A stretch of 64,000 nucleotides of DNA from Geitlerinema sp. PCC 7407. Its GTDB lineage: Bacteria; Cyanobacteriota; Cyanobacteriia; PCC-7407. Location of the stretch: NCBI RefSeq assembly GCF_000317045.1, contig NC_019703.1, positions 2,282,501 to 2,346,500 on the forward strand, read 5' to 3'. Below are positions 1-64,000 of this stretch, in pieces. The notes under the pieces were generated by a model. That model did no database searches and had not been told where the DNA came from. It worked only from the letters and a program-made list of their open reading frames with translations. The first letter of the stretch is position 1. Every line of letters starts with the position of its first letter. The position numbers were made by a program, and so were the translations under genes.

Positions 1-306
1 CGGTGAGACAACGGTTGCTGTGTTCCCGCTCGCAAAGCGGTCTGCTCCTCTTCAAAGGGGCCGCATCTTGAGAATGCGGTGAGACCGCATAGCCGATGTC
101 GTTGTCATCGTCGTACTGGTCTTCAAAGGGGCCGCATCTTGAGAATGCGGTGAGACGTGCTGATTTTAGGCCTAATTTTAGGCAAGTCTGTTCTTCAAAG
201 GGGCCGCATCTTGAGAATGCGGTGAGACCTACCAGGGTTCTTCCCTCTACCTGCACTGATGGCTATCCGTCTTCAAAGGGGCCGCATCTTGAGAATGCGG
301 TGAGAC
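1..306 (+). CRISPR. CRISPR array, end portion (36-bp repeats)
   Basis: Four complete identical 36-bp repeats lie at 50-85, 121-156, 193-228 and 271-306. The last 9 bases of another repeat are at 1-9. Each repeat begins CTTCAAAGGGGCCGCAT and ends ATGCGGTGAGAC. It carries an internal inverted repeat, CCGCAT/ATGCGG, around a 7-nt loop. Spacers are 10-49 (40 nt), 86-120 (35), 157-192 (36) and 229-270 (42). The 3' end TGAGAC resembles the GAAAC-type ends of many type I repeats, so I infer transcription on the + strand with the leader left of the window; 306 would then be the distal end. The array faces the 3' end of the cas operon. No spacer target was recognised in the window. Confidence 0.98.
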
Positions 307-535
307 AGCGAGCGGCTGAAAAGCAGAGAGGATTTAGTTTTCAAGGTTCTGATGCGCGAATCGGTCTCAAAAAGAGCGATCGAGCAGACTGGTGGGCCTA
401 GCATAGAGCCCGAAAGACCCCAAAAAACTTCCAGGCAACAAACCTTTGAGAAAGGGCGCGGACCTTTTGGATCGCCACAGAGCGCGATCGCCCTTCCCGT
501 CAGGCTTTGGGCCACCAGCCTCACTCCTCTTCCTC
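307..535. other. gene-free spacer between CRISPR array and csb2
   Basis: No convincing gene is present. If the array is read on the + strand, this stretch is its trailer side and also the 3' flank of the convergent cas operon. No clear stem plus T-run terminator is visible on either strand. It contains HIP1-like motifs. Confidence 0.5.
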
Positions 536-3273
<2,738 letters not shown>

Positions 3274-5547
3274 TTAACTAGAAACTTCACTAGAAAAATG
3301 AGCGGTTTTGCCCGAATCCTCTGGGTCTTCCTTGGGGAGCGGGCGCACCTGCCAGATCAGTCGGCTCACGTCGGAGTCCGAGAGGGGAAAGGCCAGCGCT
3401 GCCGCGATCCGGCGAGTGCGATCGCCCGACTCGTTGATCCCCTGGCCCATCGCTGGAGGACAGCCGCTGGCCCGCAGCCGCCGAATCGCCAGAGTCGTCG
3501 CGCCGTAGCAGTCCCCCATCGCCAGCCGGTTTAGCAAGTTCGGCACCCTGGGCAGCGACACCGTTTTGATGGACGGCTGGGATCCCTGGTCTTGCAGGTC
3601 TGGAGACTCGGGGATCTTCTCCAGCAACAGGCGTCGCTGATGGGCGATCGCCACCAGCGCGTAGGCCGGCGGCACCCACTGGGGCCAGCCCAGGCTGGAC
3701 GGACGGGTCAACGCCAAATCCACCAGGCTCAGCCCCCGGGCGATCGCCTCCAGACGCTCTGCATTCACCTCCCCCTGAATCCAGCGCACAACATCCACCA
3801 GCGGTGCCGGATAGGAGCCCGGCTGGCTGGTTTTCGGGTCCCCCGGCGGAGCGTCTTCCTGACCAGCAGGCTGAAATTCGGGTTCTTCAGGGTTTTGGCC
3901 GCTTTTCGGGGTCTTCAAGCCGTCTGAGTCGGCTTTCTGGCCTTTTTCGGCTTTTTGCTTAGCTTGCGCTTCGACTTCCTCGCGCTTCACCAGCCGGATC
4001 AGGTTGCTCTCTAGATCTCCCGCCTGCCAGGTCGTCACGCCGTCGTCATTAGGCGTCCACACCCAAAAGCGCGACCTCTCCTGGGGCCTTGCGCGCCCCA
4101 GCCGCTGGCGCAGGCGGTTGCTCGCCAGGGCCAGCCCCAGCCGAAACTCGCTCGAATTCTCCCAGCACGCTGTGAGCCACCGCCGAGGCAGCAGGGGCAC
4201 CGGCGAGACAAATCTGCTGGTCGTAAACTTCAGCGATCGCCCCAGGTCTGCCTCCGCTTCCCCCAGGGCGATCAGGACATCGAGCAGCGTTGCCTTTTGG
4301 CGGCTCCAGTCAATGATGGCCTCTTCGAGGCGCTGGTTCGCGCGCAGCACCGAGGCCGGAGCATCTTTGTCTTGGGCCGCCCGCCGGAACTGGTCGAGCC
4401 ATGGATCGATGTCGCTCAGGTAGTCCTGCTGGGGCTCAGACTGCGGGCGGAAGCGATCGAGGGGCACCGCAAAATAGGACAGCCCATTGCGAAGCTGGAA
4501 GCCATAGCGGACAAACTCTTCGATATTGCGATCGCGCCCCAGGGTCGAGATCGCTCGATAAAAATCAATTCCATAGCGAGCCGCGCGATCACCCAGCTTG
4601 GCCCGCCCCTCCCGAAACAGCGCTTGGAGCTCCAGCAAGCCTGCCGGTTTGCTCCACAGCGGTGCCCACAGCTCCGCCCGCGCCTCCTCGCCCGCCGCCG
4701 CGCTGCCGTAGCCCGCATTCGAGGGACGCACCGTAAAGGGATAGGCCAGACTGCCCTGCTCAGCCCGCTCATAGCGCCGGGTCACCCCAGCCGCAAACAG
4801 CAAAATCCCCTCCAGCATCAGCACAAAGTCCCAGGGATTGACCCGATCGCTGGCAGCAGCAACCGGGTTAAACTGCCCGATCCTGCCGCTGAAGGGCAAG
4901 CTGGGCAAAACGTCGTCAAACAAAGCCGCCCGCAGCAGCGCTTGGGCCGATGGGTTGGGCTTGCCCGTCCCAAAGTCCATCACTTCTCGAAGCTGCTGCA
5001 TGAAGGTGCGGCTAAACTCGAAGTTGCCGTCATTGCCGCCCGTCCCAGCCAGCGGCGGAAAGCTCAGATCCTCCGAGGTGACCAGAGCACAGGTGTCTAG
5101 CCACTTCACAGCCTCGTCGGGCAGCTCATTTCTCAGCCGCTCCAGCAGCTTGCGCTTGTCCGATTTCTCCTTGGGCTGGACCGTCAGCCCCAGAGCGTCC
5201 ACCTGCCTTTGGGCGATCGCGATCGTCTCCCCATAGATCCGGAAGCGCTCAGCGGGCGCGTCCACGATCTCCTGGAGCAGGCGTTTTTGGGCCTTGTCCT
5301 TGGGATAGAAGCCTGTGCTGCCATTCCAGGGCGCCACGAGGGGCGTCGGTTGATACTCCTCCAGGAAAAAAGTCTCTAGCGCTTCTCGTGACAGGCTGGT
5401 CACCAAGACAAACGCGTCGTTTTCCCAGTACCCCTTGGCCTGGCGATCGCGCCCTTGCTCGACCAGCAGCCGCAAAATTCCCAGCGCCTTGAGATAGGCC
5501 GACAGGGGCTGAGGCGTACAGCCTCCCAAAATCATTGACTCAGGCAT
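3274..5547 (-). CDS. csx17: type I-G CRISPR protein Csx17 (Cas8, large subunit)
   Basis: This 757-aa Csx17 family protein is the probable large subunit (Cas8) of the type I-G complex, expected to help in PAM reading and Cas3 recruitment. The N-terminus shows the family hallmarks GGCTPQPLSAYLKALGILRL and, near residue 70, TPLVAPWNGSTGFYPKD. A Lys/Glu/Gln-rich, probably disordered linker lies around residues 530-590. The ATG at 5547 has GGAG 7 nt upstream, inside the end of cas3, and only 4 bp separate the two genes. Domain function is inferred from the family. Confidence 0.9.
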   Translation of the reverse strand: MPESMILGGCTPQPLSAYLKALGILRLLVEQGRDRQAKGYWENDAFVLVTSLSREALETFFLEEYQPTPLVAPWNGSTGFYPKDKAQKRLLQEIVDAPAERFRIYGETIAIAQRQVDALGLTVQPKEKSDKRKLLERLRNELPDEAVKWLDTCALVTSEDLSFPPLAGTGGNDGNFEFSRTFMQQLREVMDFGTGKPNPSAQALLRAALFDDVLPSLPFSGRIGQFNPVAAASDRVNPWDFVLMLEGILLFAAGVTRRYERAEQGSLAYPFTVRPSNAGYGSAAAGEEARAELWAPLWSKPAGLLELQALFREGRAKLGDRAARYGIDFYRAISTLGRDRNIEEFVRYGFQLRNGLSYFAVPLDRFRPQSEPQQDYLSDIDPWLDQFRRAAQDKDAPASVLRANQRLEEAIIDWSRQKATLLDVLIALGEAEADLGRSLKFTTSRFVSPVPLLPRRWLTACWENSSEFRLGLALASNRLRQRLGRARPQERSRFWVWTPNDDGVTTWQAGDLESNLIRLVKREEVEAQAKQKAEKGQKADSDGLKTPKSGQNPEEPEFQPAGQEDAPPGDPKTSQPGSYPAPLVDVVRWIQGEVNAERLEAIARGLSLVDLALTRPSSLGWPQWVPPAYALVAIAHQRRLLLEKIPESPDLQDQGSQPSIKTVSLPRVPNLLNRLAMGDCYGATTLAIRRLRASGCPPAMGQGINESGDRTRRIAAALAFPLSDSDVSRLIWQVRPLPKEDPEDSGKTAHFSSEVSS

Positions 5548-5551
5548 CGGT

Positions 5552-8044
5552 TTACTCCACCCAATAATCAGCGTGCTTGGCCGAGCCGCGCCAGTCCGCG
5601 ATGCGCACCAGCGTCTCCAGAAAGGCCAGCTTGAACGGGCCGTACTCCTCTAGCAAATCCAGGGCGCGCGCCGTCCAGGACGGGCCAGTGTCGCTCTCGC
5701 CAAAGCGCAAACACTCGAGCGAGAGGTCTTGGCTGGGGATGACCAAGCCGCCCCCCAGGTCAATCTCGGGAAGCTGGTGATGGACGCGATCGCCCTCGTG
5801 CACCCCCAGCGCCGACAGCACCAGCGGATCTCTGGGGGCAGCAGCCCGCTGCTCGGGGTCCGGCTTCTTCACCGCCTGGGTCCGCGCAATCAGGCGCGGC
5901 TGAATGCTCATGCGGGCTCTGCCGTGGTGGCAGGCGACCAGATAGCACAGCAAAAATGACTCTTGCTCCTGGAGGGCCAGGAGGGCGCTGACCAGCTCGT
6001 GGCGAAATCCCTGGCGATCGTCGGGTGCCAAGTAGCGATCCGCCGGGTCTTTGAAATCGTGATCCGACTTGGCCCACAGCGTCTCGCCCTGTTGGGCCTC
6101 CCGGTTGTAGGTCAGGCGCGTCTGGAAAAACGGGTGTGCCTTCCCGGAGTCATGCCAGTGCGCCGCGCGGCTGAGGGACTGCGCTGGCAGCTCCCAATCT
6201 GAGAAATGCTGGATCAGCGTTTCGATTTCCGCTTTGACCTCCAGGGAGTGCTGGGACAGCTCCACAAACGCTGTGGCCCCCTGGCTCAGGAGATCGCGAT
6301 CGTCTTGGTCCGCCTCAATGGCTTTCTCAATCGGCACCGCAGGGGTATGACCCGCTTTGCCCGTGAAGCCCAAGTGGGGATCGTAGCCCCCCACCTGACA
6401 GGGCACGAGGATCGTCATTCCTGGCACCAGGGTTTTGACCTCTTGCCACTTCTTGCGGCCATCCCGCACCCAGGCAGCCTGTTTTTGCTTCTTGATCTCC
6501 TTGAGAAAGTCGCCCGCCATCGAGAGACTGACCCGACACAGCTCCGGAGCCTGGAGCGCGTCGAGATTCGCTGGCGGACTGCTCCCGTCCCACTCTCTCC
6601 AGGCGATCGCCACATCCGTTTCATTGGCCTCTCGGATGAAGGACGAAACGTCAATGTCGTGCCCGGCCAAATCCGTCGAAGTATCAAAAAGCTGCAACAG
6701 ATCGTGTCGCCGTGGAACCAGTCCCTCGATCTCTTCTGAGGGAGCAGGGACCGTCTTGAGCGTGCTAATGCCGACATCTTGCAAGCCTTCTAGGAGCGAT
6801 CGCGCCTTTTCGAGCGACTCCTCATCGTAGGGAAGGGCAGTACTTTTATTCGTCAGATCAGGAATATCGATCCAGTACACCGCCGCGCCCATCAAATGCT
6901 CTCCATAGCGATTGCACCGGCCAAAGCGCTGCACCATCGAAGACCAAGGGGCCAGCTCCGTAAAGAGAACCTGAGCCGAGATGTCAACGCCCGCCTCGAT
7001 CGCCTGGGTCGCGACCAAAATCCCCGACAGCCCCTCCCTGAGCTGCGCGTTGAGGCTTTGGCGCTCGGCCGCCCGAAACCGAGAGTGGATCAGCGTCCGG
7101 GGCTCCGCTGTGTACTTTTTCAGCGCCTCATACACCTCCTGGGCGCGGGCAACGCGATTGCAGATCACCAGGGTGAGAGACCCCGGCTGGTGAGCCGCCG
7201 CGATCTCTTGAGCCAGCTTGTCGCCGTACTGATCGCCCTTGGAGGCGCAAACCGTCTCGGCGCGGCGAAGCGGCTTCTGGGCAGCCATACACTTCGCCAA
7301 TACGGCGATCGCGTTCTCAGGAGCCTTCGAGGCGATCGCCGAGTTGGTAGCGCTTTGAGCCAGACTCCGAGCCGCATCTTCCTCCGCTGGGGTCAGCCCA
7401 TAAACGCAGATCGAGCCCGGCTTGTGGTCCGCTGTCACTAACAGGCCAGGATCCAGCGTGGCGCTCATCCACAGCGATCGCGTCATGCCGTAGGTGCCAA
7501 ATTTTTCGCGAAGGCCCTGGAGCTGAGCCGTGGTGCGCAGCGCCGCTCCCATTAGCTGCACCTCATCCATCACCCACAGACAATCGTTGTTGAGCAGGGC
7601 GAAGTGGATCGGCCACTTGTTGCGGCTCATGGCGTATCCACGGTTGAGGGCGCGGCTCACGAGCTGGTCCTGGGTTCCTACCAAGATGCAGTGCTGCTCT
7701 GGCTTGTCGTCCCAGCGATGACTCACAGCGCCCCCCATCAGCAGATGGAGACCGACTTCTTGCTGTAGCTCGGCATTTTCCAGCCACTTCTCGATCGCGC
7801 TGTAGGTCTGCTCTACCAGGGTCCGCATGGGGAGACAGTAGACCAAGCGGCGAGGCGTGCTGGCCCGCCGCGAACTCTCGCAGAAGCACTTCCACAGCCA
7901 CGCCACAACCACAGCGGCAGTTTTCCCCGCCCCCGTAGGCGCGCTGAGCACCAAGGGCCAGTCATCGGCGATCGCGAGCCCCTCTTGGTACGGAAATGGA
8001 GGCTTGCCAGTCACCTTACAGAACCAGTCAGCATAACTTTGCAT
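5552..8044 (-). CDS. cas3: CRISPR helicase-nuclease Cas3 (C-terminal HD)
   Basis: This 830-aa protein is the effector nuclease-helicase that unwinds and degrades DNA bound by the Cascade-like complex. Walker A is SAPTGAGKTAAVV (about residues 34-46), motif II is MDEVQ, motif VI is QRFGRCNRYGE, and a C-terminal HD domain contains HWHDSGKAHPFF. Helicase first and HD last is the order usual for type I-G, the reverse of type I-E. It is the first gene of the operon. No Shine-Dalgarno is visible at the ATG; a small hairpin sits directly upstream (8053-8066). Confidence 0.95.
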   Translation of the reverse strand: MQSYADWFCKVTGKPPFPYQEGLAIADDWPLVLSAPTGAGKTAAVVVAWLWKCFCESSRRASTPRRLVYCLPMRTLVEQTYSAIEKWLENAELQQEVGLHLLMGGAVSHRWDDKPEQHCILVGTQDQLVSRALNRGYAMSRNKWPIHFALLNNDCLWVMDEVQLMGAALRTTAQLQGLREKFGTYGMTRSLWMSATLDPGLLVTADHKPGSICVYGLTPAEEDAARSLAQSATNSAIASKAPENAIAVLAKCMAAQKPLRRAETVCASKGDQYGDKLAQEIAAAHQPGSLTLVICNRVARAQEVYEALKKYTAEPRTLIHSRFRAAERQSLNAQLREGLSGILVATQAIEAGVDISAQVLFTELAPWSSMVQRFGRCNRYGEHLMGAAVYWIDIPDLTNKSTALPYDEESLEKARSLLEGLQDVGISTLKTVPAPSEEIEGLVPRRHDLLQLFDTSTDLAGHDIDVSSFIREANETDVAIAWREWDGSSPPANLDALQAPELCRVSLSMAGDFLKEIKKQKQAAWVRDGRKKWQEVKTLVPGMTILVPCQVGGYDPHLGFTGKAGHTPAVPIEKAIEADQDDRDLLSQGATAFVELSQHSLEVKAEIETLIQHFSDWELPAQSLSRAAHWHDSGKAHPFFQTRLTYNREAQQGETLWAKSDHDFKDPADRYLAPDDRQGFRHELVSALLALQEQESFLLCYLVACHHGRARMSIQPRLIARTQAVKKPDPEQRAAAPRDPLVLSALGVHEGDRVHHQLPEIDLGGGLVIPSQDLSLECLRFGESDTGPSWTARALDLLEEYGPFKLAFLETLVRIADWRGSAKHADYWVE

Positions 8045-8052
8045 GGCAAAAT

Positions 8053-8066
8053 AACCGCTTCTAAGC
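8053..8066 (-). promoter_or_regulatory. small hairpin just upstream of the cas3 start
   Basis: CCGCTTCTAAGCGG is a short palindrome (5-6 bp stem). It ends 9 nt upstream of the cas3 ATG in transcript direction, where a ribosome binding site would be expected. It could limit translation initiation or bind a protein. The role is inferred from position only. Confidence 0.35.
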
Positions 8067-8227
8067 GGGATTTCTCAAAGGTGGAGCGATTTTTCTCTAT
8101 TGAACAAGTACACAGAAGCCGCTGGTGAGTTTTTTGACAAACCTTGTTATGAAGAGAGAAAAATTTTGATCCCTTCACGGTCCGTCAAAATTCCTCAACC
8201 AAAGCATTGCGCTGCGCTGAAACAGCA

Positions 8228-8264
8228 GAATCTAGACCCTGAAAGATCTTCAAGGCCTAGATTC
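8228..8264. repeat. 37-bp imperfect palindrome between small ORF and cas3
   Basis: Perfect 8-bp arms GAATCTAG (8228-8235) and CTAGATTC (8257-8264) flank a further near-palindromic core, CCTGAAAGATCTTCAAGG. It lies about 20 bp past the stop of the small gene at 8284-8601 and about 185 bp upstream of cas3. It could be an operator, a processing site or the stem of a weak terminator. No T-run follows on the minus strand. Confidence 0.5.
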
Positions 8265-8283
8265 CACACCTAGAAAGCGTTTA

Positions 8284-8601
8284 CTAGCCGAGTTGGCGTT
8301 GGCACAAATTCCAGAGCCAACGTCTTGTCTCGCTCTTGCCCACCGGAATCAATGGCCAAGCAGCCTCAGGAGTGATAATTTCAAGACCTTTTCGCCCCCG
8401 ACGCGCAAAGCGGTGCAGATTACGCAAATGCCTGATTTGAGGGTCATTTTTCGGCAGTTTGAGCAGCATCTCTGCACGGACATCTTCCGAAGAAATTTCT
8501 CTGCGGAAAACATGCATTTCAGGAATTTCTTGAGGGGGTTCTCCTCGGTCTTCAAAGAGAGGAAGAGAAAGCTGGTGTCCAAACATGTTATCGTCAATCA
8601 T
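8284..8601 (-). CDS. small unknown protein upstream of the cas operon
   Basis: This 105-aa protein is not recognised. The start is well supported: AAGGAGG lies 5 nt before the ATG at 8601, while the in-frame ATG 21 bp upstream has no such site. The N-terminal half is acidic (LPLFEDRGEPPQEIPE). The C-terminal half is strongly basic (HLRNLHRFARRGRKG, then SETRRWLW), as in small nucleic-acid-binding proteins, but no known fold is evident. It points the same way as cas3, with 240 bp between. A possible promoter is TTGGCA with TATTCT/CATATT at about 8625-8660 on the minus strand. A regulatory or CRISPR-linked role is a guess from position. Confidence 0.6.
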   Translation of the reverse strand: MIDDNMFGHQLSLPLFEDRGEPPQEIPEMHVFRREISSEDVRAEMLLKLPKNDPQIRHLRNLHRFARRGRKGLEIITPEAAWPLIPVGKSETRRWLWNLCQRQLG

Positions 8602-8784
8602 GATCGCCTCCTTGGCGAACATAAGAATATGTGGCTGAGACAGTTTGGTGCCAACCTTTGTCTGTCCAGCCGGTGCTTTGGGGGTCCTTGTCAGAGGATC
8701 CCTTTTTGCTATTTAGTAGCTTATCAGACTCGAGCTCGACTACCCAGATATTGACCTTAGAAAATTGAATCTCTGAAAAAAGAG

Positions 8785-8886
8785 CAGCTGAGGGGCCGCA
8801 CATCGTGCGGAAAATCTGCCCTTTTTCGAGCGGCATTAACCCACATGTTGCTTCAAAGGGGCTGCTTAGTCAGCAGGGAAGCTAGT
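8785..8886 (+). repeat. pair of degenerate CRISPR-repeat-like elements (one-spacer mini-array)
   Basis: Element 1 is GGGGCCGCACATCGTGCGG at 8792-8810. It keeps the repeat's GGGGCCGCA and TGCGG stem around a shorter loop. Element 2 begins at 8851 with CTTCAAAGGGGCTGC, matching 14 of the first 15 repeat bases. It reforms a stem by different bases: CTGC/GCAG around TTAGTCA. The gap between them, about 34-40 nt (8811/8817-8850), equals the spacer lengths of the real array. Both are in the same orientation as the array. This is the shape of crRNA-like RNAs (CreA/CreR) that guide type I Cascade to chromosomal promoters. The RNA function is inferred. Confidence 0.55.
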
Positions 8887-9101
8887 GGTATGGCTCTAAG
8901 CCCACTTTACCGGCTTCTGGTCAAAGTTGACCCAGCTTTCTCGCATCGTCCCAAGGACCAAGCGCGACGGCTCACCAGCGTAGCACTAGAACATGCGCTC
9001 TACTCAAGTCTCTTCCGATGGTTAGATTGAATCGAGTTTTTTGCTTTCTAAGGTGGGGGACAGGGCCAGCAATGGCCCAGAAGTTTTCTGGAGATGTCCC
9101 A

Positions 9102-9455
9102 ATGACCGCAACTCGATCCCACGAAACGCTTTTAGAGCCTTGCATTCAGGCTTGTTTGGCTTGCCTGCGAGAATGCGAAAACTGCGCGACGGCCTGCCTG
9201 AGCAGCGAAATGGTCCAAATGATGGCCGAGTGCATTCGGCGGTGTCGCGACTGCGCCGATACCTGCGCCCTCTGCGCGCGGCTGATGGCGCGCAACTCCG
9301 ACCTGCATGGCCAGATGTGCCGCGTGTGCGCTGAGGCGTGCGATCGCTGCGCCGCCGAGTGCAGCCAGCACCAGCACGAGCACTGCCAGCGCTGCGCCGA
9401 GGCGTGCCGCCGCTGCGCTGAGTCCTGTCGCCAGATGGCTGCTGCGATGGCCTAG
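9102..9455 (+). CDS. Cys-rich four-helix copper-storage-like protein (DUF326/Csp)
   Basis: This 117-aa protein has 21 cysteines, mostly spaced CxxC or CxxxC along predicted helices (CLACLRECENC, CRDCADTCALC, CAEACRRCAESC). That is the pattern of Csp-type four-helix bundles that bind many Cu(I) ions in their core. A His-rich patch (SQHQHEHCQRC) precedes the last helix. The start at 9102 is preferred because GGAG lies 8 nt upstream; an ATG 27 bp earlier is possible. No signal peptide is seen, so it is probably cytosolic like Csp3. It sits apart from obvious copper-transport genes. Confidence 0.8.
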   Translation: MTATRSHETLLEPCIQACLACLRECENCATACLSSEMVQMMAECIRRCRDCADTCALCARLMARNSDLHGQMCRVCAEACDRCAAECSQHQHEHCQRCAEACRRCAESCRQMAAAMA

Positions 9456-9597
9456 GGGTCCGTGCTGACAGCGCTGGCCACAACTCCTCTGGCCTTCCAT
9501 TGCGCTTTGGCCACGGGTGCCTGACTGGCCACGAAAAAACCTGGCCACGCAGCGACTTTGTCATTGCCTGACCAGGTTTTGGAGCCGTAACTGGCTT

Positions 9598-10701
9598 CTA
9601 GAGACTGTAGAACTCCGCCAGAGAGCGATGGAAATGGGTGATTCCATACTCTAGGGTTTCTGCATATTGGGTGACCTTGTAGCCGCGCGATCGCACCCCT
9701 TGCTGGAGCGATCGCACCGCCCCAAAGTCCTCATTCAGCATGTGGTCAAACTCAGGCCGAAACGCCTCTCGATCATAGGGATAGAGGGCTTTTTGCGCAG
9801 GAGTCTGATAGAGAATCACCTCAAAGCGGGTCGTCGTCGGCGTGAGCGGCGTGAGGCGAAACACCGACACCTTATCCTTGGCCGTGTTCACCATCCAGTT
9901 TGGGAAAACAAATCCCTGATAGGAGAAGCCGCGCCGCTTGCCCGAAAAGGCCGGATGATTTTCGACTATCGCTTCATCCACAAAGGGCACCGAAATTTGG
10001 TAGTGCCTGCCCGTAGGCGCATACTGGATTTGCAGCGGATCAAAGCAGCGCAGACTGCGAGCGTGGACCACCGGCAGGTGATAGCACTCGAGATAGTTCT
10101 CGATGGGAAACTTCCAGTTCGCTGGCTCCTCATAAAACCAGCGATCGATCTCTTCGAGATCTTCCCAAGGCTGCTCATACTGCTCCAGAAACGCCGGAAA
10201 TTCTGCTAGATGACTTTTGAGATCTTCTCCTTCCGGTTCAGCGCTCGCAAAAATAAAGCCGCCCCACGTCTCTACGCGCCCCGCCACCAAGTTGACGTCT
10301 GACTTGGAGAGGCCGGGGAAGTGCTCAGCCCTGGGCAGTCCCCGCAGACGGCCCTCGCGATCGAAGTTCCAGCCGTGGTAGGGACAGCGAATCCGGTTGC
10401 AGTGGCCCTGGCCCTCCATCATCTTGGCCCCCCGATGGGGACAGGCATTATGAAAAATGCGCAGATCGCCAGCATCATTTCTCACGATCACCATGGGCTG
10501 ATCTCCCAAAGTGCAGGTGAGATAGTCACCGGGTGCCGGGAGATCCGACGCTCGCCCGACCATTTGCCAAGCTTTTTGCCACAGCGATCGCCGCTCTAGC
10601 TCAAAGATTTCTTCACTGTAATAGTAGAAAGGCGGCAGACCAGGGCTGGCATGGGAAGAGAGACTTTCGGGGGTCAAAGGCTGGGAGAAAGAAGCGCTCA
10701 T
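9598..10701 (-). CDS. Rieske non-haem iron oxygenase, alpha subunit
   Basis: This 367-aa protein belongs to the aromatic-ring-hydroxylating dioxygenase alpha-subunit family. The N-terminal Rieske [2Fe-2S] domain has CPHRG followed by CPYHGW (residues about 87-110). The catalytic domain has the mononuclear iron motif ENYLECYHLPVVH (about residues 198-210). Such enzymes use a separate reductase; none is adjacent. The substrate cannot be read from the sequence; relatives act on aromatic acids, quaternary amines or pigments. The gene behind it in the same orientation encodes another putative iron enzyme (DUF3865), so the two may act in one pathway. Confidence 0.85.
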   Translation of the reverse strand: MSASFSQPLTPESLSSHASPGLPPFYYYSEEIFELERRSLWQKAWQMVGRASDLPAPGDYLTCTLGDQPMVIVRNDAGDLRIFHNACPHRGAKMMEGQGHCNRIRCPYHGWNFDREGRLRGLPRAEHFPGLSKSDVNLVAGRVETWGGFIFASAEPEGEDLKSHLAEFPAFLEQYEQPWEDLEEIDRWFYEEPANWKFPIENYLECYHLPVVHARSLRCFDPLQIQYAPTGRHYQISVPFVDEAIVENHPAFSGKRRGFSYQGFVFPNWMVNTAKDKVSVFRLTPLTPTTTRFEVILYQTPAQKALYPYDREAFRPEFDHMLNEDFGAVRSLQQGVRSRGYKVTQYAETLEYGITHFHRSLAEFYSL

Positions 10702-10807
10702 AGCAATGGTATGGTTGGGGACTCAAGGGCAATCAATCTAGAAAGGGCTTGGTGAGATGCCCAAACCCGATCGCGTCGTCACATTCCGTTGCTCATCATG
10801 ATAGGCC

Positions 10808-11533
10808 TTAAGCCGCGATCGCCCCGTCTAGGGCCGGATACAGCATTGCCTCGATCGCCAAACCTTTCCACCAAATCTCCATCACCTCCAGCACCATATA
10901 AAATCCCGCCTCAAACTCTGGTAGATCCTCCGGCTGGAGATAGTGGGCGATCGCGTTTCGCAAATCCGCTTCGTGCTCAGGCTCCCACTCGTTGAGATGC
11001 ATCGTGAAGAAATGATCTAGAGTCGGCGGCATCTCCTTTTGCAGCAAGTACCGAATCATTTTTTGGACAATCAGCAGCTCTGGAATCGAGCTCGCCTCGA
11101 TGGCGTAGGAAGCACCCAGGATATAGGCACCTCCTTTGCGAAAGATCGAGTTTAGGTGGGCGAGTAGCTGCATGGTCGCAGGAGACGGAGCGATCGCCAC
11201 CACAGGCACCCCCAGCGCATCTTCGAGGCCCTCCGCGAGCAGTCGATAGTGAGAGACACCCTCCGTTCCTCGGCCCAGTTCCTCAGCAATATTGTCTTGG
11301 AGCTCCGCCGCAATCCGGCTCCAGCCGCTTTGCTGGGCCTTTTGCTCCGTCAGCACCATCAGGTCCACCAGCGCCTTCGGAAAAATAGCGTATTGCTGAA
11401 GCACATAGATCAGTTGCTCGGCGCTGACCTCTCTCATGATCTGCACCATGGGGTTGCGCTGGGCATCTAGAGCGCTACAGGCTTGGCCCATCGACTGATT
11501 GAGGCGAGAGATGAGAGTGTTGAATTCCTGCAT
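10808..11533 (-). CDS. DUF3865-like haem-oxygenase-fold (HDO) protein
   Basis: This 241-aa all-helical protein resembles the DUF3865 / iron-containing redox enzyme family, a branch of the haem-oxygenase-like diiron superfamily. Possible metal ligands are in EELGRGTEGVSHYRLL (Glu, His), HFFTMHLNEWEPEHE and the Glu-rich C-terminal helix. The ATG at 11533 has AAGGAT 6 nt upstream and is preferred over a longer form. It lies 106 bp upstream of the Rieske oxygenase gene, same strand. Superfamily members carry out unusual oxidations such as decarboxylation or N-oxygenation. The specific reaction is unknown. Confidence 0.6.
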   Translation of the reverse strand: MQEFNTLISRLNQSMGQACSALDAQRNPMVQIMREVSAEQLIYVLQQYAIFPKALVDLMVLTEQKAQQSGWSRIAAELQDNIAEELGRGTEGVSHYRLLAEGLEDALGVPVVAIAPSPATMQLLAHLNSIFRKGGAYILGASYAIEASSIPELLIVQKMIRYLLQKEMPPTLDHFFTMHLNEWEPEHEADLRNAIAHYLQPEDLPEFEAGFYMVLEVMEIWWKGLAIEAMLYPALDGAIAA

Positions 11534-12361
11534 GGAATGATCCTTATACTTCTGCAACAAAAAGTTGAAGTGGCCACTCAGTAATACTTGTGGAGACTCT
11601 CTTTTTCCGAAAAATAGCGAAATAATGAGAAAATCTCTCAGAAACAGGGGAAATTTGGATCTGTAAGCTCCAAAGGAGCCAAAATTTCAAAGCTGAATTT
11701 GAGCCCGCAAGCGAGCTAAAAATAGAATTTGCGGGTTCAGCTGATTAACAAACCGAAGTTCACCGACCACCCTTGAATCAGATGCACTAGCAGATGCAAA
11801 AGGGCGATCGCTCACCCCCCAGAAGAGACTCTGCTCCTACGATGCAAAGAAATAGAGAGCCGACCGTACCTAGCGGGCTCACCTTCGCACGTGATAGACC
11901 GAGACAACAAGGAAACAATCCGCGAAAACAGCTTTGCGACGCTAATCCGAAGGTATCTACAACACTGAGCAGAGCGCCAAATAGATAAGTTCGGTATTAT
12001 CACGCAAAACATAGCCCATTAGTAATCGCTGCGCTAAAGTCCAGCAACCTTGAAAATGCGCACGATTTCGACAAAAACCAGGAAAATTCCTCAGAAATAC
12101 GCTAGCTTTTGTCAGATATTTTATGAATAGTGCTGGATTTTGTGATCTAGCTAACTTCTAGTCTACTAGTATAAATTGCAACTTTGGATAGAGTTTAGTT
12201 TTTCATTTTTCTGGTAAAGGCCTCATAGCCCAAAGGGGTTTTGGGCCGCTACAGCGCCTAAAAAATACGCAAAAACCCGGCAATTTCGCGTGATCTAGAG
12301 GGCAGCGATCGCCCAGAAAGGATAGAGAGAGCAAATCTCAGGATAGAGTCTGCCAGCAAGA
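11534..12361. other. long intergenic region (about 830 bp) without a supported gene
   Basis: Only short, low-quality reading frames occur. The stretch is AT-richer than its flanks. It includes a 10-bp stem-loop at 11701-11738 (GAGCCCGCAA with TTGCGGGTTC) and a 7-bp hairpin at 12228-12246 (GCCCAAA with TTTGGGC). Neither is followed by a T-run. A small RNA is possible but not shown. Confidence 0.5.
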
Positions 12362-13402
12362 TCAGGCCAGAGCAACCACAGCGCGATCGCCTGTCGCCTG
12401 GAGCTGCGCGATCGCCCCATCGAGCAGTCGATAGCCCTCATCTGCGGATTCGATTTGGCACAGGCGCGATCGCAGTTCTGCTGCCCCCTCGAAGCCCTTG
12501 GTGTACCACGTCATGTGTTTGCGGGCCTGACGAATGCCGCGATCGCCCTTGTACTCCCACAGCATCTGGAGATGTTCGCGAGCGCACAGCAGGCGCTCCG
12601 CCGGAGTCGGCGGCTGGCGATACTCTCCCGTCTTGAGAAAGTGATCAATTTCACCCACCAGGAAGGGATAGCCCAGAGTCCCGCGGGAGCACATCACGCC
12701 GTCCGCCCCCGTCTCCTCCAGGCAGCGCACCGCCGACTCCACCGAGAAAATATCTCCATTGGCGATCACCGGAATCGAGAGAGCCGCCTTTACCCGGCCA
12801 ATCCACTCCCAGCGAGCCGCCCCGTTGTATCCCTGCTCTCGCGTGCGCCCGTGCAGCGTCAGCATCTGAGCCCCCGCATCCTCCATGCGTCGCCCGAACT
12901 CCACAGCGTTAATTTCGCCGTCACTCCAGCCGATTCGAGTTTTGACCGTGACCGGCACCTCCACCGCTGCCACCACGCTGCGCACGATCTCTTCGGCGAT
13001 CGCCGGCTGACGCAGCAGAGAAGAGCCGCCGCCGTTCTTGGTGATTTTGTTGACGGGACATCCCATATTGATGTCCACCGTGTCCGCTCCCTCCGCGACC
13101 GCCATGCGCGCTGCCTCCGCCAAAAAGTCAGGCCGACAGTCAAAGAGCTGAATGCTGATGGGTCGCTCCTGGGGGTCCACCTCCATCAGTTTGGGCAGCT
13201 TGCGCACGTGGTGCAGCTCGGAGGCGCTGACCATCTCGGTGTACATCATCGAGTCTGGCGCATAGCGCCGCACAAGTCGCCGAAACACCAGGTCCGTCAC
13301 GCCGGAGAGGGGCGACTGGAGAACGCGGCTGTGCAGGGCTACTGTCCCGATATACAGGGGCGATCGCAGACGGTGTTGCAGCTCGGGAGACAGAACAACC
13401 AT
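12362..13402 (-). CDS. dus: tRNA-dihydrouridine synthase (DusB/NifR3 type)
   Basis: This 346-aa FMN enzyme reduces uridines in the tRNA D-loop. Key features are the N-terminal QSPLSGVTDLVFRRL, the catalytic-Cys region DINMGCPVNKITKNGGGS (about residues 100-118), the KTRIGWSD strand, LHGRTREQGYNG, and the phosphate-binding IANGDIFS. The start at 13402 (MVVLSPEL) is chosen by resemblance to cyanobacterial homologues; an ATG 21 bp upstream is also in frame. It stands alone between long intergenic stretches. Confidence 0.92.
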   Translation of the reverse strand: MVVLSPELQHRLRSPLYIGTVALHSRVLQSPLSGVTDLVFRRLVRRYAPDSMMYTEMVSASELHHVRKLPKLMEVDPQERPISIQLFDCRPDFLAEAARMAVAEGADTVDINMGCPVNKITKNGGGSSLLRQPAIAEEIVRSVVAAVEVPVTVKTRIGWSDGEINAVEFGRRMEDAGAQMLTLHGRTREQGYNGAARWEWIGRVKAALSIPVIANGDIFSVESAVRCLEETGADGVMCSRGTLGYPFLVGEIDHFLKTGEYRQPPTPAERLLCAREHLQMLWEYKGDRGIRQARKHMTWYTKGFEGAAELRSRLCQIESADEGYRLLDGAIAQLQATGDRAVVALA

Positions 13403-13579
13403 AGATAAGGACGGCTTGAGCAACGAAGGGCGGCGGAAATGAGCCCTCTTATTCTAGAGCTTCTGCGGCCAGCGCCCTTGGGCGTTCCTCGGGAGGGGTC
13501 GCCGCTGTTCCAGCGTCCCAACGACGTCCCATCGGAGGCCGAGTTTTGGGCCAGTTCAATAGCAAATTTTGCAAAGCAC

Positions 13580-13616
13580 TTGACGTTTTGTAAATTTATC
13601 GTTACATTAATTTACA
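13580..13616 (+). promoter_or_regulatory. promoter with overlapping inverted repeat, upstream of small membrane protein gene
   Basis: TTGACG (13580-13585) and TACATT (13603-13608) are 17 bp apart. A perfect 8-bp inverted repeat, TGTAAATT (13589-13596) with AATTTACA (13609-13616), straddles the -10 box, a position suited to a repressor. The local AT-rich composition stands out. It lies about 90 bp upstream of the start at 13704. Confidence 0.5.
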
Positions 13617-13703
13617 TAAGGTTACAAACCAAATCACAGTTCTCCCTGCACAGCGGCGATCGCCTACCAGCAGAGCCGCCCGGGGATTCACAGAGGTAAG
13701 ACC

Positions 13704-13952
13704 ATGAAAACCGACTTCGACTTCCAAAACCCCGCACTTTTGGGTCCCAAGGTTTTCCAGCCCGACTTTAACCAGTTTGAAACGGTCAACGGGACCCAGG
13801 CCTGGTCACTCTTTTTTACCGCCAGCCAAGAGGACAAAGCCCTGGGAGATAACCCAGAGCTAGGCCGCTTCTTCACCAACGCGATCGTGGCGATCGCCAC
13901 CGCAGGCATCATCGGCGTCGCCATCTTCCAGAACGTGCTTGGAATTGTCTAA
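13704..13952 (+). CDS. small single-pass membrane protein, unknown
   Basis: This 82-aa protein has GAGG 7 nt before the ATG. The N-terminal half is soluble and aromatic-rich (DFDFQNPALLGPKVFQPDF). The C-terminal half has one transmembrane helix, NAIVAIATAGIIGVAIF. The phrase ALGDNPELGRFFTNA just before the helix is reminiscent of chlorophyll-binding small proteins, but the ExxNGR motif of high-light-inducible proteins is absent, so I do not assign that function. It has its own promoter and a strong terminator. Confidence 0.65.
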   Translation: MKTDFDFQNPALLGPKVFQPDFNQFETVNGTQAWSLFFTASQEDKALGDNPELGRFFTNAIVAIATAGIIGVAIFQNVLGIV

Positions 13953-14080
13953 AGCAGTCGTGTAGTAAATAACTGGGGGCCGCAAGGTTCTTCGCAACGA
14001 CAAACCGCGGCCCATCCACTTTCAAGCTTTTCTTTTTTCAAAGTTTCTCTCTCAGCAACAACGGATTTCCTCCTCTCTTG

Positions 14081-14109
14081 AGACCCTGGGACACTCCAGG
14101 GTCTTTTTT
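14081..14109 (+). terminator. Rho-independent terminator
   Basis: A 9-bp perfect stem, AGACCCTGG/CCAGGGTCT, with a 6-nt loop is followed by TTTTT. It is about 130 bp downstream of the small membrane protein gene. A second inverted repeat (GGGCCGC...GCGGCCC) lies between, near 13977-14015. Confidence 0.85.
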
Positions 14110-14165
14110 GTGGGCATTAGCCGCCCCTGAGGACAGCAATCCGTCCGATCTCCCTGCGCAAATCA

Positions 14166-14612
14166 CTAACTGGGGCGATCGGCTGGGAGAAAGTCATACA
14201 AGATCTCGTCCGGCTCATCGTACTCATCTTCTTCAACGAAGAAGTTGCTGCCGCTCGGGCGATCGCTGGCCGCTGTCGCTGTCGTGCTGGGGGTCAGATC
14301 GTCCACGCCGGGGGGATTGGTGGCGATCGCCTGCAACCCATTCACCTTGTAGTCCAGCATCACCAAATGATTCTCGACCCCGGCCAGACGCTGGGAGAGC
14401 TGCTGCTGGACCTGGACCATCAGCGATCGCATCTGTTTTTCGAGCTGATCGAGAGACTTCGCACTGACAATCGGCACTTGAGAATCTGCCAAATAGGCCT
14501 GGAGAGCCGCCGCCACCAGAGCCGCTTCCTCCGCAGACCCAGCGGCTACCTTGGCGCGCAGCGCTGTCCACACCTCCTGCGGGAGCGAGACAGAGATCGT
14601 CGTGTTATCCAT
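14166..14612 (-). CDS. ribbon-helix-helix-like protein with coiled coil, unknown
   Basis: This 148-aa protein starts at MDNTTISV. Residues 1-45 (TISVSLPQEVWTALRAKVAAG and on) look like a CopG/MetJ-type ribbon-helix-helix or plasmid-partition-like DNA-binding region. Residues about 55-100 form a Gln/Leu-rich coiled coil (QMRSLMVQVQQQLSQRL). The tail is acidic (EEDEYDEPDEILYDF). An in-frame longer start 57 bp upstream lacks support. Function is unknown; DNA-binding is an inference from the N-terminal pattern. Confidence 0.6.
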   Translation of the reverse strand: MDNTTISVSLPQEVWTALRAKVAAGSAEEAALVAAALQAYLADSQVPIVSAKSLDQLEKQMRSLMVQVQQQLSQRLAGVENHLVMLDYKVNGLQAIATNPPGVDDLTPSTTATAASDRPSGSNFFVEEDEYDEPDEILYDFLPADRPS

Positions 14613-14784
14613 CGGTGAGCTGCCTTGAGAAAGATACCAAAGCTTATCGCATTCCTCGGGGCACTTCATCCCTTGCCAAACCTAGAAATTTTTTTGATTT
14701 CCCCTGGCAACTGTTCGGAAAATCGGGGAATCCTGAAGAAAAGAGAAAAGCACCAGAGAAAAACACCTAAGCCTTGCGAACGCT

Positions 14785-15081
14785 ATGACAGACGATCCCA
14801 ACAACCAGCCTTGGATCCAGACCTTGCCAGGTCTCATGACCGCCGCCGCGACCCTGATCACCGCCGTGTCGGGACTTGTGGTTGGCGTGCACCAGCTTTC
14901 GAGCGTCCGGGCACCTGAGAGCCCAGCCCCAGCGGCTAGCCCGGTCGCCAGCCCCGACGCCACCGCACCCGCCGTTGCCAGCCCAGCTGTCAGCCCAGAA
15001 GCGACCCCCAGCACAGCGCCTGAAGAGATCAGCGACAAGAAAGGGAAGCCCGAGGGCGGTAAAGGCGGCAAGAAGAAGTAG
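14785..15081 (+). CDS. small membrane-anchored Ala/Pro-rich protein
   Basis: This 98-aa protein has one hydrophobic segment (about residues 17-36, LMTAAATLITAVSGLVVGVH). A low-complexity Ala/Pro/Ser linker with repeated SPxAxP units follows, and the end is very basic (KGGKGGKKK). No family is recognised. No clear ribosome binding site is visible. It converges on the kinase gene that ends at 15110. Confidence 0.5.
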   Translation: MTDDPNNQPWIQTLPGLMTAAATLITAVSGLVVGVHQLSSVRAPESPAPAASPVASPDATAPAVASPAVSPEATPSTAPEEISDKKGKPEGGKGGKKK

Positions 15082-15109
15082 ACCAGGGCCACGGGCGCCC
15101 AATCCGTCT

Positions 15110-17305
15110 CTAGCTAGGGTTGGTTTCGGGGTTGAGAGGCATCTCGAGGGTAAAGCAGGTCTCGTCGGTGTGGCTGTAGACCTGGATGACGCCCCCGAGG
15201 TGATCGGCCAAGCGCTTGACCAGAGCCAGGCCGAGCCCCGAACCGCCCTGCTTCCAGCGATCGCCATTGGGCACCCGATAGAATTTCTCGAAGATGCGCT
15301 CTAGCTCCTTCGCCGGGATTTCGACGCCGTGGTTGCAGACGCTGATGCAGTAGCGATCGCCCTTGACCAGCGCCGAGATCGCGATGATTTCGCCGGGCGG
15401 GGTGTATTTGCAAGCGTTGTGCAGCAGCTCCATGACAATGCGGCGCAGCGCGGACGCATCGGTCACCAGCGGCGGCAAGTTTTCGTCAATGTTGAATTTC
15501 AGCGTTTGCTGGCGCTCGCCCAAACGGGCCTGGAAAGACTTCACTACATCTGGCAGCCAGTCTTCGACGGCGACGATCTCTGCGCTGAGGCCTTGGTGCC
15601 CCCCCTCTAGCCGCTGGAGATCCAGCAGGTCATTGATCAGGGTGATTTCCTGCTCACACTCTTCTTTGAGGATTTTGAGATAGGCGGTGGTGGCGCGGCC
15701 AGTGGTGCTTTCGGCTTGGCTCAGGCTGCGCTCTAGCATCTGGATGGCGAGGCGCATGTTGGTCATGGGCGATCGCAGCTCGTGGGAAACGGTGCTTAGA
15801 AAATCGTCCTTGAGCTGGTTGCGCTTTTCGAGCTCGTTCACGGTGACCTGGAGGGCCTGATAGAGCCGCGCTTGGCGAATGGCGATCGCGCAGTGGTTGG
15901 CGACTTGCTCCACCAAGCGCACCTCGCTCTCGTCGTAGCCCTGATCGCGCGATCGCACCAGCCAGAGGTCGCCCAAGACTTCTTGATCGTCCATGATGGG
16001 GCACACCAGCAAGCTCACCAAGCCCCGAACCGGATTGGGCGTGATGTAGCAAAACTGCGAAGGCTGGCCCGAGAGAAGCTGGCCGTAGAGGTCAGGAAAC
16101 ACTGCAAAGGAGGTGACGCGGCCCTGGGAGGGCGCGATGGTGCGGGCCGCTTCGTAGCAGATGGTCGAGGTGCCGGTCGCCAGATCGTAGAGGGCGGCGT
16201 TGCAGGTGCCGATGTTCAAGACCAGCGCCAGCTCCTCAACGGCTTTTTGCAAAATCAGGTTCTCGTCTAGGCTGTTGCGGACCTTGTCCGTGATGCGGCT
16301 TAGGGTTGCTTCGAAGCGCAGCGCTTGCTCAAGAGAGGCGGTGCGAGTTGCAACCTGACGCTCGACAGCGATGCTGAAGGCGTGCATCTGCTCTTGCATC
16401 TCGGCTTGCTGGAGGGCGATCGCCAAGTGCAAACACACCTGCTCTAGGAAAGCCTGTTCTGATGCTTGCCAAGGTCGGGCAGCGGACTCACCCTGACAAA
16501 TCGCCAGCTCCCAGCGGGTTTTTCCTTGATAGATGGGCAGCACCGTCTGGGCCGAAGGCCGCAGATCGGCGCAGGACTTGAGGGACGGGTGCGGCAGGTC
16601 AAGGGGCTCCAAGGAGCGCTGGCGTAGTAAATGATACGCAAACCAGGGGTCAGCAATGCGGCGTCCTAGGACCGAGAAGACGTCATTGGCGGTCACCTCA
16701 GCAGCGACTGCACACTGGCCATCGGGATAGTGCTGGAAAATCAGCAGCCGATCCACCTGCAAAAGGTGCTGTAGCTCACTTAGGGTTGTTTCGAGCAGGT
16801 CTGAGAGCACTTCTCCTTGGCGCACGCGCTGGGCGATCGATCGCAGCAAGCGCTCCTGATGGGAGGGGGCCACTAGGCCATCGGCTCGCCAGCGGCGGAT
16901 TTGGCGCGCCAGGAGCGATCGCCGGAGGGGCTTGACCAGACAGTCCATGGCCCCCAGCTCAAAGCCCCGCTCTAGCCAGGTGTCGTCTGCGGACTCGCTC
17001 ACCAGCACAATGGCCATGGGATCGCTGCCCGGCGATCGCTGATTTTGCTGGCACAGCGCCTCCCAATCCGTCGCCCCTGGGTCAATGTCCAGCACCAGCA
17101 GGGTCACTCGCAATGACGCTGTCAAGACCTCACACTGCTCCGTATCCTCGCAGAGGATCACTCGATATCCCTCCGCTTCTAGGACTTGCCGTAGCAGTAT
17201 CTGTGTGTCCGTATCTGGAGTCACCACCACCGCAGTTGCCTGCATCGGCGCTAGGAAAGCGTTGGGCCGTCTCTCAGCCATAGGGATAGGAGAGGTAAGA
17301 AGCAT
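15110..17305 (-). CDS. hybrid sensor kinase REC-GAF-GAF-HisKA-HATPase
   Basis: This is about 731 aa from the ATG at 17305, chosen because GAGGG lies 7 nt upstream; the frame stays open to an ATG at 17359. An N-terminal receiver (phospho-acceptor Asp in LVLDIDPG) is followed by two GAF domains (about 155-310 and 350-490). A HisKA domain has STVSHELRSPM and the HATPase has the N box LLHNACKYTPPG and G box GSGLGLALVKRLADH. No membrane segment is present, so it is cytosolic. It is a close architectural relative of the kinase at 33717-35516, and the GAF2 and HisKA regions are clearly paralogous. Confidence 0.9.
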   Translation of the reverse strand: MLLTSPIPMAERRPNAFLAPMQATAVVVTPDTDTQILLRQVLEAEGYRVILCEDTEQCEVLTASLRVTLLVLDIDPGATDWEALCQQNQRSPGSDPMAIVLVSESADDTWLERGFELGAMDCLVKPLRRSLLARQIRRWRADGLVAPSHQERLLRSIAQRVRQGEVLSDLLETTLSELQHLLQVDRLLIFQHYPDGQCAVAAEVTANDVFSVLGRRIADPWFAYHLLRQRSLEPLDLPHPSLKSCADLRPSAQTVLPIYQGKTRWELAICQGESAARPWQASEQAFLEQVCLHLAIALQQAEMQEQMHAFSIAVERQVATRTASLEQALRFEATLSRITDKVRNSLDENLILQKAVEELALVLNIGTCNAALYDLATGTSTICYEAARTIAPSQGRVTSFAVFPDLYGQLLSGQPSQFCYITPNPVRGLVSLLVCPIMDDQEVLGDLWLVRSRDQGYDESEVRLVEQVANHCAIAIRQARLYQALQVTVNELEKRNQLKDDFLSTVSHELRSPMTNMRLAIQMLERSLSQAESTTGRATTAYLKILKEECEQEITLINDLLDLQRLEGGHQGLSAEIVAVEDWLPDVVKSFQARLGERQQTLKFNIDENLPPLVTDASALRRIVMELLHNACKYTPPGEIIAISALVKGDRYCISVCNHGVEIPAKELERIFEKFYRVPNGDRWKQGGSGLGLALVKRLADHLGGVIQVYSHTDETCFTLEMPLNPETNPS

Positions 17306-17861
17306 GGGGCCACCCTCACTCAAAAATAGATTGTTCGGATCCGATGAATGGGTGCCCATACTGTAAATGTACGCAGAAAAAATATAGGACTTCTGAAGAC
17401 GGCGCGGCTAGTCCGTGTTTCTTAGGCAATTGAGTCAAAACAGGCTGGAGCATTGATTCAGAAAAAACACGGTGGTGGTGTTTGAGTCAACCATAGGTGA
17501 AATTTTTTGAATTTTCAGGATGTTTATGGGATTTTTATGAGTTTCCCACTCTAACTTGAGAATTTGAGTCGGTTAAGTGGCTGAACTTGCAATCACCTTT
17601 TAATGATTACGGTCGAAATACACACATTCTCAAGGAAGTTTTAAGATTTGGCTGCTTCAGTAATTTTACTGGCTTTTTTAGAAATTTGGTAACATTACGG
17701 ATTTTGGTGGCCTTTGCCTTTTTCGAGTTTTTTTCCCCTCTTTCAGGATCCTTAGGGTCTAAAGCTCAGGGTTTCTGTCTTTAGATAGATTTTGAAGTTA
17801 TTTTTGAAGTCATTTTGGGGCGATCGCCTGATTTGCTGCCAGCCCGCGATCGCCCCTAGGG
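17306..17861. other. AT-rich intergenic region without a supported gene
   Basis: About 550 bp of AT-rich sequence. A 65-codon frame at 17587-17784 (+) lacks a ribosome binding site and any family likeness. A short direct repeat of TTTTTGAAGT lies near 17790-17815. HIP1 sites lie next to the chemoreceptor stop. Confidence 0.5.
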
Positions 17862-19316
17862 CTAGACCACCGTTTGCAGATCCACCGCCGCCTCGTTGAG
17901 CTTGTGCGTGCCCACTCGGGTCTGGCTAATCCCGCTCGCGGTCTGGACCGCTCCCTGGTTCAGCTGGTTCATCGCCTCGAGCACCTGCTGAATTGCGATC
18001 GCCTGCTGCTTTGCGTTGGCCGAAATCTGCTGGCTGCTGATCACGACGTGGTTGATCGCTTCCGCGACGCTCATGAAGTTGTCAGCCACAATCTGCACGG
18101 TCTGCACGCTCTGGTCGACGGTCTTGGTCCCTTCGTCGGTCACCATGACGGTGGAGTTGATCGAGTTCTGGACTTCGGTCACAAGTCCGCTGATCTTTTC
18201 GGCGGATTTGCGGCTCTGGTCTGCGAGTTTTCGGATCTCGGCCGCCACAACGGCAAATCCTTTGCCGGATTCTCCCGCTCGCACGGCTTCGACGGCGGCG
18301 TTGAGGGCCAGCATGTTGGTCTGGGTGGCGATGTCTCCCACGAGGCCAGAGATGCTCCCAATCTGGCTCGTTTGCTCGCTCAGTCGCAGAATCTGCTCGG
18401 CGATCGCTTCGACTTTATTCTTGAGCTGCTCCATGTCCGACAGCGTGTGGTCGACGACGGAGGTTCCTTTATCGGCTAGCGTCAGCACCTGCTGGGCGCT
18501 GCTCGCGGCCAGAGAGGCCTGATCGGCAGACTGCTGGGAGGACATGTACAACTCGTCCATGGTGGCGGTGGTCTGGCTCACTGAGGCTGCCTGCTGGCTG
18601 GCGATGCGCTCCTGCTCTTCTACGGTGGAGGCGATTTCTGAGGAAGAGCTGGCGATCGCGTTGGCGACTTCGTTGATGGGTCGAATCACCCACCGACTGA
18701 TAAAAATCAGCGCCCCAAGGCCGAGGGCGATCGCGATCAGAGTGCCCGCCAACGAGATCAAGCTAGACCAGTACTCCACCGCCTTAGCATCTCGATTGCG
18801 CTGCAACAGGAGCGCATCTTCGACTGCATTCATCTCTTGCAGCTTTCGCTGCAGCTCTTGGTTAATGGCAAAGGTGCGATCGCTGCCAACCAGCGCTGCG
18901 GCAGCCTGTTGCTGCCCCGCTCGCGTCAGCTCGATCACCCGATTGGCAATTTGGGATTTCTCGTTATAGATGGCCTCAAACTCTCCCAGGCGCTGGATCT
19001 GCCCAGGGTTATCAGCGATCAGTTCTCGCAACTCCACCAGAGTCTGAGCGGCATTGTCTCGCACCTCATCGTGGACCGCCAGAAATCGGGTTTGGCCCGT
19101 CAGGCTGTAGCCCCGCCGACTGGCGTCCCCCATCGCCAAGTCTTCTCCCAAGACCCCGAGGCGCTCTTTGACTTCGTAGGTATGCGTCACCCGCTCCACC
19201 GCCACCAAAAGCTGATTGACGGTCACTTTAGAAATCGCTCCCAGGAGAATCATGACAAAGATGACTGCTCCAAAGCTGATTTGGGTAATTCGGCCTAGCT
19301 TCATTACGCTCCGCAT
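17862..19316 (-). CDS. methyl-accepting chemotaxis protein (CHASE3-type), copy A
   Basis: This 484-aa transducer starts at 19316 (GAGGAT 6 nt upstream). TM1 (about residues 12-30) is followed by a CHASE3-like periplasmic helical domain, TM2 (about 190-212) and a methyl-accepting domain. The signalling tip [20 protein letters not shown] is intact, so it can couple to CheA/CheW. The C-terminal region from about [10 protein letters not shown] to the end is identical in protein sequence to the neighbouring copy B, while the sensor halves differ. This suggests different ligands with the same output. No che genes are in the window. Confidence 0.92.
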
Positions 19317-19476
19317 AGCACTATCCTCAGCCCAGAATCTGATGGTATGGAGGGTTGGGCTAGATCCATCCAAGCAATGTTTGTATTGTGGGCCGTTTGG
19401 TCTGGGGGGGCGATCGCGCCTCTCCCCAGCCAGGCCGACTCCCCACAGCAGTCCGCAAACCAACGGGCTCAGCCGC

Positions 19477-20928
19477 TCAAACCACCGTTTGCAGATCCAC
19501 CGCCGCTTCGTTGAGCTTGTGCGTGCCCACTCGGGTCTGGCTAATCCCGCTCGCGGTCTGGACCGCTCCCTGGTTCAGCTGGTTCATCGCCTCGAGCACC
19601 TGCTGAATTGCGATCGCCTGCTGCTTTGCGTTGGCCGAAATCTGCTGGCTGCTGATCACGACGTGGTTGATCGCTTCCGCAACGCTCATGAAGTTGTCAG
19701 CCACAATCTGCACGGTCTGCACGCTCTGGTCGACGGTCTTGGTCCCTTCGTCGGTCACCATGACGGTGGAGTTGATCGAGTTCTGGACTTCGGTCACAAG
19801 TCCGCTGATCTTTTCGGCGGATTTGCGGCTCTGGTCTGCCAGTTTCCGGATCTCGGCCGCCACAACGGCAAATCCTTTGCCGGATTCTCCCGCTCGCACG
19901 GCTTCGACGGCGGCGTTGAGGGCCAGCATGTTGGTCTGGGTGGCGATGTCTCCCACGAGGCCAGAGATGCTCCCAATCTGGCTCGTTTGCTCGCTCAGTC
20001 GCAGAATCTGCTCGGCGATCGCTTCGACTTTATTCTTGAGCTGCTCCATGTCCGACAGCGTGTGGTCGACGACGGAGGTTCCTTTATCGGCTAGCGTCAG
20101 CACCTGCTGGGCGCTGCTCGCGGCCAGAGAGGCCTGGTCGGCAGACTGCTGGGAGGACATGTACAGCTCGTCCATGGTGGCGGTGGTCTGGCTCACTGAG
20201 GCTGCCTGCTGGCTAGCGATGCGCTCCTGCTCTTCTACGGTGGAAGCGATTTCTGAGGAAGAGCTGGCGATCGCGTTGGCGACTTCGTTGATGGGTCGAA
20301 TCACCCGCCGACTAATGAATACCAGCGTCCCCAGGGCCAAGGCGATCGCGATCGCCGTTCCCGCCAGGGAAACCACCGTAGACCAGTACTCCACCGCCTT
20401 AGCATCCTGATTGCGCTGCGCCAGCAGGCTATCTTCCCCCGCGAGCAGCGCCTTCAGCGCTTGCAAGAGCTCCTGGTTAATTTCAAAGTTGTCTGAGCCC
20501 ACCAAATCGATCGCAGCTTGGCGATTTCCGGCAAGAGCCAGTTCTAGGGCGCGATTAGACGCTTCGGCTTTCTTTTCATACGCAGCTTCGAATTCTCTGA
20601 AACGCTCTTGCTGCCCTGGAGTTGTTCCGATGAGTTTCCGCACCTCTGCCATCATCTGGGGAATATTCTCAAGCGACTCATCGCGTACCGCCAAAAACCT
20701 TGGCTGCCCAGTGAGGATATATCCACGCTGGGCAGCATCTCCCAAGGCAATATCTTCAGCAATCTGGGCGAGGCTTTCTTTGATTTCGTAGGTGTGCGTC
20801 ACCCAGCCCACCGCCCCCAAGAGCTGATTCATGGTGATTTTGGAGATGCTCCCCAGCAAAATCATCAGGACGATGACGGTTCCAAAGCTGATCCGCGTGA
20901 TTCGGCCTAGTTTCATTGCGCTTTGCAT
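19477..20928 (-). CDS. methyl-accepting chemotaxis protein (CHASE3-type), copy B
   Basis: This 483-aa paralogue of the downstream chemoreceptor starts at 20928 with AAGGAT 6 nt upstream. The layout is the same: TM1, CHASE3-like sensor, TM2 (around [17 protein letters not shown]) and the methyl-accepting domain. The last 275 or so residues match copy A exactly. The DNA differs at only about ten positions over about 820 bp, mostly silent. The N-terminal sensor differs substantially. It is 160 bp upstream of copy A and 24 bp downstream of a response-regulator gene, so the three are probably one operon. Confidence 0.92.
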
Positions 20929-20952
20929 AGCACTATCCTTGCCCAGGATCTT

Positions 20953-21348
20953 CTAGGAAGGAGCGTTGGGCAAGCTCCATCCCAAAATCGACGACACTTG
21001 CTTGGCAAGCAGAAGAGAGTTAAAAGGCTTGGCGATCGCCCCTACCACTCCCCAGCGTGAAAGCTGCTCAGCCGTCATCCAGTAGGTCTTGGCAGTCAGC
21101 AAAATCACCGGAATGCTCTGGTCCCTCAGATCGAGCTGCAACCGCCGCAAGAGACCCAGACCATCAACTTCTGTCGCCACCACATCCAAAATAATCGCAT
21201 CAACGTCGCTCAATTGAGCAGTTTGGAGATCGGGCTGTGCAGAGCTTGTTGCAATCACTTGCCACCCACCTAATGTCTCAAGACAGGTCTGAACAATTTC
21301 ACGAAGATGGATCTCATCGTTAATTAAAAGAATGCGCTTAGTGGCCAA
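20953..21348 (-). CDS. single-domain response regulator (CheY-like)
   Basis: This receiver protein is about 131 aa. TTG at 21348 is the likely start, since GAGGTG sits 6 nt upstream; the frame extends to an ATG at 21399. The phospho-acceptor Asp is in AIILDVVATEVDG, the conserved Lys in AIAKPFNS, and the switch Thr in VILLTAKTYW. The acidic pair appears as NDE rather than DDD. There is no output domain, so it probably acts by protein contact. It stands directly upstream of two chemoreceptor genes, which suggests a role in taxis signalling. Confidence 0.85.
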   Translation of the reverse strand: MATKRILLINDEIHLREIVQTCLETLGGWQVIATSSAQPDLQTAQLSDVDAIILDVVATEVDGLGLLRRLQLDLRDQSIPVILLTAKTYWMTAEQLSRWGVVGAIAKPFNSLLLAKQVSSILGWSLPNAPS

Positions 21349-22025
21349 CGGTGCCACCTCGCAAGAATGATAGAACAGGAAACATACACAACGCGGCAAG
21401 AAACCAATATTTGCACCTGCCCAAAATCCTAAAGAGAGAAAATAAAGAACGCCTCAAGACAGTTCTAAGCCAGTTCTCTCAGCTGGTTCTCCAGGATACA
21501 GATAGTCTTTGCTTTTACCTGGGATAGAAACAAACCTTCAGCTCTACTGAGAACCTCCAGAGGATTGCGCTATTTCTAGATTAGAAAATCAGAAAAATTA
21601 AAATCAGAGAAATTAAAATACGTCGCTTCTCTCGATCCAAAAGTAGAGATGTATCCAATCACTCCTAAACCCAGACCCGGGCGATCGCTCCTACGGCTTT
21701 TTTAGCTTTACAAAATAATTTTGGAGAATGCAAGCGGTTTTGGCGTCAGCGAAATGATGGAGACTTACCCGAAGATTGGCTGATTTAGCTCGTTTTAAGC
21801 ACCACAGCCCGTGGGCCTAAAGGCTCAAGCACCCTGCCATTAACCGAGAAAACGCTCCATGAAGGTTCAGTCTTAAAGTACCTAGGTTGCAAACTCCAAG
21901 CATCAAATCACGGTTTTTTGTGAAAAATCGTATTGCTTTGCCATTGATATTCACACAGGCGTGATATTTCCACACAGTTTTGGCTGCGCGCCCTTGGCAA
22001 CAAGCGCCTTGTTTGCCAGGGTTCC
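21349..22025. other. intergenic region (about 680 bp), no gene seen
   Basis: Between two minus-strand genes. It is AT-rich, with repeated AGTTCT/GGTTCTC words near 21450-21495, including CCAG...CTGG inverted repeats. Promoters for the response regulator-chemoreceptor operon are expected near 21400-21500 but none is clear. Confidence 0.4.
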
Positions 22026-24074
22026 TCAGACTCGGGAAACCAAAGCCGATTGGCTGACCGGCAGCGTAATCCGAAACTCAGTTCCTTTGCCGACCTTCGA
22101 GAAGCACTCTAGGGTCCCGCGATGAACTTCCTGAACCACTTGGTAGCTAATCGATAGACCCAAGCCCGTTCCTTTTCCCAGGGGTTTGGTCGTGAAGAAG
22201 GGTTCAAATAGACGCTTTTGCGTCTCTACGGGAATTCCTGGACCATTGTCAGATACAGAAATGCGCACGGTCTGGGGGCTAAGGGATCGCGTTTCTAGGG
22301 TAATCACGCCGCGATCGCCCGTCGCATACATATGATCCTCGAGAGCATCAATGGCATTACTCATTAGATTCATAAAAACTTGGTTGAGCTGGCCCGCATA
22401 GCACTCCACCAGAGGTAGCGCACTATAGTCTCGAATCACCTCGATCTCAGCGCGATCGGTTTTGGCCCGCAGACGATTGTGCAAGATCATCAGCGTGCTT
22501 TCGATGCCCTCATGGATATCTACGGCCTTGATTTCTGCCTCATCTAGGCGAGAGAAGTTGCGGAGAGATTTGACAATTTCTCGAATCCGCTGAGTCCCCA
22601 CCTGCATCGAGAGCAGCATCTTCGGCATATCGATGCGCAGAAAATCAAAATCGATCTCCTCCATCAGCGCTTGGATACTCGATGAGGGCGAGGGATTATC
22701 CTGCTGATAGAGATCTACCAGGGACAGTAGATCTTGCGTGTAGGTCGCAGTGTGCTGAAGGTTGCCATAGATAAAGTTGACCGGGTTGTTGATCTCGTGA
22801 GCTACCCCCGCTACGAGCTGTCCTAGAGAAGACATTTTTTCGGTTTGTACGAGCTGGGCCTGGGTGCGATGGAGATCATCGAGGGCCTGCTGGAGCTCCT
22901 GCGATCGCGCTCGGAGGGTTTGCTCCGACTCCCGCAAGATGGCCTCGGCGCGCCGCCGCTCCGCGACTTCTTCTGAGAGTTCGGCGGTTCGAGCCGCCAC
23001 CAAGGCCGAGATCTGGCTGGTTCTTTCGGTTGCTTGATAGAGATAGATCACCAAACCGCTCGTCACCAGCAGGCCAATCACCAGCATTGACTCTGCAAAC
23101 CAGTACTGCTGGCCAGCAAGATAGGCTGGAGTAGGCTGGAGCTGCAGCAGCCACTGGCGATCGGCGATCGTGACCCTAGTGGCGCACAGCGAGCGATCGC
23201 AGCCGACGGTACGCTCCGGCGATTGCGGAAAATCTTTGTCCAAGATCGTTTGGATCGTCTGGGTCTCAGCATTGTAAAAAGCCAGAAAGCGGTTTTGGGG
23301 CTGCTTGGCCTGAAGATCGACCAAATGGAAATTGAGATCCGTCACATTGAGCCCCGCGATCGCCGTCTCCAAAATTTCGGGGATCGAGTAAACCCCCACA
23401 AAAATTCCCCGAAAACTCTGCTTACGCTCCGCCAGGGTAGACGGACTCGACTCAGCAGCATAGATCGGATGAGCCAAAATAAACCCCACAGAGTTTTTGG
23501 CAATCAGGGTGATCCGATCCGTCACCGCAGGCCTGCCGCTGTCGCGTGCCTGAACTAGGGCCCCAAAACGCTCAGGATTAGACCCAAAGTCAAACCCTAA
23601 TACTCCCTCGATCTCCGGCAGAGGCTCTGCATAGGCAATCGGGTAATACATGGGGCGATCGCGGACTGGCTGGGGCTGGCCCTCAGCATCCATTTGATAA
23701 ATCTGGAAACTGTCCATGCCCTCAGCTTGGCGCGCCTGCTCAAACTGCGATCGCTCCCTCAAAGACACGGGAACCACCCAGTTCTGGGCATAGAGCCCGT
23801 CATAGCGCTTAAAAAATGACTGCGCTAGCTTCTGAAATTGCGTCTTGTTCAGGTCTCGATTGGCGGCATGAAACGCCTCAAAAGCATAAGAAATAGACGA
23901 ATAGTCATCGAGTCTGACCTGCAGCGCTTTGGTAATCGTGTTCGAGCGCCGCTCAAACGCTGCTTGAGCGCGCTCTTGTTCCCACTGTTCGAGGGTGGTG
24001 CTAGTGCTCACCGAAAGAGCAACTCCCAAAAGGAGAGTCAGCAATGCTGGAAAGTGACGTCGCGTGAATCTCAT
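22026..24074 (-). CDS. CHASE-domain membrane sensor histidine kinase
   Basis: This is about 682 aa from the ATG at 24074; the frame is open a further 99 bp upstream. TM1 (about 8-26) and TM2 (about 325-346) enclose a periplasmic CHASE domain with the typical run NWVVPVSLRERSQFE and GVLGFDFGSNPERF. CHASE domains sense small extracellular ligands. A coiled coil leads to HisKA (GQLVAGVAHEINNPVNF) and the HATPase (N box NLMSNAIDAL, G box KGTGLGLSISYQVV). The HEINNP H-box marks the NtrB/cyanobacterial class. It has no receiver and no adjacent regulator, so it is an orphan. Confidence 0.92.
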   Translation of the reverse strand: MRFTRRHFPALLTLLLGVALSVSTSTTLEQWEQERAQAAFERRSNTITKALQVRLDDYSSISYAFEAFHAANRDLNKTQFQKLAQSFFKRYDGLYAQNWVVPVSLRERSQFEQARQAEGMDSFQIYQMDAEGQPQPVRDRPMYYPIAYAEPLPEIEGVLGFDFGSNPERFGALVQARDSGRPAVTDRITLIAKNSVGFILAHPIYAAESSPSTLAERKQSFRGIFVGVYSIPEILETAIAGLNVTDLNFHLVDLQAKQPQNRFLAFYNAETQTIQTILDKDFPQSPERTVGCDRSLCATRVTIADRQWLLQLQPTPAYLAGQQYWFAESMLVIGLLVTSGLVIYLYQATERTSQISALVAARTAELSEEVAERRRAEAILRESEQTLRARSQELQQALDDLHRTQAQLVQTEKMSSLGQLVAGVAHEINNPVNFIYGNLQHTATYTQDLLSLVDLYQQDNPSPSSSIQALMEEIDFDFLRIDMPKMLLSMQVGTQRIREIVKSLRNFSRLDEAEIKAVDIHEGIESTLMILHNRLRAKTDRAEIEVIRDYSALPLVECYAGQLNQVFMNLMSNAIDALEDHMYATGDRGVITLETRSLSPQTVRISVSDNGPGIPVETQKRLFEPFFTTKPLGKGTGLGLSISYQVVQEVHRGTLECFSKVGKGTEFRITLPVSQSALVSRV

Positions 24075-24237
24075 GATAGTTTCGACCGGCGCAAGATCCC
24101 ATGGATGTTTTGAGGATGCCCAGAGATAACAGAAATGTAAGTAATGCTTAAATAAACGAAATTTTGCAAACAAATATGAAGCGATCGCCGACGAAACCCT
24201 CCATTGCTAGAGGACACTCTCGATCATTGCCAACTAC

Positions 24238-24266
24238 TAGCGCAGCCCGATGGGACAGGCTGCGCT
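24238..24266. repeat. 9-bp stem-loop downstream of kinase gene
   Basis: AGCGCAGCC (24239-24247) pairs with GGCTGCGCT (24258-24266) over a 10-nt loop, within the 24075-24505 intergenic stretch. No T-run follows, so it is not a standard terminator. The rest of this intergenic stretch holds no supported gene. Confidence 0.5.
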
Positions 24267-24505
24267 GCTATGACTAGCTAGAAAAATTTCGCTGGGAAGT
24301 ATCGGTCGTGAGGCTGGGGAACACGGGCGATCGCTCGTTCTGTTGCGCGAACAGACCAAATATACCGAAGAGCGATCGCGCAACACTGCCTTATCTGGCG
24401 ATTATATCCCCCTTTAAAGAATTGTCTGTATCTTCTTGGCCAGACGCTTTATGGCTTTGGCACAGCGGACTGCATCCCAGCAGAAATACTCCAGCGCAAA
24501 ACCCT

Positions 24506-25021
24506 TTAGGCCGCAGCAGACTCATAAGTCAGCTGCACCAATCCGGTCTCAAAAGTATGGTGGTCTATCAGCGTCAGCGGGATCTCCGGCAGCGGCCCCA
24601 GAAAAAGCGGCAACCCTTCACCCAACACCACCGGGTGAATCGAGAGAATGAGCCGATCAACCAGCTTCGCCGCCAAAAGCTCGCGCACCAGCACCGCACC
24701 CCCCACTAGCCAAATATCGCCACCCGGACGCCCTTTCAGGTCCCGCACAAAGGACGCCGGCTCCTGGGCAACAAAGTTGACCTGTTCAGTGCGATCGCGC
24801 TGGCCCCGAGAGAAAACATAGGCCTCCTTGGTTCCGTAGGGATATTCGCCAAAGGTGAGCAGCTGTTCGTAGGTTCGCCGCCCCATTAGGAGGGTCTCGA
24901 TCTCGTCAAAAAATGCTGTATATCCATAGTCCTGATCGGTAAAAAGCCAGTCTACCTCGCCATTTTTGCGAGCGATGTAGCCATCTAGACTCGTGGCAAT
25001 AAATAAGTTGATCGTGCGCAT
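24506..25021 (-). CDS. dihydrofolate-reductase-family protein (RibD C-terminal-like)
   Basis: This 171-aa protein is of the DHFR/RibD-C superfamily (YwjB/YyaP type). The N-terminus INLFIATSLDGYIARKNGEVDWL is the family hallmark. MGRRTYEQLL and DIWLVGGAVLVRELL correspond to the NADPH-binding segments. Such proteins are NADPH reductases of undefined substrate and do not replace FolA. It ends close to an A/T-rich stretch and stands alone between two unrelated genes. Confidence 0.88.
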   Translation of the reverse strand: MRTINLFIATSLDGYIARKNGEVDWLFTDQDYGYTAFFDEIETLLMGRRTYEQLLTFGEYPYGTKEAYVFSRGQRDRTEQVNFVAQEPASFVRDLKGRPGGDIWLVGGAVLVRELLAAKLVDRLILSIHPVVLGEGLPLFLGPLPEIPLTLIDHHTFETGLVQLTYESAAA

Positions 25022-25486
25022 CAGCAGTCTCTAAGAACCATTCGATAGAAAGGAGAACCGCAAGACTACAGCGCGATCGACCAGGATTCCTGAAAGGCCG
25101 TGACCTTCTATGGGTTCTCAGGCCTGAGAAATTTTCATTTTGACTAGAAATTTGGCTTAAAGGGGACTGTTGCCAGACCCTGCGCGGAGAGAGTCCCCCT
25201 TGCGCCAAGACATTCTGCAACAGACCCTCCGAAAAAATCGCATTTGGGCAATCCCATGGGAACACTCTAGGGTGAGTTTGGCGGCAAAGCTGGCCTAGAA
25301 CAGACCGCGTGTTGACCCTAAAACGGGTTTCGACACCGCTTACGCTCTGCGGTCTGAATCCGCTGCTTTTCCCAAAGCAGCGCAATCTCAAGCCTGGACA
25401 AGATATGCAGGCGATCGCCCCAGCCCCTCCTTGCAAGGCGCTTTGTCTACCACCTCCTTCCCTCCCAGCCCTGTTGTTGTTGTGAC

Positions 25487-27334
25487 ATGAGCGACAATCT
25501 CCACGATCCGCAGCGGGTCAAAGCCCTCATCGATTACCACATTCTCGATACGCCCCCCGAGCTGGCGTTTGACGACATTGTCAAACTAGCGGCGACCATC
25601 TGCCATACACCTGTCTCGCTGATTACATTGGTCGATTCGCGGCGGCAATGGTTCAAGGCCAAATTCGGCATGGCGGATCTCCAAGAGCTGCCCCTAGAGC
25701 CCGGATTTTGCCCTCTGGTTGTCGAAGAAGGCAAATTTCTGCTGATCCCCGACACCCGCGCCCACAGCGTCCACGCCGAAAATATCGTGGTGCGCAGCGC
25801 GCCCCACGTGCGCTTCTACGCGGCGACGCCGCTGATCAGCCCCCACGGCCAAGTCTTGGGCACTCTGTGCGTGCTGGACTTCGCGCCGCACCAGCTGAGC
25901 GCTGAGCAGATCGAAGCCCTCGAAGCCCTCGGTCGTCAGGTCATTAGTCAAATGGAGCTGCGCCGCCAAGCGGTTGCGCTGACCGAGGCGCTGCGGGAGC
26001 GGCAGACCATCCAGCGAGAGATCGAGATCCAGGCCCACCGCGAAAAACTCTCCCACCAGATCACGCGGCACATTCGCGACACTCTGGATATGGATGTGAT
26101 TGTGCAGGCGGCTCTAGAGGAGCTCGGCAGGCACCTACAGGTCGATCGCTGCTACTTTGCCCACTATGCCGCTGCCGGATGGGTCGTCACCCACAGCTTT
26201 GCTCAGACGGGCGTCGCGCTGGGCTTGGGCAACAGTGGTCCTTTTCGCTCCTTCAACAGCCCTGTGCGCAACCTGAAACATACAGTCGTTGTGGTGAATG
26301 ACGGCGAGCAGTATGACCTGCTGGGGTGGCGGGAGGATGTGCTGGTTCAGGGGGCTAGGAGCTGGATTTTGGTGCCGACTTATCTGGAGGAGAAGCTGTT
26401 TGGGGTGATCTGCTGCCATCAGTGCGATCGCCAGCGCCAGTGGCAAACCGCCGACATCGAGCTGGTGCGCCACGTAGCCGACCAGCTATCCATCGCGGGG
26501 CAGCACGCCCAGCACTATCGGCGCAGTCAGGTCTACGGCCAGGAGCTCGAAACCCTGGTCGAGCAGCGAACGCGGGATCTGGCGATCGCCCTGAGAGAGG
26601 CCCAGCGCGCCAACACCTACAAGTCCGAATTTCTGACGGGGGTCAGTCACGAGCTGCGCACGCCCCTCACCACGATTTTGGGCTTTGCTCGTTTACTCCA
26701 TGAGCAGTTTTATGGAGATCTCAACGAAAAACAGCAGCAGTACATTGGGCTCATCTGCGAAAGTGGTCAGCATCTGTTGAACTTGATCAACGATCTGCTA
26801 GATCTCAGTAGATTAGATGCAGGACACACCGACTTGAGCTATCAGGTCGCCAGCCCCGTCGACCTCTGCGAACAAACCATCGAGCTGCTTTCCCAAAAGG
26901 CTATCGAACAGTCGATTCATCTCCATTTCAAATATCAGTTACCCAGCCATCAACAGTTAGTTCTTTTAGAGACTCGTTTAGTGTTTCAAATTCTAGTCAA
27001 CCTGGTTTCTAACGCCCTGAAGTTCACGCCAGCCGGCGGGGAGGTAGAGGTTCATTTAGCCGTGCTAGATCATATGTTATGCTTCACGGTCACTGATACA
27101 GGCATTGGCATTCCCCGAGATTACCAAGACCGGATTTTTGATCCGTTTTATCAGGTCAATAATCCCGCACGAAAGCGATCGGATGGGACCGGATTAGGAC
27201 TGTCATTGTGCAAGCGCTTCGCGGAGCTGATGTCAGGAGCGATCGAGTTTGAGTCGCAAGAAGGTGTCGGCAGCAAATTCTGGCTGCGGCTGCCCTTTCA
27301 GCCTCTGGAGATTCCCCCTCAGCTAACGGCCTAA
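25487..27334 (+). CDS. cytosolic sensor kinase GAF-GAF-HisKA-HATPase
   Basis: This 615-aa protein has an N-terminal GAF domain with LEPGFCPLVVEEG, a pattern common in bacterial GAF sensors (about 25-160). The second GAF (about 195-345) contains VDRCYFAHY and FGVICCHQC, the latter as in phytochrome-like GAFs. No conserved bilin-attachment Cys-His is obvious. HisKA has TGVSHELRTPLTT. The HATPase has NLVSNALKFTPAGG and GTGLGLSLCKRFAEL. It is followed by a diguanylate cyclase gene about 140 bp downstream on the same strand, a possible functional pair. No ribosome binding site is clear at the ATG. Confidence 0.9.
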   Translation: MSDNLHDPQRVKALIDYHILDTPPELAFDDIVKLAATICHTPVSLITLVDSRRQWFKAKFGMADLQELPLEPGFCPLVVEEGKFLLIPDTRAHSVHAENIVVRSAPHVRFYAATPLISPHGQVLGTLCVLDFAPHQLSAEQIEALEALGRQVISQMELRRQAVALTEALRERQTIQREIEIQAHREKLSHQITRHIRDTLDMDVIVQAALEELGRHLQVDRCYFAHYAAAGWVVTHSFAQTGVALGLGNSGPFRSFNSPVRNLKHTVVVVNDGEQYDLLGWREDVLVQGARSWILVPTYLEEKLFGVICCHQCDRQRQWQTADIELVRHVADQLSIAGQHAQHYRRSQVYGQELETLVEQRTRDLAIALREAQRANTYKSEFLTGVSHELRTPLTTILGFARLLHEQFYGDLNEKQQQYIGLICESGQHLLNLINDLLDLSRLDAGHTDLSYQVASPVDLCEQTIELLSQKAIEQSIHLHFKYQLPSHQQLVLLETRLVFQILVNLVSNALKFTPAGGEVEVHLAVLDHMLCFTVTDTGIGIPRDYQDRIFDPFYQVNNPARKRSDGTGLGLSLCKRFAELMSGAIEFESQEGVGSKFWLRLPFQPLEIPPQLTA

Positions 27335-27471
27335 AACCGAGGGTTTGGCCAAGGGGAATGATTCGGGGAATGATTCTTGGAGCGGCCCTAGGGGTCGGTT
27401 CAGGCGGTTGACCCTAGGGGTCTCCTTTGATCCAAATCCACGCGCTTTTTGCTGCCTGCCGTATCTTTTGT

Positions 27472-30400
27472 ATGGACTTTATCTCCCGCTTGTTTCGATC
27501 GGTGTCTTGTCGCTGGGTGATTGCCCTGGGGCTCAGCTCGGCGAGCCTAGGGGCGCTGCTGGCGGTGGCATGGCATCTGCGCTGGTCCAGGGTGCTTCAG
27601 ATTTGGCCGGAGGCGCCCCCAATCCGCTACAACATGGCGATCGCGCTGGTGCTGGGGGGCTTTGCCCTGACGGCCAATGCTTTGGGCTATCGGCGCTGGG
27701 CGCGGGGTCTGGGCGGGGCGATCGCCGTTTTGGGGCTGCTGGTGCTGATAGAGCACCTTTTGCAGATAGACCTGGGGATTGATCAGTATTTTGTCGAGGA
27801 CTATCTGTCGCGGCCGCCCGCGCCGCACTTGGCGTGGCGACCGCTCGAGAGCGTGCCGGGGCGGCTGTCCCCCTACAGCGCCCTAGGGCTGCTGCTGCTG
27901 GGCGTGGCGAATTTTAGCTTGACGGCGGGGCGGCGGCGGGTGAGTGCGGCGATCGCCAGCTTTGCGGCAGTGGGAGCGGTGGCCATCGGCAGCGCGGCTC
28001 TGGTGGGATACCTCAGCGGCGTGATCGACCTGGGCAGCTGGGGCCAGCTCACGGGGGTATCCATTCTGTCCGCTGTGGGGCTGCTTCTGCTGGGCACTGG
28101 AACTTTGCTACTGGCCTTTTCGGCGGGGCGGCCTTATCCCCTGCCCCTGCGCTGGCTGCCCTGGCTCGCGGCCACCGGCGTCCTGCAATTTCACGTGTTT
28201 ATGTGTCAGGCAACGGCGATCTGGGAAACCAGCCAGACCAGCTCTCCTTCCCTGGCGGCGGCCTTTAGGCTGCCGAGTCTGCGCGCTGAGGTGCTCAATG
28301 GGGTGCTGACGACGGTTGGCACGTTTTTGCTGATGCATTTCGCGACCAAGGCGCGCCAGCAGGCGCGGGAGCTGAGCCGTGAGATCTGGGAGCGGCGACA
28401 GATCGAGCAGCGGCTGCTGAGCCAGCGCCAGCGCAGTCGGGCAATTTTCGATCAGACGTTTCAGGTGATCGGGCTGCTGGCGGCGGACGGGACGCTGCGG
28501 GAGGCCAATTCTCAGCTGCTGGGCCTGCTGGGGTGCTCCCCCGAAGCCGTGATCGGGCGATCGCTGTGGGAGGTGGCCCAGTGGGACGGGGAGGTGGAGC
28601 CGCTGCTGCGCCAGGCGATCGCCGAGGCGCTGGCGGGCAGGGTGGTGCGCCACGAGCTGCGGCTGGTAAACGGTCAGGGCAAAATGCTTGATCTCGATTG
28701 GTCCCTCAAGCCGCTGGTCCTGCCGAATGTGGCCGAGACGCTGCTGATTTTGGAGGGGCGCGACATCACTGAGGCCAAGGGCGTTGAGGCAGAGCTGCGC
28801 ACCAGCAAGTATTTCATTGAGCAGGTGACCGACAATTCGCCGGAGCTTTTGTATATTTTTGACCTGCACCAAGGACGCAATATCTATATCAATCGCTATG
28901 TTTCTACGGCCCTGGGCTATACGCCCGAGGAGGTCAAAGACCGGGGCAGCGAGTTTTTTGCCAATATTTTCCATCCGGAGGACATACCAGGCATCCAGGC
29001 GGTTTTTCAGTACGAGCTGACGATGGCGGACGGCGAGGTGTGTGAGCACGAGTACCGCATGCGCCGGGCAGACGGGACTTGGCGCTGGATGCGATCGCGG
29101 GAGGTGGTGTTTGCGCGGGAGCCCACGGGGCGGCCATCCCAGATTTTGGGCATCGCCACAGACGTGACGGAGCGCAAGGCCCTCGAAACGGCGCTGCGAG
29201 CCTCGAAGGCGCAGATTGATGATGTGCTCAACAGCACGATCGCCGGCATTACGCGCTTTCGGCTGTTTGGCGATCGCTCCTTTCAGTACGAGTTTTGCTC
29301 CCAGGGCAACACGGTGGTGTTTGGGTTTTCTGCCGAGGAGATGCTGGAGAGCCCCATGCTGTGGTTTTCTCGCATCTTTCCAGAGGATCGCCCGATCGTG
29401 CGGGAGGCCCTCAACCAGGCTCTAGCGGGACAGTCCCACAGCTTTGCCTACCGATTTCATCACAAAGACGGCTCGCTGCGCTGGATTGCAACGACCTTCA
29501 CCTCACGCTGGGATGGGGAGGCCGAGTGCTGGCTGGTGACGGGCTTTAGCCACGACATCAGCGATCGCAAGCAGGCCGAGGAGCTGGTGGTGCGATCGCG
29601 CGACTTTTATCTGACGCTGCTGGAGACCTTCCCCACGCTGATCTGGAAGGCCGACCTGACCACCGGGGTCATTTATTTCAACCAGTCCTGGCTCCAGTTT
29701 CGGGGGCGCACGCTGGAGCAGGAGCAGGGCGACGGCTGGCTAGACGGCGTTCACCCAGAAGATCGCGATCGCTGCCGGAGAACCTACCTGGAGGCCTTTG
29801 CTGAGCGACGCGCCTTTGAGATGGAGTACCGGATTTTGCGCTGGGACGGCGAATACCGCTGGCTGATGGACTTTGGCAGCCCCTTTAGGGACATCGAGGG
29901 CAACTTCGCAGGCTTCATCGGCTCGTGCTACGACGTGACCGAGCGCCGCCTCGCCGAAGAAAAGCTGCGCCAGAGCGAGCAGCAGTTTCGCGCGCTGATC
30001 GAAGATCTCCAGGTGGGCGTTTTGCTCACGGGGCCGCAGGCCGAAGCGCTGGTGTTTAACTCGGCGGCCCTGCGGCTGCTGGGCCTGAGCGAAGACCAGA
30101 TGATGAGGAAAACGTCTTTTGATCCGCGCTGGCAGGTGATTCACGAAGATGGCGCACCCTTTCCGGCGCCAGAGCATCCGGTGCCGGTGGCGATCGCCAC
30201 CGGCCAGCCCGTGCGCAATGTGGTGATGGGCATTTACCGGGGAGACGACTCTCTGGTGTGGATTTTGGTCAATGCTGAACCCCAGCTAAGCAACAATGGC
30301 AGCGTTCGCCAGGTGCTCTGCACTTTTAGCGATATCACCGAGCGCAAACAGATCGAAGAGATGCTGCGCCACCAGGCTGAGCGGGAAAAACTCCTCGGCA

Positions 30401-31461
30401 CGATCGCCCAGCACATTCGCCAGTCCCTCGATCTCAACCAAATTCTCAGCACGACGGTGCGGGAGGTGCGGCAGCTGCTCCAGGCGGACCGCGTGATTAT
30501 CTACTGGGGGTATCCCAGCAGCGGCGGCCACGTGATCACCGAGTCTCTCAAGACCGGGATTCCGTCGCTGCTGGGGTTTAGCTTTCCGGCGGAGTTTGGC
30601 TGTCTGCTGCCGGTGGATCACTACATCCAGGGCAAGACAAGCAGCCTCACCGATACCCACAGCAGCCCGCAGCTGCCGCCCATTGTTCAGCGAGCGTTTG
30701 CGGCGATGAATATCCGGGCGCGCCTGGCGGTGCCGATCTTGCAGCAGGAGGGGCTGTGGGGCTTGCTGAGCGTGCATCAGTGCCATGAGCCGCGCCAGTG
30801 GCAGTCTTGGGAAATCGGCCTGCTCCAGCAGCTGACGGCTCAGGTGGCGATCGCCATTCAGCAGGCGGAGCTGCACCAGCGGCTCCAGCACGCCAACCAG
30901 GAGCTGCAGCGACTGGCCAGCATTGACGGCCTGACCCAGGTGGCCAACCGCCGCCATTTTGATGAATATCTGCGCCGGGAGTGGCTGCGCCTCGCGCGCG
31001 ATCGTGGTTCGCTGTCGCTGATTTTGTGCGATGTGGACTTTTTCAAGCGCTACAACGATCTATACGGCCACCAAGCAGGAGACGAGGTGCTGCAACTGAT
31101 GGCGGGGGCGATGCGAGGCGCACTGAAGCGCACGGCGGATCTGGTGGCGCGCTATGGCGGGGAGGAGTTTGTCTTGGTGCTGCCCAATACGGATCTGGAG
31201 GGGGCGATCGCCGTGGTGGAGCGGATTCGCCGCAATGTCCAGACCCTCAACATTGCCCATCAACACTCTGAGGTCAGTTCTCGGGTCACCCTCAGCTTGG
31301 GCGTGAGCACGGTAATCCCGACTCTCCAGAGCACGCCTGCCATGCTGATTCAGGCGGCTGATGAGGCGCTCTACGAGGCCAAAGCCCAGGGACGGGACTG
31401 CTACCGAGTGCGATCGCCCACCCCGTTCCCCTCTTCCCCCTCGCCAGCCCATGACGTTTAA
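27472..31461 (+). CDS. membrane diguanylate cyclase with five PAS domains and a GAF
   Basis: This is about 1329 aa from the ATG at 27472. Around eight transmembrane helices fill residues 10-300. Five PAS/PAC units follow (linkers end in motifs such as GRDITEAKG, ATDVTERKA, SHDISDRKQ, CYDVTERRL and FSDITERKQ). A GAF domain lies at about 985-1130 and a C-terminal GGDEF domain at about 1150-1320. The active site is intact (GGEEF), and RTAD precedes it by five residues, the RxxD inhibitory site. It therefore should make c-di-GMP with feedback inhibition. There is no EAL domain. Its stop overlaps the promoter region of the riboswitch at 31471. Confidence 0.9.
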   Translation: MDFISRLFRSVSCRWVIALGLSSASLGALLAVAWHLRWSRVLQIWPEAPPIRYNMAIALVLGGFALTANALGYRRWARGLGGAIAVLGLLVLIEHLLQIDLGIDQYFVEDYLSRPPAPHLAWRPLESVPGRLSPYSALGLLLLGVANFSLTAGRRRVSAAIASFAAVGAVAIGSAALVGYLSGVIDLGSWGQLTGVSILSAVGLLLLGTGTLLLAFSAGRPYPLPLRWLPWLAATGVLQFHVFMCQATAIWETSQTSSPSLAAAFRLPSLRAEVLNGVLTTVGTFLLMHFATKARQQARELSREIWERRQIEQRLLSQRQRSRAIFDQTFQVIGLLAADGTLREANSQLLGLLGCSPEAVIGRSLWEVAQWDGEVEPLLRQAIAEALAGRVVRHELRLVNGQGKMLDLDWSLKPLVLPNVAETLLILEGRDITEAKGVEAELRTSKYFIEQVTDNSPELLYIFDLHQGRNIYINRYVSTALGYTPEEVKDRGSEFFANIFHPEDIPGIQAVFQYELTMADGEVCEHEYRMRRADGTWRWMRSREVVFAREPTGRPSQILGIATDVTERKALETALRASKAQIDDVLNSTIAGITRFRLFGDRSFQYEFCSQGNTVVFGFSAEEMLESPMLWFSRIFPEDRPIVREALNQALAGQSHSFAYRFHHKDGSLRWIATTFTSRWDGEAECWLVTGFSHDISDRKQAEELVVRSRDFYLTLLETFPTLIWKADLTTGVIYFNQSWLQFRGRTLEQEQGDGWLDGVHPEDRDRCRRTYLEAFAERRAFEMEYRILRWDGEYRWLMDFGSPFRDIEGNFAGFIGSCYDVTERRLAEEKLRQSEQQFRALIEDLQVGVLLTGPQAEALVFNSAALRLLGLSEDQMMRKTSFDPRWQVIHEDGAPFPAPEHPVPVAIATGQPVRNVVMGIYRGDDSLVWILVNAEPQLSNNGSVRQVLCTFSDITERKQIEEMLRHQAEREKLLGTIAQHIRQSLDLNQILSTTVREVRQLLQADRVIIYWGYPSSGGHVITESLKTGIPSLLGFSFPAEFGCLLPVDHYIQGKTSSLTDTHSSPQLPPIVQRAFAAMNIRARLAVPILQQEGLWGLLSVHQCHEPRQWQSWEIGLLQQLTAQVAIAIQQAELHQRLQHANQELQRLASIDGLTQVANRRHFDEYLRREWLRLARDRGSLSLILCDVDFFKRYNDLYGHQAGDEVLQLMAGAMRGALKRTADLVARYGGEEFVLVLPNTDLEGAIAVVERIRRNVQTLNIAHQHSEVSSRVTLSLGVSTVIPTLQSTPAMLIQAADEALYEAKAQGRDCYRVRSPTPFPSSPSPAHDV

Positions 31462-31470
31462 TAGAATCTA

Positions 31471-31601
31471 GGCGATGGAGCTCGCCATAACCGCCGTCCG
31501 GCGATCGCGCTAAAATTTGCGCCGACCTTTTTTCTAAACTGGCTTTGGACTGGCTGATGGCTCCTACTTGTTTGGCTTGCTGCCAAAGAGTAGGAGCTTT
31601 T
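31471..31601 (+). ncRNA. fluoride riboswitch (crcB motif) with intrinsic terminator
   Basis: The 5' segment GGCGATGGAGCTCGCCATAA (31471-31490) followed by CCGCC, and the 3' segment GGCTGATGGCTCCTAC (about 31552-31567), match the conserved core of fluoride riboswitches. The P3 region between them is long (about 55 nt) and contains an extra stem with a HIP1-like core. GCTCCTACT (31560-31568) can pair with GGAGC in the aptamer (31477-31481). Alternatively it pairs with AGTAGGAGC (31589-31597), extended by TTTGGC/GCCAAA, to form a terminator ending in TTTT. Fluoride should favour read-through into the antiporter gene, whose ATG is 60 bp downstream. Confidence 0.85.
31560..31601 (+). terminator. 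terminator stem of the fluoride riboswitch
   Basis: Outer stem GCTCCTACT/AGTAGGAGC and inner stem TTTGGC/GCCAAA with loop TTGCT are followed by TTTT. The 5' arm is also the 3' part of the aptamer, so the two folds exclude each other. It may also end transcripts from the diguanylate cyclase gene. Confidence 0.85.
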
Positions 31602-31661
31602 GGCGCTATCCCTTTTCTGGCAGCAAGTCACGCTCACCGTCGTGTCTGAGAGAGGTGCGTG

Positions 31662-33302
31662 ATGCTAGAAAGTTTTCTGTGGATTTTGGGGATGGGGTTC
31701 TTTGGGGGGCAGATTGCTCGCCGCCTGGGAGCCCCGGCCCTCGTGGGAATGGTGCTGATCGGGATCGTGCTGGGGCCGTCGGTGGCCCATGTCCTGAGTC
31801 CTGGCCTGCTGGCGGGGGCAGCCCCCCTGCGCACCGTAGCCGTCATGGTGATCTTGATGAAGGCGGGTCTGGGGCTCGATCGCGACAAGCTGGCCCAGCA
31901 AGGCACCGTGGCCCTGCGCCTGGGCTTTTTGCCGGCCCTGGGCGAAACCCTGGTGGTGGCGATCGCCGCTCACTGGCTGTTTGGGCTGGACTGGCCCACC
32001 GGCCTGCTCCTGGGCTGCGTCCTAGCACCGGAGTCCCCCGCCGTCATTGTCCCCGGCATGCTCCGCCTCAAGAGTCTGGGCTGGGGCGTCACCAAGGGCA
32101 TCCCGGACGCCATCTTGACGGGCAGCGCCCTGTCCGATGTGCTGATGCTGCTGGGCTTTAGCCTGCTGCTGCGCTTCTTGGCCCAGGGCAGCGCGGGAAC
32201 CCTGGCGATCGCCGGTTTCCAGGTCAGCGCCTGGGTCGCCCTGCCCCTGCAAGTCCTCAGCCAGATCGGCTTTGGGGTGGGGGTGGGTCTGCTGGCCGCT
32301 CGCAGCCTCGTCTCGCTGCTCTCTCGCCAAAACTGGACCCAAAACGCCGTGCAGGATATCCTGCTGGCCGCCTGCGCCGCTCTGCTGCTGGTGGTCGGCG
32401 CTGAGCGTTTGCCCTTCTATTCGGGCTATCTGGCCGTCATGGCAATGGGCTTTTTCCTGATCGAGTTTGACGCGCCTCTGGCCCGCCGCCTGCGCACCGG
32501 CTTCGATGGCCTGTGGGTGATTGCCGAGATTCTTTTGTTTGGGCTGCTGGGGGCCAGCATCGAGGTCTCAGTGCTCGAGAGCGTCCTGCTGCCGGGGCTC
32601 TTGCTGCTGGCGGTGGGGACGCTGGTGGGGCGATCGCTCGGGTGGTGGCTCTCCACGGCGGGCAGCAACTGGACCTGGCAAGAGCGGCTGTTTCTGCTGC
32701 CCGGCAACTCCGCCAAGGCCACGGTACAGGCCGCCATCGGCGCGATTCCCCTGGCCCAGGGACTGGCGGGCGGTGAGGTCGTGCTGGCCCTGGCGGCCCT
32801 CTCGATTTTGGTAACCGCTCCCCTGGGGGCGTGGGCGATCCCCACCTTTGCGCCGCGCCTCCTGAGCCGCGGGGCCGTGGACCCGACCAAGGTCTCGGTG
32901 GCTCGGCAGGTGGTGATCGTCGCCGCCGTAGACACTTCGCCCCTGGCTGCGGCGGTCCTGACCAAGGCGGCAGAGCTGGCCCGCCGCAGCAACGGCACGG
33001 TGCTGGTGGTGTCGGTCATCCGGGGGTCCGAAGCGGCGATCGCCCCCCTCCAGGCCCTCACCCGGCAAACGCTAGCCGACATTCGCCACGAGTTTTGTCC
33101 GCTGTCCGGCCCGGTCCCCGAAACCATCATCGAGTTTGCGATCGCCCGGCAGGCAGCAGAGATCGTCCTGGGCAAGCGGGGGCATCAGGCCTGGGATCGG
33201 GTGCTGGTGGGCTCGGTGTCCCAGGCCGTCCTGGAGGCCAGCACGATTCCGGTGCTGCTGGTCGAGGATGAAGCTTCGGGGCGATCGCCCGAAGCGTCGT
33301 GA
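31662..33302 (+). CDS. CPA2-type cation/proton antiporter with C-terminal USP-like domain
   Basis: This is about 546 aa from the ATG at 31662 (AGAGG 6 nt upstream; the preceding GTG is also in frame). About 12 transmembrane helices make an Na+/H+-exchanger domain (residues 1-400). KAGLGLDRDKL and LAPESPAVIVPGM are in the region of the family's ion-binding helices. The last 135 residues (VVIVAAVDTSPLAAAVL ... GSVSQAVLEASTIPVLLVED) form a universal-stress-protein-like cytosolic domain. Fluoride riboswitches are known to control antiporters and USPs as well as crcB, so a role in fluoride or associated acid stress is likely. No crcB is in the window. Confidence 0.88.
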   Translation: MLESFLWILGMGFFGGQIARRLGAPALVGMVLIGIVLGPSVAHVLSPGLLAGAAPLRTVAVMVILMKAGLGLDRDKLAQQGTVALRLGFLPALGETLVVAIAAHWLFGLDWPTGLLLGCVLAPESPAVIVPGMLRLKSLGWGVTKGIPDAILTGSALSDVLMLLGFSLLLRFLAQGSAGTLAIAGFQVSAWVALPLQVLSQIGFGVGVGLLAARSLVSLLSRQNWTQNAVQDILLAACAALLLVVGAERLPFYSGYLAVMAMGFFLIEFDAPLARRLRTGFDGLWVIAEILLFGLLGASIEVSVLESVLLPGLLLLAVGTLVGRSLGWWLSTAGSNWTWQERLFLLPGNSAKATVQAAIGAIPLAQGLAGGEVVLALAALSILVTAPLGAWAIPTFAPRLLSRGAVDPTKVSVARQVVIVAAVDTSPLAAAVLTKAAELARRSNGTVLVVSVIRGSEAAIAPLQALTRQTLADIRHEFCPLSGPVPETIIEFAIARQAAEIVLGKRGHQAWDRVLVGSVSQAVLEASTIPVLLVEDEASGRSPEAS

Positions 33303-33431
33303 GGGATCAGGGCGAGCAGGGCAGCACTTCTGGGCTTCCCGGCAGGCGATCGCAGGCCGCCGCGTGATATAGTCTGCCCTTGCTAGCGGACCACTTCTCT
33401 GGCTCTCTTCCTTCACTCACCCCAGTGCGCC

Positions 33432-33704
33432 ATGCGTCGCTCCGGTTCTCCCCTTGCCGCCCGCCTCCAGGCCCTAGCTGGCTGGCTACCCGCGATTATT
33501 TTGCCCAGCGCCACCTTTTTTCAGCTCTGGCCCGTGCTTCAGGGTCAAACTGCCGGAGTGAGCGCTCTTTCTTGGTTTCTCTTTGGAATTGCTAATCTGG
33601 GCGCTTATATCTTCTCCACCCAAAAGCGCACCCCTCAAGTCATCTTGGCGTTTTTGGTCACCGCCGCAATGGATTTTCTGATTGTCCTGCGATGTCTTTT
33701 GTAA
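33432..33704 (+). CDS. small three-helix membrane protein, PQ-loop/SemiSWEET-like
   Basis: This 90-aa protein has three hydrophobic segments (about 15-32, 43-62 and 67-88). The stretch LPSATFFQLWPVLQGQTAG followed by SALSWFLFGIANLGAYI has the layout of a SemiSWEET/PQ-loop unit, with Q in FFQ at the PQ position. SemiSWEETs move sugars or metabolites as dimers; the substrate here is unknown. It is 130 bp after the antiporter on the same strand with no obvious terminator between, so it could be read from the riboswitch mRNA. It ends 12 bp from a convergent kinase gene. Confidence 0.6.
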   Translation: MRRSGSPLAARLQALAGWLPAIILPSATFFQLWPVLQGQTAGVSALSWFLFGIANLGAYIFSTQKRTPQVILAFLVTAAMDFLIVLRCLL

Positions 33705-33716
33705 AAAAGCAGCGTC

Positions 33717-35516
33717 TCACGCTTGGGATGGTTCCGGGAGAGCTTCGATCGGCAGCTCCACCGTGAAGCAGGTTTGGTGAACATCACTCGTCGCCCAAAT
33801 TCGTCCCCCAAACACATGGACCAACTGCTTCACCAGCGCCAGCCCCAGGCCGGTGCCGCCTTGTTTCCAGCGATCGCCCTCCGCGATGCGATAGAACTTA
33901 TCAAAAATGCGCTCTAGCTCAGCTTCAGGGATCCCCACCCCCGTATTCGTGACCTGCACATGAATCTTGGGGGCCGCACTCTCGACCAGTCTTGCGCTGA
34001 GGGTGATCACCGCATCGGTGGGGGAATATTTGCAGGCATTGTTGATCAGCTCTGTCAGGACGCGCTGGAGGTAGACCGGCGCAATCACAACGGACGGCAG
34101 CGGCTCTATCAGCTGCATCCGAAAGACCTGTTTGCGGGTCTGGGCACGCACCACAAAGGTATCCACCATCGGCGGCAGCCAGTCTTGTAAGGAGATCTCC
34201 ATCGGGCTCGGGATCTGCTGCCCCGTCTCTAGGTGCTGCAAGTCTAATAAGTCATTAATGAGACTAATTTCGCGATCGCACTCACTGTGGAGAATTTGGA
34301 TATACGAGCTACTCTTGTTCAGGTTGGCCAACAGCTCAACATTTCCCTGGCCTAGGGGCTGCATCCGCTGGCAGAGCTGCTCTAGCAGCTGGATCGCCAT
34401 CCGCATATTGGTGACCGGCGTGCGCAGCTCGTGGGAGACCGTGCTGAGAAAGTCATCTTTGAGCTGATTGAGATGCTCTAGGGCCTGGACCTGGGCCTGG
34501 GCGGTTTGGTAGAGGCGCGCTTGGCGCAGACCAATGGCGCACTGGGTGGTCACCTGCTGCACCAGACGAATTTCTGCGCTATCTAAAATGCGATCTCCTT
34601 CACCAATGAGCCAGATATCCCCGATCACCTCCTCTTCGCGAATCGGAAAGGCGAAAAGGGCCGCTGATCCCCGCTCAGAAGGCGGCGAGAGCGAGCAAAA
34701 CTGCACCGACTCTCCCCGCAGCAGCTGGGTATAAAGTTCGGGGTAGTTATCCATGGAGATGGTGCGATTGTGGTAGCCCGGCACCGAAACTGCGTATTCT
34801 GACAGGATATGGGCAAGGCGCTGATCGCAGTCATACACCGCTGCGTTGCAGCACCTGAGCTCTAAGGCCCAGGCCAGCTCTTGGACCACCGTCTGCAAGA
34901 TCGTCTTCTCGTCGAGGGAGTCGCGGACCCGATCGGTAATGTGTTTGAGAGTTGACTCAAATTCGAGCGATCGCTGGAGCTGGGCCGTCCGCTTGCGAAT
35001 CTTTACATTGAGGGTTTGGGCATAGTTTTGCAGCTCCTCATTCATCTGGCGGACCTGCTGCATGAGGTGAGACTGCTGAATGAGTCGATGGACCCGCTGC
35101 CGGAGCACTGCCCGATTGATAGGCTTGGTGATATAGTCAGTCGCCCCCGCCTCAAAGGCCCGAATCACCGACGGCTCGTCCTCGAGGGTTGTCACGATCA
35201 GCACCGGCACCGGGAAGGGCTGGCGAGACTCGCACAGCTGAGCACAACAGGTAAACCCGTCCATCACCGGCATCATTGCGTCCATCAAAACCAGGTCGGG
35301 ATCATGGGCCTGATAGAGTTTCAGGGCTTCGCGTCCATTGGCGGCTTCGAGAACCTGAAATCCCTCCTGCTCGATGAGGCGTCGCAGAATTTTTCGCATC
35401 CCTAGGTCATCGTCGACCACCAAGACAAGGGCTTTTTCTTGGGGCGATACAGTGGCTTTTTCGGATCTTTCTCTGGGCTCAAGGGTCATACCACTGCTAG
35501 CGGCTAAGGTTTTCAT
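33717..35516 (-). CDS. hybrid sensor kinase REC-GAF-HisKA-HATPase
   Basis: This 599-aa cytosolic protein has a receiver at about 30-150 (VVDDD, Asp in LVLMDAMMPVMDG, ITKPINR). A coiled coil and a GAF domain (about 190-350) follow. HisKA (about 370-440) has STVSHELRTPVTN, and the HATPase has LINNACKYSPTD and GTGLGLALVKQLVHV. Receiver-first kinases usually take a signal from another kinase. It is paralogous to the gene at 15110-17305, sharing the TxRxRDSLDE and CNAA(V/L)YD segments, but lacks the first GAF. No partner is adjacent. Confidence 0.92.
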   Translation of the reverse strand: MKTLAASSGMTLEPRERSEKATVSPQEKALVLVVDDDLGMRKILRRLIEQEGFQVLEAANGREALKLYQAHDPDLVLMDAMMPVMDGFTCCAQLCESRQPFPVPVLIVTTLEDEPSVIRAFEAGATDYITKPINRAVLRQRVHRLIQQSHLMQQVRQMNEELQNYAQTLNVKIRKRTAQLQRSLEFESTLKHITDRVRDSLDEKTILQTVVQELAWALELRCCNAAVYDCDQRLAHILSEYAVSVPGYHNRTISMDNYPELYTQLLRGESVQFCSLSPPSERGSAALFAFPIREEEVIGDIWLIGEGDRILDSAEIRLVQQVTTQCAIGLRQARLYQTAQAQVQALEHLNQLKDDFLSTVSHELRTPVTNMRMAIQLLEQLCQRMQPLGQGNVELLANLNKSSSYIQILHSECDREISLINDLLDLQHLETGQQIPSPMEISLQDWLPPMVDTFVVRAQTRKQVFRMQLIEPLPSVVIAPVYLQRVLTELINNACKYSPTDAVITLSARLVESAAPKIHVQVTNTGVGIPEAELERIFDKFYRIAEGDRWKQGGTGLGLALVKQLVHVFGGRIWATSDVHQTCFTVELPIEALPEPSQA

Positions 35517-35580
35517 AACAATTGGGGAGAGTGCAGCTAAGGCAATTATTTCGGATGAGACCCCGTGAGACGCGATCGCA

Positions 35581-36003
35581 CTACTGCATCCTCAGACCAG
35601 CAATTAACACCAGAACTGAGCTATCTTCTAGCGATCGCGCTTCGCGGCTGTAGGCCAAGATTTCGTCATTCATAAACAGCTGATAATCAGCGTCAAAGTA
35701 GAACTCGTGGGAAGCATAGCCCCAGGCACGAACTGTTTGGGTGAGAGTTTGGGCAATGATCTCTCTAGCGTCAATTTCAGGAGCCAGGACTTCGGGATGC
35801 TGAAAGAGCCAAGCCGCCGTTCGAGGACTGTGATACACCAAATTGATCACGGCTGCGGCGAGGACTGCTTTGACGTGGTTGGGGTTGGGGATAAAAGTGA
35901 GAAAGTTCTTGAGAGTCTGGACCGTTTTGGGACTTTTGTGCTTGAGCAAACTAATGGCAATAGTGACGGCTTTTTCGTTACGAGAAGGTGTGGTATCTGC
36001 CAT
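35581..36003 (-). CDS. hypothetical protein
   Basis: This 140-aa protein starts at MADTTPSRNEK (36003); a longer frame begins 45 bp upstream. It is predicted mixed alpha/beta with no membrane segment or signal peptide. The run SPRTAAWLFQHPEVLAPEIDAREI and the aromatic run YASHEFYFDADYQLF are the most distinctive parts. No family is recognised. It lies between a kinase and a response regulator on the same strand, but 65 bp and about 360 bp away, so an operon is uncertain. Confidence 0.6.
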   Translation of the reverse strand: MADTTPSRNEKAVTIAISLLKHKSPKTVQTLKNFLTFIPNPNHVKAVLAAAVINLVYHSPRTAAWLFQHPEVLAPEIDAREIIAQTLTQTVRAWGYASHEFYFDADYQLFMNDEILAYSREARSLEDSSVLVLIAGLRMQ

Positions 36004-36364
36004 AGGCCGTACACCATCACAGGTTCGAGAGAGATCAGGAGGCACCATCGGCGTTCACGCAGATTGCTGCACCCTGAATGTAGGAAAAATTTGTGAAAAA
36101 TTTGTGAATATCAAGAATCTCAACACCCATTTCTGACCCAGGTTGAGGTCTCAAGGGGATAATCGCGAAATACAGCCAGAGAGTGATACGCCTCTGGGCT
36201 AGAGTCCGCTAGAGGCTTTGGTTTCGTCAATTCTGCGGTTTTGTAAACTGAGAAGAAAATTTTGGTTAGGGAGCGATCGCCCTTTGAGGGAACGCGGCCC
36301 AAGCGGGGCGATCGCTCCCTAGCTCTGCAAAAGTCTTGATCCCCGAGGGACACCCCCTCTGAAT

Positions 36365-36742
36365 CTATTCGCTCCAGCCAAGGAGCGATCGCATTTTTTG
36401 CACCAGATCCAGGGCCTTGAAGGGCTTGGTAATCACGCCGGTAATCGGCAGCTCCGCAAACTCTCGCTGCTCCGAGACCTGGGCTTTGGCCGTCAAGAAA
36501 ATCACGGGAATGCCTTGGGTCGTGGGGTTTGCCTGGAGCTGCTGAAAGGTCGTGATACCGTCCATTCCGGGCATCATCACATCCAGCAGAATGACGTCGG
36601 GCTGCTCTGTCTGGGCGATCGCCAGCCCCTCTTGTCCCGAAGCCGCCTCGAAAACCTGCCAACCAGCGATCGCCTTGAGAGAGATCTCGGTGATTTTGCG
36701 AATGCCGGTTTCGTCATCAACAATCAGAACACGCTTGGCCAT
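36365..36742 (-). CDS. single-domain response regulator (CheY-like)
   Basis: This 125-aa receiver alone has acidic pair VDDE, phospho-acceptor Asp in VILLDVMMPGMDG, Thr in VIFLTAKAQV and Lys in VITKPFKA. It starts 34 bp after the end of the seven-PAS kinase gene on the same strand and is the obvious phosphorylation partner. Its length and GWQVFEAASG segment resemble the regulator at 20953-21348 (GWQVIATSSA), so the two are likely paralogues. Confidence 0.92.
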   Translation of the reverse strand: MAKRVLIVDDETGIRKITEISLKAIAGWQVFEAASGQEGLAIAQTEQPDVILLDVMMPGMDGITTFQQLQANPTTQGIPVIFLTAKAQVSEQREFAELPITGVITKPFKALDLVQKMRSLLGWSE

Positions 36743-36776
36743 ACTTTCTCCTTATCCGGGGTCAACGCTCCTATTG

Positions 36777-39700
36777 CTAGGATTCCCGCCCCCCTTCCCC
36801 CGTCACCGGTATCGTAAAGTAAAATGTGCTGCCTTGGCCAAGGGTGCTTTCAACCCAGATTTCCCCGCCGTGCTGGCGCACAATGCTGCGACAGATCGCC
36901 AGACCCAGGCCCGTCCCCCCTTTTTCGCGGGAGTCTGAAGCATCGACTTGCTGGAAGCGATCAAAAATACTCTCCAGTTTATCGATTGGGATACCGCGTC
37001 CCTGGTCTTTGACGCAAAAGAGGAGAGCAGAGGAGCCATTCAGGCTAGCCAAATGCTTGCAATCAAAAGTGTCTCCCGGATCAAGCGTCCGCATATTCAG
37101 TTGAATCGTAGAGGCAGGGGGCGAAAACTTGATGGCGTTGCTCAAGAGATTGGTGAGAATTTGCAGCAGACGATCGCCATCAGCGTAGATCTGGAGATTG
37201 ACAGGATGGGCCTCGAGGGTAATCTCAGCCAGCTTCGCCATATCCTGCATTTGAGCGATCGCCGTTTCCACAAGATTACTGACATTCAAAGGCCCCTTTT
37301 CGAGACGAACCTTGCCTGACTCCAGGCGCTCCAAATCGAGGATATCGTTCACCAAGCGCACCAGGCGATCGGTGCCCTCAGCCGCGATCTGAATCGTCGC
37401 CTCTCCCTCTTCAGAATTCGGGTCGATAATCTTGTCACTCAGCAGGCTAAGAGCGGCTTGCATCGAGGTTAGGGGCGTGCGCAGCTCGTGGCTGACCACC
37501 GAGATAAATTCAGCCTTCATTCGCTCCACTTTGTAGCGCTCCGTGATATCTTCCCCGATACCAATCGAGCCGATCGCTTTACCGGCAGTATCTCGCAAAA
37601 TAGTATTGCTCCAGGCAATCATCCGCTCTTCTCCGGCCTTGGTCAAAATCGGGTTTTGATAGTGGGTATGAAAGTTGTGCTCCAGTACTTCTTGGAACAC
37701 AATTTCAATGGAGGATTTCTGACTGGGCACCAAGAACTTGTCAAACCAGTACTCTCCGATCACCTCCTCTAGCTCATACCCTGTGAGCTCCAAGAAGAAA
37801 GGATTTGCATACTCGACTTTGCCATGAATGTTGATTTCGATCACGACGAGTTGGACATTGTCGAGGAGTGATCGCCAGCGGCGATTAGACTCTTGTAGAG
37901 AAGCCTCGATATGCTTGCGATCGCTAATATCCAGAATCACCCCCAAAGACCGCAGAGGCTGACTTTCCTCATCATAGATAGCGCGTCCTCGGGCCATCAC
38001 CCAGTGAATCGATTGATCGGGGTAGACAACGCGGTATTCAACTTCATAATCGGTGTGGGTTGCGATCGAAGCAGCAAAGGTCCGCTCTACATTCTCGACA
38101 TCCTCTGGATGAATGCACTGCGTCCAGATCTCATAGCGGGGGGGTGAGGCCGTAGGAGATAGGCCCAACAGCGTAAAGTGATTATCATTCCAGGTCAGTT
38201 CGCCCGTGGGTAAATGGAGATCCCAAAATCCCAATCGACTCAGATCCAGGGCCAAACGGCGCTGCTCTTCGCTCCGACGCAGGGCCGCTTCCATATTTTT
38301 GCGATCGTTCACATCGCGATGGGTCCCAATCATGCGCAGGGGATTGCCTTGCTCATCCCAGGCGACCACCTTTCCATAATTTGCAATCCATTTCCACTCC
38401 CCCGTCTGGGTCCGCAACCGATAATCAAATTGATACAGGACCGATGGATCTCTCAGATGGGCCGCCAGGAGATCTTGTACCCACACCGCATCATCAGGAT
38501 GCAGAATATTAACCCAGGTACCAAAGACGCTGGGAAACTCTTCAGCGCTGTATCCCAGCATCTGAAAATACTGGGAACTGTAATAGACCACATTGGCAGC
38601 GATATTCCAGTCCCAGATCCCATCTCCCGAAGCCTCTAGAGCCAGCTGTAGACGCTCCTCACTCTCGCGCAGCGCCTGCTCAGTCTGCTTGAGATCGGTG
38701 ATATCGCGCCCCACAGCTTGCAGCTCAATTAGATTTCCCATGGGATCAAAAAAGAGCCGATTGATCCACTGGGTCCAGCGAAGCTCACCCTGGCCGTTGA
38801 CCACCCGATTTTCAATGATCACCATGGGGTTATCAATGGTGAGAGTTTCGACAAGCTGGGCCACCTTTTCCCGATCGGCCTCATAGATGACTGGGTTATA
38901 GCTTTTGCTCATGATGTCTTCTCGGCGCACCTTGAAGTAGCGACAATAGGCGTCATTGACAAATAAAATGCTGCTGTCAGGCGCAAAGCGGGCAATAAGC
39001 TCAGTCTGATCTTCCACGATCGCCCGATAGCGCGCTTCACTCTGGCGCAGTTTCTGCTCTATTTTTTCGCGCTGAGCAAGCTCTTGCTGGAGCCGATCAT
39101 TGGCGGCCTGGAGCTCCAGGGTACGCTCCGCAACGCGGCTTTCTAGCTCTTCTTTCGATCGCCGCAGCGCCGCCTCGATCCGCTTTCGCTCTGTGATCTC
39201 CTCGCACACCGTACTGATTCCGATGATGCGATCGCCTTCTCTGAGCGGCCAAAAGCTCTCTAGCCAAGTTCGCTGCATGCCCGGATTGGCAGGGGTTTCG
39301 CCCATAATTTCGACATTGAGCAGCGGCTCCCCCGTCTCCAAGATGGGCCGCAAAACCGCCTCTGCCGTTTCGGCAATTGCTGGCAGCACCTCTCGAATGG
39401 TCCGCCCCAAATGGGCCTCTACTGGTAGACCATTAATCTCAGCCAAGCGTTCATTAATTCGCACAAAGCGTAGATCTGTATCTAAAACATTGAGACCGAC
39501 AGGAGCAGATTGATAGATCGCCTCTAGCTCTGCTAGCTTTTGCTGGAGCTGAATCTGATTTTGCTGCAAGGCAACCTCGGCCTGACGGCGGCGGGTAATA
39601 TCTGTCAAGATCACCACTGCCCCATGAAAGTAGTTCTCAATGTCTGTGAGAGGACGCGCATTGAGTACCAAGTTCAAGACCTGACCATCCGGTCGCTGAA

Positions 39701-40526
39701 ACTCAACTTCGACCCCTTGGTAGCGCTCTCCTTGGAGCACAGAAGTGATAGAAAATGGCAGCCGTGATAGGTCCGATGGGGCGATCGCCCCCTCCGCACC
39801 TGCTCGATCAGCAAGAGACAGGCTGCTCGTCGGTGCCCAGGTCAATCCGCAGGCAATATCAAAGGGCTGATGCAGCAGGCGATCGCCCCAGAGCTGGTTC
39901 GCAACCTGACTCGCCTGAATAATCGACCCTGCGCGATCGCACACCAAAATCGCCTCCCCAGCCTGCTCCAAAATCAAATGGGCCAGACGCTCAGAAGCCA
40001 GCATCTTTTCTTGGCGCTTTTGCTCAGTCAGATCAGTCACAATAATGCAGTTGATCGCAGAGTCGCCCAAATTCAGATGATTAATCGATAGATAAACCGG
40101 AATTTTTGTTGTATCTTGCGCAATTAAAAATATTTCCCTTGTGTTTTTCTCACCCCTTTCTGCTTGCTGCATCAGCATCTGAAACAGAGATCGATCCGCT
40201 GGTGCCACAAATTGCTGAAATCGGGCGCCAATCACTTTTTCTAAAGGCTGTTTTAATAATTGAGAAAAGCTGCGATTGCCGTATAGAATCAGCCCGTCCG
40301 CCGACAAAATGCCCGCGCCTTGCTGCATCTCCTCCACAAGCAGCCGATAGGACTGGTCCGCACTCTGAAGGGTAAAGATTCGCTCTCCCTGGGGAGTCGA
40401 AACGACCAGCGCATCGACCTCCCCCTGCTGAATAGCGGCTAGCGTTGCCTCACTAGCTGCGAGGCGATCGCGCAGTTGCTGAAGCTCAGCGAGCAGCGCT
40501 TCCGTGGACTTCTGAGTATCTTCCAT
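36777..40526 (-). CDS. large sensor kinase with about seven PAS domains
   Basis: This 1249-aa cytosolic histidine kinase begins with a coiled coil (LLAELQQLRDRLAASEATL). Seven PAS units follow, the later ones with PAC tails such as GRDITDLKQ, HRDVNDRKN, ILDISDRKH and GEDITERYK. HisKA (SVVSHELRTPLTS) and HATPase (LLSNAIKFSPP, GTGLGLAICRSIV) close the protein. There is no receiver; the CheY-like gene 34 bp downstream probably supplies it. The gene upstream (27 bp) is KaiB-like, so clock or redox input is possible. Ligands of the PAS domains cannot be read. Confidence 0.92.
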   Translation of the reverse strand: MEDTQKSTEALLAELQQLRDRLAASEATLAAIQQGEVDALVVSTPQGERIFTLQSADQSYRLLVEEMQQGAGILSADGLILYGNRSFSQLLKQPLEKVIGARFQQFVAPADRSLFQMLMQQAERGEKNTREIFLIAQDTTKIPVYLSINHLNLGDSAINCIIVTDLTEQKRQEKMLASERLAHLILEQAGEAILVCDRAGSIIQASQVANQLWGDRLLHQPFDIACGLTWAPTSSLSLADRAGAEGAIAPSDLSRLPFSITSVLQGERYQGVEVEFQRPDGQVLNLVLNARPLTDIENYFHGAVVILTDITRRRQAEVALQQNQIQLQQKLAELEAIYQSAPVGLNVLDTDLRFVRINERLAEINGLPVEAHLGRTIREVLPAIAETAEAVLRPILETGEPLLNVEIMGETPANPGMQRTWLESFWPLREGDRIIGISTVCEEITERKRIEAALRRSKEELESRVAERTLELQAANDRLQQELAQREKIEQKLRQSEARYRAIVEDQTELIARFAPDSSILFVNDAYCRYFKVRREDIMSKSYNPVIYEADREKVAQLVETLTIDNPMVIIENRVVNGQGELRWTQWINRLFFDPMGNLIELQAVGRDITDLKQTEQALRESEERLQLALEASGDGIWDWNIAANVVYYSSQYFQMLGYSAEEFPSVFGTWVNILHPDDAVWVQDLLAAHLRDPSVLYQFDYRLRTQTGEWKWIANYGKVVAWDEQGNPLRMIGTHRDVNDRKNMEAALRRSEEQRRLALDLSRLGFWDLHLPTGELTWNDNHFTLLGLSPTASPPRYEIWTQCIHPEDVENVERTFAASIATHTDYEVEYRVVYPDQSIHWVMARGRAIYDEESQPLRSLGVILDISDRKHIEASLQESNRRWRSLLDNVQLVVIEINIHGKVEYANPFFLELTGYELEEVIGEYWFDKFLVPSQKSSIEIVFQEVLEHNFHTHYQNPILTKAGEERMIAWSNTILRDTAGKAIGSIGIGEDITERYKVERMKAEFISVVSHELRTPLTSMQAALSLLSDKIIDPNSEEGEATIQIAAEGTDRLVRLVNDILDLERLESGKVRLEKGPLNVSNLVETAIAQMQDMAKLAEITLEAHPVNLQIYADGDRLLQILTNLLSNAIKFSPPASTIQLNMRTLDPGDTFDCKHLASLNGSSALLFCVKDQGRGIPIDKLESIFDRFQQVDASDSREKGGTGLGLAICRSIVRQHGGEIWVESTLGQGSTFYFTIPVTGEGGRES

Positions 40527-40552
40527 AGGATTTTTCTGGCACTACAAGAGAA

Positions 40553-41014
40553 TTATTTAGGCACTAGATCCAAACCCAGCAAGACTTTCTCAGTATCAGA
40601 TAAATCACCAATGACCCGTCGCAGCGGCAGCGGCAGCTGCTTAATCAACGTCGGAATTGCCACAACATTATCAGTTAATACCGCTGGCGACGCCTGGTAC
40701 ACATCAATCACTTCTAGTTCATAGCGCCCCTGCAAATAAGTTTCACAAATTTCCTTGAGACGCTGAAGCGCTGACATCGAGCGAGAGGTACCGCCCGCAA
40801 TATAGAGCCGCAAACAGTAGTGCTGCTCACTAGAATGGGCGATCGCCCGCTCAAACTCCAGCGCCACATCAATGTCGTCAACCTCATCCTCCTTCTCAGG
40901 CGACGCGCTAACCTCGTCACAAGCCAATTCATCCACCGCCCGTTCCTCAGAGATCTCACCCTCAGGCATCCATTCTTCAGAAGAATTTTTCTTCTCGGGC
41001 ATCTTACTTTCCAT
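40553..41014 (-). CDS. KaiB-like protein with long acidic N-terminal extension
   Basis: This 153-aa protein starts at MESKMPEKK (41014; GGGA 7 nt upstream). The C-terminal 90 residues are a KaiB/SasA-N thioredoxin-like domain: [57 protein letters not shown]. The first 60 residues are acidic and low-complexity, absent from canonical KaiB (about 100 aa). Canonical KaiB binds KaiC to switch the clock to dephosphorylation; variants act outside the core clock. It lies between another KaiB-like gene and the multi-PAS kinase. Confidence 0.85.
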   Translation of the reverse strand: MESKMPEKKNSSEEWMPEGEISEERAVDELACDEVSASPEKEDEVDDIDVALEFERAIAHSSEQHYCLRLYIAGGTSRSMSALQRLKEICETYLQGRYELEVIDVYQASPAVLTDNVVAIPTLIKQLPLPLRRVIGDLSDTEKVLLGLDLVPK

Positions 41015-41065
41015 TAGAAAATCCCTATAGTCACAATGACTGAGACTCAGCAATAAACCCACGCT

Positions 41066-41398
41066 TTAGGGATCAATTGGCGTCACATCAAGGCCCAGCA
41101 AAACCTTTTCTTGATTAGATAAATCACCAATAATCTGTCGAATGGGCGGCGGCAGTTTTCTCACCAGCGTTGGAATTGCAAAAATTTGGTCCTGTTTTGC
41201 CAAATCCGGATTTTGCAACAAATCGATCACCTCAATTCGATACTGACCGTGGAGATACTCCTCACACAGCTTTTTCAAGTTTGCAAAAGCTGTCACCGAC
41301 TTAGGCGTTTGTCCAGCAACATACAATCGCAACTGCCAAATCTTCGTTTCACCTCCTTCATCAACATCGGACTCAATTGGATTCTGTTCAGGGTTCAT
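41066..41398 (-). CDS. KaiB-family protein
   Basis: This 110-aa protein contains [66 protein letters not shown], all matching the KaiB family. TAGGAG lies 9 nt before the ATG. It is likely a KaiB2/KaiB3-type or KaiB-like signalling protein rather than the core-clock kaiB, since no kaiA or kaiC is nearby. It lies 51 bp upstream of the second KaiB-like gene and about 170 bp downstream of the OmpR-GGDEF gene, all on the same strand. Confidence 0.88.
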
Positions 41399-41571
41399 CG
41401 CCTACATCTCCTAAGGTCATAAACAACACGAGTCAACCCTGCTGAAACAGGAGTTTAACCAGCGTAGATCGGTCTAACCGGGAAAAATAGCTTCGACTGC
41501 CTGCAGAGCCCAAGGCTAATTACTCCCCTGCCTCCATCCTCACCGAAAACCTCTTATTTTCCTAGCAAGTT

Positions 41572-44091
41572 TTAGCTCGAAAAAATCTGTTTTCGGCCTG
41601 CCGCCTTCGCGCGATAGAGAGCCTGATCAGCCACACAATAGAGCCGCTGCAAATCAGAGCCATCCTCTGGAAGCTGAGAGACACCAGCGCTAAAAGTGAC
41701 CTGAAAAGGCTCGTCGCTTTGATCTTGAAAAACAAATTGACGCAGCCGACCGAGGACCTCCTCTAGGCGCCTAACCCCTACTTCCTTGTGAATACCGTAC
41801 ATACCGACAATGAATTCCTCACCCCCCCAGCGACCGACGACGTCCTCTTGCCGCACCAGCTGGTGCAGCAGCTGCCCCACATATCGGAGCACCTGATCGC
41901 CCGCTGAGTGTCCATACCGGTCATTGACTTGCTTGAAATGATCGAGATCAATCAGCGCCAAGCTGAGGGGCTGGCTTTGGCGCTGAGCCAAACGCATTAG
42001 CCGCGTCAGATCCAGCAAAGCCTTGCGTCGCAGGCTCACGCCGGTCAGCTCATCGAGCTCAGTCGCTTGCCAAAGCTTGCGCTGCTCGAGCCGGGTCTTG
42101 ATGCGGGTCAGCAGATCAAGGGGAACCACCGGCTTGCTGAGGAAATCATCGGCCCCAGCCGCAAAGCTGCGCTGCACAGTTTCGATATCCGCATAGGCAG
42201 ACAAAAACAAGACAGGCACGCGGTTCCAGCGAAGATCGCTCCGAATGACTTGGCACAGCTCAATGCCGCTGAGGGGAGGGATCAGCGCATCAGTGCTCGG
42301 GAGCGTGGCCGGTGGCTGACACAGCTCCACATCCAAAATCAGCAAGTCTGGCACAGCTTGCTCTAGGGTTTGCCAAAAGGCCTGAGGCTGGCTGAGGGTC
42401 GTCACGCGATACCCGCAGGGCTGCAACAGGTTACAGAGAATCTGCAAGAGAGCGGGATCATCATCAACGATGAGAATATGAGCGCTTGATCTGCTAGCTT
42501 GCTGAAGGACTTGGGCAAGGGCCGTCAGCACCTGGGCAGGGGCGATCGGCTTTTGCAAGAAGCAGCGACTGCCCAAACGGGCTGCCTCTACCCGATCCTC
42601 AAAGTTTTCGTCAGCCGTGAGCATTACCACCGGCAGATCAGGCGCTTGACGGCGCACCATAGCCAAGAAATCTAGACCATTACCGGCAGTGTCTGATAAG
42701 TGAATATCTAACAAGATGGTGTCAAAAGGAGATGCCTGAAATGATTGCTGGGCATCTTTGAGAGTCGTGGCGATCGTGACTCGCCATCCACCGGCTGAGG
42801 CTTCTTTGGACAGCATCTGGGCCAAGGGCCAATCATCTTCCACAATCAGCAGCGACGGAAAGGGCGAGCTGGCTGCTCCCTTTGGCGATCCCTTTTCTTC
42901 GCCAAACTCAAGCGGAAGGGTTTCTGAGAATGCAATCTCCTCTAGGGGCTCCGGCTCAGCAGGAAGGGGGATAGAAGGCTCCAGATGCTTTTTTAGCTGG
43001 GCAATTAGCTGCTTTAGCTGAGCTAGATCGTCAGGGCCGAGGGTCTCTAGACCCTTGAGAAGCTGCTGCACTTGCCGGGAGAGATGGGAGGCTTCGGTGA
43101 GACCAAAGCTCCCCAGAGAGCCGATGAGGGTATGGGCCTCTTGGGCTGCGCTTTGCTGCTGATCGGGGGTGAGAGATCCTTGCTCAAGGGCAGTAACCGC
43201 CGTCTCAATGATCAGCAGGCGATCGCAATAAGATTGACGACACTCTTGCCACACATCCAAAAACTCTGGCGGAATCGAGGATAGCTCAGTCATTCGATCG
43301 GCTGTAGGAGGGGCCTCCTCTGCCAAAGACGCAGTGCCCTGGGCCTCAGGGGTGGAGAGCTCTTCGGCAGTCGGTTCATCTTTCATGGTCCTTCTGTCCT
43401 GGCGCTGCTTCAGGCGATATCCCAGTTTGTAGAGAGTATCGATGGGATCTTCGGCTCCGGCCTGTTTTAGCTTTTGGCGCAGTCCTTTGATATGGGCACG
43501 CACCGCTCCTTCGCTGGGGGTGCCGCCAGTGGTCCACAGATTGAACAGCAGGCGATCGAGGCTAAAGATTTGCTCTGGATTGCGCAGAAACAACTCCAGC
43601 AGCTCATATTCTTTGGCAGCTAGGGTAATGGGGCTACCCCGGTACGTCACCTCGCAGCTGCTAGGATGCAGACAAAGCGCCCCCCACTGCAATAAGGGCG
43701 ATCGCGTTTTTTGGCTGCGACGCAGCAAGGCCCGAATGCGCGCCAGAATTTCATCAAAGTCAAAGGGTTTGACCACATAGTCATCGGCCCCAGCGTCGAG
43801 ACCCAACACCTTATTGGTGACGGCATCGAGGGCCGTCATCAGCAGGATCGGCGTGTCCTGATTGGGGCTCGAAGGAAGATGAAGTCCGGCCCGCAGCCGC
43901 TGACAAATCTCGATTCCGGTCAGGCTCGGCAGCATCCAGTCCAGCAAAATCAGATCGTAGGCAGAGGACTGGATTAGCTCCCAGCCTTGCTGGCCATCGA
44001 TCGCAATTTCTACGCGATAGTGTTGTTTATTCAGCGATCGCTGAAGGAGTTTGGCTAGACCTTCATCATCCTCTATACACAAGATTTTCAC
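41572..44091 (-). CDS. multi-domain regulator OmpR-HPt-REC-REC-GGDEF
   Basis: This 839-aa protein starts with GTG at 44091. In order: receiver 1 (LILLDWMLPSLTG), an OmpR winged helix (AAKEYELLELFLRNPEQIFS ... HIKGLRQKLKQAG, about 130-225), HPt (EAHTLIGSLGSFG, about 310), receiver 2 (TILLDIHLSD), receiver 3 (LLILDVEL, with an insertion) and GGDEF (about 670-835). GGEEF is intact and RQED, five residues before it, is the RxxD inhibitory site. One polypeptide could thus bind DNA, relay phosphate and make c-di-GMP. It heads the cluster with the KaiB-like genes and the multi-PAS kinase. Confidence 0.92.
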   Translation of the reverse strand: MKILCIEDDEGLAKLLQRSLNKQHYRVEIAIDGQQGWELIQSSAYDLILLDWMLPSLTGIEICQRLRAGLHLPSSPNQDTPILLMTALDAVTNKVLGLDAGADDYVVKPFDFDEILARIRALLRRSQKTRSPLLQWGALCLHPSSCEVTYRGSPITLAAKEYELLELFLRNPEQIFSLDRLLFNLWTTGGTPSEGAVRAHIKGLRQKLKQAGAEDPIDTLYKLGYRLKQRQDRRTMKDEPTAEELSTPEAQGTASLAEEAPPTADRMTELSSIPPEFLDVWQECRQSYCDRLLIIETAVTALEQGSLTPDQQQSAAQEAHTLIGSLGSFGLTEASHLSRQVQQLLKGLETLGPDDLAQLKQLIAQLKKHLEPSIPLPAEPEPLEEIAFSETLPLEFGEEKGSPKGAASSPFPSLLIVEDDWPLAQMLSKEASAGGWRVTIATTLKDAQQSFQASPFDTILLDIHLSDTAGNGLDFLAMVRRQAPDLPVVMLTADENFEDRVEAARLGSRCFLQKPIAPAQVLTALAQVLQQASRSSAHILIVDDDPALLQILCNLLQPCGYRVTTLSQPQAFWQTLEQAVPDLLILDVELCQPPATLPSTDALIPPLSGIELCQVIRSDLRWNRVPVLFLSAYADIETVQRSFAAGADDFLSKPVVPLDLLTRIKTRLEQRKLWQATELDELTGVSLRRKALLDLTRLMRLAQRQSQPLSLALIDLDHFKQVNDRYGHSAGDQVLRYVGQLLHQLVRQEDVVGRWGGEEFIVGMYGIHKEVGVRRLEEVLGRLRQFVFQDQSDEPFQVTFSAGVSQLPEDGSDLQRLYCVADQALYRAKAAGRKQIFSS

Positions 44092-44364
44092 GATGGTGCT
44101 ACTGATCGAACGTCGTTATACCAAGGCTCAGTCTTCTCCCAGCCCAAAGTAGAGTACTTTTTGGCAGACGGTAGAGTGGGTTCTGGGCTTACTTAATGTT
44201 CCCAAATCCCAGCATTTTCTAACAATTAAATCTCTCTCAAAAAAAGTCTTTAGGGCGGGAAATAGAGCCTATCAACTCGTCTTATATCCAGCCAAGGGAT
44301 TACGCCAAGTCTATTAAACCTGACAAAGAAAACACCAGCATGTCTTGGCTGAGGCGATCGCCTC

Positions 44365-44370
44365 TATAAT
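44365..44370 (+). promoter_or_regulatory. -10 box of nitroreductase gene
   Basis: A perfect TATAAT ends 27 bp before the ATG at 44398. The region 17-18 bp upstream (TGTCTTG) is a weak -35, and a HIP1 site fills the spacer. The rest of 44092-44364 contains no gene and should hold the divergent promoter for the regulator gene. Confidence 0.55.
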
Positions 44371-44397
44371 CAGAGAGCTCTTAGCAAAACTACACAT

Positions 44398-45051
44398 ATG
44401 ACTTCGGTTGTCTCTCCTGATCAGCTTCTGCAACAGCTTCACTGGCGCTATGCCACCAAGAAATTTGATCCGACAAAGAAGATTCCGCAGGAAGTCTGGG
44501 AAGCCCTCGAGAAAAGCCTGGTGCTAGCTCCGTCGTCCTTTGGGCTCCAGCCGTGGAAGTTTTTCGTCGTGACAAATCCTCAAACGCGGCAGCAGCTTGT
44601 TGCCCATTCCTGGAACCAGACTCAGGTAGCCGATGCCTCTCACCTGGTGGTGCTGGCCATCAAAAAAGAGATCAATGATGCCTATGTGGATCACTATGTC
44701 CAGCACATGGCGAGCGTGCGCGAGACGTCGGTAGAAAATTTGGCCGGTTTTGGCAACGTGGTCAAGGGATTTTTGACCAACCCGCCCTATCCCCTCGATC
44801 TTGAAGAGTGGGCCAAGCGTCAGGTCTACGTGGCGCTGGGTCAGCTGATGACGAGCGCGGCGCTGCTGGGCATCGACACCTGCCCCATGGAGGGCTTTGC
44901 CCCTGCGAAGTATGACGAAACTCTGGGGCTGACGGAGCTGGGCTATGCCTCAGTGGTGCTCTGCCCGCTGGGATATCGGGCAACCGATGATAAGTATGCC
45001 GTCATGCCCAAGGTTCGTTTCCCGCAAGAAGAAATGGTGCAGTATCTCTAG
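44398..45051 (+). CDS. nitroreductase-family NAD(P)H oxidoreductase (NfsB-like)
   Basis: This 217-aa FMN enzyme is of the nitroreductase family. The N-terminus has the FMN-phosphate-binding RYATKKFDPTKKIP, then LAPSSFGLQPWKFFVV; the C-terminal part has LGIDTCPMEGFAPAKYDE and VVLCPLGYRATDD. Such proteins reduce quinones, nitroaromatics or flavins. It has its own promoter and a terminator that it shares with the convergent gene, so it is monocistronic. Confidence 0.93.
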   Translation: MTSVVSPDQLLQQLHWRYATKKFDPTKKIPQEVWEALEKSLVLAPSSFGLQPWKFFVVTNPQTRQQLVAHSWNQTQVADASHLVVLAIKKEINDAYVDHYVQHMASVRETSVENLAGFGNVVKGFLTNPPYPLDLEEWAKRQVYVALGQLMTSAALLGIDTCPMEGFAPAKYDETLGLTELGYASVVLCPLGYRATDDKYAVMPKVRFPQEEMVQYL

Positions 45052-45091
45052 ATCTACGTCATATTTCGCATCTGTAGAGAGAGCTTAAATC

Positions 45092-45131
45092 AAAAAGGCG
45101 ATCGCGATTTCTCTAAGGCGATCGTCTTTTT
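45092..45131. terminator. bidirectional terminator with HIP1 core
   Basis: AAAAAGGCGATCGC (45092-45105) pairs with GCGATCGTCTTTTT (45118-45131), with one G-T pair. A-run and T-run flank the stem, so it can stop transcripts from both sides between convergent genes. Confidence 0.8.
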
Positions 45132-45161
45132 AGATATCTCTCCCAAAGCACTGATTAATTC

Positions 45162-45186
45162 GAAAAAGTGATCACAGGTGATCACT
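45162..45186 (-). terminator. terminator of the convergent membrane protein gene
   Basis: The palindrome AGTGATCAC-AG-GTGATCACT (45167-45186) is followed on the minus strand by TTTTT. It starts 11 bp after the stop at 45198. Confidence 0.8.
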
Positions 45187-45197
45187 AGAGAGAAATA

Positions 45198-45755
45198 CTA
45201 AGGCTCTGATTCAGAGGGTCGCTTGCGCAGAGAAGAGAAATACTTGAGGCAGGCATAGGCGATCGCCATTCCCCACAGCGTCAAGACAATCCCCATCGGC
45301 GCAATCTCTCGCATCCACAGACCCATTAGCCCCATACCCAGGCCATCTGCGATCAGCACCGGCAAGCGCTCCCGCACGCCCCAAGGCTGAATTTTTAGAT
45401 CGGGCGGCTGAATCTGGATACCGGCAAATAGGTTGAACCAGACCTGGCTGAGCAAAACGAGCTGAATTCCCCAACCCAGCCACACAGCCGCTATCCCAAA
45501 GCCCACTATCTCTAGAACAATCGTCGTCAAGGTCACCCAGTAGAAGCGCCGAATGCGGAAATCAGGTGTCTGACGCTGGGCGGCGATCGCCTGGCGCAGG
45601 TCCAGCACAGCCATCCGCGCCTGATCAATCGAAAATAAAAAGAGGCCCAAAGCCAAAAGCCGGTGACTGAGATCTGGCCCCCACAAAACCTGGCCCAGTA
45701 CCCCTAGACTTGCGGGAAAAAAGATCCAAAAAACAATCCAAGCAATCCGTGACAT
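45198..45755 (-). CDS. hypothetical membrane protein
   Basis: This 185-aa protein has five or so hydrophobic segments: WIVFWIFFPASLGVLGQVLW, LLALGLFLFSID, TIVLEIVGFGIAAVWLGWGIQLVLL, LIADGLGMGLMGLWM and GIVLTLWGMAIAYACL. The tail is basic (SSLRKRPSESEP). No family is recognised. It has its own terminator. A transport role is not supported by any motif seen. Confidence 0.7.
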   Translation of the reverse strand: MSRIAWIVFWIFFPASLGVLGQVLWGPDLSHRLLALGLFLFSIDQARMAVLDLRQAIAAQRQTPDFRIRRFYWVTLTTIVLEIVGFGIAAVWLGWGIQLVLLSQVWFNLFAGIQIQPPDLKIQPWGVRERLPVLIADGLGMGLMGLWMREIAPMGIVLTLWGMAIAYACLKYFSSLRKRPSESEP

Positions 45756-45976
45756 TCAGCGGCAAACCCTGTTGTTGCAAGTGATGGACGCTGGGGATGG
45801 GTACCCGCCAAAGCCCGAAAGGCCATTTTAGCGGCTCTGGGGACGGCTCAGGAGCGCTGGGGGGTCACTCTGGCGACTGTCCAGTCAGCGGCGAACCTCT
45901 GAAACCCTCTAGGCTAGGGCTTTGTGGCATTTGGTGGGAGTGATATACTCGGGGCGCTTGGCAGGAGAGAGAGTTT

Positions 45977-46738
45977 ATGGGCGATCGCACAGTATCCGCA
46001 TCATCGACACCGTCTGTGGCCCTCGTGGTGGGGGCGGGGCGCGGGATTGGTTTGGGGTTTGTGCGGCATCTGCTGGCGAAGCCCGAAATGCAGGTATACG
46101 CCACCCATCGATCGCCCTCTCCCGAGTTGCAGGCCTTAGCGGGCGATCGCCTGCGGTGCTTGCCGATGGATATCACCGACGAGGCCCAGATCTCAGCGGC
46201 GATCGCCACGATTCAGGCTGAGACGCCAGCGCTGCACACCGTGATCAACTGCGTCGGCCTGCTCCACGACGGCCCCCTACAGCCCGAAAAAAGCCTCCGC
46301 CACCTCAACGCCGAACAGCTCAGCCGCTACTTCCAGATCAACAGCATCGGGCCGGTTCTCTTGGCCAAGCACCTCCAGCCCCTTCTCAAGCACAGCGATC
46401 GCGCCCTCTTTGCGACGCTCTCTGCCAAGCTCGCCAGCATTGGCGACAACCAGCTCGGCGGCTGGTACGGCTATCGCGCCTCCAAGACCGCCCTGAATAT
46501 GTTCATGCACACTGTGGCCGTCGAGTTTCGGCGCACCTGCCCGCGAGCTATTGTTGTCACGCTCCACCCCGGCACCACCGACACTGAGCTCTCTGCACCC
46601 TTCCAGGGCAACGTCCCCCCCGAGAAACTTTTCAGCGTCGATCGCACGGTGACTCAGCTGTTGGCCGTCCTGGATCAGCTCACCCCCAGCGACAGCGGGG
46701 GCTTCTTTTCCTGGGATGGGAGTCGTCTCCCTTGGTAG
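45977..46738 (+). CDS. short-chain dehydrogenase/reductase (CsgA/C-factor-like)
   Basis: This 253-aa SDR has the nucleotide-binding VVGAGRGIGLGFVR (about residues 17-30), INCVGLLHDGP (NAG-like motif), the catalytic Ser near ATLSAKLASIGD and YGYRASKTALN (YxxxK). The layout fits the C-factor-like SDRs. GGAGAGAGAG precedes the ATG. The substrate is unknown. It ends 16 bp from the convergent GST gene. Confidence 0.92.
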   Translation: MGDRTVSASSTPSVALVVGAGRGIGLGFVRHLLAKPEMQVYATHRSPSPELQALAGDRLRCLPMDITDEAQISAAIATIQAETPALHTVINCVGLLHDGPLQPEKSLRHLNAEQLSRYFQINSIGPVLLAKHLQPLLKHSDRALFATLSAKLASIGDNQLGGWYGYRASKTALNMFMHTVAVEFRRTCPRAIVVTLHPGTTDTELSAPFQGNVPPEKLFSVDRTVTQLLAVLDQLTPSDSGGFFSWDGSRLPW

Positions 46739-46754
46739 AGATTTGCCAAATCTC

Positions 46755-47771
46755 TCACTCTTCTACTAAAGATCTCTGAGCCAGAGATTCGCGATGGTGA
46801 GGAGCATCCAGGGTGATATCAGGCCCTATAGGGATAATGCCGCCCGGATTGAGGGGAAAAAGATTGCCGTAATAGTCTCGCTTGACCGCCTGAAGGTCAC
46901 AGGTCGCCGCTACTCCAGGCATCTGGTAGAGATCTCGGAGATAGGGTCCGAGGGCTGGATAGTCTTGAATGCGGCGGCGATTACATTTAAATAAACTGTA
47001 GTAGACAATATCGAAGCGAAAGAGCGTCGTGAAAAGCCGCACGTCCGCCAGGGTGAGGCGATCGCCGCCCAGATAGCGCTGATGAGTCAGCACCTGATCG
47101 AGCTGATCGAGCATGGCAAATAGTTCACTGCACGCTTCCTCATAGGCCGCCTGGGTTTGGGCAAAGCCGCAGCGATAGACGCCATTATTGACCGCGTGAT
47201 AGATCTGCTCATTCCAGGTATCAATGGTCTCTTTGAGATCATCTGGATAGAGATCGAGGGACGCGTGAGCCGCGATCGCATTAAAGGCCCCATTGAGCAT
47301 GACAATCATCTCCGCGCTCTCATTGTTCACGATGGTGCGAGTCTGGCTGTCCCACAGCACCGGCACCGTCGCCCGCCCCGTATACCCGGGCTGCGCCACC
47401 TGGTAGAGCTCCGGCAGCGTCTGACATCCCTCCCACTCGTCCTCAAAGACCCACATCCCCTGATCCGGCGAGGGCTGCGCCCGCACCACCGCGATCGCGT
47501 CTTCTAGCCCCTTGAGCGATCGCACCACCAGGGTCCGGTGCGCCCAGGGACACCCCATCCCCACGATCAGAGAGTAGCGGTGAGCTTCTGCAGGATAGGC
47601 CTCGGAGCCAACCCACTGGCGAAACTGGCTGGCGGGCCGCTGGTAGGCTCCAGACTGGCTGCGGGGCGCAAGACGCGCCATCATCAGATGCCACATCTGG
47701 GTCCAGGCAAACTTACCCACTTTGATCAAGGTGCCGGGGGGCAGACCTTTAGTTTTGGGCCGTGGAGCCAT
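46755..47771 (-). CDS. glutathionyl-hydroquinone reductase-like GST (xi class)
   Basis: This 338-aa protein starts at MAPRPKTKG (47771; GGAGG 8 nt upstream). The N-terminal thioredoxin-like domain has the catalytic GMGCPWAHRTL and the glutathione-binding NNESAEMI; the C-terminal helical domain has RYLGGDRLTLADVRLF. This is the YqjG/ECM4 pattern. Such enzymes reduce glutathionyl-hydroquinones with GSH. In a phototroph it could protect against quinone conjugates. A nitroreductase and an SDR are near but not in the same operon. Confidence 0.92.
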   Translation of the reverse strand: MAPRPKTKGLPPGTLIKVGKFAWTQMWHLMMARLAPRSQSGAYQRPASQFRQWVGSEAYPAEAHRYSLIVGMGCPWAHRTLVVRSLKGLEDAIAVVRAQPSPDQGMWVFEDEWEGCQTLPELYQVAQPGYTGRATVPVLWDSQTRTIVNNESAEMIVMLNGAFNAIAAHASLDLYPDDLKETIDTWNEQIYHAVNNGVYRCGFAQTQAAYEEACSELFAMLDQLDQVLTHQRYLGGDRLTLADVRLFTTLFRFDIVYYSLFKCNRRRIQDYPALGPYLRDLYQMPGVAATCDLQAVKRDYYGNLFPLNPGGIIPIGPDITLDAPHHRESLAQRSLVEE

Positions 47772-47883
47772 GGCGATCGCCTCCAATGCATCTTTTTCTA
47801 TTCTCTCGGGTTTAGCAACAACTGGGCAGCACCAGCCGAGCCCCCTATTCTAGAGAGCATTGTTTAGCAAACAGGAGGCTCCC

Positions 47884-49461
47884 TTGCTCGATCGCAGCGT
47901 CATGGACACTCCCCACGGCTCCGGCGATATCGCCGACCTGATGTCTATTCTGATTATTCTGCTGTTGGTCGCCACAGGCGTGGCCCTGATCACGCGGCGG
48001 CTGCGGATTCCCTACGTGTCCGGACTTGTGCTAGCGGGCCTGTTCATCACCGAGCTCCTGCCCCGTCGGGTCGGTCTCGACTCCTCTCTAATTTTGAATT
48101 TATTTTTGCCCATTTTGATCTTCGAGGCGGCTATCAACACAGACATCAGCCGCCTGCGCAGCACCATCAAGCCTATTGCCTGTTTGGCTGGTCCCGGCAT
48201 TATTCTAGCCGCCGGGATCACCGCCAGCCTGCTCAAAATCAGCCTCGGCTATGCCTGGATTCCCGCGCTCTTTGCCGGCGTGATCTTAGCCATCACAGAT
48301 ACAGTCTCCGTGATCGCAGTGTTCAAAGAGGTGCCCGTTCCCTCGCGCCTATCCACCATCGTCGAGGGAGAGAGTCTATTTAATGATGGCGTGGCTTTGG
48401 TGCTCTTTAACCTGATTGCCACCGTCCATCTCACCGGCACCTTCACACCCATTGGCGGCCTTCAGCAGCTTTTCATGGTGATTGCTGGGGGGGTTCTGCT
48501 GGGGGCGGGCACTGGCTATCTCAGCATTGGCCTCTTTCGCCAGTCCGACGACCCCCTCAGCGATATTCTCCTGAGCGTGGCTGTGGCCCTGGGCACTTTC
48601 CAGGTGGGGCAGCTGGTCGGGGTGTCAGGAGCCGTTGCGGTGGTGGTCGCGGGGCTGGTAATTGGCAATTTGGGCCTCTCGCGCAATGCCTCTGCAACGG
48701 CCAAAGTCACGCTGCTGAGCTTCTGGGAATACGCTGGCTTTGGGGTCAACACCTTTATCTTTTTGCTCATTGGACTCGAGGTGAATCTGATCACGCTGTG
48801 GCAGACGCTGCCCTACGTCCTGATGGCGATCGCCATCTATCAGATCGGTCGCGCCCTTTCGGTCTATCCCCTTCTGGCGATCCTGCGCTTTGTCGATCGC
48901 CCCATTCCCCTGCGCTGGCAGCACGTCCTGTTTCTGGGCAACGTCAAAGGGTCTCTGTCCATGGCCCTCGCCCTCAGCATCCCTAGCAGCGTCCCGGGCC
49001 GCGAAAACATCGTTGCCCTGGTCTTTGGCACAGTCTTGCTCTCGCTGCTAGGACAGGCGCTGAGCTTGCCGTGGCTAGTCAAGCGGCTCAAGCTCAGCAA
49101 ACCCTCCAGCCACCTCCAGCAAGTCGAAACCCTCCAGCTTCAGCTCATCGTGTCCAAAGCAGCCCAGGACGAGCTGGACAACCTGCTCAAATCCGGTGTC
49201 CTGCCCAAGGCCGTCCACGAAGAGCTGCGAGCAACCTACCAGGCCCGCATCGCCTCCTCCGAAAGAACACTGCGGGACCTCTACAACGCGCGTTCAGGCA
49301 TGCCGTCGAGCAGCAAGCTCAATGCCATTCGTCGCCAGATGCTCTTGGCCGAAAAGAGCGCTGTCACCGAGGCCTTGCGCAAGCGGATCTTGTCGGAGGA
49401 GCTGGTTCAGGCCTACGTCAGCGACCTTAACCGTCAACTACTAGAGATTGAGGAGGAGTAG
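47884..49461 (+). CDS. Na+/H+ antiporter, CPA1 (NhaP-like)
   Basis: This is about 525 aa. TTG at 47884 is the likely start because AGGAGG lies 5 nt upstream; ATG at 47902 and an in-frame TTG at 47860 are alternatives. Twelve or so transmembrane helices follow. FLPILIFEAAINTD and ITDTVSVIAVFKE (family: ATDPVAV with a key Asp) with VEGESLFNDGVALVLF are CPA1 signatures. The last 130 residues are a cytosolic coiled coil. Its 3' end overlaps the convergent RCK gene by 35 bp. It would export Na+ or K+ in exchange for protons. Confidence 0.92.
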   Translation: MLDRSVMDTPHGSGDIADLMSILIILLLVATGVALITRRLRIPYVSGLVLAGLFITELLPRRVGLDSSLILNLFLPILIFEAAINTDISRLRSTIKPIACLAGPGIILAAGITASLLKISLGYAWIPALFAGVILAITDTVSVIAVFKEVPVPSRLSTIVEGESLFNDGVALVLFNLIATVHLTGTFTPIGGLQQLFMVIAGGVLLGAGTGYLSIGLFRQSDDPLSDILLSVAVALGTFQVGQLVGVSGAVAVVVAGLVIGNLGLSRNASATAKVTLLSFWEYAGFGVNTFIFLLIGLEVNLITLWQTLPYVLMAIAIYQIGRALSVYPLLAILRFVDRPIPLRWQHVLFLGNVKGSLSMALALSIPSSVPGRENIVALVFGTVLLSLLGQALSLPWLVKRLKLSKPSSHLQQVETLQLQLIVSKAAQDELDNLLKSGVLPKAVHEELRATYQARIASSERTLRDLYNARSGMPSSSKLNAIRRQMLLAEKSAVTEALRKRILSEELVQAYVSDLNRQLLEIEEE

Positions 49462-50146
49462 GCTGAGGCATCGAGCACAAACCCAAAAAGTCAATCATCT
49501 GGTGCACGAGGGCCGGTTTAGTCACCACCAAAATGGTGGACCCGGCCTCCAGCACAGTGCTGCCATTGGGGATGATCAGGTCCATGTGGGGCAAGGGCTG
49601 GTAACCAATGATCAGGGAACCAGCCGGAAATCGGGGGTCCTGAGCAATCTGGGCAACCGTGCGGCCCGTGACGTAGCAGTGACTGGGGACCGGCAGCTTG
49701 AGCACTTCGACCTGGCCCTGCTCGAAGTGCATCATGGATTCGACTTCGGGGTATTCAATGGCGTTGGCCATGCTGGAGACGGCCAGATCAATGGTGCTGA
49801 TGATGTGGTTAGCGCCAGCAATTCGGTAAGGCTCTGCAAAGTCGCGATCGCGCATCCGCACCACAATATGTCCAACGCCATAGTGCCGACAGAGGGTAAC
49901 TAGCGCCAGATTTAGGGCATCGTGGCGTAGGGTCGCCACCACAGCGTCTGCCTTGCGGATCCCCGCCTCCAGCAGCACCGTGGTGCTCACGGCACTCCCC
50001 TCAAAGGCCATCACCCCAATTTTTTCCCGGGCATACTGACACGCGGCCGGATCCGAGTCCACCACCGCCACCATGTGCCCCAGGTCCAACAGCCGCTGGG
50101 CAAGATTTTGTCCCATCATGCCCGCGCCACCAATCAGAACGTACAT
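49427..50146 (-). CDS. TrkA-type RCK protein (RCK_N + RCK_C)
   Basis: This 239-aa protein has an N-terminal Rossmann-like RCK domain, YVLIGGAGMMGQNLAQRLLDLGH with the acidic NAD-contacting VVDSD. An RCK_C domain (about 140-222) carries VLKLPVPSHCYVTGRTVAQI. RCK proteins gate K+ channels or antiporters in response to nucleotides. The overlap with the antiporter gene on the opposite strand suggests it may regulate that transporter. A channel gene is not nearby. Confidence 0.88.
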   Translation of the reverse strand: MYVLIGGAGMMGQNLAQRLLDLGHMVAVVDSDPAACQYAREKIGVMAFEGSAVSTTVLLEAGIRKADAVVATLRHDALNLALVTLCRHYGVGHIVVRMRDRDFAEPYRIAGANHIISTIDLAVSSMANAIEYPEVESMMHFEQGQVEVLKLPVPSHCYVTGRTVAQIAQDPRFPAGSLIIGYQPLPHMDLIIPNGSTVLEAGSTILVVTKPALVHQMIDFLGLCSMPQPTPPQSLVVDG

Positions 50147-50555
50147 CGCTTGTGCCTGCTCTCGTCGAAAGGGCTTTGCTATTTCTTAGCGTGTTTTTTG
50201 GCGGAGGATCTTCCTAGCCAAGGCTTTGTGTATCTAGAGAATATCTGATGTATCTTTAATCACATTTATCTATCTTCCGGGTCTGCCCTTTGACCCGAAA
50301 CAGACGGGTAGAGTTGGCCATGTCAAGGAAAACTGACAGGGATAGCGCAGGATGGGCGATCGCCCTCAACCTCAGCCAAGACTTGGGCAGCAAAATGGGG
50401 AGGCGTCTGAATTTGAGCGATCGCTCTCAACCCATCCTCCCAAGGGCCGCCCAGCTTGAGACCAAACTTCACGAACAAAATTGCTCAAAACTTTTATTTC
50501 AGGCTAGTATGAGGGCTGAGACTTAATTTTCGGTGTTCAGTTGGCTTGTACTAGG
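50147..50555. other. intergenic region between RCK gene and rbp
   Basis: It holds HIP1 sites and one unconvincing 78-codon frame (50290-50526) without a ribosome binding site. Promoters for both flanking genes must lie here. Only the rbp promoter is clear. Confidence 0.4.
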
Positions 50556-50583
50556 TTGACAAACAACGCCCTGATTATTTAAT
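50556..50583 (+). promoter_or_regulatory. promoter of rbp
   Basis: TTGACA (50556-50561), a 16-bp spacer and TTTAAT (50578-50583). It precedes a short AT-rich leader to the ATG at 50613, as is usual for cold-responsive rbp genes. Confidence 0.65.
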
Positions 50584-50612
50584 TCTCTGCACCATTTTCA
50601 TGAATTGAGTTT

Positions 50613-50939
50613 ATGTCAATCTACATTGGCAACCTTTCTTACCAAGCAACTGAAGAAGATGTCAGCAGCATCTTCGCCGAATACGGCACCGTGAAGCGGG
50701 TGCAACTGCCCACCGATCGTGAAACGGGCCGCATGCGGGGCTTCGGCTTCGTAGAAATGTCCTCTGACGCCGAAGAACTAGCGGCCATCGATGCCCTAGA
50801 TGGCGCTGAGTGGATGGGCCGCGACCTCAAGGTCAACAAGGCCAAGCCTCGTGAAGAGCGTCCCGCCAGCGGCGGCTGGGGCGGCGGCGGTGGTGGTGGT
50901 GGCGGCAACCGCGGCAAGCGGACCGACCGTCGCTACTAA
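50613..50939 (+). CDS. rbp: RRM RNA-binding protein with Gly-rich tail
   Basis: This 108-aa protein has one RNA-recognition motif with RNP2 IYIGNLSY and RNP1 RGFGFVEM (about residues 2-82). A Gly/Trp-rich tail (GGWGGGGGGGGGNRG) ends in KRTDRRY. This is the cyanobacterial Rbp type with C-terminal Gly domain; many are cold-induced and bind mRNA. It is followed by rpsU, an arrangement known in cyanobacteria. A terminator-like stem lies between. Confidence 0.95.
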   Translation: MSIYIGNLSYQATEEDVSSIFAEYGTVKRVQLPTDRETGRMRGFGFVEMSSDAEELAAIDALDGAEWMGRDLKVNKAKPREERPASGGWGGGGGGGGGNRGKRTDRRY

Positions 50940-50962
50940 ACAGCGAGAAATAGCTGGAATTT

Positions 50963-51015
50963 AAGAGCTTTTAGCAGACTGAGAAAACTGCCTCGCTCTG
51001 CTAGAAGCTCTTTTT
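50963..51015 (+). terminator. stem-loop terminator/attenuator between rbp and rpsU
   Basis: AAGAGCTT-T-TAGCAGA (50963-50978) pairs with TCTGCTA-G-AAGCTCTT (50997-51012), 15 of 16 paired, then TTT. It would end or attenuate rbp transcripts before rpsU. Confidence 0.75.
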
Positions 51016-51064
51016 AAGTAGCTTAGTGGAAACCTTCCAAGGAAAGTCAACCTAAGAGCTACTT
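51016..51064 (+). promoter_or_regulatory. second stem-loop in the rpsU leader
   Basis: AAGTAGCT-TAG (51016-51026) pairs with CTAAG-AGCTACTT (51052-51064), with a small bulge. It begins directly after the previous stem's T-run. A structured leader before a ribosomal protein gene suggests translational or transcriptional control. The role is inferred. Confidence 0.5.
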
Positions 51065-51152
51065 ATCCGTTTGAGTGAGACATTTGAAGTCAAATTCTAA
51101 TGGCGCTCTTACGACAGATGGGTACGATTGCGTTTCTAGAGAGGCTATTAGA

Positions 51153-51341
51153 ATGGCTCAAGTGATTTTGGGTGAAAACGAGGGCATTGAGTCTGCCCTT
51201 CGACGTTTTAAGCGTCAGGTTTCGAAGGCTGACATCTTCGCAGACATGAAGAAAAACCGCCACTTCGAGACTCCGCTTCAAAAAGCCAAGCGCAAAGCTT
51301 TGGCCCGTCGCAAGAAGCGTCGCTTCCGCTCAAAGCCATAA
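51153..51341 (+). CDS. rpsU: 30S ribosomal protein bS21
   Basis: This 62-aa protein starts at MAQVILGE (GAGG 8 nt upstream). [22 protein letters not shown] and the very basic C-terminus ([17 protein letters not shown]) are typical of bS21, which helps 16S rRNA pair with mRNA leaders. Longer in-frame starts upstream lack support. A perfect terminator follows. Confidence 0.97.
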
Positions 51342-51363
51342 GAAAAGTTTGAATTTGAAGACG

Positions 51364-51398
51364 AAAACCCGCCTTGCGATCGCAAGGCGGGTTTTTTT
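51364..51398. terminator. strong terminator after rpsU
   Basis: The perfect palindrome CCCGCCTTGCGA/TCGCAAGGCGGG is flanked by AAAA and TTTTTTT, with a HIP1 octamer at its centre. It can work for rpsU and, less strongly, for the gene ending at 51457. Confidence 0.93.
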
Positions 51399-51456
51399 GA
51401 CTCTGGCCAGACAACAAACATTGTCAAATTTGTCAAAGCTCTGCCCAGTCACCTAT

Positions 51457-52218
51457 CTAGGCCGCCAGGGACTGCGTGCCGTTGAGCTTATTTTCATAAA
51501 ATCGGCAGGCAGCATAGCCCAGGGAATAGAGCAGGGCCGCGTTGCTAGAGGCACCGGCAACAGCGCCTATGCCTGGAACTAGCTCCACCACCCCCAGACC
51601 TACCTTCAGGGCGCTAGACCCGCCCAGGGACAGCCCGAAGATAGCTAGCACTTCGCCGCGCCGCGCCGGATCCTGGAGCGAAAAGCCGTAGGCCGCCGCG
51701 ATGCGGTAGACCATCTCTGCCTGGAGCGCGGTGATCGCCGCCAGGTCAAGGGCAAACAGCGCCAAGGCTACCGGCGGCACCACGTTCATCAAAAATCCGA
51801 TGCCGCCGCCTCGCAGAGCGGCTTCCGCCATGATTCGCTGGGCGAGCTGCTCGGGCGTTTCCTGGGGATAGGTCCGGCGCAGGGCATCGACCTCACGCTG
51901 GACCGCTTCGGTGTCCACTTGGCCCAGGGCGCTCAGCAGCCAGCGAATGCCGGGCACCTTTGAGGCGTACTTGACGAAGGGATTGTCGACGATGGGGGTG
52001 ACAATGCGGCCGACCGTTTCGGTGCCCTGCTCAAGGGCGCGCTGGGCCGGGGGAATCACGGTTTGCCCGACTTTTTCGGCAGCGATCGCCGCGTTTTCAG
52101 CAGCGCATTGAGCGGTTCCGCTAGCAGCCTTGGCAACCAGGGCTCCCAAAAAGCCGACATTGGCGATCGCGTCACCGAGGGCACGAGTCTGCGATTCCTC
52201 TTTTCGCTGGGCTGCCAT
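51457..52218 (-). CDS. EcsC/DUF697-like membrane-associated protein
   Basis: This 253-aa protein has an amphipathic Ala-rich N-terminal half and hydrophobic segments around IGFLMNVVPPVALALFALDLAAI and VELVPGIGAVAGASSNAALLYSLGYAACRFYE. The PGIGAVAGA turn and the surrounding hydrophobic stretch recall EcsC and DUF697 proteins. Function is unknown. It is monocistronic, between the rpsU terminator and map. Confidence 0.5.
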   Translation of the reverse strand: MAAQRKEESQTRALGDAIANVGFLGALVAKAASGTAQCAAENAAIAAEKVGQTVIPPAQRALEQGTETVGRIVTPIVDNPFVKYASKVPGIRWLLSALGQVDTEAVQREVDALRRTYPQETPEQLAQRIMAEAALRGGGIGFLMNVVPPVALALFALDLAAITALQAEMVYRIAAAYGFSLQDPARRGEVLAIFGLSLGGSSALKVGLGVVELVPGIGAVAGASSNAALLYSLGYAACRFYENKLNGTQSLAA

Positions 52219-52330
52219 GATTTTCTAAAGCTCTCGAAGGGACTTCTATCTTTCTTCTTTCTACTCTAGAAAGCCCAAGGCGCCCGATTGCTCTATCTGG
52301 CGATAGGACTTGGGCGATCGCCAGGTAGGT

Positions 52331-53149
52331 TTAGGGCAGGGTGAGAATTTCTACCCCGGTCTCCGTCACCGCGACCGTGTGCTCGAACTGGGCCGAAAGC
52401 TGGCGATCGCGCGTTACCGTCGTCCAGCGATCGCCCAAAATCTTGATTCCCGGTTTGCCTGCGTTGATCATCGGCTCCACGGTGAACACCATGCCGGGGC
52501 GCAGCTTGAGGCCCGTGCCGCGCTGGCCGTAGTGGGGAATCTCGGGCTCCGTGTGGAACTGCCGCCCGACGCCGTGGCCGACCATGTCCCGCACCACCGA
52601 AAATCCCTGGGCCTCTGCATACTCCTGGATCGCCGCCCCGATATCGCCAATGCGGGCTCCCGGCTTGATCTCTGCGATGCCCCGCGTCAGACAGGCTTCG
52701 GTCACCTCGACCAGCTTTCGGGCGAGCGGAGAAGGCTGGCCGACCCAAAAGGTCTTGGAGGTGTCGCCGTGGTAGCCGTCCAGAATGGGCGTCACGTCGA
52801 GGTTGATGATGTCGCCGGAGCGCAGAACCTGCTTGGGGCTGGGAATGCCGTGGCACACCACCTCGTTGACGCTGGTGCAGATGGACCCCGGAAAGGGCGG
52901 CAAACCAGCGGGCGCGTAGCCGAGCGGCGCACTGATGGCGCCGTGGGCCTCGGTCCAGCGGGCCGCTTCGTCGTTGAGCTCTTGGGTGGTGACCCCGGGC
53001 TGGACGAGGGGCTCGAGGTGCTGCAACAGCTGGGCGGCGAGGCGGCCTACTCGCCGCATCTGGGCCAGTTCTCGCTCTGAAAACAGCACAATACCGCGAT
53101 GGGCAGGGGCAGAGCCGCCCATCATCGTCAAGACGTGGGAATGATTCAT
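52331..53149 (-). CDS. map: methionine aminopeptidase type I
   Basis: This 272-aa dinuclear metalloprotease removes N-terminal Met from nascent proteins. Metal ligands are visible in LDVTPILDGYHGDTS (Asp, Asp), GHGVGRQFHTEPEIPH (His), FTVEPMI (Glu) and SAQFEHTVAV (Glu). The extra N-terminal 20 residues (MNHSHVLTMMGG...) before the peptidase fold are of unclear use, and a later start is possible. Cyanobacteria often have several map paralogues. Confidence 0.95.
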   Translation of the reverse strand: MNHSHVLTMMGGSAPAHRGIVLFSERELAQMRRVGRLAAQLLQHLEPLVQPGVTTQELNDEAARWTEAHGAISAPLGYAPAGLPPFPGSICTSVNEVVCHGIPSPKQVLRSGDIINLDVTPILDGYHGDTSKTFWVGQPSPLARKLVEVTEACLTRGIAEIKPGARIGDIGAAIQEYAEAQGFSVVRDMVGHGVGRQFHTEPEIPHYGQRGTGLKLRPGMVFTVEPMINAGKPGIKILGDRWTTVTRDRQLSAQFEHTVAVTETGVEILTLP

Positions 53150-53181
53150 CGTGGTCGCTTAAAACACTGCTAGGCCATGCT

Positions 53182-53216
53182 AGCACAGCATAGCGCAGCA
53201 CAACACAGCACAGCCT
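53182..53216. repeat. pentanucleotide tandem repeat
   Basis: Seven imperfect AGCAC-type units (AGCAC AGCAT AGCGC AGCAC AACAC AGCAC AGCCT) lie 32 bp upstream of map, between divergent map and the small RHH gene. Change in copy number could shift promoter spacing; that is inference. Confidence 0.75.
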
Positions 53217-53268
53217 AGGTTGGGCCACCTCTTGTATCCTGGGAGCAGGAGAGCAGCGAGGAGACCCT

Positions 53269-53454
53269 ATGGGTGGCAAAACAGATTTGGATCGCGTCGT
53301 CGCCTACATTCCTGCGGAGGTGAAGCGGGAACTGGAAGCCTGGGCCGAGGCAGAGGAGCGATCGGTGTCTTGGGTAGTGGCAAAGCTGATCGACAAAGCA
53401 CTCCAAGAGCGACGCCAGTCTCAGCAAGCGCCGAAGGTCGTTAATTTGCGCTGA
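53269..53454 (+). CDS. small ribbon-helix-helix (CopG-like) protein
   Basis: This 61-aa protein has GAGGAG 5 nt before the ATG. VVAYIPAEVKRELEAWAEAEERSVSWVVAKLIDKAL has the strand-helix-helix pattern of CopG/Arc-type DNA-binding proteins, with the usual SVSW turn. These act as autorepressors or antitoxins. No toxin-like gene follows, since the next gene is convergent hypE. Confidence 0.8.
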   Translation: MGGKTDLDRVVAYIPAEVKRELEAWAEAEERSVSWVVAKLIDKALQERRQSQQAPKVVNLR

Positions 53455-53517
53455 GGCGATCGCCCCTGTAGCGTCACTGCTTTTTCTTCAGGACTCTTTT
53501 AGGGTGACCTCGGGGGC

Positions 53518-54561
53518 CTAGCAAATCCGGGGCAGCTGCTCGCCGCTGAGGAGCTCTAGAATTCGTTCAGCCCCGATCCAGCTTTTGAGGGTGACTAAGG
53601 GGCGATCGCTCGGCTGCACGGTGCCGATCTGGCAGGCGTTGACCAGATCGCCGCGTCGCCGCTGGTCCGCTTGGAGTAGGGCGATCGCCTTTTCTGCCTG
53701 GGCTTGGGGCACGAAGGCCACGAACCGCCCCTCATTGGCGATGTACAGCGGGTCCAGGCCCAAAATTTCGCAGGCTCCCCGCACCTCTTCCCGGACAGGA
53801 ATCACCGTCTCGTCAAGGGCGATCGCCTGTTGGGCGGCCACGGCGATCTCGTTGAGGGTGCTGGCCAGTCCGCCCCGCGTGGCGTCCCGCAAGCAGTGGA
53901 CCTCAATTCCTGCTTCCAGCAAAGTCAAAACCGGCTCTGCCAGCGGCATACAGTCGCTTTCGATCGTCGTTTCAAAGGCCAAGCCTTCCCGCTCGGCCAT
54001 GATGGCGATGCCGTGGCGGCCCACGTCGCCGCTCAGCAGGACCGCGTCTCCAGGCTGGACGGCCCCCGGATCGATGGCGAGAGGGTGCTCGAGGACGCCA
54101 ACCCCCGCCGTATTAATAAAAATGCCGTCGCCTTTGCCGCGATCGACGACCTTGGTGTCGCCGGTGACGATGGCCACGCCCGCCCGGTCAGCGGCCTGCT
54201 TCATCGACTGCACCACGCGCCACAGGGTCTCCATGGGCAGACCTTCTTCTAGGATGAAGCCCACGCTGAGATAGCGCGGCCGGGCCCCGGCCATGGCCAG
54301 ATCATTGACAGTGCCGTTGACGGCCAAAGAACCGATATCTCCCCCCGGAAAAAAGAGCGGCTTGACGACATAGGAGTCGGTGGTGAAGGCGAGGCGATCG
54401 CCCGGTAGGGTCAGAATGGCGGCGTCATGCTGGGGGCGATCGCCCGACGTCACCATCGGCGCAAACATTCGGTCAATCAGCTGATGCATCAGCCGCCCGC
54501 CGCCGCCGTGGGCCAACAAAACGTAGGGATATTGTTGAATCGGGATCGGGCACTCCAGCAT
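53518..54561 (-). CDS. hypE: hydrogenase maturation protein HypE
   Basis: This is about 347 aa from the ATG at 54561 (AGGTG 5 nt upstream). HypE dehydrates the carbamoyl group passed from HypF, giving a thiocyanate on its C-terminal Cys that becomes CN on the [NiFe] centre. [13 protein letters not shown], the ATP-binding [31 protein letters not shown] and the C-terminal PRIC with the essential last Cys are all present. It is 39 bp downstream of hypD. Confidence 0.97.
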
Positions 54562-54600
54562 CACCACACCTAAAAACGCGCCTGGGCAAACGAGAGCATT

Positions 54601-55755
54601 CTATATCGCGGCTCCCGCTTCCTGGGCGATCGCGGCGGGACGGTGGCGGTAGCGATAGTAGGCAGCGCAGGCCCCTTCTGAGGAGACCATGGGCGCGCCG
54701 AGGGGGTGCTCGGGGGTGCAGCGCTGGCCAAAGGCAGGGCACTCAAAGGGCTTGCGGAATCCCTGCAAGATCTCACCGCTGATGCACTCCGAGGCGGCGG
54801 CATCGTGCCCCGAAGCGCGACACTGGGGAAAGCGATCGCGGGCATCAAAGGCTCGGTAGGCCGCGCGCAGCCCCAGGCCGCTGCGGGGGATTTCCCCCAA
54901 GCCGCGCCACTGCTGGGGCGCGATTTCAAAAATTTCGCTAATCAGCTTTTGGGCCGGTTCGTTGCCCTGGGGACGCACCGATCGCGCATACTGATTTTCG
55001 ACCTGGGCAACGCCTGTTTCCAGCTGCTGAATACAGAGATAAATTCCCTGCAAAATATCCACCGGCTCAAAACCCGTCACCACGATGGGCACGTGATACT
55101 GGGCCGCGATCGCCTCATACTCGCGATAGCCCATCACCGTACACACATGGCCCGCCGCCAAAAATCCCTGGACCTGACACTGGGGCGAAGAGAGAATCGT
55201 CTCCATCGCTGGCGGCACCAGGACATGGGAAATCAGCAGGGAGAAATTGGTTAGGCCGAGCTGCTGGGCCTGGTAGACGGCCATGGCCGTCGCGGGGGCC
55301 GTCGTCTCGAAACCCACCGCAAAGAAGACCACCGAGCGATCGGGGTTGGCCTGGGCCAACTTCACCGCGTCCAGGGGCGAGTAGACCATGCGCACATCTC
55401 CCCCGCTGGCCTTGACGCTGAGGAGATCCAGGGGCAGCCCCTCGGGGCCCGCTTCGGTCCGCGATCCGGGCACCCGCAGCATGTCCCCGAAGGAGCACAG
55501 GATCACTCCTGGCTGGCTGGCGATGGCGATCGCCTCGTCGATCACCTCGCTGGCCGTCACGCAGACCGGACACCCCGGACCGTGAATTAGCCGGATCTCC
55601 GGCGGCAGCAGCGTATCTAGGCCATATTTCACGATGGCGTGGGTTTGGCCGCCGCACACCTCCATCAGCGTCCAGGGATGGGTGGTGATAGCGTCGATCG
55701 CCTCGGCCCACTCCTGGGCACGGCCTGCCTCGCGATACTCATCGATAAATTTCAT
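54601..55755 (-). CDS. hypD: hydrogenase maturation protein HypD
   Basis: This 384-aa Fe-S scaffold, with HypC, assembles the Fe(CN)2CO group of [NiFe]-hydrogenase. Conserved segments are [50 protein letters not shown] and the C-terminal CISGEIL and C-containing cluster region ([32 protein letters not shown]). No good ribosome binding site is visible. It lies upstream of hypE, with a 214-bp intergenic stretch holding an inverted-repeat element separating it from adhE. Confidence 0.97.
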
Positions 55756-55776
55756 AGGAATTTATGGAAAAGGGAA

Positions 55777-55943
55777 AGGAGAAAGCCGCCGGAGATAGAG
55801 ATAGACGAAAAGAGAGCGAAGCTTAAAATGAGAGTCTCGCGATCGCGCTGAAAGCATTAGTTTGTCTATCTTTCACGCGCCGAGTAGAGAATACCGCTTG
55901 CCCTCAAGGTCTATCTTGTTTGATCTCCCGCCGGCTTTCTCCT
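55777..55943. repeat. 167-bp inverted-repeat element (MITE-like) between hypD and adhE
   Basis: Terminal arms AGGAGAAAGCCGCCGG (55777-55792) and CCGCCGGCTTTCTCCT (55928-55943) match at 15 of 16 positions as inverted repeats. Inside, GAGATAGACGAAA pairs partly with TTTGTCTATCTT, and GTCTATCTT occurs twice (near 55863 and 55909). No target-site duplication is seen. It could be a small non-autonomous element or a long mRNA hairpin. Confidence 0.55.
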
Positions 55944-55969
55944 CAGGACTGAGATCAGGACTTTAGGAT

Positions 55970-58606
55970 CTAGGATCGAGCCGGTTCAGGAACCGTTGTC
56001 TCCTGGGCACTGCCGTAGTAGGCCGACAGATAGAGATCCCGCAGGTCATTAATCAGCGGATAGCGGGGGTTGGTGCCGGTGCACTGATCGTCAAAGGCCT
56101 GGTCGGCCATGCTTTCCACCCGCGCCCGGAAGACAGACTCCTCCACTGCCAGCGCATCCCGCAGCGTCGCCGGAATCTCTAGCTGCTGCTTGAGCGTGGC
56201 GATCGCCGCGATGAGGTTTTCTACTTTCTCATCATCACTTTGGCCCCCCAAACCGAGGTAGTCCGCCACCCGGGCATAGCGCCATTTGGTATTGGGGTAT
56301 TTGTATTGGGGGAAGATGGCCTGTTTGAAGGGCACATCGGTGGCGTTGTAGCGGATCACGTGGGTGATCAGCAGCCCGTTGGCCAAGCCGTGGGGGACAT
56401 GGAACGTCGAGCCCAAGGTATGGGCCAGGGAGTGGCAAATCCCCAAAAATCCATTGGCAAAGGCCATCCCGGCCATGGTCGCCGCGTAGTGGACTTTTTC
56501 CCGCGCCTTCGGATTAGCGGCGCCTTCCTGATAGGCTGCCGGGAGATACTTCATCAGCAGGCGGATCGCCTCCAGAGCCATGCCGTTACTAAACTCGGTG
56601 GCAAAGACCGAGACATAGGCCTCAAGGGCGTGGGTCAAGGCGTCAATGCCGCCGTAGGCCGTCAGCTTCTTGGGCTGGTGCATCACGAGATCGGGATCGG
56701 CGATCGCCATGGACGGCGTCAGGGCATAGTCCGCCAAGGGATATTTGATCCCCGTGCGATCGTCGGTCACCACCGCAAAGGGAGTGACCTCAGACCCGGT
56801 CCCGGAGGTCGTGGGCACGCAAACCATCAGAGCTTTTTGGCCCAAGGGTGAGACTTCATATACCCGCTTGCGGATATCCATAAAGCGCGTCGCCAGTCCC
56901 TCAAACTCGACGTCGGGCTGCTCATACATCAGCCACATCACCTTGGCCGCGTCCATGGGCGATCCGCCGCCAATGGCCAGGATCACGTCGGGCTGGAAGC
57001 TCTGAATTTCAGCCAATCCTTTGTGGACGGTGGCAAGAGACGGATCTGGCTCCACATCATAAAAGACCTGGGTTTTCAGGCCCATTTCTTCCAAAACGGC
57101 GATCGCTCCCTGGGTCATCCCCAGATCAAACAGCGGCTTGTCCGTCACGATAAATGCCCGCTGGCGACCGGCCAGTTCCCGCAGCGCCACCGGCAGACAG
57201 CCGTATTTAAAGTAGACCTTCGGCGGCACCCGGAACCACATCATGTTCTCCCGCCGCTCGGTGACGGTCTTGATGTTCAGCAGGTGTTTGGGGCCGACGT
57301 TGACGGAGACAGAGTTATCGCCCCAGCTGCCGCAGCCGAGGGTGAGAGAGGGATCCAGCCGGAAATTGTAGAGATCGCCGATCGCGCCCTGGGACGAGGG
57401 CGTGTTGATCAAGACCCGAGAGGTCTCTATCTGGGTCTCGAAGGCCTGGATATGGGCGGTGTTACCGGGGTTGGTGTAGAGGACAGCGGTATGGCCCCGA
57501 CCGCCGAAGTTCACGAGGGCTTCTGCCTTGGCCACAGCTTCCCCGAAGTTCGCGGCCCGGTACATGGCCAAAATGGGCGAGAGCTTTTCGTAGGCGAAGG
57601 CTTCCTGGGGGCCGACCACTTCGACCTCGCCAATGAGAACCTTGGGAGGAACCTCGCGATCGCCCGCTGTGAGATCGAGGCCCGCTAGATGGGCGATCGC
57701 CTCTGCGCTCTGGCCCACGATCTCTGGGTTCAGGTGGCCGTTGGTCAGGATGATCTGGGCCACGCGATCGCGCTCGTCCGGGGTCAGGAAGTAGGCGCCG
57801 CGATCGCGAAATTCGGCCTTCACCGCCTCGTAAACCTCATCCACCACGATCACTGACTGCTCACTGGCGCAGATCATGCCGTGGTCAAAGGTTTTACTCA
57901 GCAAGATCGAGGAGACCGCCATTTTGATATGGGCCGTCTCGTCGATCACCGCCGGGGTATTGCCCGCGCCCACCCCCAGGGACGGGTGCCCCGAAGAGTA
58001 GGCCGCCTTCACCATGCCCGGTCCCCCCGTCGCCAGGATCAGCTTGATGTCGGGGTGCTGCATCAGGGCCTGGGAGAGCGGCACCGTCGGCTCATCGATC
58101 CAGCCGATGATATGCTCCGGCGCGCCAGCCGCCACCGCCGCTTGGAGGATGATGCGAGCCGCTTCGATGGTGCACTGCTTGGCGCGCGGGTGGGGCGAAA
58201 AGATAATGCCGTTGCGGGTTTTGAGGGCGATCAGGGCCTTAAAGATGGTTGTGGAAGTGGGGTTGGTGGTGGGCACGATCCCCGCCAGGATCCCCACGGG
58301 CTCGGCCAGGGTCTGAAAGCCAAAGGTCTTGTCTTCTTCTAAAACGCCGCAGGTTTTCTCATGTTTGTACTTGTTGTAGATATATTCGGAGGCAAAGTGA
58401 TTTTTGATGACTTTATCTTCTACCAAGCCCATCCCAGTCTCGCTAACCGCCAGCTTGGCTAGGGGAATGCGCTGGGCGTTGGCCGCGATCGCCGCTTTTT
58501 TGAAAATGGCGTCTACCTGGGCTTGGGAATAGGTCGAAAAGGTATTTTGGGCCGATTTGACGCGCTGAATGAGGGCTTGCAGCTCTTCTAAATTGGTGAC
58601 TTTCAT
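55970..58606 (-). CDS. adhE: bifunctional aldehyde/alcohol dehydrogenase AdhE
   Basis: This 878-aa protein converts acetyl-CoA to acetaldehyde and then ethanol, using NADH. The N-terminal acetylating aldehyde dehydrogenase (about 1-440) has the catalytic Cys in HGMICASEQS and the NAD-binding GVGAGNTPAVID. The C-terminal iron-dependent alcohol dehydrogenase (about 450-870) has GGGSPMDAAKVMW and the metal-binding HSLAHTLGSTFHVPHG region. Cyanobacterial fermenters express it in dark anoxia. It lies 66 bp downstream of the DHOD-like gene, same strand. Confidence 0.97.
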   Translation of the reverse strand: MKVTNLEELQALIQRVKSAQNTFSTYSQAQVDAIFKKAAIAANAQRIPLAKLAVSETGMGLVEDKVIKNHFASEYIYNKYKHEKTCGVLEEDKTFGFQTLAEPVGILAGIVPTTNPTSTTIFKALIALKTRNGIIFSPHPRAKQCTIEAARIILQAAVAAGAPEHIIGWIDEPTVPLSQALMQHPDIKLILATGGPGMVKAAYSSGHPSLGVGAGNTPAVIDETAHIKMAVSSILLSKTFDHGMICASEQSVIVVDEVYEAVKAEFRDRGAYFLTPDERDRVAQIILTNGHLNPEIVGQSAEAIAHLAGLDLTAGDREVPPKVLIGEVEVVGPQEAFAYEKLSPILAMYRAANFGEAVAKAEALVNFGGRGHTAVLYTNPGNTAHIQAFETQIETSRVLINTPSSQGAIGDLYNFRLDPSLTLGCGSWGDNSVSVNVGPKHLLNIKTVTERRENMMWFRVPPKVYFKYGCLPVALRELAGRQRAFIVTDKPLFDLGMTQGAIAVLEEMGLKTQVFYDVEPDPSLATVHKGLAEIQSFQPDVILAIGGGSPMDAAKVMWLMYEQPDVEFEGLATRFMDIRKRVYEVSPLGQKALMVCVPTTSGTGSEVTPFAVVTDDRTGIKYPLADYALTPSMAIADPDLVMHQPKKLTAYGGIDALTHALEAYVSVFATEFSNGMALEAIRLLMKYLPAAYQEGAANPKAREKVHYAATMAGMAFANGFLGICHSLAHTLGSTFHVPHGLANGLLITHVIRYNATDVPFKQAIFPQYKYPNTKWRYARVADYLGLGGQSDDEKVENLIAAIATLKQQLEIPATLRDALAVEESVFRARVESMADQAFDDQCTGTNPRYPLINDLRDLYLSAYYGSAQETTVPEPARS

Positions 58607-58672
58607 AAAAACCGTCTCACTGATAGGCCCCCTAGAGACGGGACGGGTGCCCCGCTCTAGAGACCTAGGACA

Positions 58673-59695
58673 CTAGCGAAGCTCAGAACTGGTGACCGGT
58701 GCGGGGTGATAGGTCTGAATGGCCTTCATATACTGAGCCCGCTCAAATTCGCTGGGGTTGGGGCAGTAGATCTGGCTCATGGTGCCCTGTAGCTCAGAGA
58801 CGGCCTGATAATCGTGCTCCGTCATCCACTGCACCAGCTCCTGCTCAATCACCCGCAAGTGATCAATGCCGTGGCGTAGCAGGGCACTCACCACCATGGT
58901 AACTTTGGCCCCTGCCATTAGCATTCGCACCACGTCGACCCCCCGCTGGATACCGCTGGTCGCCGCCAGATCGGCGTCGATTCGGCCGTAGAGAATGGCG
59001 ATCCAGCGCATGGGCAGGCGCATGGCCTGGGGCGTGCTGAGCAAGACGTGGGGCCGCACTTCGAGTTCTTCGATGTCGATGTCCGGCTGATAGAACCGGT
59101 TAAACAGCACCAGGGCATTGGCGCCCTCGCAGGTCAGGCGGTGGGCCATGGCGGCCAGGTTGGTGAAGTAGGGGCTGAGCTTGACCGCGACGGGGATCGA
59201 GACAGCGGCTTTGACCCCCCGCAGGATGTCGAGATACTGCTGCTCGATATCGGCCCCCGAAAGATGAAAATCCGTGGGGATCGCGTAGATATTTAGCTCT
59301 AGGGCATCGGCCCCGGCCTCTTCGATCTGGCGCGCGTAGTTCACCCAGCCGCCCGCCGTGGAGCCGTTGAGGCTGGCGATCACGGGGATCTCGATCAGCT
59401 CCTTGGCCCGCCGGATGTGGGCGAGGTAGGTCTCGGGGCCGACGTGGAAGATTTCAGGCTCTGGGAAGTAGGTGAGGGCTTCGGCGTAGCTCTCGGTGCC
59501 GTGCTGGAGATGGTGATGCAGATCCAGCATGTCCTGGCGGATCTGCTCTTCGAAGAGGGAGTGCAGCACCACCGCGCCAGCGCCAGCGGCCTCGATGCGC
59601 TGGAGGTTGGAAAGGTCCTCGGTAAGCGGGGCGGCGGCTCCCACCACCAGCGGCGATCGCAGCAAGAGGCCCAAGTAGGTCGTGGTTAGGTCCAT
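58673..59695 (-). CDS. dihydroorotate-dehydrogenase-like flavoprotein
   Basis: This 340-aa TIM-barrel FMN protein is of the PyrD superfamily: TTYLGLLLRSPLVVGAAAPLTEDL, VIASLNGSTAGGWVNYARQIEEAGADALELN and VAVKLSPYFTNLA. Beyond the core it has an odd C-terminal tail (NPSEFERAQYMKAIQTYH). AAGGAG lies 8 nt before the ATG. Genes of this subtype are found next to nifJ in anaerobes and cyanobacteria, so it is more likely a fermentation-linked oxidoreductase than the pyrimidine enzyme. The reaction is unproven. Confidence 0.85.
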   Translation of the reverse strand: MDLTTTYLGLLLRSPLVVGAAAPLTEDLSNLQRIEAAGAGAVVLHSLFEEQIRQDMLDLHHHLQHGTESYAEALTYFPEPEIFHVGPETYLAHIRRAKELIEIPVIASLNGSTAGGWVNYARQIEEAGADALELNIYAIPTDFHLSGADIEQQYLDILRGVKAAVSIPVAVKLSPYFTNLAAMAHRLTCEGANALVLFNRFYQPDIDIEELEVRPHVLLSTPQAMRLPMRWIAILYGRIDADLAATSGIQRGVDVVRMLMAGAKVTMVVSALLRHGIDHLRVIEQELVQWMTEHDYQAVSELQGTMSQIYCPNPSEFERAQYMKAIQTYHPAPVTSSELR

Positions 59696-59759
59696 GTCAA
59701 CTTCTCCTTGCCAAAGGTGGGTAAGGGGACGCCCCGGCGGGGGCGTCCCGGAACGGGAG

Positions 59760-62700
59760 CTATTGCGCTGTCAGCTCCGAGGGAGGCTGGGGCTGGGCCG
59801 AGTGGCCATTACCGTGGCCGTCCTGGAGCGATCGCGCCGCGAGGTACTGATACATTTGCCAGCGAGTGTTGACGTCGGCCTGGGCCTCCTGGACAAGGCG
59901 CTTGGCGTCTTCGGGCTTGCTGCGGGTCAGCATCTTGAAGCGGTTTTCGCTGTACATGGCGGTCTCGACGGGCAGCTTGGGCGATCGCGAATCGAGGATC
60001 AGCGGGTTTTCGCCGCGCTCGGTTCGGCGGGGATCGTAGCGGTAGAGGAGCCAGCGGCCCGAATCGACAGCGACCTTTTGCTGCTGCATGCCGGTGGTCA
60101 TGTCGATGCCGTGGGCGATGCAGTGGGAGTAGGCAATGATCAGGGACGGACCGGGGTAGGACTCCGCCTCCAGGAAGGCCTTGAGGGTGTGCTCGTCGCG
60201 GGCTCCCATGGCCACGCTGGCCACGTAGGCGTTGCCGTAGGTCATGGCCATCAGGCCCAGATCTTTCTTGGGCGCGGGTTTGCCCCCTGCCGCGAACTTG
60301 GCCACCGCCCCCCGAGGCGTTGCCTTGGACATTTGGCCGCCGGTGTTGGAGTAGACCTCGGTGTCGAGCACCAGGATATTCACGTTGCGGCCGCTGGCGA
60401 GGACATGGTCCAGGCCGCCGTAGCCGATGTCGTAGGCCCAGCCGTCCCCGCCGATGATCCACACGCTCTTCTTGACCAGGTAGTTGGCCAGGGAGTGGAG
60501 GCTCTGGAGCCGGTTGCGCAGAGCCTGATGAGCTGCGAGGCCCTCCAGGGAGGCGGTCCAGGCATCTAGGGCCTGCTTGAGCTGCTCCACGCGATCGCGC
60601 TGCTCGACGATGTCGGCTTCGTCCTGCTGGACAGCATCCAAAATCGCGGCGACCAGCTCCGCCGGGAGCGGAGAGCTGCTGTCCCTCGGCGGCGAGAGGC
60701 TCTCTAGGAGTTCGCGGGCCTGCTCGGTGTGCTTGTCGATGGCCACCCGGAAGCCCAGACCAAACTCGGCATTGTCTTCAAACAGGGAGTTGGACCAGGC
60801 CGGACCGCGCCCCTCGGCGTTGGTGGTCCAGGGCGTGGTGGGCAGGTTGCCGCCGTAGATGGAGGAGCAGCCCGTGGCGTTGGCCACCATCATGCGATCG
60901 CCGAAGAGCTGGGTTACCAGCTTGATGTACGGCGTTTCGCCGCAGCCGCCGCAGGCGCCCGAGAACTCGAATAGGGGCTCTTGCATCTGCTGCTGGGCGA
61001 TCTTGCTGAGCTTGAGCTGGTCGCGCGGCGGGTTGGGCAGCCCCAAGAAGAAGTCCCAGTTTTCCTGCTCTTGCTCCCGCAGGGGCAGCTGGGGCGCCAT
61101 ATTAATGGCTTTTTTGCGCGGCTCGGCCCGATTCTTGGCGGGGCAGACGTCGACGCAGACGCCGCAGCCGGTGCAATCTTCCGCTGCCACCTGGATGGTG
61201 AACTGGAGGTCGGCCCAGTCGTGATCTCGGGCCGCCGTGTGCTTGAAAGCGTCGGGGGCGTGGGCGAGCTGCTCCGGCTCGTAGACCTTGGCGCGGATGA
61301 CGGCGTGGGGGCAGACCATGACGCATTTGCCGCACTGGACGCACACGTCGGGGTCCCACACCGGGATTTCCTGAGCGATGTTGCGTTTTTCCCACTTGGA
61401 GGTGCCGCAGGGGTAGGTGCCGTCGATGGGCAGGGCGCTGACGGGCAGAGAGTCTCCTTCGCGGCCAATGATTTTGCCAAGGACTTCGCGCACAAAGGCC
61501 GGAGCCGTGTCGGGGATGGGCGATCGCTCAGTGTCTGGGCCGGTGCTGGGGGTGGCGTAGTGGAGGTAGTCCACCGGATACAGGTGCTCCAGGGTCTGGT
61601 CCACGGCCCGCAGGTTCATCTCGACCACAGCTTCGCCCTTCTTGCCGTAGGTCTTGCGGATGGACTGCTGGATGCGAGCGATCGCCTCTTCGCGAGGCAG
61701 CACCCCCGCCACTGCAAAGAAGCACACCTGCATGACGGTGTTGATGTGGCCGCCCATGCCCGCCTCTCGAGCCACCCGCGAAGCGTCGATGGTGTACACC
61801 GACAGCTGGCGATCGCGGATTTGCGATCGCAGCTTGGCGGGCAGGCGCGCCCAGGTTTCCTCGGGGCTATAGGGGCTGTTGAGCAAAAAGACTCCGTGGG
61901 GTTCAGCCGCCCCCAGCAGGTCAAATTTTTCCACAAACTCCCACTGGTGGCAGGCCACAAAGTTGGCGCGGCTGACCAGGTAGGTCGAGCGAATCGGGTT
62001 CGGGCCAAAGCGCAGGTGGGACACCGTCACCGAGCCCGATTTCTTGGAGTCGTAGACAAAGTAGCCCTGGGCGTAGTTGTCCGTTTCTTCGCCAATGATT
62101 TTGATCGAGTTCTTGTTGGCGCCCACGGTGCCGTCGGAGCCCAGGCCGTAAAAGATCGATCGCACCACGCTGGCCGGCTCAGTGGAGAAGGTGGGATCGT
62201 AGGCCAGCGACGTGTGGGTAATGTCGTCCTCGATGCCCAGGGTGAAGTGATTCTTGGGATCGGGCAAGGACAAGTTGTCAAAGGCCGCCTTCACCATAGC
62301 CGGGGTGAACTCCTTGGAGGAGAGGCCGTAGCGACCGCCCACCACCACCGGCAGCGGGCTAAAGCGCTGGCTTTCGACCAGGGCATTGACCACGTCGAGG
62401 TAGAGGGGTTCGCCCATGCTGCCGGGCTCCTTGGTGCGGTCCAAAACGGCGATCGCCCGCACAGTGCTGGGCAGCGCCTTCACAAAGCGCTGGAGACTCC
62501 AGGGCCGGTAGAGACGCACCTTCAGGACGCCCACCCGTTCCCCCTGGGCCATCAGGGCATCCACGGTTTCGTGGACTGTCTCACAGCCCGAGCCCATCAG
62601 CACCGCGACCCGGTCCGCCTCGGGGTGGCCGTAGTACTCGTAGAGCTGGTATTGCCGCCCCGTCAGGCGAGCAAACTCGTCCATCGCGTCTTGCACCGCC

Positions 62701-63425
62701 CCCGGAGCGGCATTGTAGAAGCGGTTCACGGTCTCCCGGGCCTGGAAGTAGACGTCGGGGTTTTGGGCAGTGCCGCGAATCACCGGGCGATCGGGGGTGA
62801 GGGCGCGGGCGCGATGGGCCAGCACCAGATCCTCCGGAATAAAGCCGCGCAGCTCATCGTCCTCCAGGAGCGCCACTTTCTGGATCTCGTGGGAGGTGCG
62901 GAAGCCGTCGAAGAAGTGCAAAAAGGGAATGCGGGTGGCCAGGGTGGCCCGAGTGGCGATCGCCGCCATGTCCTGGGCTTCCTGGACCGAGGCAGAGCAC
63001 AGCAGGGCGCACCCGGTGGCCCGCACCGCCATCACATCGCTGTGATCCCCAAAAATCGAGAGGGCCTGGGCCGCCAGCGATCGCGCCGCAATGTGAATCA
63101 CCGCCGGCGTCAGCTCCCCAGCAATCTTGTAGAGGTTGGGGATCATGAGCAGCAAGCCCTGGGACGCCGTAAAGGTCGTGGTGAGCGATCCCGCCTGCAG
63201 CGCGCCGTGGACCGTGCCAGCGGCGCCGCCTTCGCTCTGCATTTCGACCACGGCGGGCACGGTACCCCACAGATTGGGCTGACTGGCCGAGGACCACGCG
63301 TCCGCCCACTCTCCCATCGGCGAGGCGGGCGTGATGGGATAGATAGCAATGACTTCACTGAGGCGGTAGGCAACCCGCGCGACGGCTTCGTTACCGTCGA
63401 GGGTGGCAAAGGTCTTGGTTCGCAT
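59760..63425 (-). CDS. nifJ: pyruvate:ferredoxin (flavodoxin) oxidoreductase
   Basis: This 1221-aa fused PFOR oxidises pyruvate plus CoA to acetyl-CoA and CO2, reducing ferredoxin. The N-terminus has VAYRLSEVIAIYPITPASPMGE. Two [4Fe-4S] motifs, CVQCGKCVMVCP and CTGCGVCVDVCP, lie at about 690-760. FSGACGGCGETPY supplies ligands of the proximal cluster, and the TPP-binding GDGWAYDIGYGGLDH lies near 990. All cofactor sites appear intact. It sits 64 bp upstream of the DHOD-like gene and downstream of hypC. In hydrogenase-bearing cyanobacteria the reduced ferredoxin can drive H2 release. Confidence 0.98.
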   Translation of the reverse strand: MRTKTFATLDGNEAVARVAYRLSEVIAIYPITPASPMGEWADAWSSASQPNLWGTVPAVVEMQSEGGAAGTVHGALQAGSLTTTFTASQGLLLMIPNLYKIAGELTPAVIHIAARSLAAQALSIFGDHSDVMAVRATGCALLCSASVQEAQDMAAIATRATLATRIPFLHFFDGFRTSHEIQKVALLEDDELRGFIPEDLVLAHRARALTPDRPVIRGTAQNPDVYFQARETVNRFYNAAPGAVQDAMDEFARLTGRQYQLYEYYGHPEADRVAVLMGSGCETVHETVDALMAQGERVGVLKVRLYRPWSLQRFVKALPSTVRAIAVLDRTKEPGSMGEPLYLDVVNALVESQRFSPLPVVVGGRYGLSSKEFTPAMVKAAFDNLSLPDPKNHFTLGIEDDITHTSLAYDPTFSTEPASVVRSIFYGLGSDGTVGANKNSIKIIGEETDNYAQGYFVYDSKKSGSVTVSHLRFGPNPIRSTYLVSRANFVACHQWEFVEKFDLLGAAEPHGVFLLNSPYSPEETWARLPAKLRSQIRDRQLSVYTIDASRVAREAGMGGHINTVMQVCFFAVAGVLPREEAIARIQQSIRKTYGKKGEAVVEMNLRAVDQTLEHLYPVDYLHYATPSTGPDTERSPIPDTAPAFVREVLGKIIGREGDSLPVSALPIDGTYPCGTSKWEKRNIAQEIPVWDPDVCVQCGKCVMVCPHAVIRAKVYEPEQLAHAPDAFKHTAARDHDWADLQFTIQVAAEDCTGCGVCVDVCPAKNRAEPRKKAINMAPQLPLREQEQENWDFFLGLPNPPRDQLKLSKIAQQQMQEPLFEFSGACGGCGETPYIKLVTQLFGDRMMVANATGCSSIYGGNLPTTPWTTNAEGRGPAWSNSLFEDNAEFGLGFRVAIDKHTEQARELLESLSPPRDSSSPLPAELVAAILDAVQQDEADIVEQRDRVEQLKQALDAWTASLEGLAAHQALRNRLQSLHSLANYLVKKSVWIIGGDGWAYDIGYGGLDHVLASGRNVNILVLDTEVYSNTGGQMSKATPRGAVAKFAAGGKPAPKKDLGLMAMTYGNAYVASVAMGARDEHTLKAFLEAESYPGPSLIIAYSHCIAHGIDMTTGMQQQKVAVDSGRWLLYRYDPRRTERGENPLILDSRSPKLPVETAMYSENRFKMLTRSKPEDAKRLVQEAQADVNTRWQMYQYLAARSLQDGHGNGHSAQPQPPSELTAQ

Positions 63426-63488
63426 GATCGGACCCTCTTGATCGTGTCGTTTGACGGGAAATACGGGGCTGGCAGCAGCCAGGGAAAA

Positions 63489-63758
63489 CTAGTGGGTGCC
63501 TGGGGTGGGGGCGCTCTCTCGCAACACCGCCAGATCCTCTAAGGTGCGCTGGGCTTCCGCTTCGTCCACAACGCTCAGGGCAAAGCCCACGTGGACAATC
63601 ACGTAGTCCCCCACGCAGGCCTCGGGAACGTAGGCCAAGCTGATGGTTTTGAGCACGCCCCCAAAGCTCACCTGGCCCGATCGCCACAGGTCTGGCTGAT
63701 CGGGATGGTCAGGACTCTCGGCAATGCTCACGATTTGACCCGGAACGGCAAGGCACAT
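63489..63758 (-). CDS. hypC: hydrogenase maturation chaperone HypC
   Basis: This 89-aa protein of the HypC/HupF family begins MCLAVPGQIV with the essential Cys2. It also carries VGDYVIVHVGFALSVVDEAEA, the second conserved block. HypC carries the Fe(CN)2CO unit between HypD and the hydrogenase large subunit. It lies 63 bp before nifJ and 42 bp after the end of hypF, on the same strand. Confidence 0.97.
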   Translation of the reverse strand: MCLAVPGQIVSIAESPDHPDQPDLWRSGQVSFGGVLKTISLAYVPEACVGDYVIVHVGFALSVVDEAEAQRTLEDLAVLRESAPTPGTH

Positions 63759-63800
63759 GGGAAAACTCCTAAACTGGGACCCGGCGGGCAGGGCTGCCCC

Positions 63801-64000
63801 CTAGCGGGGCGATCGCAGCACCGCAGCCACTTGGCCAACGGCGAGGCCGCCGTCATTGGGCGGAATGCGGCGATGCCAGTACACTACGAAACCTGCCGCC
63901 TGCAACTGATCGATAGCGCGCTCCAGCAGATAGCGGTTTTGGAAGCAGCCCCCTGTAAGGGCGATCGCCTCCACACCGGCCTTGCGGGCCAGGGCGACCA
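63801..64000 (-). CDS. hypF: hydrogenase maturation protein HypF, C-terminal end (partial)
   Basis: The last 65 codons are in the window and the gene runs off the right edge. The translation includes TGGCFQNRYLLERAI and RRIPPNDGGLAVGQVAAVL, the C-terminal kinase-like domain end of HypF. HypF makes carbamoyl adenylate from carbamoyl phosphate and loads HypE. The stop is at 63801-63803. Confidence 0.9.
   Translation of the reverse strand, partial: VALARKAGVEAIALTGGCFQNRYLLERAIDQLQAAGFVVYWHRRIPPNDGGLAVGQVAAVLRSPR

Follow-up and report, generated by a model that had tools for sequence, protein, structure and literature searches.

The 64,000-nucleotide stretch of Geitlerinema sp. PCC 7407 DNA analysed here (the window) carries a leader that, judged by its sequence and predicted structure, is a genuine fluoride riboswitch and that precedes the gene of an antiporter fused to a stress-protein (Usp) domain. 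The sequences of the leader and its relatives point to a chain of competing helices, A, B and C, that links the aptamer with the start codon, since helix B excludes hairpin A, helices B and C share nucleotides, and helix C reaches the start codon. The reading that I lean towards joins a translational relay of these helices to an antiporter that restores pH and cation balance under fluoride. Pairing of this sensor with an antiporter is already known in kind; new are the SLC9B-like clade, marked by an E/S-D/K site, the use of this antiporter on its own, and the proposed three-helix relay. The features concerned are as follows.

31457..31462, + strand: putative -10 element TTTAAT, sharing bases with the stop codon (31459-31461) of the upstream gene
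31471..31567, + strand: fluoride aptamer, RF01734 (the Rfam match spans 31462-31573)
31471-31475/31482-31486, + strand: P1 of the RF01734 aptamer, in which P3 is enlarged
31477-31481/31560-31564, + strand: aptamer pseudoknot, GGAGC with GCUCC
31559..31597, + strand: hairpin A, in which the 3' strand of the aptamer, starting at 31559, pairs with a 3' arm whose last base is 31597, from minimum free energy (MFE) folds
31574..31585, + strand: 5' strand of helix B, made of the loop and 3' arm of hairpin A
31618..31629, + strand: 3' strand of helix B, its end (31627-31629) also used by helix C
31627..31633, + strand: 5' strand of helix C, GTCACGC, with covariation in 19 relatives and a shifted register in the window
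31648..31655, + strand: Shine-Dalgarno-like GAGAGAGG, 6 nt before the ATG, from sequence
31657..31663, + strand: 3' strand of helix C, GCGTGAT, which takes in the start codon's first two bases
31662..33302, + strand: antiporter gene, 546 aa, with Na_H_Exchanger (15-389) and Usp (419-534) domains

The initial annotation had proposed a fluoride riboswitch, and a covariance search of the window (Rfam cmscan) bore this out: RF01734 matched at 31462-31573 (+) over its full model (1-64) with 49.4 bits and E 1.1e-10, well placed against a gathering cut-off of 34 bits, and was the sole gathering-level Rfam match in the whole window. A search of the complete 4.68-Mb genome returned this one fluoride aptamer and none beyond it. 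Both core strings that had been quoted are present, as are the two mutually exclusive pairings, GGAGC (31477-31481) with GCUCC (31560-31564), or GCUCCUACU (31560-31568) with AGUAGGAGC (31589-31597), so that the complementary pseudoknot strands share bases with the expression platform. For the 154-nt leader the folding energy is -60.5 kcal/mol (z -4.0), and 0/200 shuffles were equally stable. In sequence, structure and position before a fluoride-related transporter the aptamer is the same as the known crcB motif, from which it differs in an enlarged P3 whose loop contains a HIP1 octamer (GCGATCGC, 31501-31508).

Transcription probably begins close to the aptamer. A 1344-aa protein gene (27427-31461, +; PAS-, GAF- and GGDEF-like by eye) stops 9 nt before it, so that a riboswitch promoter must overlap the end of this gene, where the putative TTTAAT element lies. 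A match of at least 4/6 to TATAAT occurred in the 18 nt before the aptamer in 36/44 orthologous leaders compared with 11/44 for a control 60 nt upstream, and the position of the element before the aptamer is near-fixed among relatives.

Hairpin A (GCUCCUACU with AGUAGGAGC) cannot form together with the pseudoknot, and sharing of the 3' strand between pseudoknot and downstream hairpin is likewise found in the RF01734 class. According to a prediction in the paper that first described the crcB motif, a bound ligand keeps an overlapping terminator from forming (PMC2864571), and strand exchange between pseudoknot and terminator has been described for the class (PMC13273304). An ordinary transcriptional riboswitch, with hairpin A as an intrinsic terminator prevented by fluoride and helices B and C as secondary, is the main alternative, and it had been assumed in the initial annotation. 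In the window, hairpin A is indeed of great stability, and its overlap with the pseudoknot is just that seen in fluoride riboswitches already characterised. CUUUUGG, with its run CUUUU, comes directly after it, and a T-rich tail (5-6/8 T) follows the hairpin in 12/64 leaders. The hairpin was almost invariant among 28 relatives, with 95.8% of cells paired and little covariation. Against a terminator, a terminator scan found 0 terminator-like sites, the U-tract is weak (3 T in the next 8 nt in the window), no U-tract is common to the relatives, and the two further helices towards the start codon are conserved and covarying. Thus, the hairpin and the strand overlap were real, but what was found is a G+C-rich hairpin with a poor and unconserved tract, and termination as the output was weakened as a candidate. 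The annotation was probably wrong about this step, and I regard the purely transcriptional reading as rather unlikely; some termination at hairpin A is nevertheless possible, since the hairpin is strong in the window and CUUUUGG comes next.

Two more conserved helices and the absence of a conserved U-tract set this leader apart from the RF01734 class. In aligned leaders, helix B joins the loop and 3' arm of hairpin A to a strand ~30 nt downstream, and the overlap of strands makes it exclusive with hairpin A; 90.3% of its positions were paired, with covariation far above every slid control. Helix C joins the end of the B 3' strand to bases that immediately precede or cover the start codon, and was 99.1% paired in the 19 relatives whose register adjoins the AUG. 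Both-sided changes numbered 27 against 9.4 in shuffles for B (0/500) and 8 against 1.8 for C (0/500), counts that support the helices but are not probabilities, as the shuffles ignore relatedness. B and C shared at least 3 nt in 62/64 leaders. Leaders of the Nostoc type showed the same scheme built from different sequences, with a B 3' strand complementary to AGGAGUU. In the window itself, helix C failed to beat shuffles (z +1.6), and B and C share only ~3 nt, so partial coexistence is possible.

Helix B was usually more stable than hairpin A, and accordingly the plain MFE fold of the post-aptamer segment omits hairpin A, which gave rise to the idea of a relay. The unpaired probability of the start region in the window was 0.004 with hairpin A formed and 0.38 with the pseudoknot strands blocked. 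Across 64 leaders, blocking these strands did not shift equilibrium start accessibility significantly, either compared with the free leader (p 0.16) or with a control block (p 0.07). A relay, if it works, would therefore probably be kinetic, given this result and the greater stability of B. The covariation of B and C makes a translational relay fit better than attenuation.

The proposed sequence of events rests on this covariation, the shared nucleotides, the accessibility values in the window and the lack of a conserved U-tract. Transcription would start at the aptamer or slightly ahead of it. In the absence of fluoride, hairpin A would capture the aptamer 3' strand (CUCCUAC) and lock the 5' strand of helix B, leaving the B 3' strand free, so that helix C could close over the ribosome-binding and start region and keep the gene off. 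With Mg2+-fluoride bound, the pseudoknot would hold the 3' strand and block hairpin A; B would then form, C would be weakened, and the antiporter would be translated. Its most likely job would be to restore cytoplasmic pH and cation balance once HF has entered and dissociated, either by itself, the situation in this genome, or together with an exporter of the CLC-F or CrcB type. This would make the leader a conserved natural fluoride switch that may act on translation via several exclusive helices, in contrast to the well-studied transcriptional ones.

The controlled protein had been called a CPA2-type antiporter fused to a stress-protein domain, and both domains were confirmed (PF00999, Na_H_Exchanger, E 6e-28; PF00582, Usp, E 7e-18, residues 419-534). 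Its nearest sequence relatives in the PDB are human and bison NHA2 (SLC9B2; 7b4l, E 2.6e-31), and NHA2 was also the top Foldseek match of the predicted model (pLDDT 75, pTM 0.65), which places it with the CPA2/SLC9B type by domain, sequence and fold. Much of the ion-site region (125-151) of the model has a pLDDT < 50, and nothing is therefore claimed from side-chain geometry. The site residues are E124, S158-D159 and K352; among 81 orthologs E124, S158 and K352 were kept in 81/81 and D159 in 77/81. Compared with NHA2 (PDB 7b4l, 7p1i), the protein retains the KATVQAAIG stretch and the second of the two D-D aspartates, while the first D-D position is Ser, the invariant Glu124 stands where NHA2 has Ala or Val before SPAV, and a C-terminal Usp domain is added. 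With S-D in place of D-D the protein is called SLC9B-like rather than an SLC9B transporter; by sequence it is best described as an SLC9B/NHA2-like antiporter that would exchange cations and protons. The genome encodes 11 further Na_H_Exchanger proteins; they were at most 23% identical to this one, and none had the same site.

The pairing of riboswitch and antiporter is conserved. Among 80 orthologs taken from genome contigs, the aptamer preceded the antiporter in 49 (43/80 by a strict pattern plus 6 by Rfam), and the remaining 31/80 had no Rfam aptamer match before the gene. Conversely, 25/30 oriented aptamer loci across the phylum preceded the antiporter or its remnant, three of these being truncated remnants (L019, L022, L028), and the other 5 preceded CLC-F (2), CrcB (2) or another transporter-like gene (1). 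Presence of the riboswitch was clustered on the antiporter tree, with 13 changes compared with 25 expected by shuffling. The four antiporters of methanotroph Gammaproteobacteria (L106, L107, L114, L117) sat inside the cyanobacterial tree and three of them carried the riboswitch, which suggests horizontal transfer.

That the aptamer arose by chance or is a relic without regulation is hardly credible: the Rfam match is full-length, and position and leader are conserved across many families. The two observations in its favour are the 31/80 orthologs without an aptamer, which imply that the gene works without it, and a decayed hairpin A in one methanotroph copy (L107). Antiporter clades without the riboswitch include Okeania (L064, L066, L087, L088, L096, L118, L119), Moorena (L098, L103, L104, L121) and the Leptolyngbya PCC 7375 group. 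Okeania and Moorena, together with L065 and L068, which also lack it, form a mostly marine set. Seawater fluoride is steadily high, and this might favour constant expression of the antiporter in these marine clades.

The remark that there was no crcB close by proved right and even understated, as a genome search found CrcB nowhere in this genome. No CLC-F match was found in the genome at 1e-50 either; CLC-F proteins have GNN and GREGT-type selectivity motifs, and the two CLC proteins present are not of the F type, one having GSGIP/GREGP and the other being divergent. In a survey of 386 genomes, the riboswitch was found in 49, CrcB in 251, this antiporter in 59 and CLC-F in 19. The riboswitch lay directly before the antiporter in 24 surveyed genomes, of which 12 had neither CrcB nor CLC-F, 6 had CrcB and 6 had CLC-F. 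Where such a genome had an exporter, it was in most cases the next gene: CLC-F in G066, G097, G127, G276 and G305, and CrcB in G024, G175, G284 and G338. In the contig set, 45 riboswitch loci with >1 kb downstream had CrcB there in 11 and CLC-F in 2.

These numbers raise the question of how cyanobacteria that lack CrcB and CLC-F withstand fluoride, and whether a cation/proton antiporter could be the main fluoride defence or even a fluoride mover. The antiporter may indeed be the main defence of bacteria that have the pair but no known exporter. A bolder proposal is that the antiporter-Usp protein exports fluoride itself and so adds a third type of exporter to Fluc/CrcB/FEX and CLC-F. In this genome it is the sole riboswitch target and both known exporters are absent, as they are from half of the pair-bearing genomes; CrcB was rarer where the antiporter was present (19/59 vs 232/327, p 3e-8, in a test that ignores shared ancestry); at three loci (L019, L022, L028) all that lies between riboswitch and CLC-F is a broken antiporter copy; and the S-D pair with its invariant Glu is unusual. 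Yet, the protein folds like cation/H+ antiporters and keeps the site Asp and Lys. CLC-F (EriC-F) and CrcB/Fluc, which have unrelated folds, are controlled by the same riboswitch class and are direct operon neighbours of the antiporter in several relatives. The antiporter often accompanies a true exporter, and the accepted role of such antiporters is pH balance: the review PMC11139923 links riboswitch-associated Na+/H+ antiporters to pH homeostasis under HF entry. I therefore consider export by this protein unlikely. The stronger joint claim, that in many cyanobacteria the SLC9B-like antiporter-Usp replaces CrcB/CLC-F as a third fluoride exporter unrelated to them and is governed by a translational relay riboswitch, is more doubtful still; if it were true, it would also bring a relay of exclusive helices so far undescribed for the fluoride class.

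The same review (PMC11139923, citing Baker 2012) ranks Na+/H+ antiporters as the most common riboswitch-associated class after fluoride exporters. Compared with the antiporters reported there, the pairing of sensor and antiporter family is the same, while here an SLC9B/NHA2-like clade is fused to Usp and in many cases is the sole target of the riboswitch, in a genome that lacks both CrcB and CLC-F. A literature search that covered few subscription papers returned no work that deals with the cyanobacterial antiporter described here or with a fluoride riboswitch of relay type.

The gene behind the antiporter had been suggested as a PQ-loop gene of the same unit, a proposal that did not hold. This ORF (33432-33704, +; 90 aa) is membrane-like and SemiSWEET-like by eye, and has a TATAGT element upstream. 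Against Pfam it matched neither PQ-loop nor MtN3 at E up to 10, a PDB search likewise gave no match, and the PQ-loop/SemiSWEET identity was dropped; the ORF was not conserved beside the antiporter in the 80 orthologs. A second CPA-type antiporter, NhaP-like and with an N-D site, is encoded ~16 kb downstream in the window (47965-49083, +).
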